Positions 1-64,000 of a stretch of 64,000 nt of DNA are shown here, piece by piece. The stretch is from Acinetobacter tianfuensis (GTDB taxonomy: Bacteria; Pseudomonadota; Gammaproteobacteria; Pseudomonadales; Moraxellaceae): positions 1 to 64,000 of the forward strand of contig NZ_RAXV01000015.1 of NCBI RefSeq assembly GCF_003611465.1, in the 5' to 3' direction. Under the pieces are notes generated by a model. That model was given only the letters and a program-made list of their open reading frames with translations, ran no database searches and was not told where the DNA came from. The translations under genes were made by a program, and so were the position numbers. How positions within the stretch are numbered: the stretch's first letter is position 1; the number at the start of each line of letters is the position of its first letter.

Positions 1-517
1 TATTGCCGCCCGCTTGGTGTTTTGCCCAAGCCCAAGCGGCTAAGTAGTTCCATCGCGCGCCGCCAGAAGTTTTCGGGTTTGGGGTAATAATGCCGACATT
101 ATTTTTGACTAAGTCGCCCCAGTCTTTAATGCCTTTGGGATTTCCTTTACGTACCAGAAATACGATGGTGGATGTATATGGTGTAGAGTTATTGGGAAAT
201 TTTTTCTGCCAGTCTTTAGGAATCAGGTTTGAGTTTTCTGCAATGGCATCAATATCGGCAGCCAAAGCCAACGTCACCACATCGGCATCTAGGCCATCGA
301 TGACAGAGCGGGCTTGTTTGCCAGAGCCGCCATGAGACTGTTTAAAATTAATTTCTTGCCCTGTGCTTTTTTTCCAGTATGCGCCGAAGTCCTTATTAAA
401 GTTGTCATAAAGTTCGCGTGTAGGATCATAAGAGACATTTAGAAAGTCTTTTGCCAGAGCTGAAACTGAAGTGATAGAAATCAGTGCTGCCAGCACCCCA
501 AGTTTTAATGTACGCAT
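1..517 (-). CDS. sbp: Sulfate-binding periplasmic protein (partial, 3' end outside window)
   Basis: The gene reads leftward from an ATG at 517 and leaves the window after about 172 codons. The first ~22 residues form a signal peptide ending in ALA. The mature part begins [13 protein letters not shown] and carries [11 protein letters not shown] and [12 protein letters not shown], hallmark segments of the Sbp/CysP family that delivers sulfate or thiosulfate to the CysTWA ABC importer. A ribosome site AAGGAAA precedes the start. Partner transporter genes would lie further left and are not seen. The family is clear; sulfate rather than thiosulfate preference is inferred. Confidence 0.9.
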
Positions 518-702
518 ATCATTTTCCTTTTGAATTGGATTTATTCAGATGTGTTGATACGCTGAAGCATATGCTGAAGTTTTCGGTTAAAAAAATAATA
601 AGAATCGAATTTGATATGAATAAAAATGCAATGTAATAAAAGACTAGGCAAGGCCTGCTGCTCTTTTTAAACTAGGCTATCTTTTAGAGGAAGTTTGCGC
701 CA

Positions 703-1515
703 ATGCGATGTTTTAAAAATGCACAGGAAAGCAGTCAAGTTACACTCTTGGACAGAGCATTTCATTATGGCGACGGCTGTTTTACGACTGCGCGGTTACG
801 CGGCGGACAGCTGGAGCTAAAAGCGCAGCATATAGCGCGTTTAAAGCTGGCAAGTGAACGTTTATTTTTAAATGCGGATTTACATCTTATAGAACAAAGT
901 CTGTCGAAAATTATAGAACAGGATTCTAACGCTTCAGGTACAGTAAAAATTATTTTAAGCCGCGGTGATGGTCAGCGCGGTTATAGTTTGCCCGATCATC
1001 CTGCCGATGTTTGGCTATTTTATTATCCGCAGCCAGCAGCGGACATGCAGCTGGAATATTTGGACTGCGGCTTGCTGCAGCAGCGCATAGGCATAAATAT
1101 GCCAAATTTAGCAGGATTGAAAACACTCAACCGCCTAGAGCAGGTGATGCTGAAACAAGAAGCGGATGAACATGGCTGGAAAGAAGCGCTGGCAGCGGAT
1201 GTGCAGGGATTTATTGCTGAAGGTGTGAGCAGCAATTGTTTTATTCGAATAAAGGATAGGTGGATTAGTCCTGAACTTCGCTATAATGGCGTGCATGGCG
1301 TGATGCGCGCAGAAATTTTAGCGCGTATGCATGAACACGGAATTGTGTGTGAACTGCGGCCTGTGGCGCTTACGGAAATAGCTGATATTCAGAGTCTATT
1401 TTTTTGCAATGCTTTAAGTGCAATGAAAGCTGCTTCTCATTTGGACGGTGTGCCGCTGGATACTCAAGCCTGTACCGATTTATTTCACATTTTACAACTT
1501 AATCAGATTCGCTAA
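703..1515 (+). CDS. pabC: Aminodeoxychorismate lyase
   Basis: This 270-residue protein belongs to the fold-type IV PLP enzymes. It converts 4-amino-4-deoxychorismate to p-aminobenzoate and pyruvate in folate synthesis, in the cytoplasm. The start region LLDRAFHYGDGCFTT and the GLKTLNRLEQ segment are typical; K140 is the expected Schiff-base lysine. The C-terminal half has the family pattern EGVSSNCFI. It lies three bases ahead of mltG, and the order pabC-mltG-tmk is widely conserved in gammaproteobacteria, which supports PabC over a branched-chain aminotransferase of the same fold. Confidence 0.92.
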   Translation: MRCFKNAQESSQVTLLDRAFHYGDGCFTTARLRGGQLELKAQHIARLKLASERLFLNADLHLIEQSLSKIIEQDSNASGTVKIILSRGDGQRGYSLPDHPADVWLFYYPQPAADMQLEYLDCGLLQQRIGINMPNLAGLKTLNRLEQVMLKQEADEHGWKEALAADVQGFIAEGVSSNCFIRIKDRWISPELRYNGVHGVMRAEILARMHEHGIVCELRPVALTEIADIQSLFFCNALSAMKAASHLDGVPLDTQACTDLFHILQLNQIR

Positions 1516-1518
1516 ATT

Positions 1519-2571
1519 ATGTCTTCAGTTAAGCCGAAACCTAAAAAGAAAAAGAGCCCGCCGCCTGCTAAAAAGTCTAAAGCTATATTACTTGTGCTTG
1601 CAGGCATGGCGCTGCTGCTGTGCAGTGTACTTTGGGCAAGCCTATTTAAAGATTATCCCGTTGAAGGCAAAAAACAAATGCTGGCCATTGGTGAAGGAGA
1701 TACTTACTCTGGATTTATTGATGGCTTAGCGAAACAGGATAAAGTCAGTTTTCCTGTTATTTTGAAGCTGTATCAGAAATTTATGATTCATGACACTTTA
1801 AAGGCTGGTGTTTATGAAGTGCGCGAAGGCATGAGTATCCGTGAAGTGATGGATATGATTTCCAATGTGGAAAATGCGCAAATGAACCGTATTTTGGTGA
1901 TTGAAGGAACGACATTTAAGCAGCTGATTGACCGTTTAAAGCGAGATCCTCTGGTGCAGCATGACATTAGCCATTTACCGTATGCAGATATTTTAAAAGC
2001 GCTGGATATTCCATTTCAGCACCCTGAAGGGCTATTTTCAGCAGATACTTACTTTTTTGCTAAAGGTGAGTCTGACCAGAAAATTCTGAAGCATTTGTAT
2101 ACACGGCAAATGGCAGCGCTTGATCAGGCTTGGGCCAACCGCGCATCAGATTTGCCATATAAAGATAAATATGAAGCCTTGATTATGGCCTCAATTATTG
2201 AAAAAGAAACCAGTTTAGACAGTGAGCTGGAGCAAGTTTCTGGTGTATTTGTCCGCCGTTTAAGACAGGGCATGCGTTTGCAGACCGATCCGACTGTAAT
2301 TTATGGCATGGGTGATAAATACACAGGCAACATTAGCCGTCAGGATTTACGTACGCCAACACCGTATAATACATATACCATCAATGGCTTGCCGCCAACA
2401 CCAATTGCGCTGCCTGGAAAAAAAGCCATTGAAGCGGCGATGCATCCAGATAATTCAGACAACATTTATTTTGTTGCAACGGGTAACGGCGGCCATAAAT
2501 TTTCTGCAAATTTGCAGGATCACAATCGTGCAGTGCAAGAATATCTCACTGTATTGCGTTCAAAGAAATAA
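1519..2571 (+). CDS. mltG: Endolytic murein transglycosylase MltG (YceG-like)
   Basis: The 350-residue inner-membrane lytic transglycosylase cleaves nascent glycan strands and is thought to set strand length. The N-terminus is lysine- and proline-rich and cytoplasmic, followed by one membrane helix at about residues 22-44. The YceG domain then fills the periplasmic part. The motif ASIIEKETS places the catalytic glutamate at E228. The late segment TPYNTYTINGLPPTPI is also diagnostic. It is translated between pabC and tmk with almost no intergenic space, so one operon is likely. Confidence 0.94.
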   Translation: MSSVKPKPKKKKSPPPAKKSKAILLVLAGMALLLCSVLWASLFKDYPVEGKKQMLAIGEGDTYSGFIDGLAKQDKVSFPVILKLYQKFMIHDTLKAGVYEVREGMSIREVMDMISNVENAQMNRILVIEGTTFKQLIDRLKRDPLVQHDISHLPYADILKALDIPFQHPEGLFSADTYFFAKGESDQKILKHLYTRQMAALDQAWANRASDLPYKDKYEALIMASIIEKETSLDSELEQVSGVFVRRLRQGMRLQTDPTVIYGMGDKYTGNISRQDLRTPTPYNTYTINGLPPTPIALPGKKAIEAAMHPDNSDNIYFVATGNGGHKFSANLQDHNRAVQEYLTVLRSKK

Positions 2572-2580
2572 GGAGTGAGC

Positions 2581-3177
2581 ATGTTTATCAGTTTTGAAGG
2601 CACTGAAGGGGTTGGTAAAACGACGCTCATCCGTAAAATTTATGATTATTTGGTTAGTCTTGGGCAGGATGTGGTTTTGACTCGTGAACCGGGCGGTACG
2701 CCAATGGCTGAAAACATCCGCTCATTGCTGCTGTCTGTCAATAACGAAGAAAAAATGTGCAATGACACAGAGCTTCTTTTGATGTACGCCGCTCGTGCTC
2801 AGCATTTAAATCAAGTGATTTTGCCTGCATTGGCAGCAGGTAAAACGGTGTTATGTGACCGTTTTACCGATGCCAGTTTTGCTTATCAGTGCGCAGGACG
2901 CGGTTTAAGTGAAGAAAAATTACAGCTGCTGAATGACAATTTTGTCAGCAAGATGCCAGACTTTACGTTCTGGCTGGATGCGCCGATTGAATTAGGTATG
3001 ACCCGTGCACGAGCACGCGGCGAGCTAGACCGCTTTGAGCAGGAAAAAGCAGCATTTTTTGAAAAAGTGCGTTCAGGATATGAAACTTTATCTGTACGCC
3101 ATGCTGAACGTGTAAAACGTTTAGATGCTTCGCAAACTGCAGATCAGGTTTTTGCACAGGCGCTTGCATATTTATAA
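2581..3177 (+). CDS. tmk: Thymidylate kinase
   Basis: This enzyme phosphorylates dTMP to dTDP. The P-loop GTEGVGKTT is at residues 7-15, the DR motif is in CDRFTDASFAYQ, and the lid segment RARARGELDRFE carries the arginines expected of the bacterial type. Length (198 residues) is normal. I chose the ATG at 2581 because AAGGAG ends six bases before it; a GTG at 2575 would overlap that ribosome site. The mltG stop codon lies inside the same ribosome-site region, so translation is probably coupled. Confidence 0.95.
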   Translation: MFISFEGTEGVGKTTLIRKIYDYLVSLGQDVVLTREPGGTPMAENIRSLLLSVNNEEKMCNDTELLLMYAARAQHLNQVILPALAAGKTVLCDRFTDASFAYQCAGRGLSEEKLQLLNDNFVSKMPDFTFWLDAPIELGMTRARARGELDRFEQEKAAFFEKVRSGYETLSVRHAERVKRLDASQTADQVFAQALAYL

Positions 3178-3562
3178 ATTGAAAAAATAGCGCTTTAAAT
3201 ACGAGCGAGTGTTTATTTTGCACTCAGAGCAGGTTTGGCGGGTACATCCGAACTTGTTGGCTGAGAAGATGACTTTGATTTATAGACGGCTTTAATTCAT
3301 TGTCTTTCACGTTTTAAGTTTTATTCAGATAGATTTGGACTTATATGCATGAGAGGCCTGATCTGAAGATTGATTCTAAGCGCCGTATTTAAGATAACTT
3401 GGCTATATTTGATTGAAGATGGGAGCAGAAGCATTCGGTAAATATCCATTTTTGCAGCACAACAAAGAAACAAGAAGAAGATATCGAAAAACTATTGAAA
3501 AATGTCTCAATTGACCTAATCTAAAAGTTATAAACCAAATTAAATTAAGAGTATAAAGTTTT
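3178..3562. other. Intergenic stretch, tmk to sohB (385 bp)
   Basis: I find no credible coding frame here on either strand and no strong intrinsic terminator. The last ~120 bases are AT-rich and lead into the sohB start, so the sohB promoter is probably there, but no clear -35/-10 pair can be named. Confidence 0.5.
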
Positions 3563-4525
3563 ATGTTATTTCACTCTCCAAAATTGCCTGCTGAAATTCG
3601 CATCAGTCATTTAAATGCGCGTATTAATGAACAGCGAAAAAAAATTGCGCAAACAACAGCTTCAAAATTTGAGCTTTTACAGTTGACTCAACAGCTGGCG
3701 AAAGAGGCTCGGGCACGTAAAAAAAACAATGAAAAAGTTTATGTGCTGGATTTTAATGGAGATACGGCTGCTTCTGCAGTATCGAGTTTACGTGAAGAAA
3801 TCACTTTAATTTTAGCAACGGCAAAAGCTGGACGTGACCGTGTTGTGCTGCGTTTAGAAAGCCCGGGCGGCATGGTGCATGGCTATGGTCTGGCAGCTGC
3901 GCAGCTTGTGCGTTTGCGTGATGCAGGTTTTCATTTAACGATTTGTGTAGACAAAGTAGCGGCTAGCGGCGGCTATATGATGGCATGCATTGCCTCTGAA
4001 ATTGTTTCTGCGCCATTTGCAGTTGTCGGTTCAATTGGTGTGGTTGCGCAAGTGCCGAACTTCAACCGTTTGCTGAAAGAAAAACACATCGACTTTGAGC
4101 TGTATACAGCAGGGCAGTTTAAACGCACAGTCACTATGTTTGGTGAAAATACTGCGGAAGGTAAGGCAAAATTTGAGGAAGAGCTGCAGCAAACCCATAA
4201 TTTGTTTAAACACTTTGTCGAAAAATACCGCCCGCAGCTGAATGTTGAAAAAGTAGCAACAGGTGAGCATTGGTATGGCCAAGATGCAATTGATCTGAAT
4301 TTGGTGGATCAGTTAAAAACATCGGATGAATACTTGCTGGGTTTACTGCCGCAGCATGATGTATACCTGATTCAAACCCGTAAAAAACCGACTTTGGGTG
4401 AAAAGCTGGGTTTACAAGCTGCACAGATGGCTGATTCATTGGTGCCTGCGGTGATGTCTAAAGTCATGGAGTCCCTGACTAAAGCGAATGCAAGTTTAGT
4501 TCAGCTGCGTGATCCGAAACTATAA
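3563..4525 (+). CDS. sohB: S49-family peptidase, SohB-like
   Basis: The 320-residue protein carries an S49 (SppA/ClpP-fold) core. RLESPGGMVHGYG builds the oxyanion side, AASGGYMMAC contains the nucleophile S135, and AGQFKRTVTMFGEN offers K187 as general base, the Ser-Lys dyad of this family. GSIGVVAQVPN and the C-terminal region also fit SohB. Unlike E. coli SohB, the N-terminus is polar and charged (residues 1-60) with no obvious membrane helix, so membrane anchoring is uncertain. A hairpin terminator follows at 4549. Confidence 0.87.
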   Translation: MLFHSPKLPAEIRISHLNARINEQRKKIAQTTASKFELLQLTQQLAKEARARKKNNEKVYVLDFNGDTAASAVSSLREEITLILATAKAGRDRVVLRLESPGGMVHGYGLAAAQLVRLRDAGFHLTICVDKVAASGGYMMACIASEIVSAPFAVVGSIGVVAQVPNFNRLLKEKHIDFELYTAGQFKRTVTMFGENTAEGKAKFEEELQQTHNLFKHFVEKYRPQLNVEKVATGEHWYGQDAIDLNLVDQLKTSDEYLLGLLPQHDVYLIQTRKKPTLGEKLGLQAAQMADSLVPAVMSKVMESLTKANASLVQLRDPKL

Positions 4526-4548
4526 AAATGTATTGATATAACGTATCT

Positions 4549-4572
4549 AAAGCTCACTTCGGTGAGCTTTTT
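4549..4572 (+). terminator. Rho-independent terminator of sohB
   Basis: A nine-base stem AAAGCTCAC/GTGAGCTTT closes on a stable TTCG tetraloop and runs into a T tract. It sits 24 bases after the sohB stop codon. Confidence 0.88.
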
Positions 4573-4631
4573 GTGGTGAAAGCATAAGACTATGATAGAT
4601 TGCTTTTTAAGCAAAATTAAATACCAATACA

Positions 4632-4999
4632 ATGTCTAATTTTCTGATTATTTTAGGGTTAATTCTATTTTCTTCTGCTTTTTCGGGTTTGTTGCAGCTT
4701 TGCTAATGTATTTGCCAAAGGCAGAGAAGAGGGGTGAAAAATGGGCAGTATTGCCTTTTGTGATTATGGGCTGATGCTTGCTGGGGGATAACGTCATATC
4801 ACTTTGGCATGTCGATGAAAAAAGAACAGCCGATGGAGCGCTCAGAAGCTTGCGCTGTGGTATTGGGTTATAAGCATTATAAAACTGCAGCGGCCGAGGC
4901 CAAACACGCTGTAATCCCTATGAAAAAATATTATTGAAACTTGATTGTTCAGCCGACAGCCGTGATATGCGTTTTGATGCGGGTTTGGTTCAAAATTAA
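4632..4999 (+). pseudogene. Decayed small membrane-protein gene
   Basis: From the ATG at 4632 a hydrophobic start (MSNFLIILGLILFSS) is readable. After a one-base frame change it continues GFVAALLMYLPKAEKRG and stops. Further fragments such as VVLGYKHYKTAA and KILLKLDCSADSRDMRF appear in other frames, the last ending at TAA 4997-4999. Protein-like pieces in several frames with intervening stops suggest a gene broken by at least two frameshifts. I do not recognise the family. Noncoding sequence that happens to look protein-like is the alternative. Confidence 0.4.
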
Positions 5000-5097
5000 T
5001 AACTATTTGGACATCTATTCTTGTTTTATCTGGACATTTTTTTCTGCTTTAGGGTTAAATGAGACTACACAAAACTGTGAAACATGAATAGTCATAA

Positions 5098-5129
5098 AAA
5101 AGTGGTTCCAGTGCACTGGAACCACTTTT
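5098..5129. terminator. Perfect 32-bp palindrome, probable bidirectional terminator
   Basis: The 14-base arms AAAAGTGGTTCCAG and CTGGAACCACTTTT flank TGCA, so the whole element is self-complementary. It has A/T tracts on both outer sides. It lies 82 bases past the end of the leftward alkB operon and after the decayed gene. The A/T-flanked stem fits an intrinsic terminator working in both directions. Confidence 0.7.
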
Positions 5130-5210
5130 ATTAAGATAATGATTTTTATTACAAAATTTCAAGAATTTTGTATAGGATGTATTATGTTAATTTTAGAAAA
5201 ATTTAAAGAT

Positions 5211-5831
5211 CTAGGTTGTAACATCATGATTTTCAATTTGTCGAAAAGTTAAATTAATACGTGCAGTTGTAATTCGTTTGCTTGGCGGTAAACGATGTAG
5301 CCAGTGAGCCTGTGTCGTATCCCTCATCACCAGTAAACTGCCATGCGCTAAAAATAACTCAATCTTTTCTTTGGTCATCTTATGTTTAAAGGCGAATTTT
5401 CTTTCTGCCCCAAAACTCAGGGATGCAATCGCACCATTTTTCCTTAGATCTACTTCTCCATCACTGTGCCATGCCATGCCTTCATTGCCATCATGATAAA
5501 GATTTAATAAACAGGAATTAAACGTTTCCTCCGTCAATTGCTCGACCATTTTTTTCAATTCAAGTAATACAGGACTCCAAGCCAAAGCGTGTTTTGTTGT
5601 TTTTGAATAGGTATATGAGAATGGGTGATCGCCATACCAAGCAACTTTACGTCTGGTTATGATTCGCTTTCCATAAATGATGGCTTCATCATGTTTCCAA
5701 GCAATTGAACGAAATAACTCATCGAAATATGCATTTGCTTGCTGTGATGTAAGAATCTGACCGAAATACAAAACCGTGCCGTCATAGGGCAATAGGTTTT
5801 TATAGAGATTTTCTTGCTCAAACAGATCCAT
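5211..5831 (-). CDS. alkB: Alpha-ketoglutarate-dependent DNA repair dioxygenase, AlkB family
   Basis: The 206-residue enzyme should remove methyl lesions such as 1-meA and 3-meC from DNA or RNA by Fe(II)/2OG oxidation. AWHSDGE gives H122 and D124, HWLHRLPP gives the distal H179, and RINLTFR (191-197) is the AlkB signature that binds 2OG. The layout is closer to the ALKBH2-like branch than to E. coli AlkB. The start overlaps the preceding Ada-like Zn-domain gene by 14 bases, and it is the last gene of a four-gene leftward alkylation-response operon. Confidence 0.92.
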   Translation of the reverse strand: MDLFEQENLYKNLLPYDGTVLYFGQILTSQQANAYFDELFRSIAWKHDEAIIYGKRIITRRKVAWYGDHPFSYTYSKTTKHALAWSPVLLELKKMVEQLTEETFNSCLLNLYHDGNEGMAWHSDGEVDLRKNGAIASLSFGAERKFAFKHKMTKEKIELFLAHGSLLVMRDTTQAHWLHRLPPSKRITTARINLTFRQIENHDVTT

Positions 5832-6063
5832 TTTTCCAGTCCATATAAGCTTGTTTCATGCAATGCCCACAAGGACGATAGCATCGTGCAAGTGCTTCAA
5901 CTTCATCTTTAAAAAAGACACGGTTCTTACGTTTCATTCGTTTGCCTGATCGACATCGCAATGAACCATATATTTTTAAGTTCAGATTTCCTCCAAACAA
6001 GATTTTTTCCTGTCGAAGCAAACTATAAAGCTCCTGATTCGTAATCATTTCATGGCGTATCAT
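5818..6063 (-). CDS. Stand-alone Ada N-terminal (metal-binding) domain protein
   Basis: The 81-residue protein matches only the N-terminal Zn domain of Ada, which in E. coli takes methyl groups from phosphotriesters. C37 corresponds to the Ada methyl acceptor, and RPCGHC supplies C65 and C68. The fourth ligand (Ada C42) is K41 here, while an extra C61 might compensate. It starts two bases after the upstream oxygenase stop and overlaps alkB. Its partner in sensing could be the AraC-Ogt protein of the same operon; this is inference. Activity is uncertain because of the lost cysteine. Confidence 0.72.
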   Translation of the reverse strand: MIRHEMITNQELYSLLRQEKILFGGNLNLKIYGSLRCRSGKRMKRKNRVFFKDEVEALARCYRPCGHCMKQAYMDWKNGSV

Positions 6064-6065
6064 AT

Positions 6066-6797
6066 TTAGTTCACTGCATCATGAAAAATAATACCTAATG
6101 TATAACGCTCTCCATGATGTAACGGGCTGACTCCATGTTTCATATTGACGCGATAATAACCACGAGTACCCTTTTCTGGTTTGAAATGCGTTGTAAAAAT
6201 GAGTACATCACCTTTTTGCGGCTGTAATACCGTGGCTTTAGATTGAGCGCGCGGAATTTGCTGAGTCAAAACAAATTCTCCGCCTTGGTAATTCACATTC
6301 ACTTGATTTAACAATATCACCAGTTGAATCGGAAAATACACATCACCATAAAGGTCTTGATGCAAAGTATTAAAACCATCTTTGCGGTACTGTAGAATTA
6401 ATGGAGTTGCTTTCAGTTGTCCATTTTCGTGACATTGTTGCAGTAATTCTTGATGTGTTGCAGGAAAGACTGTATCCAAATTCAGTACCTTAAACCAAGC
6501 ATTCGCAATGGGCATTAGATAAGGATATATCTGCGTGCGCAATTGCTGAATCAAGTGTGGCAAAGGATAAGTAAAGTACTTATATTCTCCTAATCCAAAT
6601 CGATAGCGCTGCATATTCACGGTCTTACGATATAGCGTGGGATGATCATAATTGTTTTTTACAAGGTCACATTGTCCCTCAGTTAAAAACTTTTCGAGTA
6701 CCGCAAAACCATGTTGATGCATCGCTTCAGTAATAGCATTCCAATCAAGTTGAGCCAATCTGTCTTTAAAATATTCTTCTAACTCAGTAGGGTGCAT
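6066..6797 (-). CDS. 2OG-Fe(II) oxygenase family protein
   Basis: This 243-residue protein has the double-stranded beta-helix pattern of prolyl-hydroxylase-like oxygenases: an HxD in NTLHQDLYGDV, the strand GGEFVL, GDVLIF, and a distal region YYRVNMKHGVSP with histidine and arginine candidates. Similar proteins are encoded with ada and alkB in other bacteria. Its start overlaps the ada-like gene by 14 bases, so translational coupling is likely. Substrate is unknown; a role in alkylation damage is inferred from the operon alone. Confidence 0.8.
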   Translation of the reverse strand: MHPTELEEYFKDRLAQLDWNAITEAMHQHGFAVLEKFLTEGQCDLVKNNYDHPTLYRKTVNMQRYRFGLGEYKYFTYPLPHLIQQLRTQIYPYLMPIANAWFKVLNLDTVFPATHQELLQQCHENGQLKATPLILQYRKDGFNTLHQDLYGDVYFPIQLVILLNQVNVNYQGGEFVLTQQIPRAQSKATVLQPQKGDVLIFTTHFKPEKGTRGYYRVNMKHGVSPLHHGERYTLGIIFHDAVN

Positions 6798-7629
6798 GAG
6801 TCTTCACTCCTTCCCAACCAATAATGGCTGTTTTTCTCACTGCACCCCACATGTAGCCGCCAAAATGTCCAGAAGATTGAATTACCCGATGACATGGAAT
6901 GAGAAATGCAACAGGATTATTTCCTATCGCAGTTCCTACAGCTCGTGAAGCTTTGTGATTGCCAATGCCTTTTGCAATTTCGCCATAGGTTGTCAGTTCT
7001 CCCATAGGAATTTTAAGCAGGCTTTCCCAAACTTTGAGCTGAAATTCAGTACCTTTCAGATGCAGCTTAATTTCAGACAAATCATGATAATCCAATTGAA
7101 AAACATGAATGGCTTTCTGTTGTAAATCATCTTCTTGCTGAATAAATTTAGCCTGTGGGAATAGCGCTTTAAGCTGTGAAAAAGCATCTTCATAACTCTC
7201 AGTGAAAGCCATATAGCAAATGCCTTTGGCTGTTGATGCAATGATGACGGAACCAAAGGCTGTTTCGAAAAGACTATAATTAATTTGCAAAGATTCACCG
7301 CCATTTTTGTATTCAGCAGGTGACATGCCTTCAATATGTATAAAGAGATCATGCAAACGGCTTGTACTCGAAAAGCCGGTATCAAAGGCTGCATCGAATA
7401 CACTATTTTCTTTATGGCTTTTTAAAATAGATTTAGCATGTTCCAAGCTAATATATTGCAGGAATTTTTTAGGGCTGATCCCTGCCCATTCGGTAAAGAT
7501 TCGTTGAAAATGAGCTTGGCTTAAATGAACATGCTTTGCAATTTCAGATAAGCTTGGCTGTTCTTTGAAATTCTGATTAATATATTCAATAGCCTTAGCA
7601 ATTCGAATATAGTTCGTATCTTCTGACAT
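6784..7629 (-). CDS. Ada-like AraC regulator fused to methylguanine methyltransferase
   Basis: Residues ~1-105 form an AraC-type DNA-binding domain with two helix-turn-helix units. Residues ~120-280 form a methylated-DNA-cysteine methyltransferase with IPCHRV, acceptor C246, and the helix-turn-helix wing region around TTYGEIA. The Zn domain that starts full-length Ada is missing and is encoded separately two genes downstream. ATG 7629 is preferred because GGTGAG lies five bases ahead; a GTG at 7635 overlaps that site. It heads the operon and probably regulates it. Confidence 0.9.
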   Translation of the reverse strand: MSEDTNYIRIAKAIEYINQNFKEQPSLSEIAKHVHLSQAHFQRIFTEWAGISPKKFLQYISLEHAKSILKSHKENSVFDAAFDTGFSSTSRLHDLFIHIEGMSPAEYKNGGESLQINYSLFETAFGSVIIASTAKGICYMAFTESYEDAFSQLKALFPQAKFIQQEDDLQQKAIHVFQLDYHDLSEIKLHLKGTEFQLKVWESLLKIPMGELTTYGEIAKGIGNHKASRAVGTAIGNNPVAFLIPCHRVIQSSGHFGGYMWGAVRKTAIIGWEGVKTHAPY

Positions 7630-7962
7630 TTTCACTCACCGAAATCTTTTAGCTAAAAAACAACATTAACAAATAGAATTGCTGAGAAAAATCCGATTCT
7701 TGCTATAAATTAGTGATGCTATTTAGTTTTATTTAACACACTGGGTGTTATACGAGCCCTAAAGCATCCAAGTAAAATAGGAATCGCTGTTCACTTCTCT
7801 GTGAGATTTAGTGTCCATTAAAATAAGAATACGCAGGTTTAGCGCGTAAGCAAGTGAACGAAAGGGTATGTTTCCGCTTTTATGACCGTTATAAATTTCG
7901 CATTTAAAAAGTTCAAATATTGTTGAGTGGCTCACGCCTTAACAGGTTATTTGGGGGTAATC
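7630..7962. promoter_or_regulatory. Divergent intergenic region between ada-like operon and DUF pair
   Basis: This 333-bp AT-rich region must hold the leftward promoter of the alkylation operon and the rightward promoter of the 7963 gene. I searched for an E. coli-style Ada box and did not see one. No gene or strong hairpin is visible. Confidence 0.45.
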
Positions 7963-8379
7963 ATGTTTGGTATTATGGTTTTTATTGGTTTGCTGACTTT
8001 GGTGTTCGTCCCATTTTTGACCATCATGTTTATCGTGCCGAAGTTAAAGGATAAAAATCATCGGGATACTTACCCGTTTTATGCTTTGCTTCCGGGCTGT
8101 TTAATTTTAGCCTTGGCTGCGTATTTAAAAGAAGAAAAAGTAATTTTACCGTCACAAGCATGCGGTGTTGTACAGTTTTATAAGACCTACTCCATTAAAC
8201 ATGATCGTTTTGAGCGGATTACGATTTTATTTGATGGCCGAAAATATAATCGGCACCTGAGTTTTGACGAAAATCTTGTGCGTAAAAATAAAGGTGATTA
8301 CGTCTGTTTTGAATATTTAGATAAGTTTGAAAATCCAGATCTGCCTGAATCTAAAATTTTAAAATGGATTGATCCATAG
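7963..8379 (+). CDS. Hypothetical membrane protein, paralogue of the next gene
   Basis: The protein has two hydrophobic segments (about residues 3-28 and 42-55) and a C-terminal soluble part with FERITILFDGRKYNRHLSF and FEYLD, ending KWID. I start at ATG 7963 because a G-rich ribosome site lies five bases before it; an in-frame GTG at 7927 has none. The soluble half is clearly similar to the next gene's product, so the pair arose by tandem duplication. I do not recognise a functional family. Confidence 0.6.
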   Translation: MFGIMVFIGLLTLVFVPFLTIMFIVPKLKDKNHRDTYPFYALLPGCLILALAAYLKEEKVILPSQACGVVQFYKTYSIKHDRFERITILFDGRKYNRHLSFDENLVRKNKGDYVCFEYLDKFENPDLPESKILKWIDP

Positions 8380-8413
8380 CGATCGCAGTTATTAATTTGG
8401 GGTAAATAAATAG

Positions 8414-8836
8414 ATGATGGCACTGCTTTATATTTTGGGTGGATTGATTTGCCTTGTAATTTGGCCTGCGTTCTATGTTTTTCGCTATCACAAAGAAACA
8501 GATCATGCGTTGAAATGCAATGCCATGCTGTTTAGCCCATCAGTTTTATTGTTGAGCAGTTATTTATTATGGTTTGGTCAGCAGCAAAATGTGCCGTCTA
8601 TAGCTTGTGGCATGGTGCAAGGCTATCATACCTACATGAGCAGCGGGAACGCCAATAAACGAAAGTCATTTGAGCGTGTTGAAATATTATTTGATCGGGT
8701 CAAGTATGCTCGGCATTTACGGTTAGATGAAACAATAGTGAAAGCAAATGTGGGCACGCGTATCTGTTTTGAATTTTATGACCTTAAATTAAATACACAT
8801 CTGCAAGATTCGACGCTTATCCGCTGGATTGAATAA
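8414..8836 (+). CDS. Hypothetical membrane protein, paralogue of the preceding gene
   Basis: The 140-residue product repeats the layout of its neighbour: two membrane segments, then SFERVEILFDRVKYARHL, CFEFYD and a final RWIE. Shared pieces are ACG(V/M)VQ, FER, ILFD, KY.RHL and the acidic end. The first residues and loops differ strongly, so the duplication is not recent. The ATG pair at 8414/8417 leaves the exact start open. Function unknown; a small host-envelope protein is all that can be said. Confidence 0.6.
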   Translation: MMALLYILGGLICLVIWPAFYVFRYHKETDHALKCNAMLFSPSVLLLSSYLLWFGQQQNVPSIACGMVQGYHTYMSSGNANKRKSFERVEILFDRVKYARHLRLDETIVKANVGTRICFEFYDLKLNTHLQDSTLIRWIE

Positions 8837-8840
8837 GCGC

Positions 8841-9479
8841 CTAAGATCTTAGTGATGATTGTTTTTTTAACAGGCAGAGTGCTCCTGTAAACACTGAGCC
8901 AATGGTGGCTAAAAACATATCTTTATGTGCATCCCAGATGTCACCTTGCTGCCCGTTATAATTTTCTGCTTCTTCGGGTGAAAGGCCAATGGCGATTAAC
9001 CACTCAATCCATTCATAAAATAGGCTGGTTGCCATGACGAATTGAATAACCAGCAAATATAAGGTAAATGGCTTAAGTGGCGGCAGCCAAACCTGAAACA
9101 GTCTTAAAAACACAGGGTAGAGCAGTAAACCATAAGCGAGATGTACAAAGCGGTCATACATATTGCGTGACCAGCCCATGGTCTGATTGAGGTCTAGATG
9201 TAAATACTGGATGAACCATTCATTATATGGGACATAAGAATATAGATAATGCGCGCCTAAAATATGGATCAGTAAAAATCCGAGATATAGTGCAAAACTG
9301 TAGAATGTAAGCCCAGCTTTTTTTAAACATAGCATTAAAGCGCCGAGCATAATCACGGTGCCAATCTGATGCAGCAGATAAGACTCAAATTCTAAAGGCT
9401 GAATACTGGCGAGCGCCGCTGCGCAAATCAGTATGATCAGTGCTGCATAATGTTTTTTGTGAAGCTGATAATCAATCAT
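8841..9479 (-). CDS. YjdF-type inner membrane protein (DUF2238)
   Basis: The 212-residue protein has about six membrane helices and the conserved C-terminal stretch NGQQGDIWDAHKDM followed by a last helix. That segment, with a preceding YEWIEWL, is diagnostic of the DUF2238/YjdF family. Physiological role is unknown. It is convergent with the preceding gene (stop codons four bases apart) and appears to be a single-gene unit. Confidence 0.82.
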   Translation of the reverse strand: MIDYQLHKKHYAALIILICAAALASIQPLEFESYLLHQIGTVIMLGALMLCLKKAGLTFYSFALYLGFLLIHILGAHYLYSYVPYNEWFIQYLHLDLNQTMGWSRNMYDRFVHLAYGLLLYPVFLRLFQVWLPPLKPFTLYLLVIQFVMATSLFYEWIEWLIAIGLSPEEAENYNGQQGDIWDAHKDMFLATIGSVFTGALCLLKKQSSLRS

Positions 9480-9625
9480 TACTTTGTTATTTAAGTTTAT
9501 TGTTCGAGTCAGGCTGAATTATAAATAAAATACAGTATATCTGGCGTAATATTTTTTGAATCAGGATTTTTTGAGCATGAATCTATTAAACTGTCAGACA
9601 GTTATTTGATTTTTAGGTAAAGCGC

Positions 9626-9865
9626 ATGGCGGCTGTAGAAGCATTTATTGCAACGCAAAACTGTTATTTCAATTATGAATTTGAAGAGCTGTACTTGGAA
9701 AATGATTTTCCTGAAGAGCTGTCTGTTTCGCTGCGCGGGATGATGTATCGGCATGAATTAAGCTATCAAAAAGTAACTTACTATATTTATTATAGTGATG
9801 TTTTGGCGGGTGAAGAGTTTGAAAAGATGAAAGCAGATTTTATGCGTTATTGTCCAATGGAATAA
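9626..9865 (+). CDS. Small hypothetical protein (79 aa)
   Basis: An acidic, tyrosine-rich soluble protein with no membrane segment. The ribosome site AGGTAAAG precedes ATG 9626, and a strong bidirectional terminator follows the stop codon directly, which supports a real gene. I do not recognise the family. Confidence 0.6.
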   Translation: MAAVEAFIATQNCYFNYEFEELYLENDFPEELSVSLRGMMYRHELSYQKVTYYIYYSDVLAGEEFEKMKADFMRYCPME

Positions 9866-9872
9866 AGAGCAT

Positions 9873-9902
9873 AAAAAAAGCGAAGCCTGAGCTTCGCTTT
9901 TT
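9873..9902. terminator. Bidirectional terminator between 79-aa gene and purB
   Basis: AAAAAGCGAAGC and GCTTCGCTTTTT pair around CTGA, with A and T tracts on either side. It serves the rightward small gene and the leftward purB gene, which converge here. Confidence 0.9.
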
Positions 9903-9917
9903 CTGCTTTAAGCTAAA

Positions 9918-11315
<1,398 letters not shown>

Positions 11316-11336
11316 TTAAACTTTGGAATTAAACGT

Positions 11337-11395
11337 AAAACAAAAAGCCCGAATACATACAGCATCATTCAAATAGTTTGATGCTGTAAACGGGC
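11337..11395 (-). terminator. Intrinsic terminator of hflD
   Basis: Read leftward, GCCCG at 11395-11391 pairs with CGGGC at 11351-11347. An inner stem of CAGCATCA with TGATGCTG stabilises it, and a T-rich run follows. The hairpin begins inside the last codons of hflD. Confidence 0.75.
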
Positions 11396-12100
11396 AAGAT
11401 CTTGAATATCCTGCAGCAGCTTACGCTTACTGAAAATCATGCCCCACGAACTGCCGCCAAGCTGCCGCCATAAATGCGCCATTTGCAGGCCAGTAAATAG
11501 CGAAGCGCGTATGCGGTTAGTATGGGCAGAGTCTTTAAATGCTTCAGCATTGCCGCGAACCATAATGCGCGGATTAATTTGGCCCGCGGTTTCAATATAA
11601 GTTTGGGCCAAGTTGGCAAGTATGCTTGGGTGTAAATAATTATGATCAAAAAAAGACAGCTGTTTTAAGATTTTTTGCTGGGACTGTTCAATAATTTCAA
11701 CGAATTTGGGGTTGCTGTAGACTTTCTTTTCCAGCTGCAGCAGGGCCATCGCATAGCTCATCGGGAGCTTGGTATTGGTAAGCTTTGGCAGTCTAGATTT
11801 TGGAGAAACATTGAACGGTTGGGTAATGCTGCTTTCTAAGATCTTAAGACCTAAGGAAATATCGGCAAGCTGATTAAAAAAATCTAAAGTCTGGCAGCTG
11901 CATTTGCCGCTAGGACGAATATTTAGACTGGCTTTAATCAGCTGTTCAAAATAAAAGTTACCGCTTTCACCAATACTTTGATGTCCTGTCAATGCAGTCA
12001 TATGGGTCAGCTGCGTTGCCTGAAAAACGCCAGCTAACGCCAAAGCTTTATTTTGACGGGTGTTCAGAGTTTGAGACTGCTGGAACGGTAACTCAGTCAT
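11369..12100 (-). CDS. hflD: High-frequency-lysogenization protein HflD homologue
   Basis: The family sits at the inner membrane and in E. coli lowers lambda CII activity. The HflD pattern is visible from residue ~10: [15 protein letters not shown] near the start, then a mostly helical protein ending in RLQH. The start at 12100 (MTELPFQQ) leaves a 13-base gap to mnmA; the longer frame would overlap mnmA. HflD between mnmA and purB is conserved order. A link with the CII-like gene of the prophage in this window is possible but not shown. Confidence 0.88.
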
Positions 12101-12113
12101 GCCGAGACAATCC

Positions 12114-13250
12114 TTATTGAATAAAATCCGGTTTAGGCGCATTGGTATGGTGAATAACACCGCCGCCTAAACAAACTTCACCTGAGTAGAATACGACACT
12201 TTGACCTGGGGTCACAGCGCGCTGCGCTTCATCAAATTCTACACGCACACCATTTGGCGCATTGGAGTCTTTGTACAGCGTACATGCCTGATCGCCTTGG
12301 CGGTAACGTGTTTTTGCAGTACAGCGGAAACCTGTTTCAGGAATCTCTTGCTCGCCTGCAACCCAGTCAATGGCTTCAGACCATAAAATGGTGCTTTGCA
12401 TGAGCGGGTGTTCATGGCCTTGGCCTACGACTAAGCGGTTGCCTTCGATATCTTTATGAAGCACGAACCAAGCGCCTTCTGCAACGCCTTTCATACCGCC
12501 GATACCAATGCCGCCGCGCTGGCCGAGCGTATAGTACATTAAGCCGTGGTGTTCACCAACCTCTTTACCGTCTTCAAGGACAATTTTTCCCGGCTGAGCA
12601 GGTAAATATTGTTTTAAGAAGTCATTAAAGCGGCGTTCGCCAATAAAGCAGATGCCTGTCGAGTCTTTTTTCTTGGCTGTTGCTAGACCCAGTTCTTCTG
12701 CAATTTTTCGCACTTGAGGCTTTTCAATTTCGCCTACTGGAAACAATGTTTTGTTAATTTCACGGCCATGTACAGCATGCAGGAAATAAGTTTGGTCTTT
12801 GTTGTTATCTACACCGCGCAGTAAAGGCGCATATTCCTCACCGCGTGAATTTTTCATGGTTTCGCCGCGGCGGCAGTAGTGGCCAGTCGCAATAAAATCC
12901 GCGCCTAGATTTACGGCATGATCAAGGAAAGCGCGGAATTTAATTTCTTTGTTGCACAGAATATCTGGGTTTGGTGTGCGGCCAGCAGCATATTCCGCTA
13001 GGAAATGTTCAAATACACGGTCCCAATACTCCATAGCAAAATTAGCAGTATGCAGTTTGATGCCAATTTTGTCACAAACGGCTTGTGCATCAGCAAGATC
13101 TTCCATTGCTGTGCAGTATTCCGTGCCGTCATCTTCTTCCCAGTTTTTCATGAAAAGGCCTTCAACCTGATAGCCTTGTTGAAGAAGGAGCGCTGCAGAT
13201 ACAGAAGAATCTACACCACCAGACATACCGACGATGACACGTTGTTGCAT
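12114..13250 (-). CDS. mnmA: tRNA 2-thiouridylase MnmA
   Basis: The enzyme puts sulfur on U34 of tRNA-Lys, -Glu and -Gln using ATP and a persulfide relay. It carries the PP-loop GMSGGVDSS near the start, catalytic cysteines in [12 protein letters not shown] and [12 protein letters not shown], and YTLGQRGG. I start at 13250 (MQQRVIVGM), giving 378 residues as in relatives; ATG 13262 is a close alternative. The start overlaps the end of the Nudix gene, so the two are co-translated. Confidence 0.95.
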
Positions 13251-13254
13251 AGGA

Positions 13255-13740
13255 TTAGGCATCCAAATTTGAAATGAGGGGAGAATTTTGGTGCTCATAA
13301 ACGAGCGATAAAGGATATTTTTGACCAGACAAAGCATCTTGAACTGCTTTGATCACCAACGGGCTGCGCGCACGGGCAGATTCCAGCAGTTCTTCTAATG
13401 TCATCCATTTTGGACCAACAATGCCTGTGTCCAATTCTGCTTCTGGAAAATATTCCAGCACATGCGCTAAAAAGCAGAAACGGAAATAGGTACGGTCTGG
13501 ATACATAGGAGGCGTATAAGTATAAATGCCTAAAAGGGCATCAATGTCTACAGCATGGCCAGTTTCTTCCATGGTTTCACGTATGGCTGCTTGAATGATG
13601 GTTTCACCGCACTCGACATGACCCGCAGGCTGATTGAACACAGTATGCGTTACGCCTTGAGTATGTTCTTCAACAAACAGGAATTTTCCGTTTTTTTCAA
13701 CAACAGTTGCAACGGTAACGTGCGCAGTCCAAGCGGTCAT
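13255..13740 (-). CDS. nudJ: Nudix hydrolase, NudJ-like phosphatase
   Basis: The 161-residue protein has a full Nudix box, from GHVECGETI through REtmEETGH, which binds divalent metal for hydrolysis of diphosphates. Family members next to mnmA are NudJ, acting on HMP-PP and nucleoside di- and triphosphates. The leading segment [20 protein letters not shown] also fits. It heads the nudJ-mnmA-hflD unit. Substrate preference is inferred from the neighbourhood. Confidence 0.87.
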
Positions 13741-13980
13741 AGAAAAGCACCATGGTAAGGGATGCGCTATTGTATAAAATTTTGGGGTGTGTGGCTATGT
13801 TGAACTTATGTGAAATGACAATAGTTTGAAACTTTCAGTGCTGGTATAGAATATGGATGCGATTGCTTAAGCATGAAATTTAAGCCGCTTTAACTTCATT
13901 TTTTTTGGGTTTTCTTAAATAGAAAACAAACAGCTAGATATCCAAAATTTCAAACTATAAATACAAGCGAGGAGAGATAA

Positions 13981-14382
13981 ATGAAAAAAAACCTACTGTA
14001 TGTTCCTGTACTATTTTGTTTAAGCTGTACGGCTCAAAGTGATTTGCAGCAAAATGAAAGTTTGTTGATTGATGAGGCACTTTTAGATGTAAAACGGAAA
14101 CTTCCAAAGAAAAATAGTCCTTATACAATATGGACGGATATTTATAGGGATGGGAAGACCATTTATTTCACTTATAAGATGGATGGATATCACTTTCCTG
14201 AAGAGAAAATACCTTTATTAGAAAAGGTTGCGAGCAGTGAACCGATTAAATCCCAAATGTGCAATTTTTTAAATGATGAGATGGAGCCTAGTTATTCAAT
14301 TGTTTCGAATACATTTGATATGAATCAAAAACTTATATTTTCTTATAGTTATAATGAAAAAAACTGCGCATTCAAAAATTGA
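13981..14382 (+). CDS. Small exported hypothetical protein
   Basis: The 133-residue protein begins with a lysine-started hydrophobic segment ending LSCTAQS. It could be a signal peptide or a weak lipobox, although the -3 position is Cys instead of the usual Leu. The rest is soluble with two more cysteines (QMC and KNC) that could form a disulfide in the periplasm. GAGGAGAG lies just before the start. I do not recognise the family, and it stands alone between a Nudix operon and a regulator. Confidence 0.6.
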   Translation: MKKNLLYVPVLFCLSCTAQSDLQQNESLLIDEALLDVKRKLPKKNSPYTIWTDIYRDGKTIYFTYKMDGYHFPEEKIPLLEKVASSEPIKSQMCNFLNDEMEPSYSIVSNTFDMNQKLIFSYSYNEKNCAFKN

Positions 14383-14441
14383 ATCGCAGCTGGAGTTGAA
14401 TACTTCAGCAAAGCAGCCAGTCTTTTTATGGGTATGGGCCT

Positions 14442-14978
14442 TTAATGCACAGTCGGGTAGTGAATAATATTATAAAATTCAATATTTTCATGGCTTGAAT
14501 TGATATAGATATGTTCTTGATCTGCTGCAACTCGGATCATTTGACTTGGCAAAGCCGTAAAATTTTCATCTCCAATACGAATATTGATTTGTCCATTCAA
14601 AGGTAAAATGTCTTCAATCACGCCTTTTTCATGTGCACATGAGTGATGGGCAGCATTGGCTTTTAAGGTGATGTGTAAAATTTCATAGCCTAAAACAGGG
14701 TTAAATGGCTGCAGTATTTTCACCGATAACGCTTCGTCTTGATGCTTCAGCACAGTTTCACTTTGTTGTTCTGCAGGTAAGAACGCACTTAGGGAAGTGT
14801 GAAAGCCCAAAGCAATTTTCCATAAGGTTTGTACAGTTGGGTTCGATTCTTCACGTTCAATTTGACCTAGCATGGCTTTACTGATACCAGTTTCTTTGGC
14901 TGTTTGATCCAGACTCCAGCCTTTTTCTGTGCGCAGCGTTTTGAGCTGCACAGCAATATGTGTGAGCAAAGACGTCAT
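14442..14978 (-). CDS. XRE-family regulator with C-terminal cupin domain
   Basis: Residues ~8-65 form a Cro/CI-type helix-turn-helix (WSLDQTAKETGISKAMLGQI). Residues ~100-175 form a small beta-barrel with HHSCAHEKGVIEDI and LPLNGQINI, the cupin ligand-sensing domain of the PuuR/HipB-cupin group. It is divergent from a DMT-type transporter with two operator-like repeats in between, so it probably represses both. The ligand is unknown and is likely the transporter's substrate. Confidence 0.85.
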   Translation of the reverse strand: MTSLLTHIAVQLKTLRTEKGWSLDQTAKETGISKAMLGQIEREESNPTVQTLWKIALGFHTSLSAFLPAEQQSETVLKHQDEALSVKILQPFNPVLGYEILHITLKANAAHHSCAHEKGVIEDILPLNGQINIRIGDENFTALPSQMIRVAADQEHIYINSSHENIEFYNIIHYPTVH

Positions 14979-14998
14979 GAGATACCTCTATTTATCTT

Positions 14999-15042
14999 GT
15001 GCGTTATAACGTACAATGAATTTCTTGTGCAGTATAACGCAC
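14999..15042. promoter_or_regulatory. Paired operator between XRE-cupin regulator and transporter
   Basis: GTGCGTTATAACGTAC (14999-15014) and GTGCAGTATAACGCAC (15027-15042) are two near-palindromic 16-mers, 28 bp centre to centre. Each holds TATAAC, which could also act as a -10 element. Position between divergent genes fits autoregulatory binding by the XRE-cupin protein. Confidence 0.65.
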
Positions 15043-15097
15043 GAGTGAATTCAAGCCAAAATTTGTTTATCTTCCATTTTGTAAAATAGGTGTATAT

Positions 15098-16054
15098 ATG
15101 CGCGCGATATTTTATGGCCTGCTTGCATCATGTTTCTTTTCGACAGCATTTATTTTTAACCGCGCGATGGAAGTGGATGGCGGGAGCTGGATGTGGAGTT
15201 CATCATTGCGCTTTTTTTGGATGGTGCCAATGCTGGTGCTGATTGTTGGAGTTCGGGGTAAGTTGACTTCAAGCTGGCAGCACTTAAAAGAAAATTTTAA
15301 AAGTTATTTGCTGTGGAGCACAGTCGGCTTTGGGCTGTTCTACGCGCCATTAACTTTTGCCAGTATTTATTCACCGGGCTGGCTGGTTGCCGGCAGCTGG
15401 CAAATGACCATTATTGCAGGTTCTTTACTGGTTCCGTTTTTAGGCGCAGGCACATCTCATACATCGGGCAGTGTGCTGGAAAAGCTTCCATGGAAAGAGC
15501 TGAAGTGGTCGAGTGTCATTATTTTAGGCGTATTTCTCATTCTTTGGGATCAAATGAGCAGTATCAGCTGGAAACTGGCTTTAGCAGGGTTTATTCCTGT
15601 GCTCTTTGCTGCATTTATGTACCCGCTTGGCAACCGTAAAATGATGCAAGTTTGCCAAGGTAAAGTAGAAACACCTGAACGTGTATTGAATATGACCTTG
15701 GCCAGTTTGCCATTTTGGAGTGTGATTGCGCTGTGCGGCGCAGTTGATCATGGTTTGCCGTCTAGCAGTCAAGTGTCATATTCATTTTTAGTGGCGCTAT
15801 TTTCAGGGGTAATAGCAACTTTACTCTTTTTCTCTGCAACTAATTTAGTACATACCAATCCTAGTCAATTGGCCATGGTGGAAGCCACTCAGGCAGGTGA
15901 GTTGCTATTTACATTACTAGGCGAAATGATAATTTTAAATACTGGCTTACCCTCAAATATTGCATTGCTGGGCGTGTCTTTGATTGTTTTGGGGATGGTG
16001 GTGCATAGCTTAGCCTCTATACGGATGCGGCAGAATCGTCCAGTGAATGGCTAA
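15098..16054 (+). CDS. DMT-superfamily multidrug/EamA-like permease
   Basis: The 318-residue protein has about ten membrane helices in the two-fold arrangement of DMT permeases. FFSTAFIFNRAMEVDGGSWM near the start and EATQAGELLFTLLGE near the end match the multidrug-efflux branch of this superfamily. The gene is divergent from an XRE-cupin regulator, and the shared intergenic region carries paired operators. Substrate is unknown; export of a small metabolite or drug is the family expectation. Confidence 0.82.
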   Translation: MRAIFYGLLASCFFSTAFIFNRAMEVDGGSWMWSSSLRFFWMVPMLVLIVGVRGKLTSSWQHLKENFKSYLLWSTVGFGLFYAPLTFASIYSPGWLVAGSWQMTIIAGSLLVPFLGAGTSHTSGSVLEKLPWKELKWSSVIILGVFLILWDQMSSISWKLALAGFIPVLFAAFMYPLGNRKMMQVCQGKVETPERVLNMTLASLPFWSVIALCGAVDHGLPSSSQVSYSFLVALFSGVIATLLFFSATNLVHTNPSQLAMVEATQAGELLFTLLGEMIILNTGLPSNIALLGVSLIVLGMVVHSLASIRMRQNRPVNG

Positions 16055-16103
16055 GCATGAAGCAGATGGATCAGGCTGTGTTTATATTTTTTATCAGAAA
16101 AAA

Positions 16104-16643
16104 TTAATCAGTAATGATATTTTGACTGCTTGGGATCTCAGGAAATAGTGTATACAGCATATCTGGATTTTTCTTTAAGCCTGTCCCATCGATGTATTTC
16201 CATTCTTTAGAGTTAAGTGGACGTACTGCGAGCATAAATGAAGGATCTCCTGTAATCGATTTACCATTTATTAAAATAGTCAATTGTTTGGGAATAACGC
16301 AAAATTCTTTTTTTCCAAAAATATGGCTATTGTTCGGCGGCAATAGTTCAACTTTTTCAACTTGAATATTGCTTTGTTTAAAGAAGCTGGCTGCAAGTGA
16401 GAGAATGGCTTTGTAGCTTTCTATACCGCCTGAAAATTCAATAATTGAGAAATCTGATTTTTCCAGAATATGTGAATAATTGCCTTCATTTAATGCGGTG
16501 CTTATTTGTGTGATTTCTGCTGAAATCACACTTTCATAGTCTTTTTGACATTGCCTGTTTTCAGCAGAAGCAGCGGCAGCGCTAAATAGCATTGTTGAAA
16601 GCAGTATTTTTCTGAATGCAGCGCGATTGTGTTTAAAGGGCAT
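16104..16643 (-). CDS. Secreted hypothetical protein, NTF2-like size
   Basis: The 179-residue protein has a long signal peptide (about 27 residues, charged start then LLSTMLFSAAAASAE). Two cysteines (RQCQKDY, EFCVIPK) could pair in the periplasm. The mature region, with SYKAILSLAASFF and AVRPLNSKEWKYIDGTGL, resembles small NTF2-like secreted proteins, but I cannot name a family. It is a single-gene unit between the transporter and a carbonic anhydrase. Confidence 0.65.
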   Translation of the reverse strand: MPFKHNRAAFRKILLSTMLFSAAAASAENRQCQKDYESVISAEITQISTALNEGNYSHILEKSDFSIIEFSGGIESYKAILSLAASFFKQSNIQVEKVELLPPNNSHIFGKKEFCVIPKQLTILINGKSITGDPSFMLAVRPLNSKEWKYIDGTGLKKNPDMLYTLFPEIPSSQNIITD

Positions 16644-16743
16644 GAAAAGCAGCTCAATATTTGCATAATAACTGTTTAATTAAAACATTGTGTTGCACTT
16701 CAAATGCTCATCTAAGTTATGAAAATGCATAAAGGGTGCGTGA

Positions 16744-17283
16744 TTAATTTTGATTTAAATAATTATGCGCTACTTTTACATAATGCTGTGCAGAGTAAGG
16801 CAAAAACTCTTTCTCTTTATCCGTGAGCGGGCGGACTTTCTGCACAGGGCTGCCTACATATAAATAACCGCTTTCTAAACGCTTGCGCGGCGGTACGAGT
16901 GAACCTGCGCCAATCATCACATCATCTTCAATAATGGCATCATCTAAAATAATGCTGCTGATGCCGACCAAGACCCGGTTGCCAATAGTGCAGCCATGCA
17001 GCTTGACATGATGTCCAATGGTGACATCTTCACCAATTATTAAAGGTGAGCCGTTGGGTTTGTCCGCATTCTTATGGCTGACATGCAGCATGGCATGATC
17101 CTGCACATTAGAATTTTTACCAATATGAATATGGTTGACATCACCGCGGATGACAGCAAAAGGCCAGACTGAAACATTTTCTTCCAGCTGAACGTCACCA
17201 ATTACCACAGACATTTCATCAACATAGCAAGTCGCATCAATTTTTGGATGCTGGTCAAGATAAGGGCGAATATTTTTTTTCAT
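16744..17283 (-). CDS. Gamma carbonic anhydrase-like protein (YrdA family)
   Basis: The 179-residue protein is a left-handed beta-helix with hexapeptide repeats (IGDVQLEENVSVWPFAVIRGD and later VMIGAGSLVP). The metal-ligand histidines of gamma carbonic anhydrases are seen in DHAMLHVSH and GHHVKLHG. YrdA-like members bind zinc, but carbonic anhydrase activity is not proven for all. Start at 17283 (MKKNIRPYLDQHP) is preferred to the longer frame. A bidirectional terminator separates its upstream side from dacC. Confidence 0.88.
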   Translation of the reverse strand: MKKNIRPYLDQHPKIDATCYVDEMSVVIGDVQLEENVSVWPFAVIRGDVNHIHIGKNSNVQDHAMLHVSHKNADKPNGSPLIIGEDVTIGHHVKLHGCTIGNRVLVGISSIILDDAIIEDDVMIGAGSLVPPRKRLESGYLYVGSPVQKVRPLTDKEKEFLPYSAQHYVKVAHNYLNQN

Positions 17284-17327
17284 AACGGTCCGTCGTAAAG
17301 AGAGGCTGTGCGGAGTATAAAATAAAA

Positions 17328-17357
17328 AAAGCATCCGAACCTAGGTTAGGATGCTTT
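17328..17357. terminator. Hairpin terminator after dacC
   Basis: AAAGCATCC pairs with GGATGCTTT, extended inside by GAACC/GGTT. An A tract precedes it on the plus strand, so it ends leftward transcription from dacC with a T run. Confidence 0.8.
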
Positions 17358-17395
17358 AGTCTAAGTGAAAAGTGCTGAGTGAACTCAGACTCTGC

Positions 17396-18544
17396 TTAGA
17401 ATAAGTTGGAGAAGAATTGTTTGATGTGATCAATCATTTTTGCGAAGAAACCAGCTTCTTCTACATCTTGTAATGCAATCAGCGGTTTTTCCGCAATGAC
17501 TTTGCCATTTAAAGATGCAACGTATTTACCAACCACTTGGCCTTTTTTCAGCGGTGCAGTTAATTTAGGCTGAACAACCAATTGTGTTTTGATTGCATTT
17601 GCCTCGCCTTTAGGCAAAGTTACATTGAAATTTTCTGCAAGGCCAATTTGAGCGTCGTTGCTTTTGCCATACCAAACTTTCGATTTTGCAAGGACTTGGT
17701 TGGCAGGCTGCACTTTTACGGTTTCAAAGTTTGAATAGCCCCAAGCTAAAATTTCACGTGTTTGTGTTGCGCGTTCCTGCATAGACGGCGCACCGAAAAT
17801 AACAGAGATCAGACGCAGCGGGCCGCGCTTGGCAGAAGTTGTTAAACAATAGCCAGCTTCTTCTGTGTGGCCAGTTTTTAAGCCGTCAACGCTTGGATCT
17901 GTATAAAGCAGAGCATTGCGGTTGCCTTGTTTAATTCCGTTAAACGTAAATGCTTTTTCAGAATAAATTGGATAGTATTTTGAACTGTCGTGAATAATAT
18001 GCTGCGCCAATGTCGCCATATCTTTTGCTGTTGAATAATGACCATCGGCCGGCATGCCTGTAGAGTTGATAAACTGTGTGTTTACCATACCAATACGCTT
18101 TGCTTCTTGGTTCATCATGTGAGCAAAAGTGCCTTCATTGCCGGCAATGTGTTCAGCCATTGCTTTAGATGCATCATTGCCAGACTGAATAATAATGCCG
18201 CGGAGCATTTCAAGCGCAGTCGCTGTGCCGTTTAAGGGAACATACATGCATGACTCAGTGCTGCTGCCGCGGCACCAAGCAGATTCGTTCATACGGACTT
18301 TTTCATTTTCAGTCAATTCGCCATTTAAAAGCTTTTGTTCAATGATGTAGCTTGTCATCATTTTAGTCATTGAAGCTGGCGCTAATTTTTCATTTTCATT
18401 TTTTGAAGCGAGGATTTGCCCTGTTTCATAATCCATTAGCACATAAGATTTATTATTCAGTTCTGGAGGTGCTGATAGGACGGTTGCCGCGAATGAAAAA
18501 GAGGGTGCAAGCAGCAGTGCGGCAAGGGCGGTTTTTCGGGTCAT
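17396..18544 (-). CDS. dacC: D-alanyl-D-alanine carboxypeptidase (PBP5/6 type)
   Basis: This periplasmic low-mass penicillin-binding protein trims pentapeptides in murein. A signal peptide covers residues 1-19. The active-site motifs are ASMTK (S58, K61), SGN in IIQSGNDAS, and KTG in LKTGHTEEAGY. The C-terminal PBP5_C domain ends in an amphipathic helix FFAKMIDHIKQFFSNLF for membrane association. I used ATG 18544 (MTRKTALA); ATG 18559 adds five residues. Assignment to DacC rather than DacA is conventional for Acinetobacter. Confidence 0.92.
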   Translation of the reverse strand: MTRKTALAALLLAPSFSFAATVLSAPPELNNKSYVLMDYETGQILASKNENEKLAPASMTKMMTSYIIEQKLLNGELTENEKVRMNESAWCRGSSTESCMYVPLNGTATALEMLRGIIIQSGNDASKAMAEHIAGNEGTFAHMMNQEAKRIGMVNTQFINSTGMPADGHYSTAKDMATLAQHIIHDSSKYYPIYSEKAFTFNGIKQGNRNALLYTDPSVDGLKTGHTEEAGYCLTTSAKRGPLRLISVIFGAPSMQERATQTREILAWGYSNFETVKVQPANQVLAKSKVWYGKSNDAQIGLAENFNVTLPKGEANAIKTQLVVQPKLTAPLKKGQVVGKYVASLNGKVIAEKPLIALQDVEEAGFFAKMIDHIKQFFSNLF

Positions 18545-18660
18545 TCTAAGTGGTTCCAATAACTTGTTATAAGCTCAAGAGCCTAGCATTTTAGGACAAA
18601 GCTAGGCTTACTGCTATGGGGTGAAATGGCTTATTTTAAAAGTATTGTAACCAAGTTAAA

Positions 18661-19035
18661 TTATTTTGCGTATGCAGTGATCTCTTTGCAAATTTCTTGG
18701 TTTTTTGCCTTGCCTGCATTCGCTGCATCATTGCGCGCTTCTTTTAAAATCGGAGCAAAATTTTTCTCTGCAGCAAGTGTTTTGAGTGCAGATGCTGGAT
18801 TTTTTACAGACGGCATGTTCTCTTTTACGAGTTGGGCATAGCCTTTATCAAATGAAGCTTGTTCCTTATTGCTGATTAAGTCAGGGCAAATTTCTGAAAA
18901 TACGTAAATCGCCGCCAGTTCATGCTTAGATACTTGTTGAGCGCTTGCGGAAAGATCAATATTTTCTGCATGAGCAGTAAAAGCGAAAGCAGCAAGAGCT
19001 AAAGCCGATAAAGTTTTGATAATCGAATTTTTCAT
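18661..19035 (-). CDS. Small secreted Cys-pair protein, copy 1
   Basis: The 124-residue product has a clear signal peptide ending TAHA and a helical mature part with EICPDLIS and EICKEI, two cysteines likely to form a disulfide. It resembles the protein encoded 200 bases upstream (19231-19605) in size, helical pattern and cysteine placement. Such proteins are common in Moraxellaceae genomes but have no known role. Both genes have their own terminator, so they are separate units. Confidence 0.7.
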   Translation of the reverse strand: MKNSIIKTLSALALAAFAFTAHAENIDLSASAQQVSKHELAAIYVFSEICPDLISNKEQASFDKGYAQLVKENMPSVKNPASALKTLAAEKNFAPILKEARNDAANAGKAKNQEICKEITAYAK

Positions 19036-19150
19036 GCAATAACCTGAATATTTATAGATTGTGAAACAATGCGTCTAGCTTAAAACGATTTTTTGCAAAT
19101 AACAGCAAGGTTTTGTATTGAAGCTGTTGAAATGATGAAGGAATAATGAA

Positions 19151-19187
19151 AATAAAATACCGCCAGCGCGGCTGGCGGTATTTTATT
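19151..19187. terminator. Strong bidirectional terminator between the two secreted-protein genes
   Basis: A 17-base perfect stem, AATAAAATACCGCCAGC with its complement, closes on GCG. Built-in A and T runs make it functional in both directions; it ends the leftward 19231-19605 gene. Confidence 0.92.
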
Positions 19188-19230
19188 GCATAAAGCAGCA
19201 AGACTCAAAGAAAAACGGCCTTAAGAGCTC

Positions 19231-19605
19231 TTAGCCTTCAAAATTAAGCACATCTTCACATACAGATTTTTGTTCCTCTTTTGAAGATTGTTTTGCGGCT
19301 TCACGTGACTCTTCTAAAAAAGATTTATATTGTGCATCTGACTGCAGGCTTTGATAGCTCGCAGATTTGTCAGAGTAATCAGCTAAATATGTTTTTACCA
19401 AGACTTGAATGTTGGCATCAAATTTTGCATTTTGACCAATAATAGCAGGGCACACTTCAGCCATAACTTGAGTTGCTGCAATATCTTCTTTAATAATTTC
19501 ATTGGCTTCTTCAGCGGTTAAACCGTCGCTTGCCAGAGCGGCTTGTGATACTGCCGCAGCCAAAGTTAACCCCAATAAATTACGAAGTGATATGGTTTTA
19601 ATCAT
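19231..19605 (-). CDS. Small secreted Cys-pair protein, copy 2
   Basis: The 124-residue protein starts MIKTISLRNLLG and carries a signal peptide ending ALA. The mature helical region is acidic and lysine-rich with EVCPAIIG and KSVCEDV, paralleling the cysteine spacing of its downstream neighbour. The pair looks like an old tandem duplication. ATG 19605 is chosen over 19617 because it gives a normal positively charged signal-peptide start. Function is unknown. Confidence 0.7.
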   Translation of the reverse strand: MIKTISLRNLLGLTLAAAVSQAALASDGLTAEEANEIIKEDIAATQVMAEVCPAIIGQNAKFDANIQVLVKTYLADYSDKSASYQSLQSDAQYKSFLEESREAAKQSSKEEQKSVCEDVLNFEG

Positions 19606-19716
19606 TTTTAAGTGCACACATTTATGATGGATGTTAGGCTATAAATATATATAATTCTTTATATATATCAATCAAATGTTCTGATTAGTCATTTTTGAAA
19701 AGTAACAGGGTTTGTC

Positions 19717-20493
19717 GTGAATATTTTAATTGCTAATGATGACGGTGTTTTTGCTCCCGGAATTCAAGCCTTAGCCTCAGCGCTAAAACCTTTAGGCCGT
19801 GTGGTTATTGTTGCGCCGGAAGCGGAGCGCAGCGGCTTTTCCAGCGCATTGACGCTGGATAGACCTTTGAAGCCTGTGCAAATTGCGCCTGATGTGTGGG
19901 CGGTCAATGGAACACCGGCAGACTGCGTTTATTTATCCATGAATGGCTTGTTTGATTTTGAGTTTGACTTAGTGGTTAGCGGTATCAATAGCGGCGCAAA
20001 TCTTGGTGATGACGTTCTGTACTCAGGCACAGTCGGGGCGGCATTTGAAGGCCGCCTTATGAAGCAGCCAGCGATTGCGGTGTCCTTGGCGGGGCCGAAT
20101 GTGCGTGCTTATGAACATCCAGCAGATTATGCTGCTGCTGCCAACTGGGTATATCAGTTTATTGCCAATGGTCTGCCAGCAGTTCCAGCCCGTCATATTT
20201 TGAATGTGAATATTCCAGACGCGGCTGAATTAAAAGGGATGAAAATTACGTATCAAGGCCGCCGCCGCCAGTCGAAACCGATTACCAGCTTAGTCGATCC
20301 GCGCGGCCGCCAAGTGTTTTGGATTGGTCTCGCCGGTGAAGCGGTTGCAGAGCCAAAACCAGGCTTAGGCGGGATTGAGTCAGACTTTTTTGCGGTGGCA
20401 AATGGTTACGTAAGTGTAACGCCGATACAAATGGATGCTACAAACTACGATATTTTGAACGACTTACATGCACATTACGTGCAAAAGGTCTAA
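19717..20493 (+). CDS. surE: 5'/3'-nucleotidase SurE
   Basis: The 258-residue phosphatase dephosphorylates nucleoside monophosphates in stress and stationary phase. NILIANDDG at the start gives the metal-binding aspartates, and [22 protein letters not shown] is the second signature region. It starts with GTG (19717) after ACAGGG, since no ATG fits. surE before nlpD is conserved in gammaproteobacteria, although pcm and rpoS of the enterobacterial cluster are absent here. Confidence 0.95.
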
Positions 20494-20605
20494 CTAGTGT
20501 TATAACTTTGTGAAAAAGATCAATGCGTAACTATTTTACAGATGTTTTTTGCTAATCTTTACAGATTTTAAAACTTTAGCTTATTTCGTGTTTGAGAGGA
20601 AAATA

Positions 20606-21427
20606 ATGTCCCTGGTGTCACAAAAACGTGTATTTGGAGCTCCAGCAGCTTTATTCAAAACCTTGGTTATTTCTGCTGCGGCTGTTTCCGCTGCGGCGCT
20701 TACTGGCTGTGCATCAAAACCGCAGGTGAATAACACAGCACGTTATGCAGCTGCGCCTGACTTTTATACAGTCCGTTCTGGTGACACCTTAAGCGGCATT
20801 GCTGCCCGTTATGGCTTAAGTTATATCAGTGTTGCGGAAATGAATGATATTGCTGCGCCTTACCGCATTTTTGTCGGGCAGTCGATTCGTTTGAAAAACA
20901 GCGGCGCGCGCCGTACAGCGGCAGCTCAGCCAATTGCGCCGCCAACACAAATTCAGCGTCAATCTATTGCGCTTCCGCAAAATAATCCATCATCAGTGAC
21001 TCCGGCGCCAACGCCAGTAACGCCATCGGTGACACCTGCAGCGCCAGCGGCATCTTCTGCATTAGGCTGGGTACGTCCAACAGCTGGCGCAGTGATTGAA
21101 GAATTTAACCTAGCCGGCAATGTAAAAGGCATACGTTACAGCGGTGCGTCAGGCGCGCCAGTTTTGGCTGCCGCAGATGGTCAGGTGGTTTATGCTGCCG
21201 ACGGTTTGAAAGAATATGGCAATCTTGTCTTGATTAAGCATATTAATGGTTACATTACGGCTTATGCTCATAACAGTAAAATGGTAGTCAAAAGCGGCGA
21301 AAATGTGAAGGCTGGCCAAAAGATTGCAGAGCTTGGTTCTAGCGGTGCAAACCGGGCTATGCTTGAGTTTCAAGTCCGCTTAGACGGCAAACCTATCAAT
21401 CCGGCGACAGTTTTATCAAATAATTAA
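20606..21427 (+). CDS. nlpD: NlpD-like lipoprotein with LysM and degenerate M23 domains
   Basis: The signal peptide ends in a lipobox LTGC, followed by a LysM murein-binding domain (FYTVRSGDTLSGIAARYG), a proline/alanine-rich linker, and a C-terminal LytM/M23 domain (ADGQVVYAADGLKEYGNLV through AELGSSG). The first zinc-ligand region reads GIRYSG in place of the HxGxD pattern, so it should be catalytically dead, like NlpD/EnvC, which activate amidases for daughter-cell separation. Start at 20606 has GAGAGGAA before it; the longer frame adds an implausible leader. Confidence 0.9.
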   Translation: MSLVSQKRVFGAPAALFKTLVISAAAVSAAALTGCASKPQVNNTARYAAAPDFYTVRSGDTLSGIAARYGLSYISVAEMNDIAAPYRIFVGQSIRLKNSGARRTAAAQPIAPPTQIQRQSIALPQNNPSSVTPAPTPVTPSVTPAAPAASSALGWVRPTAGAVIEEFNLAGNVKGIRYSGASGAPVLAAADGQVVYAADGLKEYGNLVLIKHINGYITAYAHNSKMVVKSGENVKAGQKIAELGSSGANRAMLEFQVRLDGKPINPATVLSNN

Positions 21428-21520
21428 AAAACTAATGCAAACGCATAATTTCACCGTATAATACAATGAGTTGCTTTTATCAAGTGATAAGAGTGTCTCA
21501 TAAGTTTATGAGGGAAATTT

Positions 21521-22471
21521 ATGTTAGATCAACTTCGCGCAATGGGTGTGTTTGCTTGCGTAGTAGAAAAGAACTCGTTCAGCGGCGCTGCGCGTGAACT
21601 TGGAATTACAACCAGCGCCGTAAGCCAGCAAATCCGTTCACTTGAACAGGATATGGAAGTTGTACTTCTGCACCGTTCTACACGAAAACTAAGCCTGACC
21701 GAAGCTGGACAGGCTTTTTTTCATAGCTGTCAAGAAATGCTGTCAGCAGCAGAGCGCGGAAAAATCCGTATTAACGAGCTGCGTGATGATCTCGTTGGAG
21801 AATTACGTATAGCCTCTACACCAGAGATTTGCGCAAATCATGTCATTCCAGCTTTGTCACATTGGATGTCTGCACACCGCGGTTTGTCTGTGCATTTAGA
21901 AGCTGATCATCAGTACATCGATTTAATTCATGGCCGTATTGATCTTGCTTTGCGTATGAGCGCTAAAATTGATGATCCAAATGTAATCGCAGTGCCTTTA
22001 GCGCATGTGGAGCAAGTGCTGGTTGCCGCGCCTAGCTATATTAATCAGACATCATTGATTTCACGTCCAGAAGATTTAAAGCATCATGATTTGCTGCTGG
22101 CAAATGTGATGAAAGATTGTCAGCACTTTTCTTTCAGGCATAACAGCGGTGAAGAAGTAAGTTTAGAAATAGAATCCCGCTTTTCGACCAATAATATTAT
22201 GGCGGCAAAAGCGATGTGCATGCAAGGGCATGGCATATCACGTCATTTATATTTAGATGTACAAAAAGACTTGGTCAATGGCGCATTGGTCGAAGTATTG
22301 CCAGAGTGGAAATTACCAGCATTTACCTTGTATGCCGTTATGCCAAAAAGTGATCAGCAGCCGACCAAAATTCACCGCTGCCTGGATGCATTAAAGCAAT
22401 ATTTCTGTCAATTGCCGGGCGGACGAATGTATCAAGAAAACTATCAATATCTTTTATGTATTAATCAATAA
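21521..22471 (+). CDS. LysR-family transcriptional regulator
   Basis: Residues 1-60 form the winged helix-turn-helix (FACVVEKNSFSGAARELGITTSAVSQQI shown by its core SAVSQQI), then the linker helix and a two-lobe effector domain. This subgroup has LHRSTRKLSLTEAG, usual for the AaeR/DmlR-like branch. It is a single-gene unit behind nlpD and is followed by a terminator. Its targets cannot be predicted; argD on the opposite strand converges with it and is not divergent. Confidence 0.88.
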   Translation: MLDQLRAMGVFACVVEKNSFSGAARELGITTSAVSQQIRSLEQDMEVVLLHRSTRKLSLTEAGQAFFHSCQEMLSAAERGKIRINELRDDLVGELRIASTPEICANHVIPALSHWMSAHRGLSVHLEADHQYIDLIHGRIDLALRMSAKIDDPNVIAVPLAHVEQVLVAAPSYINQTSLISRPEDLKHHDLLLANVMKDCQHFSFRHNSGEEVSLEIESRFSTNNIMAAKAMCMQGHGISRHLYLDVQKDLVNGALVEVLPEWKLPAFTLYAVMPKSDQQPTKIHRCLDALKQYFCQLPGGRMYQENYQYLLCINQ

Positions 22472-22483
22472 TTTTAAAGTATT

Positions 22484-22511
22484 AAAAAAGCCGCTGAAAG
22501 CGGCTTTTTTT
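22484..22511. terminator. Terminator between LysR gene and argD
   Basis: AAAAAAGCCGCT and AGCGGCTTTTTT pair around GAA. A and T tracts on both sides allow it to serve the converging lysR and argD transcripts. Confidence 0.92.
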
Positions 22512-22520
22512 GATCAAAAC

Positions 22521-23732
22521 TTATGCTAAATAAGCTTTTACCAGTTTTTCAATACGCTCAATCAGCTGGTCTGCTTGTTCTTGCGTAATATTCAATGCTG
22601 GTAATAAACGAATCACAGAACCCGCTGTTACGTTCATGATTAATTGATATTCATCACGTGCTATATCAACTAATTCAGCGCAAGGTTTTGGCAGTTCAAT
22701 ACCCAGCATAAGGCCAAAACCGCGTACTGTGACATTCAATCCATTTAACTTTTCTGTCAATTGCTGCACGATATAAGCGCCTTTTTCAGCGGCATTTGCA
22801 ACAAGGTTTTCTTTTTGAATCGTTTCAATTACGGTATAAACCACACGAGAACCTAGCGGTGTGCCGCTATAGGTAGAACCGTGGTTGCCTGCAGTTAAAA
22901 CGCCAACACCGCGGCCTTGAGTCATGACTGCACCAATAGGGAAGCCGTTGCCTAAGCCTTTTGCTGTAGTTAGAACATCTGGAATGATATTGGTGTGCTG
23001 GTAAGCAAAGTATTTACCAGTACGGCCGTTACCAGTTTGCACTTCATCCAGCATCATCAGCCAGTTGTGCTGGTTACAGATTTGACGTATTTCTTCTAAA
23101 TAGCTGAAACCTTGAGGAGCAGTGTTTACGCCGCCTTCACCTTGAATAGGTTCTACTAAAATTGCAACGATGTCGGGATGATTGATGGCTGCTTCTTCAA
23201 TGGCTTCAATATCACCAAAAGGTACGCGGATAAAACCTTCAACTAGCGGTGCGAAACCTTCTTGCACTTTTTTATTGCCAGTTGCTGAAAGCGTTGCCAA
23301 AGTACGGCCATGGAATGAATGATCTGCCACAATAATTTTAGGGTTTGCTACACCTTGTAAATGGCCAAATTTGCGCGCAATTTTAATTGCGCCTTCATTT
23401 GATTCTGCACCGCTGTTTGAGAAGAACACTTCTTCCATGCCTGCAGCTTCTGCCAGCTTTTGCGCTGCTGCAGTTTGCCAAGGCACTTCAAAGATGTTGC
23501 TGGTATGAATCAGCGTTGCAGCCTGTTCAGTGATCGCGGCTGTAATCGCAGGATGTGAGTGGCCTAAACCGCAAACGGCAATACCCGTTAGCGCATCAAA
23601 ATATTCTGTGCCATCTTCTGTATAAAGATAAGAACCTCGGCCTCGGACAAAGCTGATCTGTTGACGGCCGAATACTGGCATCAAGTGAGAGGGTTGATCA
23701 GTTTGCACAGGCGCAAGGGTAAAGTTATTCAT
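22521..23732 (-). CDS. argD: Acetylornithine/ornithine-type aminotransferase
   Basis: The 403-residue class III PLP aminotransferase shows FDALTGIAVCGLGHSHP near the start, SNSGAESNEGAIKIARK, LVEPIQGEGGVN, and the lysine motif TTAKGLGNGFPIGA. These fit ArgD, which acts in arginine and, in many bacteria, lysine synthesis. AstC (arginine breakdown) is the nearest alternative; no ast genes are nearby, which favours ArgD. It is divergent from grxD. Confidence 0.88.
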   Translation of the reverse strand: MNNFTLAPVQTDQPSHLMPVFGRQQISFVRGRGSYLYTEDGTEYFDALTGIAVCGLGHSHPAITAAITEQAATLIHTSNIFEVPWQTAAAQKLAEAAGMEEVFFSNSGAESNEGAIKIARKFGHLQGVANPKIIVADHSFHGRTLATLSATGNKKVQEGFAPLVEGFIRVPFGDIEAIEEAAINHPDIVAILVEPIQGEGGVNTAPQGFSYLEEIRQICNQHNWLMMLDEVQTGNGRTGKYFAYQHTNIIPDVLTTAKGLGNGFPIGAVMTQGRGVGVLTAGNHGSTYSGTPLGSRVVYTVIETIQKENLVANAAEKGAYIVQQLTEKLNGLNVTVRGFGLMLGIELPKPCAELVDIARDEYQLIMNVTAGSVIRLLPALNITQEQADQLIERIEKLVKAYLA

Positions 23733-23932
23733 AACGAACTCTTATCTGATAGGTAGATTGAAAAAATAGATTTTGGCGCCATCTCTTAATAAAGCGTCAA
23801 TGTTTTCTATATAAGCAAAATCTCCCCATGATTTAAAGCCCGATTGTAAATAAAATTGGAAATATTGCTTTAGTCATACTGTTTCTGCCAGTTTTGGGTA
23901 TAATGTGATGCAGATTTATTGAGGATTTATCA

Positions 23933-24274
23933 ATGACTGAACAAGCACGTGATACAGAAGCGTTAATTCGTGATCAAATTGCTAAACACGCAGTTCTTCT
24001 ATATATGAAAGGCACTCCACAATTTCCACAGTGCGGTTTCTCTGCACGTGCGGTAGAGGCGCTCAGTCAAATTGGCCGTCCATTTGCGTATGTAAATATT
24101 TTGGAAAACCCAGATATTCGCGCTACTTTGCCGCAAATTGCAAACTGGCCGACATTTCCGCAATTGTGGATCAACGGTGAGTTGATTGGCGGCAGCGACA
24201 TCATGTTGGACATGTTCCAAAAGGGTGAATTGAAATCTTTAGTTGAAGAATTCAGCCCAGCACCTGAAGCTTAA
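23933..24274 (+). CDS. grxD: Monothiol glutaredoxin GrxD
   Basis: The 113-residue protein has the monothiol active site CGFS with C34, the conserved lysine in LYMKGTPQFP, and WPTFPQLWINGELIGGSD, which binds glutathione. Such proteins hand over [2Fe-2S] clusters with BolA partners in the cytoplasm. It is an independent unit with a terminator directly behind the stop codon. Confidence 0.95.
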   Translation: MTEQARDTEALIRDQIAKHAVLLYMKGTPQFPQCGFSARAVEALSQIGRPFAYVNILENPDIRATLPQIANWPTFPQLWINGELIGGSDIMLDMFQKGELKSLVEEFSPAPEA

Positions 24275-24285
24275 TTCAGTGCGTA

Positions 24286-24317
24286 AAAAAAAGCACCTTT
24301 AATAGGCGCTTTTTTTG
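24286..24317. terminator. Terminator between grxD and the Lon-like gene
   Basis: AAAAAAGCACCT pairs with AGGCGCTTTTTT with one mismatch and an ATTAA-type loop. It lies between converging genes and has A and T tracts on both sides. Confidence 0.82.
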
Positions 24318-24332
24318 TATCTGAAATAAGCC

Positions 24333-26972
24333 TTATTCTGGGCTTGTTTCAGCTGTTTCCGTTTTTTCAGCAACAGCACTGTTCTGCTCCGCGTCAGACT
24401 TCGCTTTTTGCTCCGCTTTTTTCTTTTTTTTGTCTTTCTTCTTTTTTTTCTTTTTCTTGCTGTCTTCTTCTTCAAATTCAGCGCCGTCTTCCAGCGCTTG
24501 CCAGTATTCCAGCTGATCCATAACCGCAGCATAAATTGAATTTTTGCTGTAACGGCCTTTTTTATCCAATGTGCCTACAGGGCGGGCCATCAAAATTTCT
24601 AAGGCTTGGTCAATGGTATCAATAGCGTGGATGTGGAATTGACCATTTTTTACAGCTTCAATCACATCTTTGCGCAGCATGAGATGCTGCATATTTTGGC
24701 GCGGAATAATCACACCTTGCTTGCCTGTTAGACCTTGTAATTTGCAGGCATCATAGAAGCCTTCAATTTTCGCATTCACGCCGCCAATCGGCTGAACTTG
24801 ACCCAATTGGTTCATTGAGCCAGTAATGGCCCAGGACTGATCGATCGGCAGCTGACTAATCGCGGAAATGAGTGCGGAAAGTTCAGCGACTGTTGCACTG
24901 TCGCCATCAACTTGACCATAGCTTTGTTCAAAGGCTAAAGCTGCAGAGAAGTGGAGCATTTGTTCACGGCCAAAATGCGCTTTTAAGAAGCTGGACATGA
25001 GTAATACACCTTTGGCATGTAATGAGCCGCCCAGTTCTACGCTTCGTTCAATATCTAAAATGTCGCCGCCGCCTTGGTAAACGGAAGCAGTTAAGCGCGA
25101 AGGCAAGCCGAACTCAACATCTGCATAATGAATGACAGACAGAGCATTGATTTGACCTAAGCGGTGACCGCGGGTTTCAATCAGCTGTGTGCCGCGGGAC
25201 AGGTCTTGCCAGTATAGTTCACGTAAATAGCCTAAGCGGTATTTGCGGTGATCCAGCGCGGTATTGATATGCTGATCTGTAACTAAGGTATCGCCAGCTT
25301 GCGCGGCATGATGATGCGCTTCACGGATTAGATCGCCTAAAGTCAGCGCATGCAGCGACAGAGAACTTTGATCTTCGGCCTGACGGCTGGAATCTGTCAG
25401 TAAGGCAGACAGGGCTGTGCGGTCAAATGGCAGCAGTTTGTCTGACTGCACATAATCTGCAATGAGCTGCATATAAGCTTGTTCATTTTCTTCGTTGCGC
25501 TGAAGAGTATCGGTAAAATCTGCACGGATTTTAAATACGCTGCCAAGTTCAGGTTCAAGCTCTAAAATTTCATAGTAAATTTCAGGTTCTGCCAGCAAAA
25601 TCACTTTTATGTTTAGCGGAATGGATGCAGGTTCAATAGAAATGCTGCCCGTTAACGTCAGCATGTGTTCTAAAGAAGATAATTTTAATTGGCCTGATTT
25701 CAATGCGCGTTTCAGCCCTTGCCATGCATAAGGCTGTTCCAGCAGCTGTTCAGCTTCCAGCATAAGGAAGCCGCCATTAGCTTTGTGCAATGCGCCTGGA
25801 CGGATGAGCGTGAAATCTGTGGTAATCGTACCATTTTGTGTCAGCTGTTCTACATGGCCAAGCAGGTTGTAGTGTGTAGGGAAGTCATCAAAAATGACAG
25901 GAGCGCCTGAATTTGGTTTATGCGTCACAATAATGTTCGCTTGGTAGCGTGACGGCACACGGCTGAATACGCCTGGACGGAAGTCATCTTCTTCCTGTTC
26001 CAGCACCACTTCAACATTGTTAATGATGTCTTCGGCATAGTATTTTAGATAATTTTCTAGACCTTTGACTTCGCTGAATTTGTTCAGCAGCATGTCTATA
26101 CGCGGCATCACTACTTGTTTCGCGATATCACGGTTTAAGTGCTGTACTTGGTCACGGGCATCATCTTCAAGGTTGCCTAAATGCAGGCCGAGACGATCGA
26201 GCTTTTTATCCATATAGCGGATATTGGCCGCAATTTCAGCGCGTTCTTTACTGTTTAGCGCATTGATGTCTTCTTTAGACATTTCCTGCAATTTATTGTC
26301 TATGACATGTACTGGCACAAAACAGTGTTCATCGTCTTGAGTAATGAGCTTCAGGTCTAAATCTTCGCCTTCTTTCGTCAGTTCAAAAAGCGCCTGATTT
26401 TGCTCATCGCCAGTTTGCTGGCGGATCAACTCAATATTGTTATGATAAGTTTCAGCCGTAAAACGGCGTTCCAGCTGCTTTAAAACAGTCAGCCAAGTTT
26501 GATGCAGCTGAGTTTGAAATTTTGGCGCTTGGCCTGCTGGCAGCTGCAGTGCAATCGGCTGGCGTGAGGCTTGGAAATTATTGACGTATACCCAGTCATT
26601 TGGCGTTTGCATATTTTTTGCATGCTGCTGCAGCAAGCGTTTAATCATGGTGCGTTTGCCAAGGCCCGCTGTCCCCACAGCAAAAATGTTGTAGCCCGAA
26701 TATGGCAGGGCAATACCTGCCTCAACAGAAGCACGTGCGCGGTCTTGACCTAAAAAATTGTTCAGCGGTTTGAGTCTTTTGGTTGAAGTCGGTATTTTTT
26801 TCAGGTCTGTCAAATACGTAAGCTGTTCAGCTTTCAGTTGAGTTTTTACCAATGTTTGTTGGATCTCGGGTTGATCAAATACGCTGTTTAAGGTTTTTTG
26901 AAGTTCTTGTTCGTTTTTGGTTTCAGTGCTGGCAGAGAGTGAAGATTGAATATTGTCGAGTTTTTTAGTCAC
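24333..26972 (-). CDS. Lon-family ATP-dependent protease with lysine-rich tail
   Basis: The 879-residue protein belongs to the Lon-related (S16) group with a lid-inserted AAA domain, distinct from classical LonA. Its P-loop is GTAGLGKRT. The protease domain has the catalytic serine in VDGDSATVAEL and the lysine in GGVNAKIEGF. The last ~60 residues are unusual: almost unbroken lysines, then a low-complexity acidic end. The coding frame continues without interruption through that tail, so it is probably real, although a slippage-prone A tract could vary its length. It is not part of a visible operon. Confidence 0.88.
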   Translation of the reverse strand: MTKKLDNIQSSLSASTETKNEQELQKTLNSVFDQPEIQQTLVKTQLKAEQLTYLTDLKKIPTSTKRLKPLNNFLGQDRARASVEAGIALPYSGYNIFAVGTAGLGKRTMIKRLLQQHAKNMQTPNDWVYVNNFQASRQPIALQLPAGQAPKFQTQLHQTWLTVLKQLERRFTAETYHNNIELIRQQTGDEQNQALFELTKEGEDLDLKLITQDDEHCFVPVHVIDNKLQEMSKEDINALNSKERAEIAANIRYMDKKLDRLGLHLGNLEDDARDQVQHLNRDIAKQVVMPRIDMLLNKFSEVKGLENYLKYYAEDIINNVEVVLEQEEDDFRPGVFSRVPSRYQANIIVTHKPNSGAPVIFDDFPTHYNLLGHVEQLTQNGTITTDFTLIRPGALHKANGGFLMLEAEQLLEQPYAWQGLKRALKSGQLKLSSLEHMLTLTGSISIEPASIPLNIKVILLAEPEIYYEILELEPELGSVFKIRADFTDTLQRNEENEQAYMQLIADYVQSDKLLPFDRTALSALLTDSSRQAEDQSSLSLHALTLGDLIREAHHHAAQAGDTLVTDQHINTALDHRKYRLGYLRELYWQDLSRGTQLIETRGHRLGQINALSVIHYADVEFGLPSRLTASVYQGGGDILDIERSVELGGSLHAKGVLLMSSFLKAHFGREQMLHFSAALAFEQSYGQVDGDSATVAELSALISAISQLPIDQSWAITGSMNQLGQVQPIGGVNAKIEGFYDACKLQGLTGKQGVIIPRQNMQHLMLRKDVIEAVKNGQFHIHAIDTIDQALEILMARPVGTLDKKGRYSKNSIYAAVMDQLEYWQALEDGAEFEEEDSKKKKKKKKDKKKKKAEQKAKSDAEQNSAVAEKTETAETSPE

Positions 26973-27152
26973 TGTTTAATCCAAAACAAAATAAATTACG
27001 GCAGAATTTAAAGGTATACAGTATTAGTGCTAAAGATCAAGCAAGAGTACAGATATTCTCGATAAAATTACGTATGTAAATTATAAATTGTATTGAAACA
27101 AAGCGAATTAAGCGATTGAATAGCATCAATCGTTTTTGACAAAAATAATGTA

Positions 27153-29306
27153 ATGACAACACAAGCTTCAGGATGGAAATCTGCATTTACAGCGTTTTTG
27201 GATAAGCGCGCACTGATCATGCTGTTTTTAGGCTTTTCAGCGGGTATTCCAATTCTGCTGATTTTTTCCAGTTTATCGCTTTGGCTTGGTGAGGCAGGCA
27301 TTGATAAAAGCGCTGTCACATTTTTCAGCTGGGCAGCATTGGGCTACTCTTTTAAATTTGTCTGGGCGCCTTTGGTGGATGAGCTGCCGGTTCCTGTGCT
27401 GACAAAACTGCTTGGCCGGCGCCGCGCTTGGCTGTTGATTGCGCAGTGCCTGATTATTGCCGCCATCGCCATTATGGCATTTTCAGATCCAGCGTTAGGG
27501 CAAAGCTATTTATATCAAATGGCAGCAGGTGCCGTGCTGTTAGGTTTTTCAGCGGCGACACAAGATATTGTCATTGATGCTTACCGTATTGAGCTGGCTG
27601 AAACTGAGATGCAGACGGTGTTGGCATCTACATACAATGCTGGCTATCGTATCGGTATGATCGTGGCTGGTGCAGGCGCATTGTTTCTTGCGGCTTATTT
27701 AGGTACAGCCAAAGGCAATTATATTTATGAGGCTTGGCGTACGACATATTTAGCCATGGCTGGAGTCATGCTGGTAGGTATTGTGACCACTTTATTGATT
27801 CGTGAGCCTCAAGTTGAGCGCGCGGTTAAAAATTATAAGCGATTTGATTATTACCGTTTAGTCGGTGTGTTCTTTGTGGCTGTGGTCAGTTTTGTCTTGA
27901 GTTATGTTGTTTCTGGCAATGCGGTTGAAGCGCTCAAGTCGCAATTTGCTGTCAAAGATTCATTTTTGCTGTTCTGTTTAGAAGCTTTGCGTTTTATTGG
28001 TTCAGGCGCAGCAGCTTTAGCTGTAGGCTCTGCATTGGTGAAAATAGGTGCAGTCAACAAGCAAATGGCTTATGAGACATGGGTCAATCCAGTTGCTGAT
28101 TTTTTTAAACGTTATGGCTTAAAACTGGCTTTGGTGCTATTGCTGCTGATTGGTTTTTACCGTATTTCAGACATCATTGCTGGGGTCATTTCGAATGTGT
28201 TCTATCAAGATTTAAACTTCAGTAAAGAACAAATTGCAGAAGCGGTAAAAGTCTATGGCGTAATCTTCAGCTTGGTCGGCGGCTTTTTAGGCGGCTTGCT
28301 GGCGCAGCGCATGAATATCATGAAACTGATGTTTGTCGGTGCGGTTTTGGCCAGTTCAACCAATTTAATTTTTATTGGTCTGGTAAAATCAGGTCAGCCA
28401 TTGTCAGATGTAACGGTTCAAGCAGCAGGGCAGAATTATACTGCGCAGCCAGATGAAACAGGTGCTTGGAGCATTCTTGTACCGCAAATGTCATTACAAA
28501 GTTATGGCGAAATTCAAGTCACAGCCGATTATGCAAAAGAACAGGCCGCACCTGTCACTGTTAAAATGCCATATCTCAGTGCATTGCAAAGCTCAGGTAT
28601 GATTGTATTACCTGTGACAGCGGATAACGTGATCAGTGCGAATGAAAGCTCAAACAGCATTGTTGTACGCGGACAATATGCAAAAACACTCGGTGAAAAC
28701 CAAAAGCTGCAGTTCAGCTTGGATGGTCAGGATTATGATGCCAAACTGGACAAAGAAGGCATCTTTACTGCGGCTATTCCTGCAGAAGCTTTGGTGAAGT
28801 CCGATAAACAAACCATACAGGCCAAGCTGCTGGAAAATACCGCTGTGGTCAGCAGCATTTCACATCGTTACAGCGTGAATGGCTCTGCCAATATGGCTGG
28901 CGTATTAGATATTGATATACAGCCGATTCAGCTGAATAATGCACAAAACGGGCTTGTTGAAATTAAGGGCAAGGTCATCAAATCCTACAGCTCACTTTGG
29001 CTGTATTTTGCCATTATTGTAGATAACTTGGCCTCCGGTTTAGCAGGCGCTGCCTTTATTGCCTTTTTATCCAGTTTAACCAGTGTGTCATTTACAGCAG
29101 TGCAATATGCTATTTTCAGCTCACTCATGACACTGACACCTAAGATTTTAGGCGGTTATTCGGGTACTATAGTCAGCAACATCGGCTATCCAAACTTCTT
29201 TCTGATGACAACCTTAATTGGTATTCCAATTTTGATTTTAGTGGTTTGGGTTGGAAAATTACTGCGTGATCATAATAACGCACAATTGAACGGAAAAGGT
29301 GAATAA
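27153..29306 (+). CDS. ampG: AmpG-like MFS muropeptide permease with large internal insertion
   Basis: The 717-residue transporter begins with AmpG-type helices ([20 protein letters not shown], then the loop [11 protein letters not shown] and RRAWLLIAQ). It should import anhydro-muropeptides for wall recycling and so affect beta-lactamase control. AmpG proteins are usually ~490 residues. Here about 200 extra residues (roughly 410-608) form a soluble beta-rich segment, with Ig-like repeats such as GAWSILVPQ and SIVVRGQY, before the last helices resume. It overlaps nothing and lies two bases from gloA. Substrate is inferred by family. Confidence 0.78.
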
Positions 29307-29308
29307 CA

Positions 29309-29710
29309 ATGCGCATGCTGCATACCATGTTACGTGTAGGCAATTTAGAACGTTCTTTGCAGTTCTATACCGAAGTACTCGGTATGACTTTGCTTCGTAA
29401 GCGTGATTATGAAGAAGGTCGTTTTACATTGGCATTTGTCGGCTATGGCGATGAAGCCAATCATACTGTGCTTGAATTAACCCATAACTGGGATACAGAC
29501 AGTTATGAATTGGGCAACGCTTATGGCCATATCGCAATTGGTGTCGATGATGCTTATAAAGCCTGTGAAGAAATTAAAGCGCGCGGCGGCAATGTCGTGC
29601 GTGAAGCAGGTCCAATGAAAGGCGGTGTAACAGTGATTGCTTTTGTTGAAGATCCAGACGGTTATAAAATTGAGCTGATTCAGCAAGATCAAAATGCCCG
29701 TAATAATTAA
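29309..29710 (+). CDS. gloA: Lactoylglutathione lyase (glyoxalase I)
   Basis: The 133-residue protein has the two beta-alpha-beta-beta-beta halves of glyoxalase I. It starts [19 protein letters not shown] and has [17 protein letters not shown] and [15 protein letters not shown], which supply the metal-ligand His/Glu set of the nickel-type bacterial enzymes. It turns the methylglyoxal-glutathione adduct into S-lactoylglutathione. It starts two bases after the AmpG-like gene and is probably co-transcribed; a terminator follows. Confidence 0.95.
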
Positions 29711-29786
29711 GTGAACAGGTGGAATTGTTTTAATATTACTTAAATAAATATTGAACATATCCGCTAAAGACTAGCTTTAATTATTT

Positions 29787-29837
29787 AGCCCAGTAAGATG
29801 AGTTTACCTAAAGGTAAAGAAGTCTCTGGGCTTTTTT
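29787..29837 (+). terminator. Terminator after gloA
   Basis: AGCCCAG pairs with CTGGGCT across a long loop that itself holds TTTACC/GGTAAA, followed by a T run. It is 76 bases past the gloA stop. Confidence 0.8.
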
Positions 29838-29866
29838 ATGAATAATCATAATGACAGGATGTTGAT

Positions 29867-30859
29867 ATGTTAAAACTATTGGCGTTGGATCGTTTTACAA
29901 TATTGCTCATGGTTATGGTGGTATTGGCAACTATTGCTCCAATATCAGGGCAGGCTGCAGATGTTTTTGGCATCATTACAACAGCTGCTATCGCAATTTT
30001 ATTCTTTTTACATGGGGCTAAATTGTCCCGTGAGGCTGTAGTTCAAGGACTGATGCATTGGCAATTGCATAGCTTAGTATTTGCTTTCACTTTTGCCGTT
30101 TTTCCAATTTTAGGTTTGATGGCTAAACCCATTTTAGTTCCAATGTTAGGGCAGGAATTATATTGGGGTTTTTTATTTATGTGCTTCTTGCCGTCTACAG
30201 TTCAATCATCTATTGCCTTTACATCCGTTGCTCGGGGGAATGTCGCGAGTGCTGTCTGCAGTGCGTCATTTTCAAATATTATCGGTATGTTCATTACTCC
30301 AGTGATGGTGAGTTTTTTCATCCTTGGGCAGACACAGCATGATTTTGATCCGACCTCATCGATTATCCAAATTACGCTTCTGCTGTTAGTTCCGTTTATT
30401 TTGGGCCAGCTTTTGAGGCCGTATGTTTTTCCATATATGCAAAAAATGCCCAAGATTGTAAAAGTATTTGATCAGGGTTCAATTTTAATGGTGGTGTATG
30501 GAGCATTCAGCAGTGCAGTTGCCGCAGGGTTATGGAACCAAGTCAGCGGCAAGACGTTGATGCTGCTGATATTCGCTTGTTCGGTTCTATTGACGATCAC
30601 GATGCTGATGGCTTTATTTGTGCCGCGCTGGCTGGGCTTTAATAATGCGGATCAAAAAGCAATTTTCTTCTGTGCGTCAAAGAAAACGTTAGCCAGCGGT
30701 GTTCCTATGGCGCAAATTTTATTTATTGGCCAGCCTTTAGGAATGATTGTCTTGCCAATTATGATTTTTCATCAGATTCAGCTGATGGTCTGCGGTGTGA
30801 TTGCAAACTATTGGTCTAAGCAGCCAGAAGAAGAAGCTATAGAGCTAGAGCAAACTTAA
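29867..30859 (+). CDS. Bile acid:sodium symporter family (BASS-like) transporter
   Basis: The 330-residue protein has about ten membrane helices. The segments FLHGAKLSREAVVQG, FLPSTVQSSIAFTSVA and ASKKTLASGVPMAQILF belong to the SBF-like branch of the BASS fold. Members move organic anions with sodium, but substrates of this bacterial branch are mostly unknown. It forms its own transcription unit between the gloA terminator and rpmE. Confidence 0.87.
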   Translation: MLKLLALDRFTILLMVMVVLATIAPISGQAADVFGIITTAAIAILFFLHGAKLSREAVVQGLMHWQLHSLVFAFTFAVFPILGLMAKPILVPMLGQELYWGFLFMCFLPSTVQSSIAFTSVARGNVASAVCSASFSNIIGMFITPVMVSFFILGQTQHDFDPTSSIIQITLLLLVPFILGQLLRPYVFPYMQKMPKIVKVFDQGSILMVVYGAFSSAVAAGLWNQVSGKTLMLLIFACSVLLTITMLMALFVPRWLGFNNADQKAIFFCASKKTLASGVPMAQILFIGQPLGMIVLPIMIFHQIQLMVCGVIANYWSKQPEEEAIELEQT

Positions 30860-30927
30860 TCGGTTTGCTGTGGTGAGCTGAAAGATTTCATTTGGTTTGC
30901 TCTATTTATTAATGTGCTGGCTTCGGC

Positions 30928-31098
30928 TATAATATGCCTCAACTTGTTGCGCTTAGCCCTGACGGTATCCGTTTCGGTGGGCCAAAAGAATGGTCTGTTG
31001 TGGTGTTGGTCTGCCTTAGGCATGTCCTCCATATTTAATGGAGAGTGGCCAATTGCGATGACAGCAAAACCTTCTTAAACTTTATGGAGTAATCGACG
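30928..31098 (+). promoter_or_regulatory. Promoter and long leader of rpmE
   Basis: TATAAT lies at 30928-30933 and is the best -10 in the gap; the -35 is weak. The transcript would have a ~160-base leader before rpmE that includes a CTCCAT/ATGGAG hairpin just before the ribosome site. Long structured leaders bound by L31 are known in several bacterial groups; that this is one is inferred. Confidence 0.45.
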
Positions 31099-31326
31099 AT
31101 GCGCGCCGATATTCACCCAAAATACGAAACATTAGTTGCTACTTGCTCATGCGGTAACGTTATCGAAACTCGTTCAGCTTTAGGTAAAGAATCTATCTAC
31201 CTAGACGTATGCTCAGCTTGCCACCCATTCTACACTGGCAAACAGAAAAACGTTGACACTGGCGGCCGTATCGATAAATTCAAACAACGTTTTGCTGGTA
31301 TGTCACGTTCTATCAAACGCGGTTAA
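31099..31326 (+). CDS. rpmE: 50S ribosomal protein L31, zinc-containing form
   Basis: The 75-residue protein has paired cysteines, CSCGN and [12 protein letters not shown], giving the four-cysteine zinc site that defines the C+ form of L31. [12 protein letters not shown] completes the family pattern. It bridges the ribosomal subunits near the central protuberance. The gene has its own promoter region and a strong terminator behind it. Confidence 0.97.
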
Positions 31327-31337
31327 TATCCAAAACG

Positions 31338-31368
31338 AAAAAAGCAGGCTTTCAGCCTGCTTTTTTTT
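31338..31368 (+). terminator. Terminator of rpmE
   Basis: AAAGCAGGCT and AGCCTGCTTT pair around TTC, followed by eight T residues. It starts 11 bases after the rpmE stop. Confidence 0.95.
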
Positions 31369-31407
31369 ATTCTTAATTAAGTACTTGCAGCAGTTTAACT
31401 TAAGTAA

Positions 31408-31437
31408 AAAAAGGCGCAGTTATGACTGCGCCTTTTT
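31408..31437 (-). terminator. Terminator of the EAL-protein operon
   Basis: AAAAAGGCGCAGT and ACTGCGCCTTTTT pair around TATG. It is placed just past the stop of the leftward 31462-33630 gene, back to back with the rpmE terminator. Confidence 0.92.
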
Positions 31438-31461
31438 ATTTAACATTCAGGATGAGATGAG

Positions 31462-33630
31462 TTATTGGTCCTGAACATCAATTAAATGATCCAGTTTTTT
31501 CTGGAAGTAATCACCTTGAATAAAGCGGGCATCTACATTCCAAGCATTGGCAAACAGTGTCATATCATTTAAACCGCGAAGCATAATAAGAGCAGGGCGG
31601 ACTTCATTGAAACCCGCAATTTTAACTTGCAGCTCTTCACAGGCTTTATCTGTTGCCAGCATGTTGGTCAGATTTGGATGTAATGTCAGGCAATTTACAT
31701 CAATTTGCTCCAGCAGTGTGCTGCTGAACATCGAGTTGCCAAAGTCACGGATTGCAATTTCAGCACCATTGCGGCGAAGTTCTACAATTGTTTTTTGCGC
31801 ATGAGCAAGGTTTTGATATACATCATCTTCGGCAAATTGCAGGATGAGCGGATGGGCTTGCTTGCTGCGGATAATACTGAGCAATTTTGATATAAAGACA
31901 GGGAAGTCACGGTCTTTTAATAAAATTTCTTTGTTTAAATTAATAATCAGTTTTGCATCAGGGTATTGGGTAATGAAATTGTGCAGCTGTTTGCATGACT
32001 CAACCATAATCCAGCGGTCAAGTTTGATCGACAGTTCTGCATCTTCCGATAACTCTTTCAGCTCAGAAATATCACACCATTTGTTTTCAAAAATGAAGCC
32101 GCTAGTGACCTCATATGTATACATATTTTGGTCTTCTTTGTCATATAGCTGCTGATATTTAAGATGAATTTCACCAGCTTCCAGAGAGCCGCGCAGCGCT
32201 TTAATTACAGCAGGTTCATTCAGTACATTTTGAGGAATAAAGGCTGCTTCAGGCGTTTGAAAACTGATGGCAGGAATAGAGGATTCTTTAGCTGTGATTG
32301 GCGCAGCAATAGGCTCAAGAGTTGGAGCGAACTGAATTTCCGGTATAGAAATTTCCAGTTCAGGCGCTGGCTGATTTTGCGGAAGTTTAGTGATATAGGC
32401 TTTACTGACAAGCTGATCGAAAATATCTTCATTTTGCAGTTCGCTTTCCACTAGGCTATAACCCAAACGCAGATTGAGCGCTAAGCTCTGATTGTTTACA
32501 TTAATCAGCTGCGGTTTGCTTAAAGAACTTAAACCAATCAGTTTAGATTCAAGTACTGTCTGTGATTCGGCTTGAAATAAGGCAGCAATTACGCCAGCAT
32601 CTAATTTAAACAAAGGCGCATTGGTTTGCTCTTTGATAAAGCTGTGTACTTGCGCGAAATAATCTTTCAGGGTTGCCCAGTCTGATTTAAAGATCTGCTC
32701 TGGCGCAGCGGCCAAGGAGAACAGTACTAAGGCATTTACTTTAGCGGGCTGCTTCGTCATTGTCCGTTTAAAGAGCTGAAAAGCATTTGGTTTTACAGCG
32801 GGGTTAGCTGCTTCTGTTTTGGTACCGGCGCTGCCAATATCAATTGCAATTTGCAGTGCATCTTCTTCAGCGGCAGAGATGAATTCGAGTTTTAAAGGAT
32901 TATGGCTGGCAACATTTGCGTGTAATGATTCGACATCGAAACGGCCTAGGTCTAATTGTCCTTGGCTGATCTTTTTAAAGCGTGATTTAAAGCTGCTGAG
33001 TTCTGCTGGCTGAAGCAAGTCTAGTAATGGCAGCCCAATAATGTCATCTTCAGATTTTAAGCCAAACAATGCTAAATATTCGGCATTGGCTTGAATATGA
33101 ATGCCTTCTTGAATGACAGCAACTGCTTTGTGGCTGTCTACAACGAGTGACTGAGCCTGAGTCTGGGCAGTTTCTAATTCATCCATCAGCTGTGTTTGAG
33201 TTTGCATTAGCCTGCTGAAAGACAGTGCGCGGACTAAACCTAAGTAAAAACGGTCTTGATATTCAAGGTTTAGAATATCGTAAATGCCTTTATGTATATA
33301 AGCAGGATATTGCTCAGCCTGATAATCATCAGGCTTAAGTAAAATCATCGGTAAATTCGGCTGCTTGGACAAGCGGATCAGGCTCAGCGCTTGTTCATAC
33401 TTTAAATCATAAGCGCGGCCGAAAATAACCAAGTCCCAATTCAGGTTTAATTGCTTTTCAAAACCATGTAAATCATCAAGTAAAACAGCTTCAACTTGGT
33501 GCTCACTTTCAGTCAGCAGATCACGAATTTGGTTATAACGTATCTGATTGTCATCGATAATGAGTAAACGTGTTTCCGTATGTTTTAACTTTTTGGACAA
33601 TAATGGATTTCTCACTTCAATGCTTCCCAT
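31462..33630 (-). CDS. FimX-like protein: pseudo-receiver, PAS, degenerate GGDEF/EAL
   Basis: Residues ~20-140 resemble a receiver domain (LLIIDDNQIRYNQI), but its phospho-acceptor region is degenerate. A PAS-like part follows at ~165-260, then a weak GGDEF-like section, and an EAL domain at ~480-715. The EAL motif reads YEVTSG instead of EALxR, and the catalytic DDFG reads RDFGN. It should therefore bind but not cleave cyclic di-GMP, as FimX does when it controls type IV pili. It overlaps the upstream PilZ-like gene by 19 bases. The FimX role is inferred. Confidence 0.72.
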   Translation of the reverse strand: MGSIEVRNPLLSKKLKHTETRLLIIDDNQIRYNQIRDLLTESEHQVEAVLLDDLHGFEKQLNLNWDLVIFGRAYDLKYEQALSLIRLSKQPNLPMILLKPDDYQAEQYPAYIHKGIYDILNLEYQDRFYLGLVRALSFSRLMQTQTQLMDELETAQTQAQSLVVDSHKAVAVIQEGIHIQANAEYLALFGLKSEDDIIGLPLLDLLQPAELSSFKSRFKKISQGQLDLGRFDVESLHANVASHNPLKLEFISAAEEDALQIAIDIGSAGTKTEAANPAVKPNAFQLFKRTMTKQPAKVNALVLFSLAAAPEQIFKSDWATLKDYFAQVHSFIKEQTNAPLFKLDAGVIAALFQAESQTVLESKLIGLSSLSKPQLINVNNQSLALNLRLGYSLVESELQNEDIFDQLVSKAYITKLPQNQPAPELEISIPEIQFAPTLEPIAAPITAKESSIPAISFQTPEAAFIPQNVLNEPAVIKALRGSLEAGEIHLKYQQLYDKEDQNMYTYEVTSGFIFENKWCDISELKELSEDAELSIKLDRWIMVESCKQLHNFITQYPDAKLIINLNKEILLKDRDFPVFISKLLSIIRSKQAHPLILQFAEDDVYQNLAHAQKTIVELRRNGAEIAIRDFGNSMFSSTLLEQIDVNCLTLHPNLTNMLATDKACEELQVKIAGFNEVRPALIMLRGLNDMTLFANAWNVDARFIQGDYFQKKLDHLIDVQDQ

Positions 33631-35360
33631 AAATCGTGATTTTTCGTTTCATTCGCTTGTTTGCTGATAAATTCGGAGATCAGGTGTTCTTGCTGATCAT
33701 TTAATAATTCATATTCAAAACGGATAAAGCTCTGCGTAATCAGCTGCGCTTTGGTTAAATAAACTTTTAATTCTTCTTTGCCTAAACGCAGGTAAATCGT
33801 TTGTTTTTCTCTAAATAAGTTGGAACCAGGCAGAATCAGCGTTGTAGATACTTGATCCAGCTGAGAGGTCTGCATCAGCAGAGCGGGCTGATAGTTGTGG
33901 GTATGAAGATCTGTACGGATATGGCCAGAACATGGGTACAGATCTTGAGATAGAACCTCTAGACCCAATTCAAGGCTCTTTTCAGCAGATTGTTTAATCC
34001 AGCGGATCACACCGCCGCGCCATAAGCTTTTGGCATTTTCCTGTACCAAAATAAACTCGCCAGTTTTTAAATTGGCAGGGGTTTCACCAGTCCATTTAAT
34101 ACGGTAACCGTTAACACTGATATCCAATACTTCTGCGCTGTGAATTTGTTTTGATTCACGGTCCAGCGCCTTAGCATTGGATACATTGGTATTCAAGCTG
34201 TTGCTGTCCATTGAATTTAAAAAGCCAGTTTCACTTTGCATTTGATAGCTGTTATCCAGCTGTAACGTTTCCTGCAAAGTTTTGCCTTTAGAGAGGTAAA
34301 AATGTGAAACGGCAAGACTGAAGCAAATATTGATATCTGCAGAGTATTCATAACGTTCATGCTTACGCTCGATATTGTTAATGAGCAGATTATGAATATG
34401 GAAATGCAGTGCAGGCGTTAAAAACAGTTTTTCATTTTTAGATAAATACTGGCCATTTTTAGTTTGTGTTTCTGTTAAATGATCCGGCAGGTTCTGTGTG
34501 GAAATAAAAATATTGGCTTTGTAGTGTGATGCTTGATGCGAATTATAAATAGGCGGATGGTCTTTTGAGCTGTCCACAATATAGCGCGAAAGCGTGGTTT
34601 CTTTCGGCATGATTTGAATCAGTTTTGCCCAGTCTGCGCTGCACATAAACAAGCCTTGAATTTCTGCAGGGCGGATTTGGTTGGTATTGAAAATATCCAA
34701 TAAAATGAGCTGTGCATAGACTTGTGCAATTGTGTTTACCTCATGCTGTGTACCAAGTAATTGATTGATATTGGTTTGATCAAAATTATTTTGAATAGCG
34801 TAATCAATCAGCTGGTGCGCAGCGCGCCACTGGCTCGGGATTGGCGTGGTGTAAAGCATATGCTGCTGGTACAGCAACAAAGCCAGCTGCTGAAGGGCAT
34901 AATAAATTGAAGCGGTTCTGGCTGTCTGCAGACTTTTTTTATGGCCGAATGAAAAAATTGAAAACTTTTGCTGGCTGAGCTGAGTATTGCAGCGCATGGC
35001 AATATCAATATATATCTTTGCGAAATAACTGCGCAGCAGCATGGCAAGTTCAATAATTTGATCATTGCGGTCAGTGGTAATCAAACTATGATTGGCAAAA
35101 TGCTTTTCGAGGCTGGTCAGCACATTTTCCAGTGTTGGATGCAAAATTTGAATCAGGTCAAAGCGGAGCATTTCCTGGCATTTGAGTTCTGAAATTTCAA
35201 GCAGCGCGTTAAATAAGGATTTAGACGAAGTCCCCAGTTGTAATATGGAGATATTGTTCAGCCATTCCTGCAAACCTTTTGCATTTGTAGGACAAAAACT
35301 GAGTTTATCCAGTTTTAGTTCAGTCGAATTCTGAAATATATCTGAAGTGCGCTTAGTCAT
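33612..35360 (-). CDS. PilZ-like protein with long N-terminal helical domain
   Basis: The 582-residue protein has a mostly helical first ~300 residues without a recognised family. A PilZ-like region follows at ~340-470, with KHERYEYSADI in the place of the RxxxR motif and AEVLDISVNGYRI matching DxSxxG. Because the basic motif is altered (KHERYEY), cyclic di-GMP binding is uncertain. The gene is 14 bases downstream of epmB and overlaps the FimX-like gene, which suggests one cyclic di-GMP signalling unit. Pilus or surface motility control is a guess from the FimX parallel. Confidence 0.62.
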   Translation of the reverse strand: MTKRTSDIFQNSTELKLDKLSFCPTNAKGLQEWLNNISILQLGTSSKSLFNALLEISELKCQEMLRFDLIQILHPTLENVLTSLEKHFANHSLITTDRNDQIIELAMLLRSYFAKIYIDIAMRCNTQLSQQKFSIFSFGHKKSLQTARTASIYYALQQLALLLYQQHMLYTTPIPSQWRAAHQLIDYAIQNNFDQTNINQLLGTQHEVNTIAQVYAQLILLDIFNTNQIRPAEIQGLFMCSADWAKLIQIMPKETTLSRYIVDSSKDHPPIYNSHQASHYKANIFISTQNLPDHLTETQTKNGQYLSKNEKLFLTPALHFHIHNLLINNIERKHERYEYSADINICFSLAVSHFYLSKGKTLQETLQLDNSYQMQSETGFLNSMDSNSLNTNVSNAKALDRESKQIHSAEVLDISVNGYRIKWTGETPANLKTGEFILVQENAKSLWRGGVIRWIKQSAEKSLELGLEVLSQDLYPCSGHIRTDLHTHNYQPALLMQTSQLDQVSTTLILPGSNLFREKQTIYLRLGKEELKVYLTKAQLITQSFIRFEYELLNDQQEHLISEFISKQANETKNHDLWEALK

Positions 35361-35374
35361 CTTTATTATTTAAC

Positions 35375-36391
35375 TCAAAAAGTTGAAACCCCAAAAAGCG
35401 GTGTTTTGTTTTTTTCGCCCGCAATTTCCCGAACAAGTTTAGGAACCAAATAGCCTGGTAAGTTCGCTAAAACCTCTTTGTAAATCTCATCTATGTCTTG
35501 TGGCAGACGATCAAAATGATGTGCGCCTTTTACTTTATCAAGAACATGTAAATAGTATGGCATAACGCCAGCATCAAATAAGCGGCTGCTTAATTTGACT
35601 AAAACGTCAGCAGAATCATTCACCCCTTTGAGCAATACTGCTTGGTTCAGTACAGTAATTTGCGCTTTGACCAGCTTGGAAAGCTGATGGCAAGTGAAAT
35701 CATCTAGTTCTAATGCATGGTTTGAGTGTACCACCAGAATAACCCGTAGCCTACTGTTTTTTAATATGGAAATAAGCTCTTCATCGACACGGTTGGGGAT
35801 TACGATAGGAACCCGTGAATGAATTCGCAAAAATTTTAGCTGCGGCAAGCTCTCTAATCTTTCAATCCAGAGTTTTATTTTGCGGTTATTTAAGGTGAGC
35901 GGATCTCCGCCGCTTAAAATGACTTCATTAATATCAGGCTGGCTTTGTATATATTGCTGAATGTTAAGCCAATCTTCATTTTTGGGCAGGTTTTCCTGAT
36001 ACGGAAAATGTCTTCTAAAGCAATAGCGGCAATGTACTGCACATGCGCCTGTCAGGGTCAGTAAAAAGCGGGATTTGTATTTATGCAGGACCCCTGGCTG
36101 CTGATTGGCTTGTTCTTCACCTAGAGGGTCTGTGACAAAACCCTCATGATCTTCTGTTTCCAAATGGTGCGGAAGCACTTGCAGCAGCAGCGGATCAAAA
36201 GGGTCGCCAGCCTTCATTTTTCCGACGAATGCACGCGGCACACGTAATTTAAACTGTTCAGCTGCCAGTTTAGCGCCTTCGAGGAATTCATCTTGAGAAA
36301 GCTGGAGCAAATCGAGAAGTTCTGCAGGATCTGTAATTAAATCACTGAGTTGAGATTGCCAGTTTTGCTCTTGGTATAAATAGTTTATCAT
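35375..36391 (-). CDS. epmB: EF-P beta-lysylation protein EpmB (radical SAM aminomutase)
   Basis: The 338-residue protein has the radical-SAM cluster motif in CAVHCRYCFRRHFPYQ and NEVILSGGDPLTL, which matches lysine 2,3-aminomutase-like EpmB. It makes beta-lysine, which EpmA attaches to EF-P. It is divergent from efp, the target of that modification, across a 366-base gap. The PLP lysine and C-terminal GxVPKLVREI region are present. epmA is not in this window. Confidence 0.94.
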   Translation of the reverse strand: MINYLYQEQNWQSQLSDLITDPAELLDLLQLSQDEFLEGAKLAAEQFKLRVPRAFVGKMKAGDPFDPLLLQVLPHHLETEDHEGFVTDPLGEEQANQQPGVLHKYKSRFLLTLTGACAVHCRYCFRRHFPYQENLPKNEDWLNIQQYIQSQPDINEVILSGGDPLTLNNRKIKLWIERLESLPQLKFLRIHSRVPIVIPNRVDEELISILKNSRLRVILVVHSNHALELDDFTCHQLSKLVKAQITVLNQAVLLKGVNDSADVLVKLSSRLFDAGVMPYYLHVLDKVKGAHHFDRLPQDIDEIYKEVLANLPGYLVPKLVREIAGEKNKTPLFGVSTF

Positions 36392-36757
36392 GCTGTGTGT
36401 TTAAAAATACGTGATGGATAGCGTTAGGCAAGTCATATGCAGCATTGCCGTCCTATTGATCTGGTGTGTTGAGTGCAAGGGATGGGGCTGGACCATATTT
36501 CTATGCAAAGAAGTATGGCATAATTTTAGCGATTCGCAGCGTGAAGGGAAACCGTTTCTGGTTCTTTCGCATGCGCCTTAGGCAGCAAACAGTCATTCAT
36601 TGCATTTTTATGCTGGAATTTGTTCGTTTTGCTTTTATAGAATGTTAAAATAATCAATACGTGTCTTCTGCATCAGTTTTAAGCCCGCATATTTTATATG
36701 CGCAATGGGCCTAATGCATTCATAGATTAAAGTTAGTAAGTTTGGAGCGTGCCAGTC
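36392..36757. promoter_or_regulatory. Divergent epmB/efp promoter region
   Basis: A 366-base noncoding stretch that must hold both promoters. The AT-rich part from about 36605 to 36660 (with TTGTTC at 36620 and TAAAAT at 36646, spacing too long to be sure) is the best candidate for efp. No gene is seen on either strand. Confidence 0.4.
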
Positions 36758-37327
36758 ATGGCCTATTATTCTACAAATGATTTCAAGTCTGGCCTAAAGG
36801 TTATGCTTGACGGCAACCCATGTTCAATCATGGAAAATGAATACGTAAAACCTGGTAAGGGCCAAGCGTTTAACCGTGTTAAATTACGTAACCTTCGCAG
36901 CGGTAAAGTGTTGGAAAAAACTTTTAAATCTGGTGAAAATTTAGAAGCGGCTGACATTGTAGAAGTAGAAATGGAATACTTGTACAACGATGGCGAAATG
37001 TGGAACTTCATGGATCCTGTATCATTTGAGCAAATCGCAGCTGACAAAACAGCAATGAGTGATGCTGCTAAATGGTTAAAAGACGATTCTAACGAAAAAT
37101 GCACAATTATGTTATTTAATGGCGTGCCATTGAACGTAACTGCACCGAACTTCGTTGTGTTAAAAATCGTTGAAACTGATCCAGGTGTACGCGGTGACAC
37201 TTCAGGCGGCGGCGGTAAGCCTGCGAAACTTGAAACAGGTGCTGTGGTACGTGTTCCATTGTTCGTACAGCAAGAAGAAAGCGTTCGTGTAGACACTCGT
37301 ACTGGTGACTATTTAGAACGTGCATAA
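36758..37327 (+). CDS. efp: Elongation factor P
   Basis: The 189-residue protein rescues ribosomes at polyproline. The tip loop [11 protein letters not shown] places the modified lysine at K34, the site of beta-lysylation by EpmA/EpmB; epmB lies divergently upstream. Start at 36758 (MAYYSTNDF) has GGAG 11 bases before. The upstream in-frame GTG at 36749 is only one base from that site and is rejected. The three-domain length and a C-terminal GDYLERA are normal. Confidence 0.97.
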
Positions 37328-37351
37328 TGGTTTATAAATAGACTATTATCG

Positions 37352-37381
37352 AAAGGGATGATGAAAATCATCCCTTTTTTT
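37352..37381 (+). terminator. Terminator of efp
   Basis: AAAGGGATGAT and ATCATCCCTTT pair around GAAA and run into seven or more T residues, 25 bases past the efp stop. Confidence 0.93.
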
Positions 37382-37507
37382 ATGGTTATGCATTCCAAAG
37401 TCGTAGAGGAAATCATTTGTCAAAGGAGTAAAGTTTCATTGGAAGAAACAGCAGTACCTCGAATTAGAAAAACAGCTGATTTAGTTACACAGAAATGAGG
37501 GATTGAC

Positions 37508-39607
37508 ATGGATCAAACGCAAACGAAGCCAAGCTTGGTTTCGAAATTTATCTGGCTATTTGTCGCCATTTTAGGTGCAGTATCTTTTGGCATATTAGCC
37601 GTCAGCCGGGGAGAGCATGTTAATGCTGTCTGGCTGATTCTAGCAGCAGTCTGTGTTTACAGTATTGCATACCGTTTTTATAGTTTATTCATTGCAAATA
37701 AAGTCTTTGAACTGAATGAACGGCGTTTAACACCAGCACACCGCTTAAATGACGGTTTGGACTATGTTCCGACCAATAAAGGCGTATTGTTTGGCCATCA
37801 CTTTGCCGCAATTGCGGGTGCAGGTCCGCTCGTTGGCCCAATTTTGGCAGCCCAAATGGGTTATTTGCCAGGTACAATTTGGCTGTTGGTCGGCGTGGTG
37901 CTGGCAGGCGCAGTGCAAGACTTCTTGGTGCTGTTTATCTCGACCCGCCGTGATGGCCGTTCATTGGGTGAAATGGCAAAACAAGAGCTGGGTTCATTTG
38001 CCGGCATCATTGTGATGCTTGGCGCACTTGGTGTCATGATCATCATTTTAGCTGTTTTAGCGCTGGTGGTCGTGAAAGCATTAACCAATAGTCCATGGGG
38101 TGTATTCAGTATTGCTGCGACGATACCGATTGCATTATTCATGGGGATTTATATGCGCTATATCCGCCCAGGGAAAATTGCTGAAGTTTCAATCATTGGT
38201 TTTGTGCTGATGATGGCTGGCATTATTTATGGCGGTGATGTTGCGCAGCATCCGTATTGGGGCCCATTCTTTACCCTAAGCGGCACAGAGCTGACTTGGT
38301 GGCTGATTGGCTATGGTTTTGTTGCATCTGTATTGCCTGTATGGCTGCTGCTTGCACCGCGTGACTATTTATCTACCTTCCTGAAAATTGGTGTGATTGC
38401 AGGTTTGGCAATTGGTATTATGGTTGCGATGCCAATGCTGAAAATGCCGTCAGTGACACCTTTCATAGATGGCACAGGCCCTGTATTTGCAGGTTCAATG
38501 TTCCCATTCTTGTTTATTACGATTGCCTGCGGCGCAATCTCTGGTTTCCATGCCTTGGTGTCGTCAGGGACCACACCAAAACTGGTGAATAACGAAAAAG
38601 ACATCCGTGTGATTGGCTACGGCGGCATGCTGATGGAATCTTTTGTTGCCATTATGGCCATGGTGTGTGCAACAGTATTAGAACCAGGGGTTTATTTTGC
38701 GATTAACTCGCCAGCTGCAGTTTTAGGAACAACTGTAGAAAGCGCTTCGGAAGCAGTGCGTAATTTAGGTTTTGTCATCACGCCAGAGGCCTTGACGCTG
38801 CTTGCTCAAGAAGTCGGTGAAAACTCGATTCTTTCCCGTACAGGCGGCGCGCCAACGTTTGCAATTGGTATGGCGCACATTATTACGGAAATTTTCAATA
38901 ACCGCTCAATGATGGCGTTTTGGTATCACTTCGCGATTTTATTTGAAGCGCTGTTTATTTTGACAGCTGTGGATGCCGGTACACGTGCATGCCGTTTCAT
39001 GGTGCAGGATACAGTCGGCATTGTTATTCCAGCGGTTAAAAACTCACATAACTTCTTTGGCAACTTGCTGGGAACAGCTGTTGCAGTTTCAGGCTGGGGG
39101 TTCTTTGTTTACCAAGGTGTAGTTGATCCGCTCGGCGGCATTAACAGCTTGTGGCCGCTATTCGGTATCGGTAACCAAATTTTAGCGGCGATGGCGTTAA
39201 TTCTAGGTACGGTTATTTTATTCAAAATGAAGAAGCAGAAATATGTTTGGGTTACGATTATCCCAACAGTTTTCTTGTTTATTACTTCAATGACCGCTGG
39301 CTGGCAAAAAATCTTCCATGAAAACCCGAAAATTGGTTTCTTGGCGCAGGCAGACCGTTTTAATGCAGCGATTGCGAAAAATGAAATTCTTGCGCCGGCG
39401 AAAACCATGGCTGAAATGCATACAGTTGCTTTGTCGAATCAAATTAATGCAGCGCTTTGCGCATTCTTTATGATCGTGGCTTTTGTTATGTTATTTGCAG
39501 CGATTGGTGTTGTGCGCCGTGCTCTGGCTAGTCCAACGCCAACGGTAAATGAAAGTGAAGCTGTTTATCGTGATCCGAAAGACATTGTTGCATCGAATCA
39601 GCATTAA
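37508..39607 (+). CDS. cstA: Carbon starvation protein A, peptide/pyruvate transporter family
   Basis: The 699-residue protein has about 16-18 membrane helices. It shows GVLFGHHFAAIAGAGPLVGP near residue 95 and SGFHALVSSGTTPKL near residue 345, signatures of the CstA/BtsT family. BtsT-like members import pyruvate with protons; E. coli CstA was linked to peptide use in starvation. The small YbdD-type gene directly downstream is the usual partner. Ribosome site GAGGGATTGAC precedes the start. Exact substrate is open. Confidence 0.93.
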   Translation: MDQTQTKPSLVSKFIWLFVAILGAVSFGILAVSRGEHVNAVWLILAAVCVYSIAYRFYSLFIANKVFELNERRLTPAHRLNDGLDYVPTNKGVLFGHHFAAIAGAGPLVGPILAAQMGYLPGTIWLLVGVVLAGAVQDFLVLFISTRRDGRSLGEMAKQELGSFAGIIVMLGALGVMIIILAVLALVVVKALTNSPWGVFSIAATIPIALFMGIYMRYIRPGKIAEVSIIGFVLMMAGIIYGGDVAQHPYWGPFFTLSGTELTWWLIGYGFVASVLPVWLLLAPRDYLSTFLKIGVIAGLAIGIMVAMPMLKMPSVTPFIDGTGPVFAGSMFPFLFITIACGAISGFHALVSSGTTPKLVNNEKDIRVIGYGGMLMESFVAIMAMVCATVLEPGVYFAINSPAAVLGTTVESASEAVRNLGFVITPEALTLLAQEVGENSILSRTGGAPTFAIGMAHIITEIFNNRSMMAFWYHFAILFEALFILTAVDAGTRACRFMVQDTVGIVIPAVKNSHNFFGNLLGTAVAVSGWGFFVYQGVVDPLGGINSLWPLFGIGNQILAAMALILGTVILFKMKKQKYVWVTIIPTVFLFITSMTAGWQKIFHENPKIGFLAQADRFNAAIAKNEILAPAKTMAEMHTVALSNQINAALCAFFMIVAFVMLFAAIGVVRRALASPTPTVNESEAVYRDPKDIVASNQH

Positions 39608-39619
39608 AAGGAGTCAGTG

Positions 39620-39922
39620 ATGAATCTTAAATTTGCAAAAAGTGGAAAAACGGTGATTTATAAAATCATTAAAATGACCATCATGTCGCAAAAGGATTTG
39701 ATCCTGAATCCGAAAAACTGGTCTCGAATTGCGACATTGTGGCAGCGTTTACAGCAAAGTTTTCGCTTGATGGTGGGAGTGCCGGATTACCAAAATTATT
39801 TGGAACATATGAAAAAGCATCATCCAGATTTAGAGGCGATGGACGCGAAAACTTTTTACCGCTATTGCGTAGATGCCCGTTATCCATCGGCAGGCGGCAA
39901 TATGAAAAAATGTCCTTGCTGA
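39620..39922 (+). CDS. ybdD: YbdD/YjiX-family small protein
   Basis: The product ends with the YbdD-type pattern: MVGVPDYQNYLEHMKKHHPD and a C-terminal RYPSAGGNMKKCPC. Family members (~65 residues) accompany CstA or BtsT transporters. With ATG 39620 the protein has ~30 extra N-terminal residues; AAGGAG six bases ahead supports this start, but an internal ATG at 39683 would give a more usual length. It follows cstA by 12 bases and is probably co-translated. Confidence 0.85.
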   Translation: MNLKFAKSGKTVIYKIIKMTIMSQKDLILNPKNWSRIATLWQRLQQSFRLMVGVPDYQNYLEHMKKHHPDLEAMDAKTFYRYCVDARYPSAGGNMKKCPC

Positions 39923-39937
39923 TATAGGATAAAAACT

Positions 39938-39964
39938 AAAACGGCACTTCGGTGCCGTTTTTTT
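39938..39964 (+). terminator. Terminator of cstA-ybdD
   Basis: AAACGGCAC and GTGCCGTTT close on TTCG and run into a T tract, 16 bases after the stop of the ybdD-like gene. Confidence 0.93.
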
Positions 39965-40154
39965 ATTTGCAAATAAGTAAAATAAAAAAGCGGAAAAATA
40001 AATGTGCCAGAGAAGCTGGTTTTAATGTGATGCACATCAAACTTCCTGTTTACGATATATTTTGTAAAATAAATCATGTGCTTGTAAATTTTGCATCTGC
40101 TTTAAAAACCTGTATGGTAAATACTTTAAAAGCTTTTGAATTGGGGAATACGGC

Positions 40155-41108
40155 GTGCTTGGAAAAAAAGAGAAAGCAGGGGGAATACAAATAGAAATGC
40201 TGGAAGAACAGCAGCTTGCAGTGTACTACCCGAAGATTCAGAAATATCTTGAGCACATCAACCAAATTATTTTAGATAAAAATCAGCAGACCAAACTGGC
40301 GCTGTGCAGTTTGCTGGCAGGCGGCCATGTTCTGTTTGAAGATTTGCCGGGTTTGGGAAAAACCACGCTTTCCAGTGCTTTGGCGCATTTGGCTGGCCTG
40401 CAATTTCAACGCATTCAATTTACCAATGACATGCTGGCAAGTGATGTCATTGGGGTGAATATGTTTAATCAAAAAGAACATCAGTTTGAATTTAAACAGG
40501 GGCCAGTATTTACGCAAATTCTGCTGGCCGATGAAATTAACCGCTGCAGCCCCAAAACTCAGAGCGCTTTATTGGAGGCGATGGAAGAGGGGTTTGTTAC
40601 AGTTGATGGGGTGCGCTATGCATTGCCGCAGCCTTTTTGGGTGATTGCGACACAGAACCCGCTATTTCAAAGCGGTACTTATGCATTGCCTGAGTCGCAG
40701 CTTGACCGTTTTCTTATGCGCCTATCTTTGGGTTATCCATCTCGTAATGCTGAAAAAATGCTCTTGCAGCAAAGTTCCCGTCAGCAGCTGATTGCTTCAT
40801 TGGCGCATATATTTAGCCAGCAGGAGATTTTAGAATTGCAAAATCTTGTCGGACAAATTTATGTAGATGAAAATGTACTGGACTATATTTTAGATTTGGC
40901 AGAAGAAAGCCGTAAGGGGCGTCATGGCTTATCTACCCGAGGCGTACTGGCTTTGAAAAAAGCCGCTCAGGCGCATGCTTTGGTGGAACAGCGTAACTTT
41001 GTTATTCCTGATGATGTGCAGGCGGTATTTGCCGCAGTGGCGTCACACCGGATAGGCATGAATGAAGATGAAACAGTACGTTTAATGCAGCGGGTTAATA
41101 TCTGTTAA
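40155..41108 (+). CDS. MoxR-family AAA+ ATPase
   Basis: The ~317-residue protein has the Walker A DLPGLGKTT, Walker B LLADEINRC and the sensor region WVIATQNPLFQSGTYALPE, with the arginine-rich LDRFLM that defines MoxR. MoxR proteins act as chaperones with VWA or DUF58 partners. It heads a three-gene unit with DUF58 and a transglutaminase-like membrane protein. A GTG start at 40155 is used, with GGGGAA in front; ATG 40197 would remove 14 residues and is possible. Confidence 0.9.
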   Translation: MLGKKEKAGGIQIEMLEEQQLAVYYPKIQKYLEHINQIILDKNQQTKLALCSLLAGGHVLFEDLPGLGKTTLSSALAHLAGLQFQRIQFTNDMLASDVIGVNMFNQKEHQFEFKQGPVFTQILLADEINRCSPKTQSALLEAMEEGFVTVDGVRYALPQPFWVIATQNPLFQSGTYALPESQLDRFLMRLSLGYPSRNAEKMLLQQSSRQQLIASLAHIFSQQEILELQNLVGQIYVDENVLDYILDLAEESRKGRHGLSTRGVLALKKAAQAHALVEQRNFVIPDDVQAVFAAVASHRIGMNEDETVRLMQRVNIC

Positions 41109-41119
41109 GGAGGCGGTTT

Positions 41120-42025
41120 GTGGCGTCTTTATGGCAGAAATGGCTCAGCAAGCGCTTTCAATATACTGAAGCAAAACAGCTGACACAAAAAGATGTACTG
41201 GTATTCATTTATAAACAGGGTTATCTGTTTTTGGTGCTGATTTTTATTACCTTTATTGCTGGGGTGAACTATGCCAATAACTTGATTTTGGGTTTTTGCT
41301 TTTTAATCAGCGCCGTACTGTGCATGAGCTTTTACCTGACATTTAAACAGCTGCATGGAATGAGCATTGAAGTTGCTGCTATGGAAATGGGCACGGCTGA
41401 ACAGCAGGTTTATTTAGATATTTATATACAGCAGCCGCATCAGCAGCCCAGATATTTGTGGATACGTACTGAGGGGCAGCTGCAGAAAGTATTTGTGTAT
41501 GAGCAGAAAACACATTTTCAAATCGCGTTTATTGCCCCGCACAGAGGGAAATTTCATTATCCAAATTTGCAATTTTATTCGGTTTATCCGTTTGGCTTAG
41601 TTCGGGCTTGGAGCTATTTATATTTAAACTTAAGCAGCTGGATTGCTCCAAAGGCAATCTATCCTGAACTGGAAAATAAGCATCATCAGATGAACTTTGA
41701 GCCAGATATGGATGAGTTTCGTGAATTGCGTGATTTTAAAGCAGGCGATTCACTGCAGGCCGTATCATGGAAACAGGCTGCCAGAGGGCAAGGCTTATAT
41801 GTCAAGGTTTTTGAACAATATGCAGATCAGCACCGTATTGATATTGACTATGCACATATGCCAAGCGCGTCACATGAAGAGAAACTGAGCATGATGATGG
41901 GGCTGGTGCTGCAATGTGAGCAGCTGCAGTTTTCGTATGCACTGTTATTGCCTCAGGCGGCGCTGCCAAGCGGTCTAGGTGAGGCACAGCTTAATCATGC
42001 CAAATTGCTATTAGCGCAGGCTTAA
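41120..42025 (+). CDS. DUF58 membrane-anchored protein
   Basis: The 301-residue protein has two adjacent membrane helices at about residues 33-80 and a soluble remainder. DEFRELRDFKAGDSLQAVSWKQAAR is the DUF58 signature, given here by its core FKAGDSLQAVSWK. Start is GTG 41120 behind AAGGAGG. It stands between MoxR and the TgpA-like gene, overlapping neither. The MoxR-DUF58-TgpA arrangement is common, and its role is thought to concern envelope protein maturation, though this is not proven. Confidence 0.87.
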   Translation: MASLWQKWLSKRFQYTEAKQLTQKDVLVFIYKQGYLFLVLIFITFIAGVNYANNLILGFCFLISAVLCMSFYLTFKQLHGMSIEVAAMEMGTAEQQVYLDIYIQQPHQQPRYLWIRTEGQLQKVFVYEQKTHFQIAFIAPHRGKFHYPNLQFYSVYPFGLVRAWSYLYLNLSSWIAPKAIYPELENKHHQMNFEPDMDEFRELRDFKAGDSLQAVSWKQAARGQGLYVKVFEQYADQHRIDIDYAHMPSASHEEKLSMMMGLVLQCEQLQFSYALLLPQAALPSGLGEAQLNHAKLLLAQA

Positions 42026-42028
42026 TTG

Positions 42029-44032
42029 ATGATGACTTATTCTGTTCGAGTTTCGATGCTTTTGAGTTTGGCGCTGCTGCTGGCGGCGCAAGCCATGTTC
42101 TTGCCAATTGCGCTGAGCCTCACGTTTGCTGTGATGTGGCTGTGTTTATTTCTGCGCAGAAAACAAAATATTGGCGCGTTAAAACGCAGTTGGACGTTAT
42201 TGCTGACATGTATCGCATTAGCCAGTATTTATTTTAGTTACCGCAGTTTTGTTGGGGTAGAGGCAGGTGTTGCTGTACTTAGCACGTTTTTATTTGCCAA
42301 AGCTTTAGAAAGTAAAGATCAGCGCGATATGCTGATTTTATTTAATTTTGCATTATTTGTTTCAGCCAGCTCATTTTTATTCAGCCAGTCATTTGCGATG
42401 GCAGTCATCATTATATTGTGTTTGGTCAGCTGCTTTATGGGACTGTACCGTTTGCAGACCAGTCAGTTTGAAACCGCCCAAGTGCAGGTTTGGCAGACCA
42501 TAAAAAAAGATGCGGGCCATGTAGGAAAGCTTTTGCTCTACGGCATTCCATTTTTCGTGCTGCTGTTTATCTTTTTCCCGCGTCTGCCGCCGCTGTGGCA
42601 TATTCCAATTCCAGACGACACCAGTGTCACGGGTATCAGTGACAGCATGTCACCGGGAGATATCGCGCAATTATCGCAATCCAGCGAGTTAGCTTTTCGA
42701 ATTATTGGTGATATGAAACAGCTGCCGCCGCGTTCAGAGCTGTACTGGCGGGCAATGGTGTTAGATGAGTATAACGGCAGCCGCTGGACCAGCAGTGAAT
42801 TTAATCAGCGTATATTTATGCCTGAGCAGCTGAGTCAGCTGCAGCAGCAGGAGAAATGGCAATACCGTTATTTGGCCGCAGATCCGCGTGTACATTGGGT
42901 CATGGGACTGGAGCAGTCTATGCCGCAGCAGGGCAGTTATTTATTAGGTATAGACGGCAGGATTACACCGCGCCGTATGACCTTGAAAGTTGAGCCGATT
43001 GCATTGAATTGGATCGGCAGTTCTCCGCTGGAATCATTGGATGAGCGCCAGCAAATGCGGCAGGCTAAATTAAATACGAAAGTCAGCGATCAGCTAGACC
43101 CGAAAGCGCAGCAATTAGCTGCAACGCTCTGGAGGGAAAGCGGCGGACTCCCTGAACGTTATATTTCCAATGTTTTACAGTGGTATAAACAGCAGAATTT
43201 TGCTTATACATTGACCCCTGGCACTTTGGGGCAAAACCGAGTCGATGATTTTATATTTGGCAGCCGTAAAGGTTTTTGTGAGCATTTTGCATCAAGTTTT
43301 GTCATGTTAATGCGTTATGCAAATATTCCTGCACGGGTTGTTGTGGGCTATCAAGGCGGTCAGGAAGCGCCAGATGGGAAAAGCTGGGAGGTGCGGCAGC
43401 TGGATGCGCATGCGTGGACTGAAGTATGGCTGCATGGAAAATGGCAACGCTATGATCCTACAGCAATTATTGCGCCGCAGCGCATAGACAGCGGGATGCA
43501 GAACTATATTGCAGCAGATGCGCGTGAATTTGAAGGCAATTCAAATTTTGACCGCCAGAAATATGCAATTTTGACTAAAATGCGTATTTGGAGCGACTTC
43601 GCCAGTTATCAATGGCAAAGTAAAGTTGTGGGGTACAATGCTGAAACGCAGCGCAGCTGGCTGAATAAAATCGGCCTGCATTCATCTTATGCTGCAGTTT
43701 TGGTGATTGCACTGGGCTGTGTAAGTTTAGCAATGCTGTATTTTGGCTGGATGTATTGGCGGCAAAAAAGAAAGCTGTCTATATGGGAGCGCAGCATTCA
43801 GCATTTTAACCGCCAGTTAAAACCTGAACTGCAGCAAAAACAAGCAGAAACATTTAGTGTTTGGATGCGCCGTTTATCCAGTCAGGTTAATGTTAAGTAT
43901 CAGGATGATTTTACTTGGCTATCTGAATTATATATACGGCATAGGTATGCTGGGCAGCCTGTTTCAAAGCAAGAAATAAAGCAATTTAAGATTTTGCTTA
44001 AATCTTGTTCATATGTGTTGAAAAAGTTATGA
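42029..44032 (+). CDS. TgpA-like transglutaminase-fold membrane protein (DUF3488)
   Basis: The N-terminal ~200 residues contain six or so membrane helices (DUF3488). A periplasmic transglutaminase-like domain follows, with C417 in SRKGFCEHFASSFV, H461 in DAHAWTEVW and D476 in YDPTA. A last membrane helix near residues 545-570 precedes a cytoplasmic tail (DUF4129-like). TgpA of Pseudomonas is essential; this is the same layout. Start codon ATG 42029 follows the DUF58 stop by three bases. A short gap then leads to the tRNA gene. Confidence 0.9.
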   Translation: MMTYSVRVSMLLSLALLLAAQAMFLPIALSLTFAVMWLCLFLRRKQNIGALKRSWTLLLTCIALASIYFSYRSFVGVEAGVAVLSTFLFAKALESKDQRDMLILFNFALFVSASSFLFSQSFAMAVIIILCLVSCFMGLYRLQTSQFETAQVQVWQTIKKDAGHVGKLLLYGIPFFVLLFIFFPRLPPLWHIPIPDDTSVTGISDSMSPGDIAQLSQSSELAFRIIGDMKQLPPRSELYWRAMVLDEYNGSRWTSSEFNQRIFMPEQLSQLQQQEKWQYRYLAADPRVHWVMGLEQSMPQQGSYLLGIDGRITPRRMTLKVEPIALNWIGSSPLESLDERQQMRQAKLNTKVSDQLDPKAQQLAATLWRESGGLPERYISNVLQWYKQQNFAYTLTPGTLGQNRVDDFIFGSRKGFCEHFASSFVMLMRYANIPARVVVGYQGGQEAPDGKSWEVRQLDAHAWTEVWLHGKWQRYDPTAIIAPQRIDSGMQNYIAADAREFEGNSNFDRQKYAILTKMRIWSDFASYQWQSKVVGYNAETQRSWLNKIGLHSSYAAVLVIALGCVSLAMLYFGWMYWRQKRKLSIWERSIQHFNRQLKPELQQKQAETFSVWMRRLSSQVNVKYQDDFTWLSELYIRHRYAGQPVSKQEIKQFKILLKSCSYVLKKL

Positions 44033-44078
44033 AAAAACTTGTTTATGCAAATAAAAATGAATATGATGCTTGGACTTC

Positions 44079-44155
44079 AGGTGTATAGCTCAGTTGGTTA
44101 GAGCGCTACGTTGACATCGTAGAGGTCTCCAGTTCGAGTCTGGATATACCTACCA
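44079..44155 (+). tRNA. tRNA-Val (anticodon GAC), prophage integration neighbourhood
   Basis: A complete cloverleaf can be folded: acceptor AGGTGTA with TATACCT, D arm GCTC/GAGC, anticodon stem CTACG/CGTAG with loop TTGACAT, variable AGGTC, T arm TCCAG with CTGGA around TTCGAGT, and genome-encoded ACCA. Anticodon GAC reads GUC and GUU valine codons. The integrase gene begins 176 bases downstream in the same direction, so the tRNA 3' end is the likely attachment site. Confidence 0.95.
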
Positions 44156-44178
44156 AGATTCAAAACTATATGTTATAA

Positions 44179-44217
44179 GGGTTTTAAGCTAAAACAACAG
44201 CTTAAAGCCCTTTTTTT
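44179..44217 (+). terminator. Terminator after tRNA-Val
   Basis: GGGTTTTAAGCT pairs with AGCTTAAAGCCC across an eight-base loop, followed by seven T residues. It may be chromosomal or part of the phage attachment end. Confidence 0.85.
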
Positions 44218-44291
44218 ATGCCTATAAAAAAGTAATCACTTAACCGCACTTGCTGCGAAATCGTTATTTTATGCTGATTATGCAGTTAAAT

Positions 44292-44331
44292 TTACGTCAA
44301 GATTACGTCAAGAATTTTGGAATTTACGTCA
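44292..44331. repeat. Three phased TTACGTCA repeats at the integrase start
   Basis: TTACGTCA occurs at 44292, 44303 and 44324, that is, spaced 11 and 21 bases, close to one and two helical turns. The last copy runs into the integrase start codon. This suggests binding sites on one DNA face for integrase, excisionase or a repressor of int. Confidence 0.55.
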
Positions 44332-45341
44332 TGAAATTACCGAAGCCTCGCAAACGCGGTGCAGCGTTTTATATTGAAATTATGATTAATGGTAAGCGCT
44401 CGTCTGCAACTCGTGATACTGCCAAGGAGTGTGAGCAGTGGGCGGCGCAAAAGATGCTTGAGGCTAAGGCGAATCAATTAGCAGAGGATCAGGGCGTAAA
44501 ACAACTCTATCCATTCAAGACACTTTTTCATAAATATTATGATGAGCAAGGCCGCAAGCTGCGAGGCTCAAAATATGTGAAAGAACAATTAGGGCCATTT
44601 GAGGAAAAGTTTGGTCCGCTTGCAGATATGTCGATTCATGACATCACCCCGAAGCATTTAACCGCTTGGCGAAATAAGCGTTTAAAAGAAGTTGGTGCAA
44701 ATACAGTGCTGCGTGAAATTGCGCTGTACTCATCAGTTTTTAGCTATGCAGTCAAAGAGCTATTTCTATTGGATAACAATCCATGGATGGGGATTAAGAA
44801 GCCTGCCAAGCCTAAGGCACGTAATCGCCGTATCCGGGATGATGAGATTGATTTAATTATTGAAGGGTTAGGGTATAGGCATGGCCAGGTGCCCACACTT
44901 CCCGAACATTATGTTGCCTGGGCATTTTTATTTGCATTGGAAACAGCGATGCGCCGTGGTGAAATCCTTGGCATTAAAATGTCTGAAATTTATGATCGGC
45001 ATGTGCATTTACCAAAAACCAAAAACGGTGATGCTCGTAATGTGCCATTGACGAAAAAGGCTTTAGCTTTACTGGATCTGATCGATCATGAAGGTGATAA
45101 GTTGATTCCACAGTCTGAGAATGCCTTTCGGTTAATGTGGGAGCGTAGAAAGGAGAGGGTAGGGCTGGCAGATATTCATTTCCATGACACACGCCATGAA
45201 GCCATTACTCGCTTTGTGAATAACCAGAAATTACCGGTAGAAGTTCTGGCCAAGGTGACAGGCCATAAAAATATTAAAGTCCTGGTGAATACTTACTACA
45301 ACCCGGATGTTGAAGATATTGCAGATATGATGGATGCGTAA
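44331..45341 (+). CDS. int: Phage tyrosine-recombinase integrase
   Basis: The 336-residue protein has an N-terminal arm/core-binding part and a C-terminal catalytic domain. The catalytic set is R208 in AMRRGEILG, a lysine in LPKTKNGDARNVPL, HDTRHEA (H285, R288), a histidine in TGHKN, and Y322 or Y323. I start at 44331 (MKLPKPRKRG); the 27 codons upstream in frame cross the TTACGTCA repeats and look noncoding. It lies just behind tRNA-Val. Confidence 0.93.
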   Translation: MKLPKPRKRGAAFYIEIMINGKRSSATRDTAKECEQWAAQKMLEAKANQLAEDQGVKQLYPFKTLFHKYYDEQGRKLRGSKYVKEQLGPFEEKFGPLADMSIHDITPKHLTAWRNKRLKEVGANTVLREIALYSSVFSYAVKELFLLDNNPWMGIKKPAKPKARNRRIRDDEIDLIIEGLGYRHGQVPTLPEHYVAWAFLFALETAMRRGEILGIKMSEIYDRHVHLPKTKNGDARNVPLTKKALALLDLIDHEGDKLIPQSENAFRLMWERRKERVGLADIHFHDTRHEAITRFVNNQKLPVEVLAKVTGHKNIKVLVNTYYNPDVEDIADMMDA

Positions 45342-45390
45342 TAAAAAATAAGCTCAAGTGTGGAACTTTTATGTTTCACGCTATTGTTTA

Positions 45391-45410
45391 ATTATAGCAA
45401 ATGCTATAAT
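45391..45410. promoter_or_regulatory. Inverted repeat with embedded -10, ahead of the Panacea locus
   Basis: ATTATAGCAAATGCTATAAT has eight-base arms ATTATAGC and GCTATAAT. The right arm ends in a perfect TATAAT at 45405-45410, with TTGTTT at 45384 as a possible -35. This is the arrangement expected for an autorepressed toxin-antitoxin promoter. The binding protein is not shown. Confidence 0.6.
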
Positions 45411-45557
45411 TTGGCTATGGGCAAGGTTGATCTTGTCTTTTGCTGTACCCGAAATAAGGAATTTAAAATGCATACCGCCACTGATTTTCGACAATGTTAA
45501 TCCTTAGTTTTTTCCTGCTAAGTTCTGTTGAGTTAAGTATTTTATGTGAGGTGTGAT

Positions 45558-46076
45558 ATGGATAATAAAAAATATATAGCGATGGATATTGCTAACTATA
45601 TTATTTGGTATGTTAACAAAGATCAGGAATCCCCATTAGGAGGATTAACTCCTCTAAAACTTCAAAAAATTTTATACTATGTTGCTGCTAATTATTTAAA
45701 AAAGCACGAAGTATTGTTGTTTGATGAGCCATTTCAAAAATGGCAATATGGACCAGTGGTTAAAGAAGTGTATAGAGAGTTCAAATCGGCAAATATTTAT
45801 CATATAAGTAAACCTAAGTCTCTTATTGAAGAGTCATCAGATGCTCCGTTTGGTATACATAAACGAGATTTTAAAGAGGGGTTATTTTTATCTGATAAAA
45901 AATTTGTTGAAATTGCAGACCCTATAATTGAAAAATTAATTTCTAGAAAGGCTTTTGATCTAGTTGAAATGACTCATGAGGAAAATGCCTGGAGTAGATA
46001 TGAGCCTGAAATTAATTCAGGAACTCAAAACCTAACTTATTCAATGTCTGAGCTAAAACAAGCGAAGGATATTTGA
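45558..46076 (+). CDS. Panacea-domain (DUF4065/SocA-like) putative antitoxin
   Basis: The 172-residue protein shows the Panacea core: GLTPLKLQKILYYVAANYL, then LLFDEPFQKWQYGPVVKEVY, a pattern known from SocA and GepA relatives. Panacea proteins have been shown to neutralise many unrelated toxins encoded next door. Start at 45558 follows GAGGTG by five bases. A membrane protein gene begins four bases after its stop, so the two are co-translated. The local base composition is more AT-rich than the surrounding phage genes, which suggests separate acquisition. Confidence 0.82.
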   Translation: MDNKKYIAMDIANYIIWYVNKDQESPLGGLTPLKLQKILYYVAANYLKKHEVLLFDEPFQKWQYGPVVKEVYREFKSANIYHISKPKSLIEESSDAPFGIHKRDFKEGLFLSDKKFVEIADPIIEKLISRKAFDLVEMTHEENAWSRYEPEINSGTQNLTYSMSELKQAKDI

Positions 46077-46080
46077 ATAA

Positions 46081-47070
46081 ATGAACTTTGAACAAGCTAA
46101 GATTATACTAATAGATTTGCACTTGGATTCTGCCTCATTCCATAAGAATGATATCGTTGATAAAGCTGCATATCTATTTAGTTTATTTGAAGCAGACTTT
46201 GTTCAAAAAACAAATCGTGAAACATTTTATAATCTACCTTATAAAGAAATATCAGTAAGAATATTTGAAAGTAATATTAATGAAATTCAGTCTAATACCT
46301 TAGATAGCTTCGCTAACACGGTTAAAGAGGTATTAGTTGATAAATACAAGAACAGTAGTAATGATTTCGAACATCTTCTTAAATGCTACGAAAAATTCAC
46401 ACATCATATTGAATTAGCATTTATACAAAAGCAATTTATTCAAAAAGCTTCAAAAGATGCTTTAGATATTGCTAAAAAAGCCGAAGATTTAGCAAATGAA
46501 GCAGATGCACAAGCCAAATCAACGATTGCAAACTATATTTCTATTCTAGGTATCTTTGCTTCGATCATTTTTACTTTATTTGGTGGTGTAAACTTAATAG
46601 GGTCTACAGTAAAACTCTTAGAAGTTAACTCCAGGTGGCCATACTTAACCTTTATCATTGCTCTCCTAATGATTTGTCTGCTGACACTATTAAATATGAT
46701 GGTGAAGTGGATTAACTCGATGAGTAATTTAAAAAGGGTTTTAGAGAAGCATAATAAAGAAGACAATGTGACTGCTGTAGAATGCTATTGGTATAAGCCT
46801 TGGACATGGGACTTTTATACAAAAGCAGTGTCTTTCTTTCTCTTAATTTTACTTATTAGTATGTGTGGTATGTACAGCGTTAATAAGGAAAGCTTATTTA
46901 CTATTACGAAGGAAACCACCACTAAAAATCTACCAATGGCTGCAGAAAATAATAAACCAGCCGATAAATCAAAGCTTGAAAGCCAAAACAAAGAAGTTAC
47001 TGTTGTAGAAAAAATTACTGTATCTAATCATGCAAATGATAAAAATGCAGATAAAGATAAAAGTGAATAA
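46081..47070 (+). CDS. Multi-pass membrane protein, putative toxin/effector of the Panacea pair
   Basis: The 329-residue protein has an ~130-residue helical cytoplasmic head, a helical linker rich in alanine and lysine (AKKAEDLANEADAQAKS), then hydrophobic segments at about residues 155-180, 193-215 and 250-270, and a lysine-rich low-complexity tail. Two adjacent helices after a coiled helix recall SLATT-type pore-forming effectors, but I do not see a match I can assert. Position four bases behind a Panacea antitoxin makes a membrane-acting toxin or abortive-infection effector likely. Function is inferred from context. Confidence 0.6.
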   Translation: MNFEQAKIILIDLHLDSASFHKNDIVDKAAYLFSLFEADFVQKTNRETFYNLPYKEISVRIFESNINEIQSNTLDSFANTVKEVLVDKYKNSSNDFEHLLKCYEKFTHHIELAFIQKQFIQKASKDALDIAKKAEDLANEADAQAKSTIANYISILGIFASIIFTLFGGVNLIGSTVKLLEVNSRWPYLTFIIALLMICLLTLLNMMVKWINSMSNLKRVLEKHNKEDNVTAVECYWYKPWTWDFYTKAVSFFLLILLISMCGMYSVNKESLFTITKETTTKNLPMAAENNKPADKSKLESQNKEVTVVEKITVSNHANDKNADKDKSE

Positions 47071-47075
47071 AGTTA

Positions 47076-47093
47076 AAGCCCCAATAGGGGCTT
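47076..47093 (-). terminator. Hairpin at the end of the leftward early operon
   Basis: AAGCCCC and GGGGCTT close on AATA. It lies between the converging membrane-protein gene and the leftward operon. Its T tract is weak, so efficiency is uncertain. Confidence 0.5.
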
Positions 47094-47104
47094 GGTCATT
47101 TATA

Positions 47105-47386
47105 TTAATTCTTCCTCGCTCGACCACGTTTTGCCACGGGCCGGGCAATCAAAATCAAGTTTGCCTGCTCTGGATCATAAAGGCACTTACCGCGCGTACC
47201 TTTGTTGATCTCTGCACAACGATCACGGACCGCATCAACACTAATTCCAAATTGCTTTGCTAAATCAGCAGCAGACACTAATTTAGGACTCACATCTTTG
47301 ATAGATACAATTTTAGCTCCGCCTAGATCAGATCCAACAAATAGTTGAGGTGCATCTCCATGTACTGTGATTTGAAATGTACCCAT
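47105..47386 (-). CDS. Small phage protein with putative helix-turn-helix
   Basis: The 93-residue basic protein contains LVSAADLAKQFGISVDAVRD, which looks like a helix-turn-helix, and a lysine/arginine-rich C-terminus (KRGRARKN). This could be a DNA-binding regulator or excisionase-like factor; its position near integrase, last in the leftward operon, would suit an excisionase, but no firm match is claimed. GGGAGGTG precedes the start and overlaps the end of the upstream gene. Confidence 0.6.
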   Translation of the reverse strand: MGTFQITVHGDAPQLFVGSDLGGAKIVSIKDVSPKLVSAADLAKQFGISVDAVRDRCAEINKGTRGKCLYDPEQANLILIARPVAKRGRARKN

Positions 47387-47587
47387 TTAAGACACCTCCC
47401 TCAAACTTTTCAAAACTTTGTACGGCAATTCATTTTCAGCAACTTTTTCACAAACCAACTTATAAAGAGCCTGCACTAGAGCCGCGGGAAGCTCAGCAGC
47501 AAAGCCAACATCTGAAATAACACGCGGGCCTAACTCCTCGCGGAACTCCTCTAGAAGTTCGATTTCAATAGGGGATAGTTCAATCAT
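47387..47587 (-). CDS. Small hypothetical phage protein (66 aa)
   Basis: An acidic, leucine-rich helical protein that starts MIELSPIEIELLEEF. It begins by overlapping the end of the methyltransferase gene by eight bases and ends directly at the next start, consistent with tight packing of the operon. I do not recognise the family. Confidence 0.6.
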   Translation of the reverse strand: MIELSPIEIELLEEFREELGPRVISDVGFAAELPAALVQALYKLVCEKVAENELPYKVLKSLREVS

Positions 47588-48062
47588 TGGTTGGCTCCAT
47601 TTTCATGAAAGTGATCCAGTGTGTATTAGCTCGTTTCCCACTTATATGCCCGAACACAGGTTTTTGATCAGTTAGTTTTAATATTTCACTCACTTTAATT
47701 TGAGTTTCATTCCATTTAAAAATCAATACACCACCATTGGCCAACACACGAAAGCATTCTGAAAAACCTTTGCGAATATCATCGCGCCAATTTTCATGAA
47801 GCTTTCCATACTTCAAAGCTAACCAACTTAAAGGGCCTGCTTTCACCAAATGGGGTGGGTCAAACACAACTAAATTGAATTGACCGTCATTAAAAGGCAT
47901 ATTGCGAAAATCCATCTCAATGTCCGGTGCGACTTCTAAGGAGCGCCCATCACACAAAATATGACTTTCAGTTCGAATATCCCCAAAAACAACATTCGGA
48001 TTAACACGATCAAAATGCATCATGCGAGAGCCGCAACATGGATCTAAAACCTTAGCTGTCAT
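47580..48062 (-). CDS. Phage class I SAM-dependent methyltransferase
   Basis: The 160-residue protein starts MTAKVLDPCCGSRMM. LDPCCGS is a glycine-poor SAM-binding loop and FNLVVFDPPHL is an NPPY-like catalytic motif of DNA or nucleobase methyltransferases. GGVLIFKWNET is the late strand. Such small enzymes are common in Acinetobacter and enterobacterial phages and are thought to methylate phage DNA against restriction. It starts inside the end of the DUF551 gene (11-base overlap). Substrate is inferred. Confidence 0.78.
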   Translation of the reverse strand: MTAKVLDPCCGSRMMHFDRVNPNVVFGDIRTESHILCDGRSLEVAPDIEMDFRNMPFNDGQFNLVVFDPPHLVKAGPLSWLALKYGKLHENWRDDIRKGFSECFRVLANGGVLIFKWNETQIKVSEILKLTDQKPVFGHISGKRANTHWITFMKMEPTND

Positions 48063-48468
48063 GGCCTTGCTCCTGTGCTTTTGGCGGTTCAGGTAGAGGC
48101 ATCCAATGTGATGGTTCATCATTCAAGCTATTCGCCCAAAAAGGGCATCCAGTATCCACACACACATCCATGAAGTCTTTTTCGGGTTCTACATCTGGAC
48201 TATCAGACCAGCAAATTAAAACCATTGTGTCTGAAGGTGGCAATTCATCTTCAACCGAAATCCATTTAGGCATAGTTTGGGCTTTGGCTTTCAACCATGC
48301 TGACCAGCCCCAATTAATGCAGTCGACTCTTGAAGAAGCTAAAAAATCGGAATGAAAGTAGTTACCGCCATTGTATAGACTTAGGTTGCTACATTGCTCT
48401 TGAGTGATTGCATCTTCAGCCACAAGCATAGCCAAGTAATTGTGCTTTTCTTTCTGAATATCCATCAT
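48052..48468 (-). CDS. DUF551-domain phage protein
   Basis: The 138-residue protein ends with the DUF551 pattern KWISVEDELPPSDTMVLICW followed by HWMPLPEPP. This domain is widespread in phage early regions and has no known role. The first ~60 residues are a separate, phage-specific module (HNYLAMLVAEDAITQEQ). It overlaps the methyltransferase gene and is itself coupled to the preceding gene by an ATG/TGA overlap. Confidence 0.8.
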   Translation of the reverse strand: MMDIQKEKHNYLAMLVAEDAITQEQCSNLSLYNGGNYFHSDFLASSRVDCINWGWSAWLKAKAQTMPKWISVEDELPPSDTMVLICWSDSPDVEPEKDFMDVCVDTGCPFWANSLNDEPSHWMPLPEPPKAQEQGHDS

Positions 48469-48860
48469 TGGTCATCCTCCTGAAAATCATCAATATTGAA
48501 ATGCCACTTATCGATTAGACCATTTTCATTAATGTTCATAATGATGTAATCACCGTAGCCACGTTCAGCAGGGCAAAGTGTTTCAGGCACATAACCATCG
48601 GCTTGAGATTGAATGACTATTCCATTTTTATCCAACAATTCCCAACCACAGCCATCGGTTACTTTGTAGTGAATTTTTGCTGTTTTACCAATTTCCCAAT
48701 TTTCAATAATGCCAGTAGCCACATTAATAATAGGGCACCATAATTCACCTTGTTTACATGGAACATTTGCACCATTTTCAGTGTCTTCTATTCCATTTAC
48801 TGTGGTGTCTTCCCACCAGCGAATTTGAGCTTTAACTTTGACTTTTTGAATTTCCATCAC
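48465..48860 (-). CDS. Hypothetical phage protein (131 aa)
   Basis: A beta-rich protein with several tryptophans and cysteines (VPCKQGELWCPIIN, DGCGWELLD, ETLCPAERGYGDYI). It starts within the end of its upstream neighbour behind an 18-base segment (48850-48867) also found at 49194-49211. Function unknown; a place in the leftward early operon suggests a host-takeover or anti-defence role. Confidence 0.65.
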   Translation of the reverse strand: MMEIQKVKVKAQIRWWEDTTVNGIEDTENGANVPCKQGELWCPIINVATGIIENWEIGKTAKIHYKVTDGCGWELLDKNGIVIQSQADGYVPETLCPAERGYGDYIIMNINENGLIDKWHFNIDDFQEDDQ

Positions 48861-49204
48861 GCCACCTCAACTTCACGTTTATTGCGGGCAAACAATGCGT
48901 ATGCATCATCTTCACTGAAATGAATATCTATTAAGAAAAAGCCATTTGGTGCAATTGGATTCCATTTTGAAATGTCGCCTGCATCCATCATCGTTTCCCA
49001 ATCATCAGTGTTTACATGGCCTTCCATCCAAAAAGTCACAGTATCAATATTGAAGTAACGCTTTAATTCATCCCAATCTTTTTGATCAATCCATTCAGCA
49101 TCATTACATTTTTCAGCCAAATACTTTGCATATTCAGAATGAGTCCAAGTGCCCATTTCGCTGCGAATAATTTCAGCAGGTTCTAATTGTTTTATTTCCA
49201 TCAC
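48857..49204 (-). CDS. Hypothetical phage protein (115 aa)
   Basis: An acidic protein beginning MMEIKQLEPAE and ending REVEVA. It has WIDQKDWDELKRYF and DGF-type aromatic runs but no domain I can name. Start and stop both overlap the neighbouring genes by four bases. The upstream junction shares an identical 18-base segment with the next junction downstream. Confidence 0.62.
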   Translation of the reverse strand: MMEIKQLEPAEIIRSEMGTWTHSEYAKYLAEKCNDAEWIDQKDWDELKRYFNIDTVTFWMEGHVNTDDWETMMDAGDISKWNPIAPNGFFLIDIHFSEDDAYALFARNKREVEVA

Positions 49205-49530
49205 GCCACCTGCACTTGTATTTTTAGGCTTTCAATGAATTTACGACCTTTTCTTAAATATGATTTTAAAAATACGGCGTAGCGCTTTTGGCAAGCTTCA
49301 TTCATGAATCCTGCGCCGTGAACTGTTAAATTTGGCATTTTAGGCTTTGAATATTGAACAGAATTTTGACCAGGTAAATATTTGCCAATGTATCCGTCGT
49401 TCAATATCCAGCATTCAAAAGCGTGTGCAATCGCTAAAGCTATTACAGGTTCATTGAGATCTGGCTCAATAGAAATGTTTTTGTAATTTAGTGCATGGTG
49501 CACTAAAGTTTGCGCCGTATCTGAAATCAT
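49201..49530 (-). CDS. Hypothetical phage protein (109 aa)
   Basis: The product begins MISDTAQTLVHHALNY and ends with a basic stretch KSYLRKGRKFIESL and QVQVA. It is likely small, helical and nucleic-acid-binding by charge, but this is weak evidence. It overlaps both neighbours by four bases in the same co-translated operon. Confidence 0.6.
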   Translation of the reverse strand: MISDTAQTLVHHALNYKNISIEPDLNEPVIALAIAHAFECWILNDGYIGKYLPGQNSVQYSKPKMPNLTVHGAGFMNEACQKRYAVFLKSYLRKGRKFIESLKIQVQVA

Positions 49531-49799
49531 TTAGAAACTCCAAATTGCGCCTGATATTGAACGGCTTGAGCATGTTGACGATCTACATCATCAGCACAAC
49601 CGCGAATCATATAAATTGGTGATGAAATGCAACCAATTACCAGTGCTACAGCGATTAAGTTATGAGCAAAATTCTTAGCTTTCCCCAAAGCAGGAGTCTT
49701 CATTTCGCCTGCAGTTGGTTGCTGATAGAGAATTTCACTTGTTTGGCTTTTGTTAGCATTAAACTTGGGTAAGTTGCTATGTGATACGCGTTGATTCAT
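49527..49799 (-). CDS. Small phage membrane protein (90 aa)
   Basis: The protein has a polar N-terminal half and one membrane helix around residues 45-65 (NLIAVALVIGCISSPIYMI), followed by a short acidic tail. It may sit in the inner membrane as a superinfection or defence factor; no family is recognised. It is the first of the tightly packed genes left of the DUF2303 gene. Confidence 0.58.
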   Translation of the reverse strand: MNQRVSHSNLPKFNANKSQTSEILYQQPTAGEMKTPALGKAKNFAHNLIAVALVIGCISSPIYMIRGCADDVDRQHAQAVQYQAQFGVSK

Positions 49800-49833
49800 A
49801 ATTAGTTCCGTAAGCTTCCAATTGTTTACGTTG

Positions 49834-49872
49834 AGCCCTGATCGCCGTCCAAAGTAATCAGGGCTTTTTAAT
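49834..49872. other. Hairpin between the DUF2303 gene and the 90-aa membrane gene
   Basis: GAGCCCTGAT and ATCAGGGCTT can pair across a 14-base loop. The T run lies on the plus strand side, opposite to the direction of the leftward operon, so it may stop antisense transcription or act as an RNA processing signal between the two leftward genes. Confidence 0.45.
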
Positions 49873-49881
49873 GCCTGTTAA

Positions 49882-50763
49882 TTAGTTAACAGAGCCTTCC
49901 AAAATTGTTACGTCTGAATGAACGCCTGATAAATTTGTTTCAGTGCCATCGCCGTTATCAATTACTTTGCCTTCACGGATATATGTAACTGTGTCTTCCA
50001 TGGACTTTTCGATAGCTTTTTCTAATTGATCAAGATCGTAGTACATGCGCAAGTTGCCATCTTTAATGCGATAGCGGAAACGAGCAGGTAGAGCATAGTG
50101 ACTGCCTCCACGATGAACCTGAATGCCAAATACGATTTGTTCAGGAATATTCAGTTTGCCTTCACGACCTGCGTTGGCATCAATATTTTCGTTATATGTG
50201 ATAGAGACTTGACCATTGTCAGTACGAATACCTGATTTAAAGTCCACACTAGTTTTTGCAGATAATGTGCTGACAATTTCATAAAGCTCGGCAGCTGCAG
50301 GCTGATTGATGTATGGCATTACATCTTCTAAGAACAATGCAAAGTCAGACTGAGACATTGATTCACCAGACTTGTCACGGATTTTCTTAAACTCCGGTGT
50401 CTGCTCAACATTGAAGATAGCTTTATGTAAGCAATGACGTTGCTTAGCATTAGATCCGTATTCTTCAACTGGCGAAGCTTCATGGTAATCAAGAACAGCT
50501 TGGATTTTTCCGCCAAGGACATTAACGAAAATGACTGAATTTTTATCAGCGAAACGATTTACGTAACCAATGAAGTCTTTGGCTGTATGCAAGCTTACCG
50601 TTTGCTGAAGCTGTAAAGGGCGATCAAGGGTTTCAGGGAAGGTGTGTACTTTACCTTCGCCTGGCACCACAACAAATGGAAGATTCGCATTTGCATATTG
50701 TTGTGAAAGCTGACCTGCGCGATAAGCATCTAAATCGTTGTTTTGATTTATTTCATTATTCAT
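49882..50763 (-). CDS. DUF2303-family phage protein
   Basis: The 293-residue protein matches DUF2303: PFVVVPGEGKVHTFPETL near the start, NVLGGKIQAVLDYHEA in the middle and HRGGSHYALPARFRYRI near the end. Members are frequent in Acinetobacter and enteric siphophage early regions, next to recombination-type genes. Biochemical role is unknown; some relatives are linked to DNA protection. It follows the 123-aa gene by 41 bases in the leftward operon. Confidence 0.82.
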   Translation of the reverse strand: MNNEINQNNDLDAYRAGQLSQQYANANLPFVVVPGEGKVHTFPETLDRPLQLQQTVSLHTAKDFIGYVNRFADKNSVIFVNVLGGKIQAVLDYHEASPVEEYGSNAKQRHCLHKAIFNVEQTPEFKKIRDKSGESMSQSDFALFLEDVMPYINQPAAAELYEIVSTLSAKTSVDFKSGIRTDNGQVSITYNENIDANAGREGKLNIPEQIVFGIQVHRGGSHYALPARFRYRIKDGNLRMYYDLDQLEKAIEKSMEDTVTYIREGKVIDNGDGTETNLSGVHSDVTILEGSVN

Positions 50764-50804
50764 AAAGCACCTGTTTATAGTGAGGTTGAGGGGTTAAGGA
50801 AAAA

Positions 50805-51176
50805 TTAATTAAGTGGTTTAATTAGTGGTTTTGAATCAGCAGGAATACCTTTCAGATCAATTGGGCCGCTTGACTGAACTTGCTCAAGTTTTAATTTTTG
50901 TTGGCGTGGATCTTCACGCACAAGTTGCTGTTCGCCATCTGTAAACAATAGCGTTGCCTCTTTTTCAAACTTAGGAAGCGTCGACTTGATGTCGTCTGTG
51001 ATTTTGTATGTTCCAGCGCCATTAGGCTTGATCGTCAAGGTCACACTTACTTTGCTGACCTTGCCTGTGTCTTGTGATGCTTGAAGCGCTTCTGTAAGCA
51101 ATTGGTCAAGTTCTTGAAGCGAATAGCCATGTTGCAAATTACTAAGGGTTTGGCAGAAGGAGGTTTGTTTTGTCAT
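50805..51176 (-). CDS. Hypothetical phage early protein (123 aa)
   Basis: This is the first gene of the leftward operon, beginning just past the left operator array. KVSKVSVTLTIKPNGAGTYKI gives a small beta-sheet region and the C-terminus is charged and low in structure. Proteins of this size usually sit just before the DUF2303 gene in related prophages. No function is known. Confidence 0.65.
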   Translation of the reverse strand: MTKQTSFCQTLSNLQHGYSLQELDQLLTEALQASQDTGKVSKVSVTLTIKPNGAGTYKITDDIKSTLPKFEKEATLLFTDGEQQLVREDPRQQKLKLEQVQSSGPIDLKGIPADSKPLIKPLN

Positions 51177-51214
51177 TTTGGTTCACTCACATTGGGTTGG
51201 TGTGTGAGCAAAGA

Positions 51215-51297
51215 TTAACTAAGGTTAATAATTTAGTCAATAATAAAATTAACCAAAGTTAAAATTAATTAAACCAGATTACTTAACTGTGGTTTAA
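51215..51297. promoter_or_regulatory. Left operator array (OL-like), three sites 34 bp apart
   Basis: TTAACTAAGGTTAA (51215), TTAACCAAAGTTAA (51249) and TTAACTGTGGTTTA (51283) are near-palindromic and spaced exactly 34 bp start to start. The same motif occurs four times in the cI-cro gap. They lie at the head of the leftward early operon, as lambda OL does. Confidence 0.82.
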
Positions 51298-51302
51298 TAG
51301 GC

Positions 51303-51329
51303 AAAAGAAAACCCCGCGCATGCGAGGTT
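51303..51329 (-). terminator. Terminator of the leftward cI operon
   Basis: AACCCCGC and GCGAGGTT pair with one mismatch around GCAT. The plus-strand A-rich side becomes a T-rich run in the leftward transcript. It ends the cI transcript just before the left operators. Confidence 0.7.
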
Positions 51330-51444
51330 ATTTAGGCTCTACTTTGTTATTACAGGTCATCCTTCGATGTGACCTTGATTCAATAGTAATAAAGGTATGT
51401 TACAGAAATGAGAAATCCACCGCAGGGGTGGAAGTAGGTACACA

Positions 51445-51642
51445 ATGAACAAATTTCTAACGTTAATGCTAGTTATTCAATCTGGCATATTTCTATTGAT
51501 TTACAGGTTTGTTGATTGGGGCACTAGCCTCTCTATTTTCACTCTTTGGATATGTGGAATATTGTTCGGAATCAGTGTGGGTGAAATACTTCAAAATCAT
51601 AAAAACAAAAGTGACAAATGCCAATACTGCCAAGAAAGTTGA
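51445..51642 (+). CDS. Possible small membrane protein, antisense to the gene below
   Basis: The 65-residue frame has two membrane helices (MNKFLTLMLVIQSGIFLLIY and ISIFTLWICGILFG-type) and ends CQYCQES with a CxxC pair. It overlaps a leftward gene over 150 bases on the opposite strand. Ribosome site is weak. One of the two is probably the shadow of the other; I rate this one lower. Confidence 0.33.
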   Translation: MNKFLTLMLVIQSGIFLLIYRFVDWGTSLSIFTLWICGILFGISVGEILQNHKNKSDKCQYCQES

Positions 51643-51801
51643 TCTTCTTTCTGGATTGGTAAAAAGCGAAACAACCCAGTGAAGCAATGATGATGTCCAG
51701 TGTTTTTTATTATTCCAACCAATAAAAATTACAGGATCACTGGGTTTATTTTCATGAAAAATATCTTCCCCATTCCACCACTTTTTTATTTTTTCAATCA
51801 T
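51493..51801 (-). CDS. Small single-helix membrane protein behind cI
   Basis: The 102-residue protein (MIEKIKKWWNG start) has a soluble part with HWTSSLLHWVVSLF, one membrane helix in STFLAVLAFVTFVFMI, and a polar tail. It begins 11 bases after the cI stop and ends ahead of a leftward terminator, so it is co-transcribed with cI and expressed in the lysogen. Genes in this position often give superinfection exclusion; that role here is inferred. Confidence 0.58.
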   Translation of the reverse strand: MIEKIKKWWNGEDIFHENKPSDPVIFIGWNNKKHWTSSLLHWVVSLFTNPERRSTFLAVLAFVTFVFMILKYFTHTDSEQYSTYPKSENREASAPINKPVNQ

Positions 51802-51812
51802 TTGCAACCCAA

Positions 51813-52466
51813 TTAGATTTTTCTATATAAACCAACAACTTTGCCTACCAATCGGCAGTCTTCGCTAAGTTTTATAATTTGCTCTGGCCAATTGGGGTTT
51901 AATGGCTGTAAATACTTGTTATCACCTTCAATAATTAACTTTTTAAAGGTTGCTTCTGTTTCACCAAAGCAAGCAATAATGACTAAATCGCCAGTTTGCA
52001 AATCAAAAGTTTGCACTTCGGGATTTACATAAATGCGGTCATCTGGAAGAAAGTAAGGTGACATTGACATTCCAGTTACTTTTAAGCCGTAACCACTTTT
52101 TCCACAGTCTTTATTTGGTGGAAGCCATTCATCAATCTCAGTGTCTCTTAAAACAGTCTCAATTGATGAAAGTGAGCCTGCCGCTACCCATGAGATAACA
52201 GGAATAGGGCGGCCTTCTAAGGGGATTTTTTCAGATAGATCGATGTTGTTATCTAATTTTGATGGCGAGCCTTTGCCTGTTAAAAGCCAATCATCAGTCA
52301 CACCTAAAAAATCAGCAATTAATTTTAACTTAGCAGCTTTTGGCTCACTTTCTCCATGAACCCACTTTCCTGCCGCAACAGGTGACACAGATGCAGCACG
52401 TGCTAAAGCTGCAGGTGTTACACCTTTTTGTTCCATTTTTTGTTTTAAGCGTTCGTGGAAAGACAT
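51813..52466 (-). CDS. cI: CI-like repressor with S24 self-cleavage domain
   Basis: The 217-residue protein has an N-terminal helix-turn-helix (VTPAALARAASVSPVAAGKW) and a C-terminal LexA/S24 peptidase domain. The cleavage pair is A96-G97 in WVAAGSLSS, the nucleophile S134 is in TGMSMSP, and the base K175 is in ATFKKL, so RecA-stimulated induction is expected. Start at 52466 (MSFHERLKQ) has GGG eight bases before. It lies divergent from a cro-like gene with four operator copies in between. Confidence 0.92.
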   Translation of the reverse strand: MSFHERLKQKMEQKGVTPAALARAASVSPVAAGKWVHGESEPKAAKLKLIADFLGVTDDWLLTGKGSPSKLDNNIDLSEKIPLEGRPIPVISWVAAGSLSSIETVLRDTEIDEWLPPNKDCGKSGYGLKVTGMSMSPYFLPDDRIYVNPEVQTFDLQTGDLVIIACFGETEATFKKLIIEGDNKYLQPLNPNWPEQIIKLSEDCRLVGKVVGLYRKI

Positions 52467-52486
52467 AAAAAAACCCATCAAAAGTA

Positions 52487-52559
52487 TTAACCAATGTTAA
52501 TACATACAGTTGTAACTGTGGTTTGCGTGTGGTAACTTTGGTTAATTAACCGTAGTTAA
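52487..52559. promoter_or_regulatory. Right operator array (OR-like), four sites
   Basis: Sites lie at 52487 (TTAACCAATGTTAA), 52512 (GTAACTGTGGTTTG), 52532 (GTAACTTTGGTTAA) and 52546 (TTAACCGTAGTTAA). The last two abut. They share a TTAACYNNNGTTAA core with three sites at the left array, and occupy the divergent cI/cro promoters. Confidence 0.85.
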
Positions 52560-52568
52560 GAGAAAATC

Positions 52569-52757
52569 ATGAGACCGTCTGACCTAATGCGGTACTTCAA
52601 ATGCAAAACCAAGCGCGAACTGTCGTTAAAAACTGGTTATTCAGAAGTCACTTTATGGAAGTGGGAAAAAAAGGGAATCCCGCCGCGTACTCAAGCAGTT
52701 TTTGAATTAACCACAAAAGGGAAATTGAAGGCTGATTTAGAAACCTTAACTCCATAA
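52569..52757 (+). CDS. cro: Cro-like / YdaS-type regulator
   Basis: The 62-residue protein is a single helix-turn-helix: LMRYFKCKTKRELSLKTGYS and LWKWEKKGIPPRTQAVFELT place the recognition helix at about residues 22-33. This is the Cro position, divergent from cI with the operator array between. Like lambda Cro it should bind the same sites and favour lytic growth. It belongs to the short YdaS-like group rather than lambda Cro itself. Confidence 0.8.
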   Translation: MRPSDLMRYFKCKTKRELSLKTGYSEVTLWKWEKKGIPPRTQAVFELTTKGKLKADLETLTP

Positions 52758-52815
52758 ACATATTTTCACGTTTTCCAACAAATAGGTAAACGTGAATAAA
52801 TTCAAGGATTCACAT

Positions 52816-53316
52816 ATGAGCGAACTAACGCTAAGTCGTGAAGCAAAGAATGCTTTACACACAATGATTCATAACACACCAGGCATCGAGCCTAAAGACA
52901 TTGCTCAGGTGCTTGGTGTTTCTCATAAAACTGTTCTGAACTATGCAAATCCAAATATGGACCAGCATTTGCCAACAGTGAAAGCCATCGAATCAATGAT
53001 GACATTCACTCGCAATCCAGCATTGGTAAAAGCGTGGGCGCATAAATTGGGATTGATGTGTGTACCAGCAAACCAAGCTGAAGAAAAAGAACATCAGGTG
53101 AGTGTTTTAGAGCGTCTTCTTCAAATCAATATCAATAACGGTCATGTGAATCAGCATATTGCAGATGTTATGGCGGATGGTGTTGTAACGCCGTCGGAAT
53201 TGGCAGACACAGTTCAAATCTTGGAAGAGATGGAAGCAAACCTGCGCGGTTTACGTGTGGCTTTAGAAAAAGAGGCTGGGAAATATTTGTCAGCTTTAAA
53301 AAGAGAAAAAGCCTGA
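52816..53316 (+). CDS. CII-like phage regulatory protein
   Basis: The 166-residue protein has an N-terminal helix-turn-helix (IEPKDIAQVLGVSHKTVLNY) and long helical C-terminal region with a coiled section (SVLERLLQININNGHVNQHI). Position right after cro and before replication genes matches lambda CII or similar phage regulators. ATG 52816 has AAGGA eight bases in front; a GTG at 52792 is less likely. A terminator overlaps the stop codon, so transcription of the replication genes may need read-through. Confidence 0.72.
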   Translation: MSELTLSREAKNALHTMIHNTPGIEPKDIAQVLGVSHKTVLNYANPNMDQHLPTVKAIESMMTFTRNPALVKAWAHKLGLMCVPANQAEEKEHQVSVLERLLQININNGHVNQHIADVMADGVVTPSELADTVQILEEMEANLRGLRVALEKEAGKYLSALKREKA

Positions 53317-53336
53317 GAGTTGAGATCAGGCTTTTT
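53306..53336 (+). terminator. Terminator overlapping the CII-like gene's stop
   Basis: AAAAAGCCTGA and TCAGGCTTTTT pair across a nine-base loop. The stop codon TGA lies in the left arm. It separates the cro/CII region from the antirepressor and replication genes and is comparable in place to lambda tR1. Confidence 0.85.
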
Positions 53337-53364
53337 CAGTATTCAATTCAGAGGGTAAATCTTT

Positions 53365-54093
53365 ATGAATATGCCAATTATACCACATACGATTGCCGGT
53401 TCAATCAATCACATTGAAATTGCTCAGATTGTTCATACAGAACCGCGCAATGTGAAGCTTTCTATTGAGCGTTTAGCCAATAAGAATGTAATTCAACTAC
53501 CGCCAATGGCGAAAGTTGAAAACAAACAATCACTTAGTCCTAACCGTTTCTCTGATGCTTACGTTTTTAGCGGTGAACAAGGGAAATTAGACAGCATTAC
53601 CGTAGTTGCACAGCTTTGCCCTCAATTCACGGCGCTCCTGGTGAAGCGTTGGTATGAGTTGGAAAGCCAAACCGCAAAGCCTGTCGAACTCAGTCGAATG
53701 GAGCTAATCCAATTGGCCTTGGCTGCTGAACAAGAAAACCAAGCGCTTAAGGACCATGTCGCCGTGTTAGAGCCTAAGGCGCAGGTGATGGATGTGATTG
53801 CAGACACGGTAAACACTTATTCAATCCGTGATTCAGCAAAAACCATCGGTATTCAAGAATCAAAGCTCATTGACTTCATGTTGAAGAAGCACTGGGTATA
53901 CCGAGAAAACAGCCGTCACCGACGGTTATGTGCATACGCGCAACGAGTAGAGCAAAAGGTAATGGTAAACAAGGTTTCACAGGTGATTGCATGTGTAGAG
54001 GGTGACAAGGTGTACACCCAAGCACGCATTACAGCCTATGGATTAACAAGATTGACGGCGCTCGTTGCTGCTGCGGGGTTATTAAACAAATGA
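53365..54093 (+). CDS. Rha-like antirepressor with KilAC-type C-terminus
   Basis: The first ~80 residues match the phage Rha domain (IAQIVHTEPRNVKLSIERLA, then TVVAQLCPQFTALLVKRWYE). The last ~100 residues form the KilAC/ANT helix-turn-helix (TYSIRDSAKTIGIQESKLIDF and KHWVYRENSRHRRLC). Such hybrid proteins act as antirepressors or regulators in many temperate phages. It overlaps the replication gene by four bases. Whether it opposes the S24 repressor here is not known. Confidence 0.85.
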   Translation: MNMPIIPHTIAGSINHIEIAQIVHTEPRNVKLSIERLANKNVIQLPPMAKVENKQSLSPNRFSDAYVFSGEQGKLDSITVVAQLCPQFTALLVKRWYELESQTAKPVELSRMELIQLALAAEQENQALKDHVAVLEPKAQVMDVIADTVNTYSIRDSAKTIGIQESKLIDFMLKKHWVYRENSRHRRLCAYAQRVEQKVMVNKVSQVIACVEGDKVYTQARITAYGLTRLTALVAAAGLLNK

Positions 54094-54932
54094 GTCAATT
54101 CACTCCTAACAGTTTTCAGGTGCCTAACGCCTTTGTAGACGACGTTCTTTGTCAAATTGGGGATGTTGCTGCGAAGCTGTATTTGATCATCTGTCGTAAG
54201 ACACGTGGCTGGTACAAAGAGCATGATTCGATCTCTCTAAGTCAGTTCCAAAAGATGACAGGTAAGAGCCGTCCTACAGTCACAAAAGCAATTGCTGAAC
54301 TCATTCAAGTGGGCTTGGTAATTGAGTGTGGTTCTACCATTCATGGCAATACTTTTAAGCTGAATGACGAATGTGTTGTTAGTTGGAAAATGTCTTTCCC
54401 TAGTAAAAATTCTTTACTACCTGAAGGCACTAGTAAAAAATCTTTACTAGTAAAGAAATTTAACTACGCTAGTAAAGAATCTTTACCACCACTAGTAAAA
54501 ATTCTTTACACACAAAAGACACTATCAAAAGACACTCTACAAAATAAAAAAATAAATAAAAAAAGTAAGAGTGTTCCTGAACAACCTAAGGCTGAAAAAC
54601 CAAAAGCGGAAAAGCAAAATCAATTTGATCCAAAATCGGTTGAGTTACCAGCGAATGTAAATCGTGATTTGTGGATTCAGTTCGTGGACATGCGCAACAG
54701 CATCAAAAAACCTCTGACTGAAAACGCCGTGAAGTTGCTGATCAACAAATTAATTGGTTTCGGTGTAGGTGCAAATCAATCCTTGGAATCTTCGATCATC
54801 GGTAGCTACCAAAGCGTATACCCACCGAAGAATACACCCGCACCAGTTCAACAACCTTTGGAGCGCCGTCGTTTTGGCAGCCAAGCAAATCAACCAGCGC
54901 CAATGCGTGATGTTCAAGGAGAGTGCGCATGA
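54090..54932 (+). CDS. O-like phage replication initiator
   Basis: The 280-residue protein starts with a winged-helix domain (MSQFTPNSFQVPNAFVDDVL, KLYLIICRKTRGWYKEHDSI, SRPTVTKAIAEL), the pattern of phage replication protein O N-termini that bind the origin. A low-complexity middle follows, encoded by repeated DNA and an A-rich tract (54400-54572), then a C-terminal domain that would contact the loader. It overlaps the P-like gene start. The DNA itself probably contains the origin. Confidence 0.85.
   Translation: MSQFTPNSFQVPNAFVDDVLCQIGDVAAKLYLIICRKTRGWYKEHDSISLSQFQKMTGKSRPTVTKAIAELIQVGLVIECGSTIHGNTFKLNDECVVSWKMSFPSKNSLLPEGTSKKSLLVKKFNYASKESLPPLVKILYTQKTLSKDTLQNKKINKKSKSVPEQPKAEKPKAEKQNQFDPKSVELPANVNRDLWIQFVDMRNSIKKPLTENAVKLLINKLIGFGVGANQSLESSIIGSYQSVYPPKNTPAPVQQPLERRRFGSQANQPAPMRDVQGECA
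54400..54572. repeat. Probable phage replication origin: four iterons plus AT-rich tract
   Basis: Copies of CTAGTAAAnAwTCTTTACyA begin at 54400, 54430, 54469 and 54492, each internally palindromic (GTAAAGA/TCTTTAC). An inverted half site lies at 54448. A strand-asymmetric A-rich tract follows to about 54572. Iterons and an AT-rich tract inside gene O are the lambda-type origin layout. Confidence 0.78.
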
Positions 54933-55537
54933 GCAATATCCAATTATTTGAGCAAGCATTTGCGATTGATTTCCCAGTTGAAGTAGCGGACATGGTTCTT
55001 CAGCGCATGAGTGATCTTTACGGGTCAGCATTCACGAAAAACTTTGAAGTTTATGCGGATGAAGAACTTCGCCAATTGGCATGCACAGTCCTAAATGGCC
55101 TAACCCCGGCAGATATCGCACGCGGCTTAACTCGTATGAACTCTGAGGAATGGTGCCCGAAGAATTTACCGACATTCCGTAGCTGGTGTGAACAAGGCGG
55201 TGATTGGTGGACTGCTGATATGGCTTGGGCAAAAGCAATGCAGTTTGAATCAGATCCACAAACGAAGATCACCACACTGACTAAGCGGGTACTTGATGAA
55301 GTTCGCCATGTACTGACAGCAGAAGGGCAAAAATCGGCTCATTTCGCTTTCAAAGATATTTATGTGGATTATCTACGCCGCGCTAAGGCAAAGGGTATGA
55401 CGCAAGAAATGTGGGTGAAGCCTAAGGCTCCAAAACAGCTTGATAACCATGAGCGAAACCGTATTGGTGTTCCTTGCCCTCCAGAGCTGGTGGCAAAAAT
55501 AGGGAAGACATTTAATCGTGTGGGAGGTGGGGCGTGA
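54929..55537 (+). CDS. P-like helicase loader / replication protein P
   Basis: The 202-residue protein resembles lambda P in size and pattern: FEQAFAIDFPVE at the start, then LTPADIARGLTRMNSEEWCPK and LPTFRSWCEQGGDW, conserved in the replication-P family. P-type proteins recruit host DnaB to the O-bound origin. ATG 54929 overlaps the O-like stop as ATGA; GTG 54923 is the alternative. The C-terminus is basic (KPKAPKQ). Confidence 0.82.
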   Translation: MSNIQLFEQAFAIDFPVEVADMVLQRMSDLYGSAFTKNFEVYADEELRQLACTVLNGLTPADIARGLTRMNSEEWCPKNLPTFRSWCEQGGDWWTADMAWAKAMQFESDPQTKITTLTKRVLDEVRHVLTAEGQKSAHFAFKDIYVDYLRRAKAKGMTQEMWVKPKAPKQLDNHERNRIGVPCPPELVAKIGKTFNRVGGGA

Positions 55538-56037
55538 GTGTAATTTCTGAATACAAAGATTCAAGCGGTCTTACAACTTATCCAACGCCGTTTACTGATC
55601 ATGCGTTTGCTGGATTAAGTGAGCAAGAAAATATCGACTTCAAAATCTGGCTTGGTCTGATTGGTGAAAATGAAATTGAAATCGCGACTGATCAAAAGCT
55701 TGAGATTTATTTTGTTGAGGCATTCAAAACGCAGAAAGCGGATCGCTGCAAGCAATTCAATCCAGCTCAAAAGGCACCTCATATTAGCTTTTGGTTTCTA
55801 CAGGCTGAGGCGGGTCGAGTATGTGCGGGCTTGAGACATGGATGTGAGTTCTGGCAGCTGGTTAATTGGGTGCCTACTCAGGAGGAATTCAACAAGGCAT
55901 TCCCAGCAACTGAATCACTGGAGCTTGAATATGCGCCACCAATAGAGCCGGTGATCAAGTCAGAGCCAAAGAAGCCAGTTAAAGCAAAACCAGCGCGTGA
56001 TGAGTGGGCTTTGGATTTATTTGGAGGTGTAGCATGA
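55534..56037 (+). CDS. Hypothetical phage protein (167 aa)
   Basis: The N-terminal half contains YPTPFTDHAFAGLSEQE and WLGLIGENEIEIATD, and the C-terminus is proline/lysine-rich and ends DLFGGVA. It overlaps both neighbours by four bases. Proteins of this type follow replication P genes in many Acinetobacter prophages. I do not recognise a function; it may be a replication accessory protein. Confidence 0.68.
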   Translation: MSVISEYKDSSGLTTYPTPFTDHAFAGLSEQENIDFKIWLGLIGENEIEIATDQKLEIYFVEAFKTQKADRCKQFNPAQKAPHISFWFLQAEAGRVCAGLRHGCEFWQLVNWVPTQEEFNKAFPATESLELEYAPPIEPVIKSEPKKPVKAKPARDEWALDLFGGVA

Positions 56038-56297
56038 ACGAACGCCCACCCAATTATGCCAAGGCCGCCGTATTGAACCGAGGAATAGATACCTTGCTGG
56101 CAATCAAGCATACGCCAGTTGCCACAACAACCGAGATTCAGCAACAGGTTATGCCTGATTTATCACGACGCGCAGTACAGCGTTATTTAAAAACTTTAGC
56201 AGATATTGGGTTGATTTATGCCGTCGGTACGGATGGGCAGGAATACCGGTATTACTTGAGTGGTAAAGCAAAACAGCTGTTTGGGGTGAAGGGATGA
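56034..56297 (+). CDS. Small winged-helix DNA-binding protein
   Basis: The 87-residue protein has TTTEIQQQVMPDLSRRAVQR followed by LADIGLIYAVG and YYLS, a typical winged helix with its wing. Strong ribosome site GGAGGT sits eight bases before ATG 56034, and the frame overlaps neighbours by four bases. It could regulate phage genes or act at the origin. Confidence 0.72.
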   Translation: MNERPPNYAKAAVLNRGIDTLLAIKHTPVATTTEIQQQVMPDLSRRAVQRYLKTLADIGLIYAVGTDGQEYRYYLSGKAKQLFGVKG

Positions 56298-56686
56298 ATT
56301 TAACAATCGAACAAATGCGGGAAATTGTGGATGGAGCGCCTGAGTGGGCGAAGGCATACAACACAAAAATGCGGATGTATACGAATGGTTTTATTCGCTG
56401 CTCAAGTGATGCTTTTCTTAAGGATCTGAAATCCAAAATTGATCACCACTATTACGGACGCAGCGAGGCGGAAGAATTAGCTGCTTACGTGGAGTTAAGC
56501 CAAGAAAAAATCGAAGGGGGTGCAATGCTGGTTGGAGATTTTAGTGAAGCGAAAAAGAAAATCCAATCCGCATTTGAAGACGACCGCACCGACTTTGTGA
56601 CAGACATTCGGAATCATATAGCGCCGACGACGGTTGTTTTGGATGTGCATGTAAACGAAGCATTAAGACTAAATAGATTGGGGTGA
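56294..56686 (+). CDS. Hypothetical phage protein (130 aa)
   Basis: An acidic, mixed helical protein with WAKAYNTKMRMYTNG and SDAFLKDLKSKIDHHY near the start and VVLDVHVNEALRLNR at the end. No domain is recognised. It is co-translated with the winged-helix gene through a four-base overlap. Confidence 0.62.
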   Translation: MNLTIEQMREIVDGAPEWAKAYNTKMRMYTNGFIRCSSDAFLKDLKSKIDHHYYGRSEAEELAAYVELSQEKIEGGAMLVGDFSEAKKKIQSAFEDDRTDFVTDIRNHIAPTTVVLDVHVNEALRLNRLG

Positions 56687-56693
56687 TTGAGGG

Positions 56694-56897
56694 ATGAATA
56701 ATAAAGACTTTTTAATCTGCCTACTGCTTAGCGTATTTGTACTTTTCGCAGTCAAGTTCTTCTGGAAATGGGCGAATGGTGGCTTCAACAATATCGCTGT
56801 TTGGGAGTGGATGAGCCGTGGCTTTAGTTTTGGATTGGGAATGTGTGCGGCATTCCTTGTGGCCCTGCTGGTTTTTAAGTTGGTAGCGGGTAACTAA
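56694..56897 (+). CDS. Small phage membrane protein (67 aa)
   Basis: Two membrane helices, at about residues 5-24 and 44-64, with a tryptophan-rich loop between (FFWKWANGG). GAGGG precedes the ATG at 56694. It overlaps the DUF1064 gene by one base. Position in the middle operon and size are like many small phage membrane proteins of unknown role. Confidence 0.62.
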   Translation: MNNKDFLICLLLSVFVLFAVKFFWKWANGGFNNIAVWEWMSRGFSFGLGMCAAFLVALLVFKLVAGN

Positions 56898-57301
56898 TGA
56901 CCAGCATCTCACTCGCTGAATATCACGCTCAATACGCGCCCAAGACTAAACCCAAGTCTGGGCGCTCTAAATTCAACGCACAGCGCATAGAAAAGGATGG
57001 GATGAAGTTCGATAGCGTCAAAGAGTACAAGCGCTATATCGAGCTTACAGCGTTAGCGCAAAGAGGTGAAATTTCAGAGTTACGTTGCCAGGTCAAATTT
57101 GTCTTGGCACCCAAAGTGAAATTGGAAGGCGAGAAAAGAGCAAAACCTGAATTGAGGTATTACGCGGATTTTACATACCTGAGCAATGGTCGCTTGATTG
57201 TTGAGGATGTGAAGTCGGCAGTAACGCGGAAGTTGCAGAGCTATCGCAATAAAAAGCATTTGATGAAAACAGTACACGATATCGATATTAGAGAAGTTTG
57301 A
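56897..57301 (+). CDS. DUF1064-family nuclease-like protein
   Basis: The 134-residue protein matches DUF1064: KFNAQRIEKDGMKFDSVKEY near residue 25, GEISELRCQVKFVL, RYYADFTYL and RLIVEDVKSAVTR. The E, D and ExK pattern is a PD-(D/E)XK nuclease core related to phage Holliday-junction or recombination nucleases. It lies between the replication genes and the Q-like antiterminator, consistent with a recombination role. The catalytic activity is inferred. Confidence 0.85.
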   Translation: MTSISLAEYHAQYAPKTKPKSGRSKFNAQRIEKDGMKFDSVKEYKRYIELTALAQRGEISELRCQVKFVLAPKVKLEGEKRAKPELRYYADFTYLSNGRLIVEDVKSAVTRKLQSYRNKKHLMKTVHDIDIREV

Positions 57302-57311
57302 GGGACTAGGG

Positions 57312-57725
57312 ATGAATGCAGTAGCGAAAATTGAAGTAATGGATTGGTCAAAGCGTTCAGCCCACCAGTGGCTTGAGCAATATGGGATTTGGGTTCGGTC
57401 TGCAAAATCGGTTGTTTCAGCAAATCCTCTGGCAATGCTGATTGATAAGAATGACACAACAAGAATTAGAGCAAGCAAAGTCTCAATGCCTTGTGAAATA
57501 AGTGATGCAGAAGCAGTGCAAGTGAGCCAGCTGCTGGCGAAGATGCATAGCGATAAAAGAGAGTATTTGGCTGAACGAGCTTGGTTCTTAATTCTAAAGT
57601 TTGAAAATAACTGGTCCGATCAGACCATCGCAAATACGCACGGGTGTAGCCGAGCAAGAGTTCGTGCAGAGGCTGAGAAAGGTTTGGCGTATTTAGATGG
57701 AAAAATCGAGGCCTTAAATGATTGA
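57312..57725 (+). CDS. Q-like late antiterminator (Phage_antitermQ type)
   Basis: The 137-residue protein follows the phi21-type Q layout: an opening HQWLEQYGIWVRS, a central helix, then ERAWFLILKFENNWSDQTIA and GCSRARVRAEAEKGLAYL, which form the DNA-binding end. It is the last gene before a promoter and terminator that together resemble PR' and tR'. Sequence identity to any studied Q appears low, so the call depends on pattern and place. Confidence 0.75.
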   Translation: MNAVAKIEVMDWSKRSAHQWLEQYGIWVRSAKSVVSANPLAMLIDKNDTTRIRASKVSMPCEISDAEAVQVSQLLAKMHSDKREYLAERAWFLILKFENNWSDQTIANTHGCSRARVRAEAEKGLAYLDGKIEALND

Positions 57726-57750
57726 CTTGGCAGCCATGTATGTGTAGATT
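57722..57750 (+). promoter_or_regulatory. Candidate late promoter PR'
   Basis: TTGACT (57722-57727, overlapping the Q-like stop codon) and TAGATT (57745-57750) are separated by 17 bases. Transcription would start near 57757, ~35 bases before an intrinsic terminator. This is the lambda PR'/tR' geometry on which Q acts. Confidence 0.65.
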
Positions 57751-57790
57751 TAGTGTATGGTGGCAAGTTGTTATGACCTGCACCGATATC

Positions 57791-57818
57791 AAAGCTCGCA
57801 GAAATGTGGGCTTTTTTT
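57791..57818 (+). terminator. Candidate tR' terminator just after the late promoter
   Basis: AAAGCTCGCA pairs with TGTGGGCTTT using two G-T pairs around GAAA, and seven T residues follow. It would stop late transcription unless antiterminated. Confidence 0.75.
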
Positions 57819-57889
57819 ATTGTCAGCTGTTTTATCCCTTAATTGGTTTAGAAGTGAGCCCAGCTGGCACCCAAATTTAGGAGATCCAC

Positions 57890-58003
57890 ATGCTCCAATT
57901 TATAAAATGTATTTTAGGCTTTCATGGATCTATAGAAATCGATCACACGATTGATGATGAAGAAATCAAGGTGTGTCGGGATTGTTTGAAAGAAGTTGAG
58001 TAA
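57890..58003 (+). CDS. Small phage protein with CxxC (37 aa)
   Basis: The short frame encodes 37 residues ending KVCRDCLKEVE. AGGAG is six bases before the ATG, and Acinetobacter prophages often hold such tiny genes here. The CxxC pair might bind a metal. It lies on the late transcript between tR' and the secreted-protein gene. Confidence 0.5.
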   Translation: MLQFIKCILGFHGSIEIDHTIDDEEIKVCRDCLKEVE

Positions 58004-58031
58004 CAAGTTTTTAGAAAACCTTCACATTTGC

Positions 58032-58060
58032 TTGAATTAATATTGTATTAATTGTGTTAT
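58032..58060 (+). promoter_or_regulatory. Candidate promoter of the secreted-protein gene
   Basis: TTGAAT (58032-58037) and TGTTAT (58055-58060) are 17 bases apart in an AT-rich stretch, 55 bases before the ATG at 58115. With the terminator behind the gene it makes an independent unit. Confidence 0.5.
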
Positions 58061-58114
58061 TCGGTAGAATTCCCGCCTAGTTTTTTAAGGTTGGCTTAAG
58101 TTGGATGTGGGCTT

Positions 58115-58399
58115 ATGAAGCGTTTATTTTTATCGGCTGTTTTGGGTTTAGGGGTGACTGTTGCTCATGCCTATGTGGATCTTAGTCCGGTAATGAACCA
58201 CGGCAATGTTTCTACAGCACATGGAGTGAATCGAACTGGGCTATTCCTTCGTTGCAATCTATTGGAAACCGGTGTTGGTGCATGGGGCCGTCAATTCTCT
58301 AATGTGATAGGTACTTGGGATTTTGCCCCATATCAAACGCGAGTTTTCACTATACCTAACAATACAAATTATTATAGTTTTTACTGTGTGCCACTTTAA
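58115..58399 (+). CDS. Small secreted protein, probable moron
   Basis: The 94-residue protein has a signal peptide ending AHA (MKRLFLSAVLGLGVTVAHA) and a mature part of about 75 residues with two cysteines (LRCNLLE, FYCVPL) placed for a disulfide. It has its own promoter-like sequence and a strong terminator, so it could be expressed in the lysogen and alter the host envelope. No known family or toxin is recognised. It stands between late regulatory signals and the packaging genes. Confidence 0.68.
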   Translation: MKRLFLSAVLGLGVTVAHAYVDLSPVMNHGNVSTAHGVNRTGLFLRCNLLETGVGAWGRQFSNVIGTWDFAPYQTRVFTIPNNTNYYSFYCVPL

Positions 58400-58436
58400 G
58401 GGCATTATTCAAAAATCCTTTGCCAGTTTGGCACAT

Positions 58437-58476
58437 AAAAACCCCTCGCATTCTAGATGTTGAGGGGTTTTTCTTT
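58437..58476 (+). terminator. Terminator of the secreted-protein gene
   Basis: AACCCCTC pairs with GAGGGGTT across a 14-base loop, extended by A and T runs and followed by TTTTTCTTTTT. Confidence 0.9.
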
Positions 58477-58493
58477 TTCAATTCGGTGGATTT

Positions 58494-58667
58494 ATGGCAG
58501 ATAAAGTACAAGCGAAGCATGATTTAGAATTTTGTAGTGCTGAGCTGTCAAAGTATCAAAATCTAAGTCGAACCGGATTAACTCGTAATGAGATGCTAGC
58601 AATAGATGGCATCATGATTAAACTTAAAGAGCGCATTAAGAATCTACGTGAAGCGCTGTATTCATAG
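58494..58667 (+). CDS. Small phage protein (57 aa)
   Basis: The frame gives a charged helical protein (KHDLEFCSAELSKYQNLS and MIKLKERIKNLREAL). It starts right after the terminator at 58437-58476, with CGGTGG as ribosome-site-like sequence. Size and helical content fit small late-operon proteins. No family is recognised. Confidence 0.55.
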   Translation: MADKVQAKHDLEFCSAELSKYQNLSRTGLTRNEMLAIDGIMIKLKERIKNLREALYS

Positions 58668-58677
58668 GTAAATAACT

Positions 58678-58911
58678 ATGGCATGTGAAGGTTGTGAACA
58701 ACGCAGACAAAAACTGAAGGCAATGTATGGCAGCTCAAAAGAATCAATCGCAAACGCAATTGCTCGACTTACTAACCGAGATCGTAAAGCAGAACAATCA
58801 AGTGATGCAGCAGAACAGTCAGTTGATCAATCTGCTGCAGATACAAACCCAGCAGAACAGCGAGTTGCTACTGTTGCTCGAGCAAGAACAAGACGAACCA
58901 AGTTGCCATGA
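58678..58911 (+). CDS. Small phage protein, starts MACEGCEQRR (77 aa)
   Basis: Starts MACEGCEQRRQKLKAMYG, a form seen in Acinetobacter phages, with a CxxC at the N-terminus. After about residue 30 it becomes low complexity (serine, alanine, glutamine) and arginine-rich. A second frame with stronger protein character overlaps from 58727, so the back half here may be under weak constraint. Confidence 0.55.
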   Translation: MACEGCEQRRQKLKAMYGSSKESIANAIARLTNRDRKAEQSSDAAEQSVDQSAADTNPAEQRVATVARARTRRTKLP

Positions 58912-58927
58912 GTATTTGGATAGTTAG
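58727..58927 (+). CDS. Overlapping small coiled-coil protein (66 aa)
   Basis: In a second forward frame, 66 residues include LLDLLTEIVKQNNQVMQQNS and LLLLLEQEQDE, a leucine-zipper-like coiled coil, ending YLDS. GAAGG lies nine bases before the ATG. The heptad pattern is too regular to be a chance shadow, so I favour real coding overlap with the 58678 frame. Confidence 0.55.
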   Translation: MAAQKNQSQTQLLDLLTEIVKQNNQVMQQNSQLINLLQIQTQQNSELLLLLEQEQDEPSCHEYLDS

Positions 58928-58929
58928 AT

Positions 58930-59148
58930 ATGTTTCATAGCTCTAAAGACGGCAAAGGTATCCGTCATGCCTATGTGAATGGCAATCGAATTAAATGTGT
59001 TAAATGGGCTAATGAGGAGCAAGGTTTAGTCTGCTTCTATCCACACTATCCATTAACAAAGAAGAGTCGCCGTAAAGGTGAGCTATACACGCGATTATTG
59101 CGTGGTGAGGTTAAGGTGGTATTTATTCACGAAGCTACAAATGGATGA
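58930..59148 (+). CDS. Hypothetical phage protein (72 aa)
   Basis: A basic beta-rich protein with HAYVNGNRIKCVKWANEEQG and TKKSRRKGELYTRLLRGEVK. It is translated right after the coiled-coil frame. Charge suggests nucleic-acid contact; no family is recognised. Confidence 0.6.
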   Translation: MFHSSKDGKGIRHAYVNGNRIKCVKWANEEQGLVCFYPHYPLTKKSRRKGELYTRLLRGEVKVVFIHEATNG

Positions 59149-59154
59149 ATAGTT

Positions 59155-59328
59155 ATGACATGCGAGCACGATTGGTTCGACATCACAGTTGTTGGAGATA
59201 CGCAAACAACAATTATCTGCCTTGAATGTGGTGAGCGTAAATTTATGCCGTTTGGGACAGAATTATATGAAACTTCCGAGGCTTCAGACAAAACTGCAGG
59301 CGATGACACCCAAGCAACCAAGGCTTGA
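59155..59328 (+). CDS. Small zinc-ribbon-like phage protein (57 aa)
   Basis: The frame MTCEHDWFDITVVGDTQTTI continues to ICLECGERKFM, which places C and H at the front and CxxC later, like the small zinc-ribbon proteins next to HNH genes in phages. It overlaps the HNH gene by 62 bases in another frame. Confidence 0.55.
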   Translation: MTCEHDWFDITVVGDTQTTIICLECGERKFMPFGTELYETSEASDKTAGDDTQATKA

Positions 59329-59560
59329 ACCCAAAAAGAATTGGGGCAGTGGTCGAGGCGGTAGACCTTGGCGCAGACTGAAACAGAAGATCCACACTCG
59401 TGATGAGTGGACATGCCAGTGCTGTGGTCGTGTGACAATGGATCTTGAGTTAGATCACATTAAGAATAAGGCCCAAGGCGGAACGGATGATGAATCCAAT
59501 CTGCAATCGTTATGTGCGCCGTGTCATAAAGAGAAGACTCAAAAGGAAAGCAGGCTATGA
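59267..59560 (+). CDS. Phage HNH endonuclease
   Basis: The 97-residue protein has the HNH motif from LELDHIKNKAQGG to NLQSLCAPCHKEKT, with the zinc pairs CQCC and CAPC. HNH proteins next to terminase genes, such as HK97 gp74, help the terminase cut at cos. Start at 59267 follows GGGACAG; the longer frame is not needed. A G-rich segment lies just past it. Confidence 0.88.
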   Translation: MKLPRLQTKLQAMTPKQPRLEPKKNWGSGRGGRPWRRLKQKIHTRDEWTCQCCGRVTMDLELDHIKNKAQGGTDDESNLQSLCAPCHKEKTQKESRL

Positions 59561-59712
59561 ATAATGAAGAACTATTAGAACAACTTGAATCAACTGCAAA
59601 CTTTATGCGAGGCATGCAGTTTGATCCACGAATCCCAAACGATACCAAGCAAGCACTAATTGAGCGTGCGCAAAACATCGATGCATTAGTTGAAAAGTAT
59701 TTGGAAAATTAA
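59557..59712 (+). CDS. Small phage protein (51 aa)
   Basis: The frame overlaps the HNH stop as ATGA and codes a helical acidic protein (LLEQLESTANFMRGM, then LIERAQNIDALVEKYLE). It is typical of tiny genes before the terminase; function unknown. Confidence 0.55.
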   Translation: MNNEELLEQLESTANFMRGMQFDPRIPNDTKQALIERAQNIDALVEKYLEN

Positions 59713-59713
59713 A

Positions 59714-59780
59714 GATGGTGGGGGGGAGGTAAAAAGTTCAAAAGGCCAAGCCAGCGGACACCGCCCCCGATCTCATTTAT
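59714..59780. other. Candidate cos / packaging initiation region
   Basis: A G-run (GGTGGGGGGGAGG) is followed within 50 bases by a C-rich stretch (ACACCGCCCCCGATC), the only such composition in the window. It lies between the HNH gene and terS, where cos sits in HK97-like phages. No cut position can be shown. Confidence 0.45.
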
Positions 59781-59832
59781 AAAAAAATTTCCCTTTTCAG
59801 CAAAAGTTAACTTTTAGAGTTAAGGAATCGCA

Positions 59833-60315
59833 ATGGCTTTAACAGCAAAAATGAAAGCTTTTGCTCAAGCTATTGTTGATGGCATGAGTAAAAAAGACGC
59901 AGCAATTTCAGCAGGATACCCTGAAAAATCAGCGATGCAACAAGGCTCAAAGCTTTCCAAAAATCCTGAAATTATTGCGTATATTGACCAATATTCAACA
60001 GCCAAAAAGTTAACTTCTGAAAAGAAAAAGTTAACTCCTGAAAAGCCACAGCCTAAACCTACAAATAGTGGCGAAGATGACAACCCTTTGGACGATGAAG
60101 ATTATGCCAAAGACGATCCTCTGCAATTCTTAATTGATGTCATGAACAATAGCGATGATATGTTGCTGCGATTCAATGCAGCCAAAGCTGCACTTCCATA
60201 CAAACATGGCAAAGTTGCGGAAAAAGGCAAGAAGGAATCTAAGACGGATGGTGCAAAGCAAACCGCAACAGGTGGCGGTAAATTTGGAACATTGGATTCG
60301 CAGTTGAGGAGTTAA
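59833..60315 (+). CDS. terS: Terminase small subunit
   Basis: The 160-residue protein has the Terminase_2 N-terminal pattern: AFAQAIVDGMSKKDAAISAG and KLSKNPEIIAYI, the helix-turn-helix used for DNA recognition. A low-complexity linker and C-terminal KFGTLDSQLRS-type tail follow. It lies next to the candidate cos and before terL. The ribosome site is weak (AAGGAATCGCA). Confidence 0.88.
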   Translation: MALTAKMKAFAQAIVDGMSKKDAAISAGYPEKSAMQQGSKLSKNPEIIAYIDQYSTAKKLTSEKKKLTPEKPQPKPTNSGEDDNPLDDEDYAKDDPLQFLIDVMNNSDDMLLRFNAAKAALPYKHGKVAEKGKKESKTDGAKQTATGGGKFGTLDSQLRS

Positions 60316-60322
60316 AGTTCAT

Positions 60323-60472
60323 ATGGGCCCAAAACCAAAAGGCGCTACACATATTTCTAAAACATTTTTTGGCTGGGTATATGCAAGAAATGTAAGAGGA
60401 AAGTGGCATATTTACAAAGATGATGCATGGATAGAAGCATTCAGTCAAAACATCGAAGTAAAACCAATTTAA
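60323..60472 (+). CDS. Small phage protein between terS and terL (49 aa)
   Basis: The frame MGPKPKGATHISKTFFGWVY is a basic aromatic protein of 49 residues with GAGGAG in front of its start. It lies between the terminase subunits and ends just before a hairpin. Function unknown. Confidence 0.55.
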   Translation: MGPKPKGATHISKTFFGWVYARNVRGKWHIYKDDAWIEAFSQNIEVKPI

Positions 60473-60474
60473 TA

Positions 60475-60495
60475 GCCTCCATCGGGAGGTTTTTT
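60475..60495 (+). terminator. Short hairpin with T run before terL
   Basis: GCCTCC and GGAGGT pair around ATCG and run into six T residues. The stem includes the only strong ribosome-site sequence ahead of terL, so it may act as a weak attenuator or translation control. Confidence 0.6.
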
Positions 60496-60509
60496 AATGA
60501 GCAAAATTT

Positions 60510-62183
60510 ATGTCAGCAATGCTCCCAGAATGGACAACCGCTTGCCCAGACTGGGAGGAGCGTATTGTCGCAAAAAAATCCCTGATGCCATGTGCTCCAC
60601 TTTTTCCAGAAGTGGCAGACGTAGCAGAGCGGATTTTTAAAGAATTAATTTTGGTCGATGTGATGGGTAGCCCAAAAATGGGCGATGTCACATTACCATG
60701 GGTGATTGAATTCGTCCGAGCAATCTTTGGAGCTTACAATCCTGAATCAAAACGCAGATTAATTCGTGAATTTTTCTTACTTATTTCAAAGAAAAACACG
60801 AAGTCTACGATTGCAGCAGGCATCATGCTTATTGCATTGATTCTCAATGAGCGCCTATCCGCTGAATTAATCATTCTTGCGCCCACAAAAGAAGTCGCCG
60901 ACAACTCATTTAACCCGATCCGCGACTTCATTCGAGCTGATGAAGAGCTCAGTGAATTAATTAATATTTCAGAACATACAAAAACGACTACTCACTTGGG
61001 TACTGGTGCAGTTCTGAAAGTTATTGCTGCGGAAAGTAATGCTGCTGCGGGTAAGAAAGCTTCAATCATTCTCTTTGATGAGATTTGGTTGTTCGGTAAG
61101 AAGGCCCATGCTGAAAGTATGTTTCGTGAAGCAAAAGGTGGTTTGGCATCACGCCCTGAAGGCTGTGTTATCTATCTATCAACAATGTCGGATGAGCAGC
61201 CGTGCGGTGTTTTTAAAAGCTTGCTCGATTATGCGCGTGACGTGCGCGACGGCATCAAAGAGGATAAGCAATTTTTACCGCTGATATATGAGTTTCCGAA
61301 GCATCTCATTGAAAGTGGCGAACACTTAAAACCCGAAAACTTTTACATCACAAACCCAAATTTAGGTGCATCGGTTGATCTCGAATACTTGGTTTCCGAG
61401 TTCAACAAAGTTAAAGATGCCGGCGATGAATCATTACGTGATTTCTTAGCAAAACACTTAAACATTGAGATTGGCCTAAACCTCCGCGCAAACCGTTGGG
61501 CTGGCGCTGAATATTGGCTGCAGCAGTCTAAAAATTTCACACTAGAAAAACTTATAAATCAGTCGGATGTCATTACCTGCGGAATTGACGGCGGTGGCTT
61601 AGACGATTTGCTTGGCTTTGCAGTGCTTGGTCGCCATGCAAAAAGTCGTAAATGGTGGCTCTGGAACCATGCTTGGTGCAATAAAACTGCTGTCGAAAGG
61701 CGCAAGGAAAACGCGCCAAAGTATGCCGACTATGAGAAGGAAAAAAGCCTGACCATTGTTGAGCGTATTGGTGATGACATTGACCAATTGGCAGCGATTG
61801 CAAAACAAGTTTTTGACTCAGGAAAGCTCGATAAAGTTGGACTCGATCCATTGGGTCTGGGTGGTCTTTTAGATGGCCTACTTGATGCTGGTATCCCTGA
61901 AGACAAGCTCACCGCCGTACCTCAAGGTTTTAAATTGATGGGTTATATCCTCACTACAGAACGAAAACTAGCTGAAGGCAATCTTTACCATGCAGGCCAA
62001 GGCTTAATGACTTGGTGTGTTGGTAATGCGCGTGCCGTCGTGAAAGGCAACGGTATGATGATCAGCAAACAGGAATCTGGTGTAGGTAAGATTGATCCCT
62101 TGATTGCTACGTTTAACGCCGTGGCTTTGATGAGTATGAATCCTGAACAGGCTGAAAAAGAATACAACGTCTTTTTCATTTAG
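60510..62183 (+). CDS. terL: Terminase large subunit, HK97/Terminase_1 type
   Basis: The 557-residue packaging motor has a Walker A-like SKKNTKST at residues 93-100, Walker B IILFDE at 186-191, and a C-terminal RNase H-fold nuclease starting at ITCGIDGGGLDD. HLNIEIGLNLRANRWAGAEYW is a conserved central part. It fits PF03354. The ATG at 60510 has no close ribosome site; the nearest lies in the hairpin upstream and would better suit a frame-shifted ATG at 60497, so the start needs experimental support. Confidence 0.93.
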   Translation: MSAMLPEWTTACPDWEERIVAKKSLMPCAPLFPEVADVAERIFKELILVDVMGSPKMGDVTLPWVIEFVRAIFGAYNPESKRRLIREFFLLISKKNTKSTIAAGIMLIALILNERLSAELIILAPTKEVADNSFNPIRDFIRADEELSELINISEHTKTTTHLGTGAVLKVIAAESNAAAGKKASIILFDEIWLFGKKAHAESMFREAKGGLASRPEGCVIYLSTMSDEQPCGVFKSLLDYARDVRDGIKEDKQFLPLIYEFPKHLIESGEHLKPENFYITNPNLGASVDLEYLVSEFNKVKDAGDESLRDFLAKHLNIEIGLNLRANRWAGAEYWLQQSKNFTLEKLINQSDVITCGIDGGGLDDLLGFAVLGRHAKSRKWWLWNHAWCNKTAVERRKENAPKYADYEKEKSLTIVERIGDDIDQLAAIAKQVFDSGKLDKVGLDPLGLGGLLDGLLDAGIPEDKLTAVPQGFKLMGYILTTERKLAEGNLYHAGQGLMTWCVGNARAVVKGNGMMISKQESGVGKIDPLIATFNAVALMSMNPEQAEKEYNVFFI

Positions 62184-62200
62184 AAATATGCAATTTATTG

Positions 62201-62223
62201 ACCTCCTTTTTTGGAGGTTTTTT
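62201..62223 (+). terminator. Hairpin with T run before the prohead protease
   Basis: ACCTCC and GGAGGT pair around six T residues and run into more T's. The same stem occurs before terL. It stands 21 bases ahead of the protease start. Confidence 0.65.
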
Positions 62224-62243
62224 CATTTTGGGAGAAAGCCTCA

Positions 62244-62837
62244 ATGGGAGCTTTATTTAAGAATTTCAGCTCATTTGAAATTAAGAGTTTTGATGAATCT
62301 ACTCGCACATTTACCGGCACAGCAAGCACCAGTAACCCTGATCGGGTAAAGGACATTATGGTGCCGAGCGGTGTGCAGTTCACTTTGCCAGTACCGCTTC
62401 TATTGCACCACGACAGCAAGTTAGTCGTTGGTTACGTAACGAAAATCACTGTTCTTGAAAACACGATCGAAGTTGAATTCTACATTCCTGAAATCAAAGA
62501 AGAAGGGAAGCTCAAAGAGCGTGTGGATGAAGCTTTCCAAAGTGTCCAATACAAACTAATTACCGGACTGTCAGTTGGCTTCAATGCTGATTGGGAAAGC
62601 GCTGAATTTATTCAAGGTGGCGGTATTAAGTTTAATAAATGGGAACTTATTGAACTGTCACTTGTAACCACACCGTGCAACCGTGAAGCAGGCGTGGATT
62701 ACGCAAAAGCATTTGAGGAATACAAAGCCGCGTTGGGCGAAAAACCTCAGAAAACCGCAACAGATGGCGATTCATCTGAGCAAAAACACATTGTCGTAAA
62801 ACTAAATTGCCCAACAAAGGGTGGAGTAAAACTATGA
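62244..62837 (+). CDS. HK97-type prohead protease
   Basis: The 197-residue protein is a U35-type serine protease: FTGTASTSNPDRVKD at the start, H55/H56 in LLLHHDSK and S110 in LITGLSVGF, then WELIELSLVTTPCN. It trims the capsid protein and itself during maturation. Start at 62244 follows GGGAGAAAG. Its stop overlaps the capsid start (ATGA). It follows terL directly; no portal gene lies in between. Confidence 0.92.
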   Translation: MGALFKNFSSFEIKSFDESTRTFTGTASTSNPDRVKDIMVPSGVQFTLPVPLLLHHDSKLVVGYVTKITVLENTIEVEFYIPEIKEEGKLKERVDEAFQSVQYKLITGLSVGFNADWESAEFIQGGGIKFNKWELIELSLVTTPCNREAGVDYAKAFEEYKAALGEKPQKTATDGDSSEQKHIVVKLNCPTKGGVKL

Positions 62838-64000
62838 AAGAATATTTAGCAAAATTGCTAAAAGCATTGTCGGAAAAGAACCAAGCAATGCAAACAGCGT
62901 TGTCTAAAGCATCTGCGGAAGGCACAACACCAGATGAATCAACAGAAGCTGAAATTCAAGCGATTGAAAAAGACATTGCTGCTCTAAATATAAACATTGA
63001 ACGCACCAAAAAGCAGATTTCCGCTACTGAAGAAGCTGCTAAAACAGCAACTCCTGTGGCTGGTGAAACTTCTGAGCAAGCAAAAGATACTGCTGAAGGT
63101 AAAAAAGAAGTGCCACGCATTCAGGTGGAATCAAACCTGCCTAAAGGTGTTGGTTTTGCACAGTATGCACGTGCAAAGCTTTGCTCACAATTGGCAGCCA
63201 AAAACGGCAACTTCATTTCACCAGTAGACATGGCTAAGCAAATGGGCTTTGGTGGTGAAGTTCAGGACTTAGTGACAAAAGCCACACTCGGTACTACAAC
63301 AGACGTTGGTTTTGCATCTGCATTAGTGCAAGAAAACCGCTTGGTTGGTGAATTTGTTGACATGCTCCGTGCTGCAACTGTATTTGACCAACTTACAGGC
63401 TTCCGTAATGTACCGTTCAACTCAAAAATCCCAAGCCAATTAACAGGCGGCACTGCTGCTTGGGTGGGTGAAGGTGCGGCCAAGCCATTAACCAACCCAA
63501 CCTACGGTGAAGTTGAAATTAAAGAACACAAGCTTGCCGCAATCACGGTTTATACACAAGAATTAATGCGACGTTCTGATCCAGCGGTAGATGTTTTGGT
63601 GCGTGATGATCTTATCGAAGCATCAAAAACGCTTATTGATAACACTTTCCTTGATGCGGTGGCTGCATCAACTACGCGCCCAGCAGGTGTTTTAAATGGC
63701 GTTGTAGCAACCCCTAACACGGGCACAACTGCGGCAGCATATGAAGCTGACCTATTAGCTCTTATTAATAGCTTTGTGACAGCCAACCTTTCATTGGATG
63801 GCTCATATTTCTTAATGTCTGAAACGCGCGCCGCACAAATCAGTTTGTTGCGTGATGCGTTAGGCAATAGCTATTTCACAGGTATGGCGCTTCGCGGCAC
63901 CCGTACATTAATGGGTATCCCAGTCATCACATCGCAGGCAGTAGGCGACAAGATCATTCTTGTGAAGACTTCTGAAATCCTGCTTGCTCAGGATGGTGGT
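62834..64000 (+). CDS. Major capsid protein, HK97 fold (3' end outside window)
   Basis: 389 codons are visible and the frame is still open at the window end. The first ~110 residues are a charged coiled-coil delta domain (KLLKALSEKNQAMQTALSK) that is probably removed by the protease. The HK97-fold shell follows: PFNSKIPSQLTGGTAAWVGEGA and LIDNTFLDAVAASTTRPAG, then LMGIPVITSQAVG. It overlaps the protease stop by four bases, which fits coupled synthesis. Confidence 0.93.
   Translation, partial: MKEYLAKLLKALSEKNQAMQTALSKASAEGTTPDESTEAEIQAIEKDIAALNINIERTKKQISATEEAAKTATPVAGETSEQAKDTAEGKKEVPRIQVESNLPKGVGFAQYARAKLCSQLAAKNGNFISPVDMAKQMGFGGEVQDLVTKATLGTTTDVGFASALVQENRLVGEFVDMLRAATVFDQLTGFRNVPFNSKIPSQLTGGTAAWVGEGAAKPLTNPTYGEVEIKEHKLAAITVYTQELMRRSDPAVDVLVRDDLIEASKTLIDNTFLDAVAASTTRPAGVLNGVVATPNTGTTAAAYEADLLALINSFVTANLSLDGSYFLMSETRAAQISLLRDALGNSYFTGMALRGTRTLMGIPVITSQAVGDKIILVKTSEILLAQDGG

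Follow-up and report, generated by a model that had tools for sequence, protein, structure and literature searches.

In an origin placed within gene O, bacteriophage lambda carries four iterons and the Stx phages carry six, with an AT-rich region beside them (PMC7466680). In plasmids of the RepA_N family of the pSK41 type, four Rep boxes midway along the rep gene are bound by the N-terminal winged helix of the initiator, the part of the protein encoded by the origin is a linker, and A+T tracts matter; in those of the pPR9 type, the N-terminal domain and the origin have been swapped jointly for a phage-like domain of PF13730, with the C-terminus kept (both PMC5703833). The window analysed here, a stretch of 64 kb whose closest relatives in our searches are Acinetobacter (assembly of 3.46 Mb), very probably contains a lambda-type phage replication origin that lies inside its own initiator gene and would be bound by the N-terminal winged helix of the product. 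Judged by its sequence, it is an ordinary, sound origin of a kind already known. A further aspect is a link across families between the iteron word (the five-base half-site) and the recognition helix, which was not found in the literature searched and deserves a test.

The locus resembles lambda in several ways. Its iterons lie in the middle of the initiator gene, at the same place as the four annotated iterons of lambda; they are 15-bp palindromes of the 5-5-5 form, which in lambda reads CCCTC-AAAAC-GAGGG; an A-rich tract follows them; the next gene overlaps by ATGA; and the N-terminal domains can be aligned (hhalign probability of 93.8 over 74 columns for lambda O). However, the word is GTAAA in the window and CCCTC in lambda, and in the window the sites number five, two of the copies overlap, two reading frames are in use, and no lambda P partner was detected. 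The lambda-style origin proposed by the first-pass annotation is supported by the Phage_rep_O cut-off, the alignment with lambda O, the position of the repeats and the A-rich tract.

RepA N-terminal domains head the second-look list of folds for the window protein, whereas that protein lacks PF06970, its words are others and its C-terminal domain is different. Ten RepA_N plasmid genes were fetched, from 60 listed of 3,247 records. In five of the ten, the gene contains an exact 5-5-5 palindrome in repeated copies that are separated by A-rich spacers, and the words are CTGCA (L228), GTGTG (L229), GTCTA (L230), TTCTC (L231) and GTATG (L235). The palindrome of L234 is imperfect, two copies of GTATGAAAATCATAC can be seen by eye in L233, and L226, L227 and L232 gave no repeated palindrome under the same test. 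The exchange described for the pPR9 type is, by its description, of the same kind as that found among Acinetobacter prophages below, but concerns plasmids of staphylococci.

Initiator gene and its surroundings

The O-like gene is set in the early region of an Acinetobacter-type prophage, in the order repressor, Cro-like (a weak assignment), CII-like, antirepressor-like, O-like, the gene at the P position and Q-like, with an HNH endonuclease, terminase and head genes downstream. The features concerned are as follows.

51813-52481, minus strand: repressor with S24 peptidase
54090-54932, plus strand: O-like replication initiator gene, 280 aa, matching PF04492, phrog_678 and phrog_18020
54270-54311, plus strand: codons of the predicted recognition helix (residues 61-74, starting R61-P62-T63), from AlphaFold2 and residue alignment
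54387-54623, plus strand: codons of a low-confidence linker (residues 100-178; pLDDT <50 for nearly all), encoded by the array and the tract
54929-55537, plus strand: gene at the lambda P position, its start overlapping the O-like stop as ATGA; role assigned from position alone

The O-like protein belongs to the Phage_rep_O N-terminal domain family of Pfam (PF04492, E = 9.3e-9; 36.1 bits against a cut-off of 28.7) and matches the PHROG groups 'replication initiation O-like' phrog_678 (E = 7e-55) and phrog_18020 (E = 3e-45). For NCBIfam TIGR01610 (phage_O_Nterm) it scored 28.2 bits, below the cut-off of 45.5, and PF06970 (RepA_N) was absent among its Pfam matches at E 0.01. It is not a member of RepA_N, and it would work like such initiators in its N-terminal domain.

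AlphaFold2 modelled the N-terminus as a winged helix, with block means of pLDDT of 90 and 83 in the helix of residues 61-74. Foldseek found no match of the model in the PDB at E <=0.001. The top rows of the second-look aligner were the RepA N-terminal domains 4PQL (Z 9.9, rmsd 3.7) and 4PT7 (Z 9.5, rmsd 3.8), both rmsd values over 96 residues, with 5KBJ at Z 9.0, and ordinary winged helices came within about 1 Z unit of the RepA rows.

The first reading spoke of genes O and P. The next gene fits P by its position, yet no similarity of its product to lambda P was detected (hhalign probability of 1.5). It falls in phrog_1524, where the function is unknown, and its predicted structure is poor (pLDDT 45.9). 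As neither profile comparison nor structure prediction gave anything usable, the idea of a lambda P relative was dropped. In the annotated O genes that were fetched, the gene at the P position is a helicase, P, DnaC-like, AAA ATPase or primosomal gene. The phrog_1524 gene remains beside O-like genes whose N-termini are unrelated.

Iteron array and A-rich tract

Four 20-bp copies of a palindromic repeat had been noted at 54400, 54430, 54469 and 54492. All four are present there, but the total of four does not hold; a fifth, weaker copy (54447-54466, 75% to the reference) overlaps the end of copy 2. The copies start at 54400, 54430, 54447, 54469 and 54492, with spacings of 30, 17, 22 and 23 bp. 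The 15-bp palindrome GTAAA-N5-TTTAC occurs five times in the O-like gene, four times exactly and once with a single mismatch.

54403-54417: iteron core 1, exact GTAAA-N5-TTTAC, peptide SKNSL
54433-54447: iteron core 2, exact, peptide SKKSL
54450-54464: iteron core 3, one mismatch, peptide VKKFN in the other frame; overlooked earlier
54472-54486: iteron core 4, exact, peptide SKESL
54495-54509: iteron core 5, exact, peptide VKILY in the other frame
54512-54572, plus strand: A-rich, strand-biased tract, probable unwinding region (A 64%, T 15%)

No exact core exists elsewhere in the window, the four all being those of the array. The genome of 3.46 Mb contains 12, of which four lie within the 107 bp of the array and the other eight stand singly. 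Since the same genome has 25 occurrences of the reversed word, a single core is no rarity and only the cluster is rare.

The strand-biased A-rich tract lies directly after the last copy, as the first reading had it, and includes a tandem 13-mer (family D4) at 54513 and 54526. The A-T imbalance of the 60 bases from 54512 is the second-largest in the window. The strongest is found at 24414-24473 on the plus strand, where 60 bases contain no A and 43 T. In 54 of 55 non-redundant genes, A exceeds T on the coding strand in the 70 bases after the last iteron, and the mean AT skew, 0.36 there, is only 0.11 ahead of the array and 0.17 farther along. Directly after the last iteron, the window (from 54510) and lambda (L121) share 16 identical bases, ACACAAAAGACACTAT, in different frames. 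This match was equalled by 17 of 5,000 codon-preserving resamples, and of 54 other tracts, each compared with its own null, eight beat it at 0.05; a shared motif in the A-rich tract is thus only suggestive.

Arrays may grow and shrink by whole units. L086 differs from the closely similar initiators L093, L096 and L097 by an iteron unit of eight residues, GGSKESLL, and the close initiators L117 and L062 are one unit of 15 residues apart, HISKNSLPTEVKNFD.

Exchange of the N-terminal domain and the word

By protein homology, 58 loci (L003-L060) were collected, in which L031 is the window's own gene and L006-L013 are near-copies of it. A profile found the O-type HTH in 48 of the 58 and not in the other 10. 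Where residue 3 of the helix is P, the word is GTAAA in 32 of 35 loci and GTTAA in three, a count that includes the window gene and many near-copies. All eight loci with GKDA/GRDA helices carry GTCGG, and both of the RKT type (K) carry GTGGA. Among three NKDS-type relatives a blind word test gave no significant word; one of them, L044, has one exact GTCGA site.

An alignment of relatives had been suggested as a check, and its outcome agrees with the first-pass reading: the repeats are kept in all 35 P-type loci, relatives whose domain differs mostly have another word, and ten loci with a related C-terminus but another N-terminus are without the array. The C-termini of these ten are 38-100% identical to that of the window protein, and no half-site has more than one exact copy in them; two of them, L022 and L027, are nevertheless followed by a gene that shares about 95% identity with the next gene of the window. 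A C-terminal part like the window's is found with the GTCGG and NKDS types and with 22 GTAAA types, and an unlike one with 13 P types, including the short or cut frames L017, L042 and L043. Word and N-terminal domain therefore change together, whereas the C-terminus and the next gene can stay, and the array belongs to the N-terminal domain. In the nearest natural pair found, the N-terminal domains are 59% identical, and a helix with K and GTGGA stands against one with P and GTAAA.

Constraint on the DNA and alternative explanations

Codons were resampled with the protein fixed, from the O-like gene outside the array and from five neighbouring genes. The array score of 9 compares with a null mean of 0.44 and a maximum of 5 (0/5,000 resamples reached 9), and no more than one exact site ever appeared in the 5,000 trials. 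With any half-site allowed, the four exact palindromes stood against a maximum of two in 2,000. Copies 1, 2 and 4 are read as xGT-AAA (SKNSL, SKKSL, SKESL), whereas copies 3 and 5 are read as GTA-AAx (LVKKFNY, LVKILYT); as the third frame would bring TAA into phase, the array occupies both of the frames open to it. The peptide echo described before (SKNSLL, SKKSLL, SKESL) is real, but the frame is not uniform, and copies 3 and 5, one frame over, are a better argument for a need at the DNA level than the echo itself.

At identical amino acids in the window gene and 12 related genes (13 genes in all), the fraction of identical codons was 0.90 in the iterons and 0.95 in the tract, against 0.49 in the HTH, 0.56 in other parts and 0.59 in the C-terminus; at gap columns it was 0.76 (a small set of 84 comparisons). 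When 34 codons at a time were drawn at random from the HTH, the C-terminus and the other parts, the fraction was at most 71%, and 0/5,000 draws reached the iteron value. With one DNA word in two frames and frozen codons, it is a need of the DNA rather than of the peptide that, by these codon comparisons, sets the repeat sequence, as had been supposed.

That the repeats instead serve the protein as a peptide motif, for example in partner binding, is barely conceivable. SKxSL/VKxF and QK..SKDT stretches do recur in relatives, and nearly invariant residues stand in the aligned rows there; but the same DNA in two frames yields unrelated peptides, synonymous codons are frozen, and the stretch is low in model confidence, as disordered linkers are. 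The repeats are read in more than one frame in 13 of 17 non-redundant genes with GTAAA and in 18 of 24 with GTCGG, but in just one of seven genes when lambda and six RepA_N genes are taken; lambda and RepA_N being mostly single-frame, the two-frame argument is not general. An extremely improbable reading is that an array of RNA hairpins, or a palindromic element that is mobile, landed in the gene by chance. The RNA of the array folds far better than shuffled sequence (z -5.4, reached by 0/200 shuffles), and palindromic repeats tend toward good RNA folding. However, only the eight single cores are found elsewhere in the genome, and relatives keep the array in the gene after the HTH, with the word changing with the binding domain, which RNA folding alone would not explain.

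Very unlikely, too, is the reading of the palindromes as operators by which the O-like protein, or some other regulator, would control how the replication genes are transcribed, the origin being elsewhere. A winged helix bound to palindromes might act as a repressor as well, perhaps in a double role. Against this reading, they lie 310 bp inside the gene with the A-rich tract after them, as in lambda, and promoter-like matches in 52400-55600 number four against 5.7 expected; copy 5 is overlapped by a weak one of the minus strand (54528-54501).

For the preferred reading, a lambda-type origin, we infer the following course. The N-terminal winged helix would bind the five 15-bp palindromes, probably with one dimer to each, as their symmetry and lambda suggest; the array would form an O-some; the A-rich tract downstream would then open; and the C-terminal part would recruit the helicase of the host by way of a loader, for which the product of the next gene is a possible candidate. 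The origin stretch encodes a flexible linker, and its letters would thus be free to follow the need of the DNA.

Scans of viral contigs by DNA only

Viral contigs were scanned for two copies of GTAAANANTCTTTAC within 30 bp of each other. The pattern matched 60 viral loci and the reversed pattern none. A winged-helix initiator frame covers the word pair in 58 of the 60 (profile E 0.01, with a profile seeded from the same group); of the two exceptions, L099 has a frame that continues past the end of the locus, and L103 one of only 51 aa. The 60 loci form 25 clusters at 90% identity, and for these together with the window, matches at E 0.01 were to HTH_36 in 23/26, Phage_rep_O in 14/26 and RepA_N in 3/26. 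Identity to the window protein goes down to 16-23% for some scan loci.

A GTCGG scan gave 61 places, 39 of them with the helix, and its reversed control two. Scans for GTGGA and GTCGA were run as a prediction from Acinetobacter proteins, the reversed controls covering GTAAA and GTCGG only. GTGGA, the word of L048 (helix RKT), gave 11 places. Five have the helix, which is R-K-[TS] in each; one of the five, L190, repeats the protein of L048, which leaves four new loci, of two other kinds. GTCGA, taken from KDS helices, gave 30 places, three with the helix, all [RK]-D. GTCGA is a weak word, since the 27 matches without the helix look like chance in GC-rich or repetitive DNA.

Recognition-helix residues and the iteron word

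Among the scan loci with a helix, residue 3 is P in 55 of 58 for GTAAA, D, E or Q in 38 of 39 for GTCGG (28, 4 and 6), K in 5/5 for GTGGA and D in 3/3 for GTCGA. The GTAAA loci without P (L068, L085 and L113) are of one kind, TRVS, and the GTCGG exception (L136) has T. The association between residue 3 and word amounts to 1.14 bits over 38 clusters at 60% identity, in which one cluster mixing P and K kinds was counted as P; it was reached by 0/20,000 label shuffles, which ignore deeper kinship. Proteins over the Pfam cut-off for RepA_N occur with GTAAA (L117 SKPT, L100 SRPT, L078 SKPT) and with GTCGG (L130 GRDK, L147 SKEK, L148 KRDK), and those over the cut-off for Phage_rep_O with GTAAA (the window), GTCGG (L126, L129) and GTGGA (L048). 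Escherichia phage vB_EcoM_APEC, chosen by protein, has a GKDA helix and GTCGG, and SRPT goes with GTAAA in 80/80 loci, the best 80 of 340 and highly redundant.

A broad family sample (L236-L270), for which loci were returned for 30 and 5 places, fits less well. Its only P-type helix is the window's own, so the P rule was not tested there. D/E/Q helices had GTCGG in 0/6: the words were ACACC in L237 and GCAAC in L267, and L240, L244 and the second frames of L258 and L263 gave no significant word. K helices had GTGGA in 0/4 (L259, L260, L262, L269), and in these rows only L260 (NRKT) fits the full triplet; some of their frames are short or maybe not of initiators. In annotated phages fetched by protein, SRQN helices had AGACA (one) or TCTCT (two), and NKDA (two), NKDT (one) and SKQS (one) gave no significant word; neither did AQPT in the second, short frame of L354, which overlaps a gene annotated as Cro. 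By itself, helix residue 3 did not predict the words of the broad sample, and a code resting on it was given up; over the loci compared, the link between word and helix is a correlation.

Tentatively, we propose that winged-helix initiators across phage and plasmid families may share a set of 15-bp words within their own genes, and that the first residues of the recognition helix may largely set the word: [RK]-P-[TS] for GTAAA, [RK]-K-[TS] for GTGGA, and G-[RK]-D-A or S-R-[QE]-T for GTCGG. Six iteron letter strings, like a rule of this kind, were absent from the literature searched, outside which most subscription journals lay; TAGTARRR, a half-site attributed to pAD1, was not found in it and was dropped. 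Genes that carry their own probable binding sites offer many natural pairs of protein and DNA that can be read without experiment, and the recurrence of a word in unrelated phages, in step with few amino acids, makes binding specificity testable. Two more questions become open to test: how the specificity of an initiator shifts in concert with that of its origin, and which phages and plasmids can share, or exclude, each other. If the reading of helix and word is true, sequence could tell how specific the origins of such phages and plasmids are and which of them are incompatible.

Some further records were noted. NZ_CP080357.1 (L361, 4,627 bases, linear), a Klebsiella 'plasmid' record, is mainly a lambda-like block with HTH regulators, CII, an O-like gene, an ATP-binding protein and ren, in which the blind word is TACCT/TACCC; it is possibly a lambda-dv-like replicon or an assembly piece. 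The gammaproteobacterial Phage_rep_O loci L236 and L237 have blind-found 5-5-5 iterons of GTGTC and ACACC, respectively, with spacers that are mostly A-rich.
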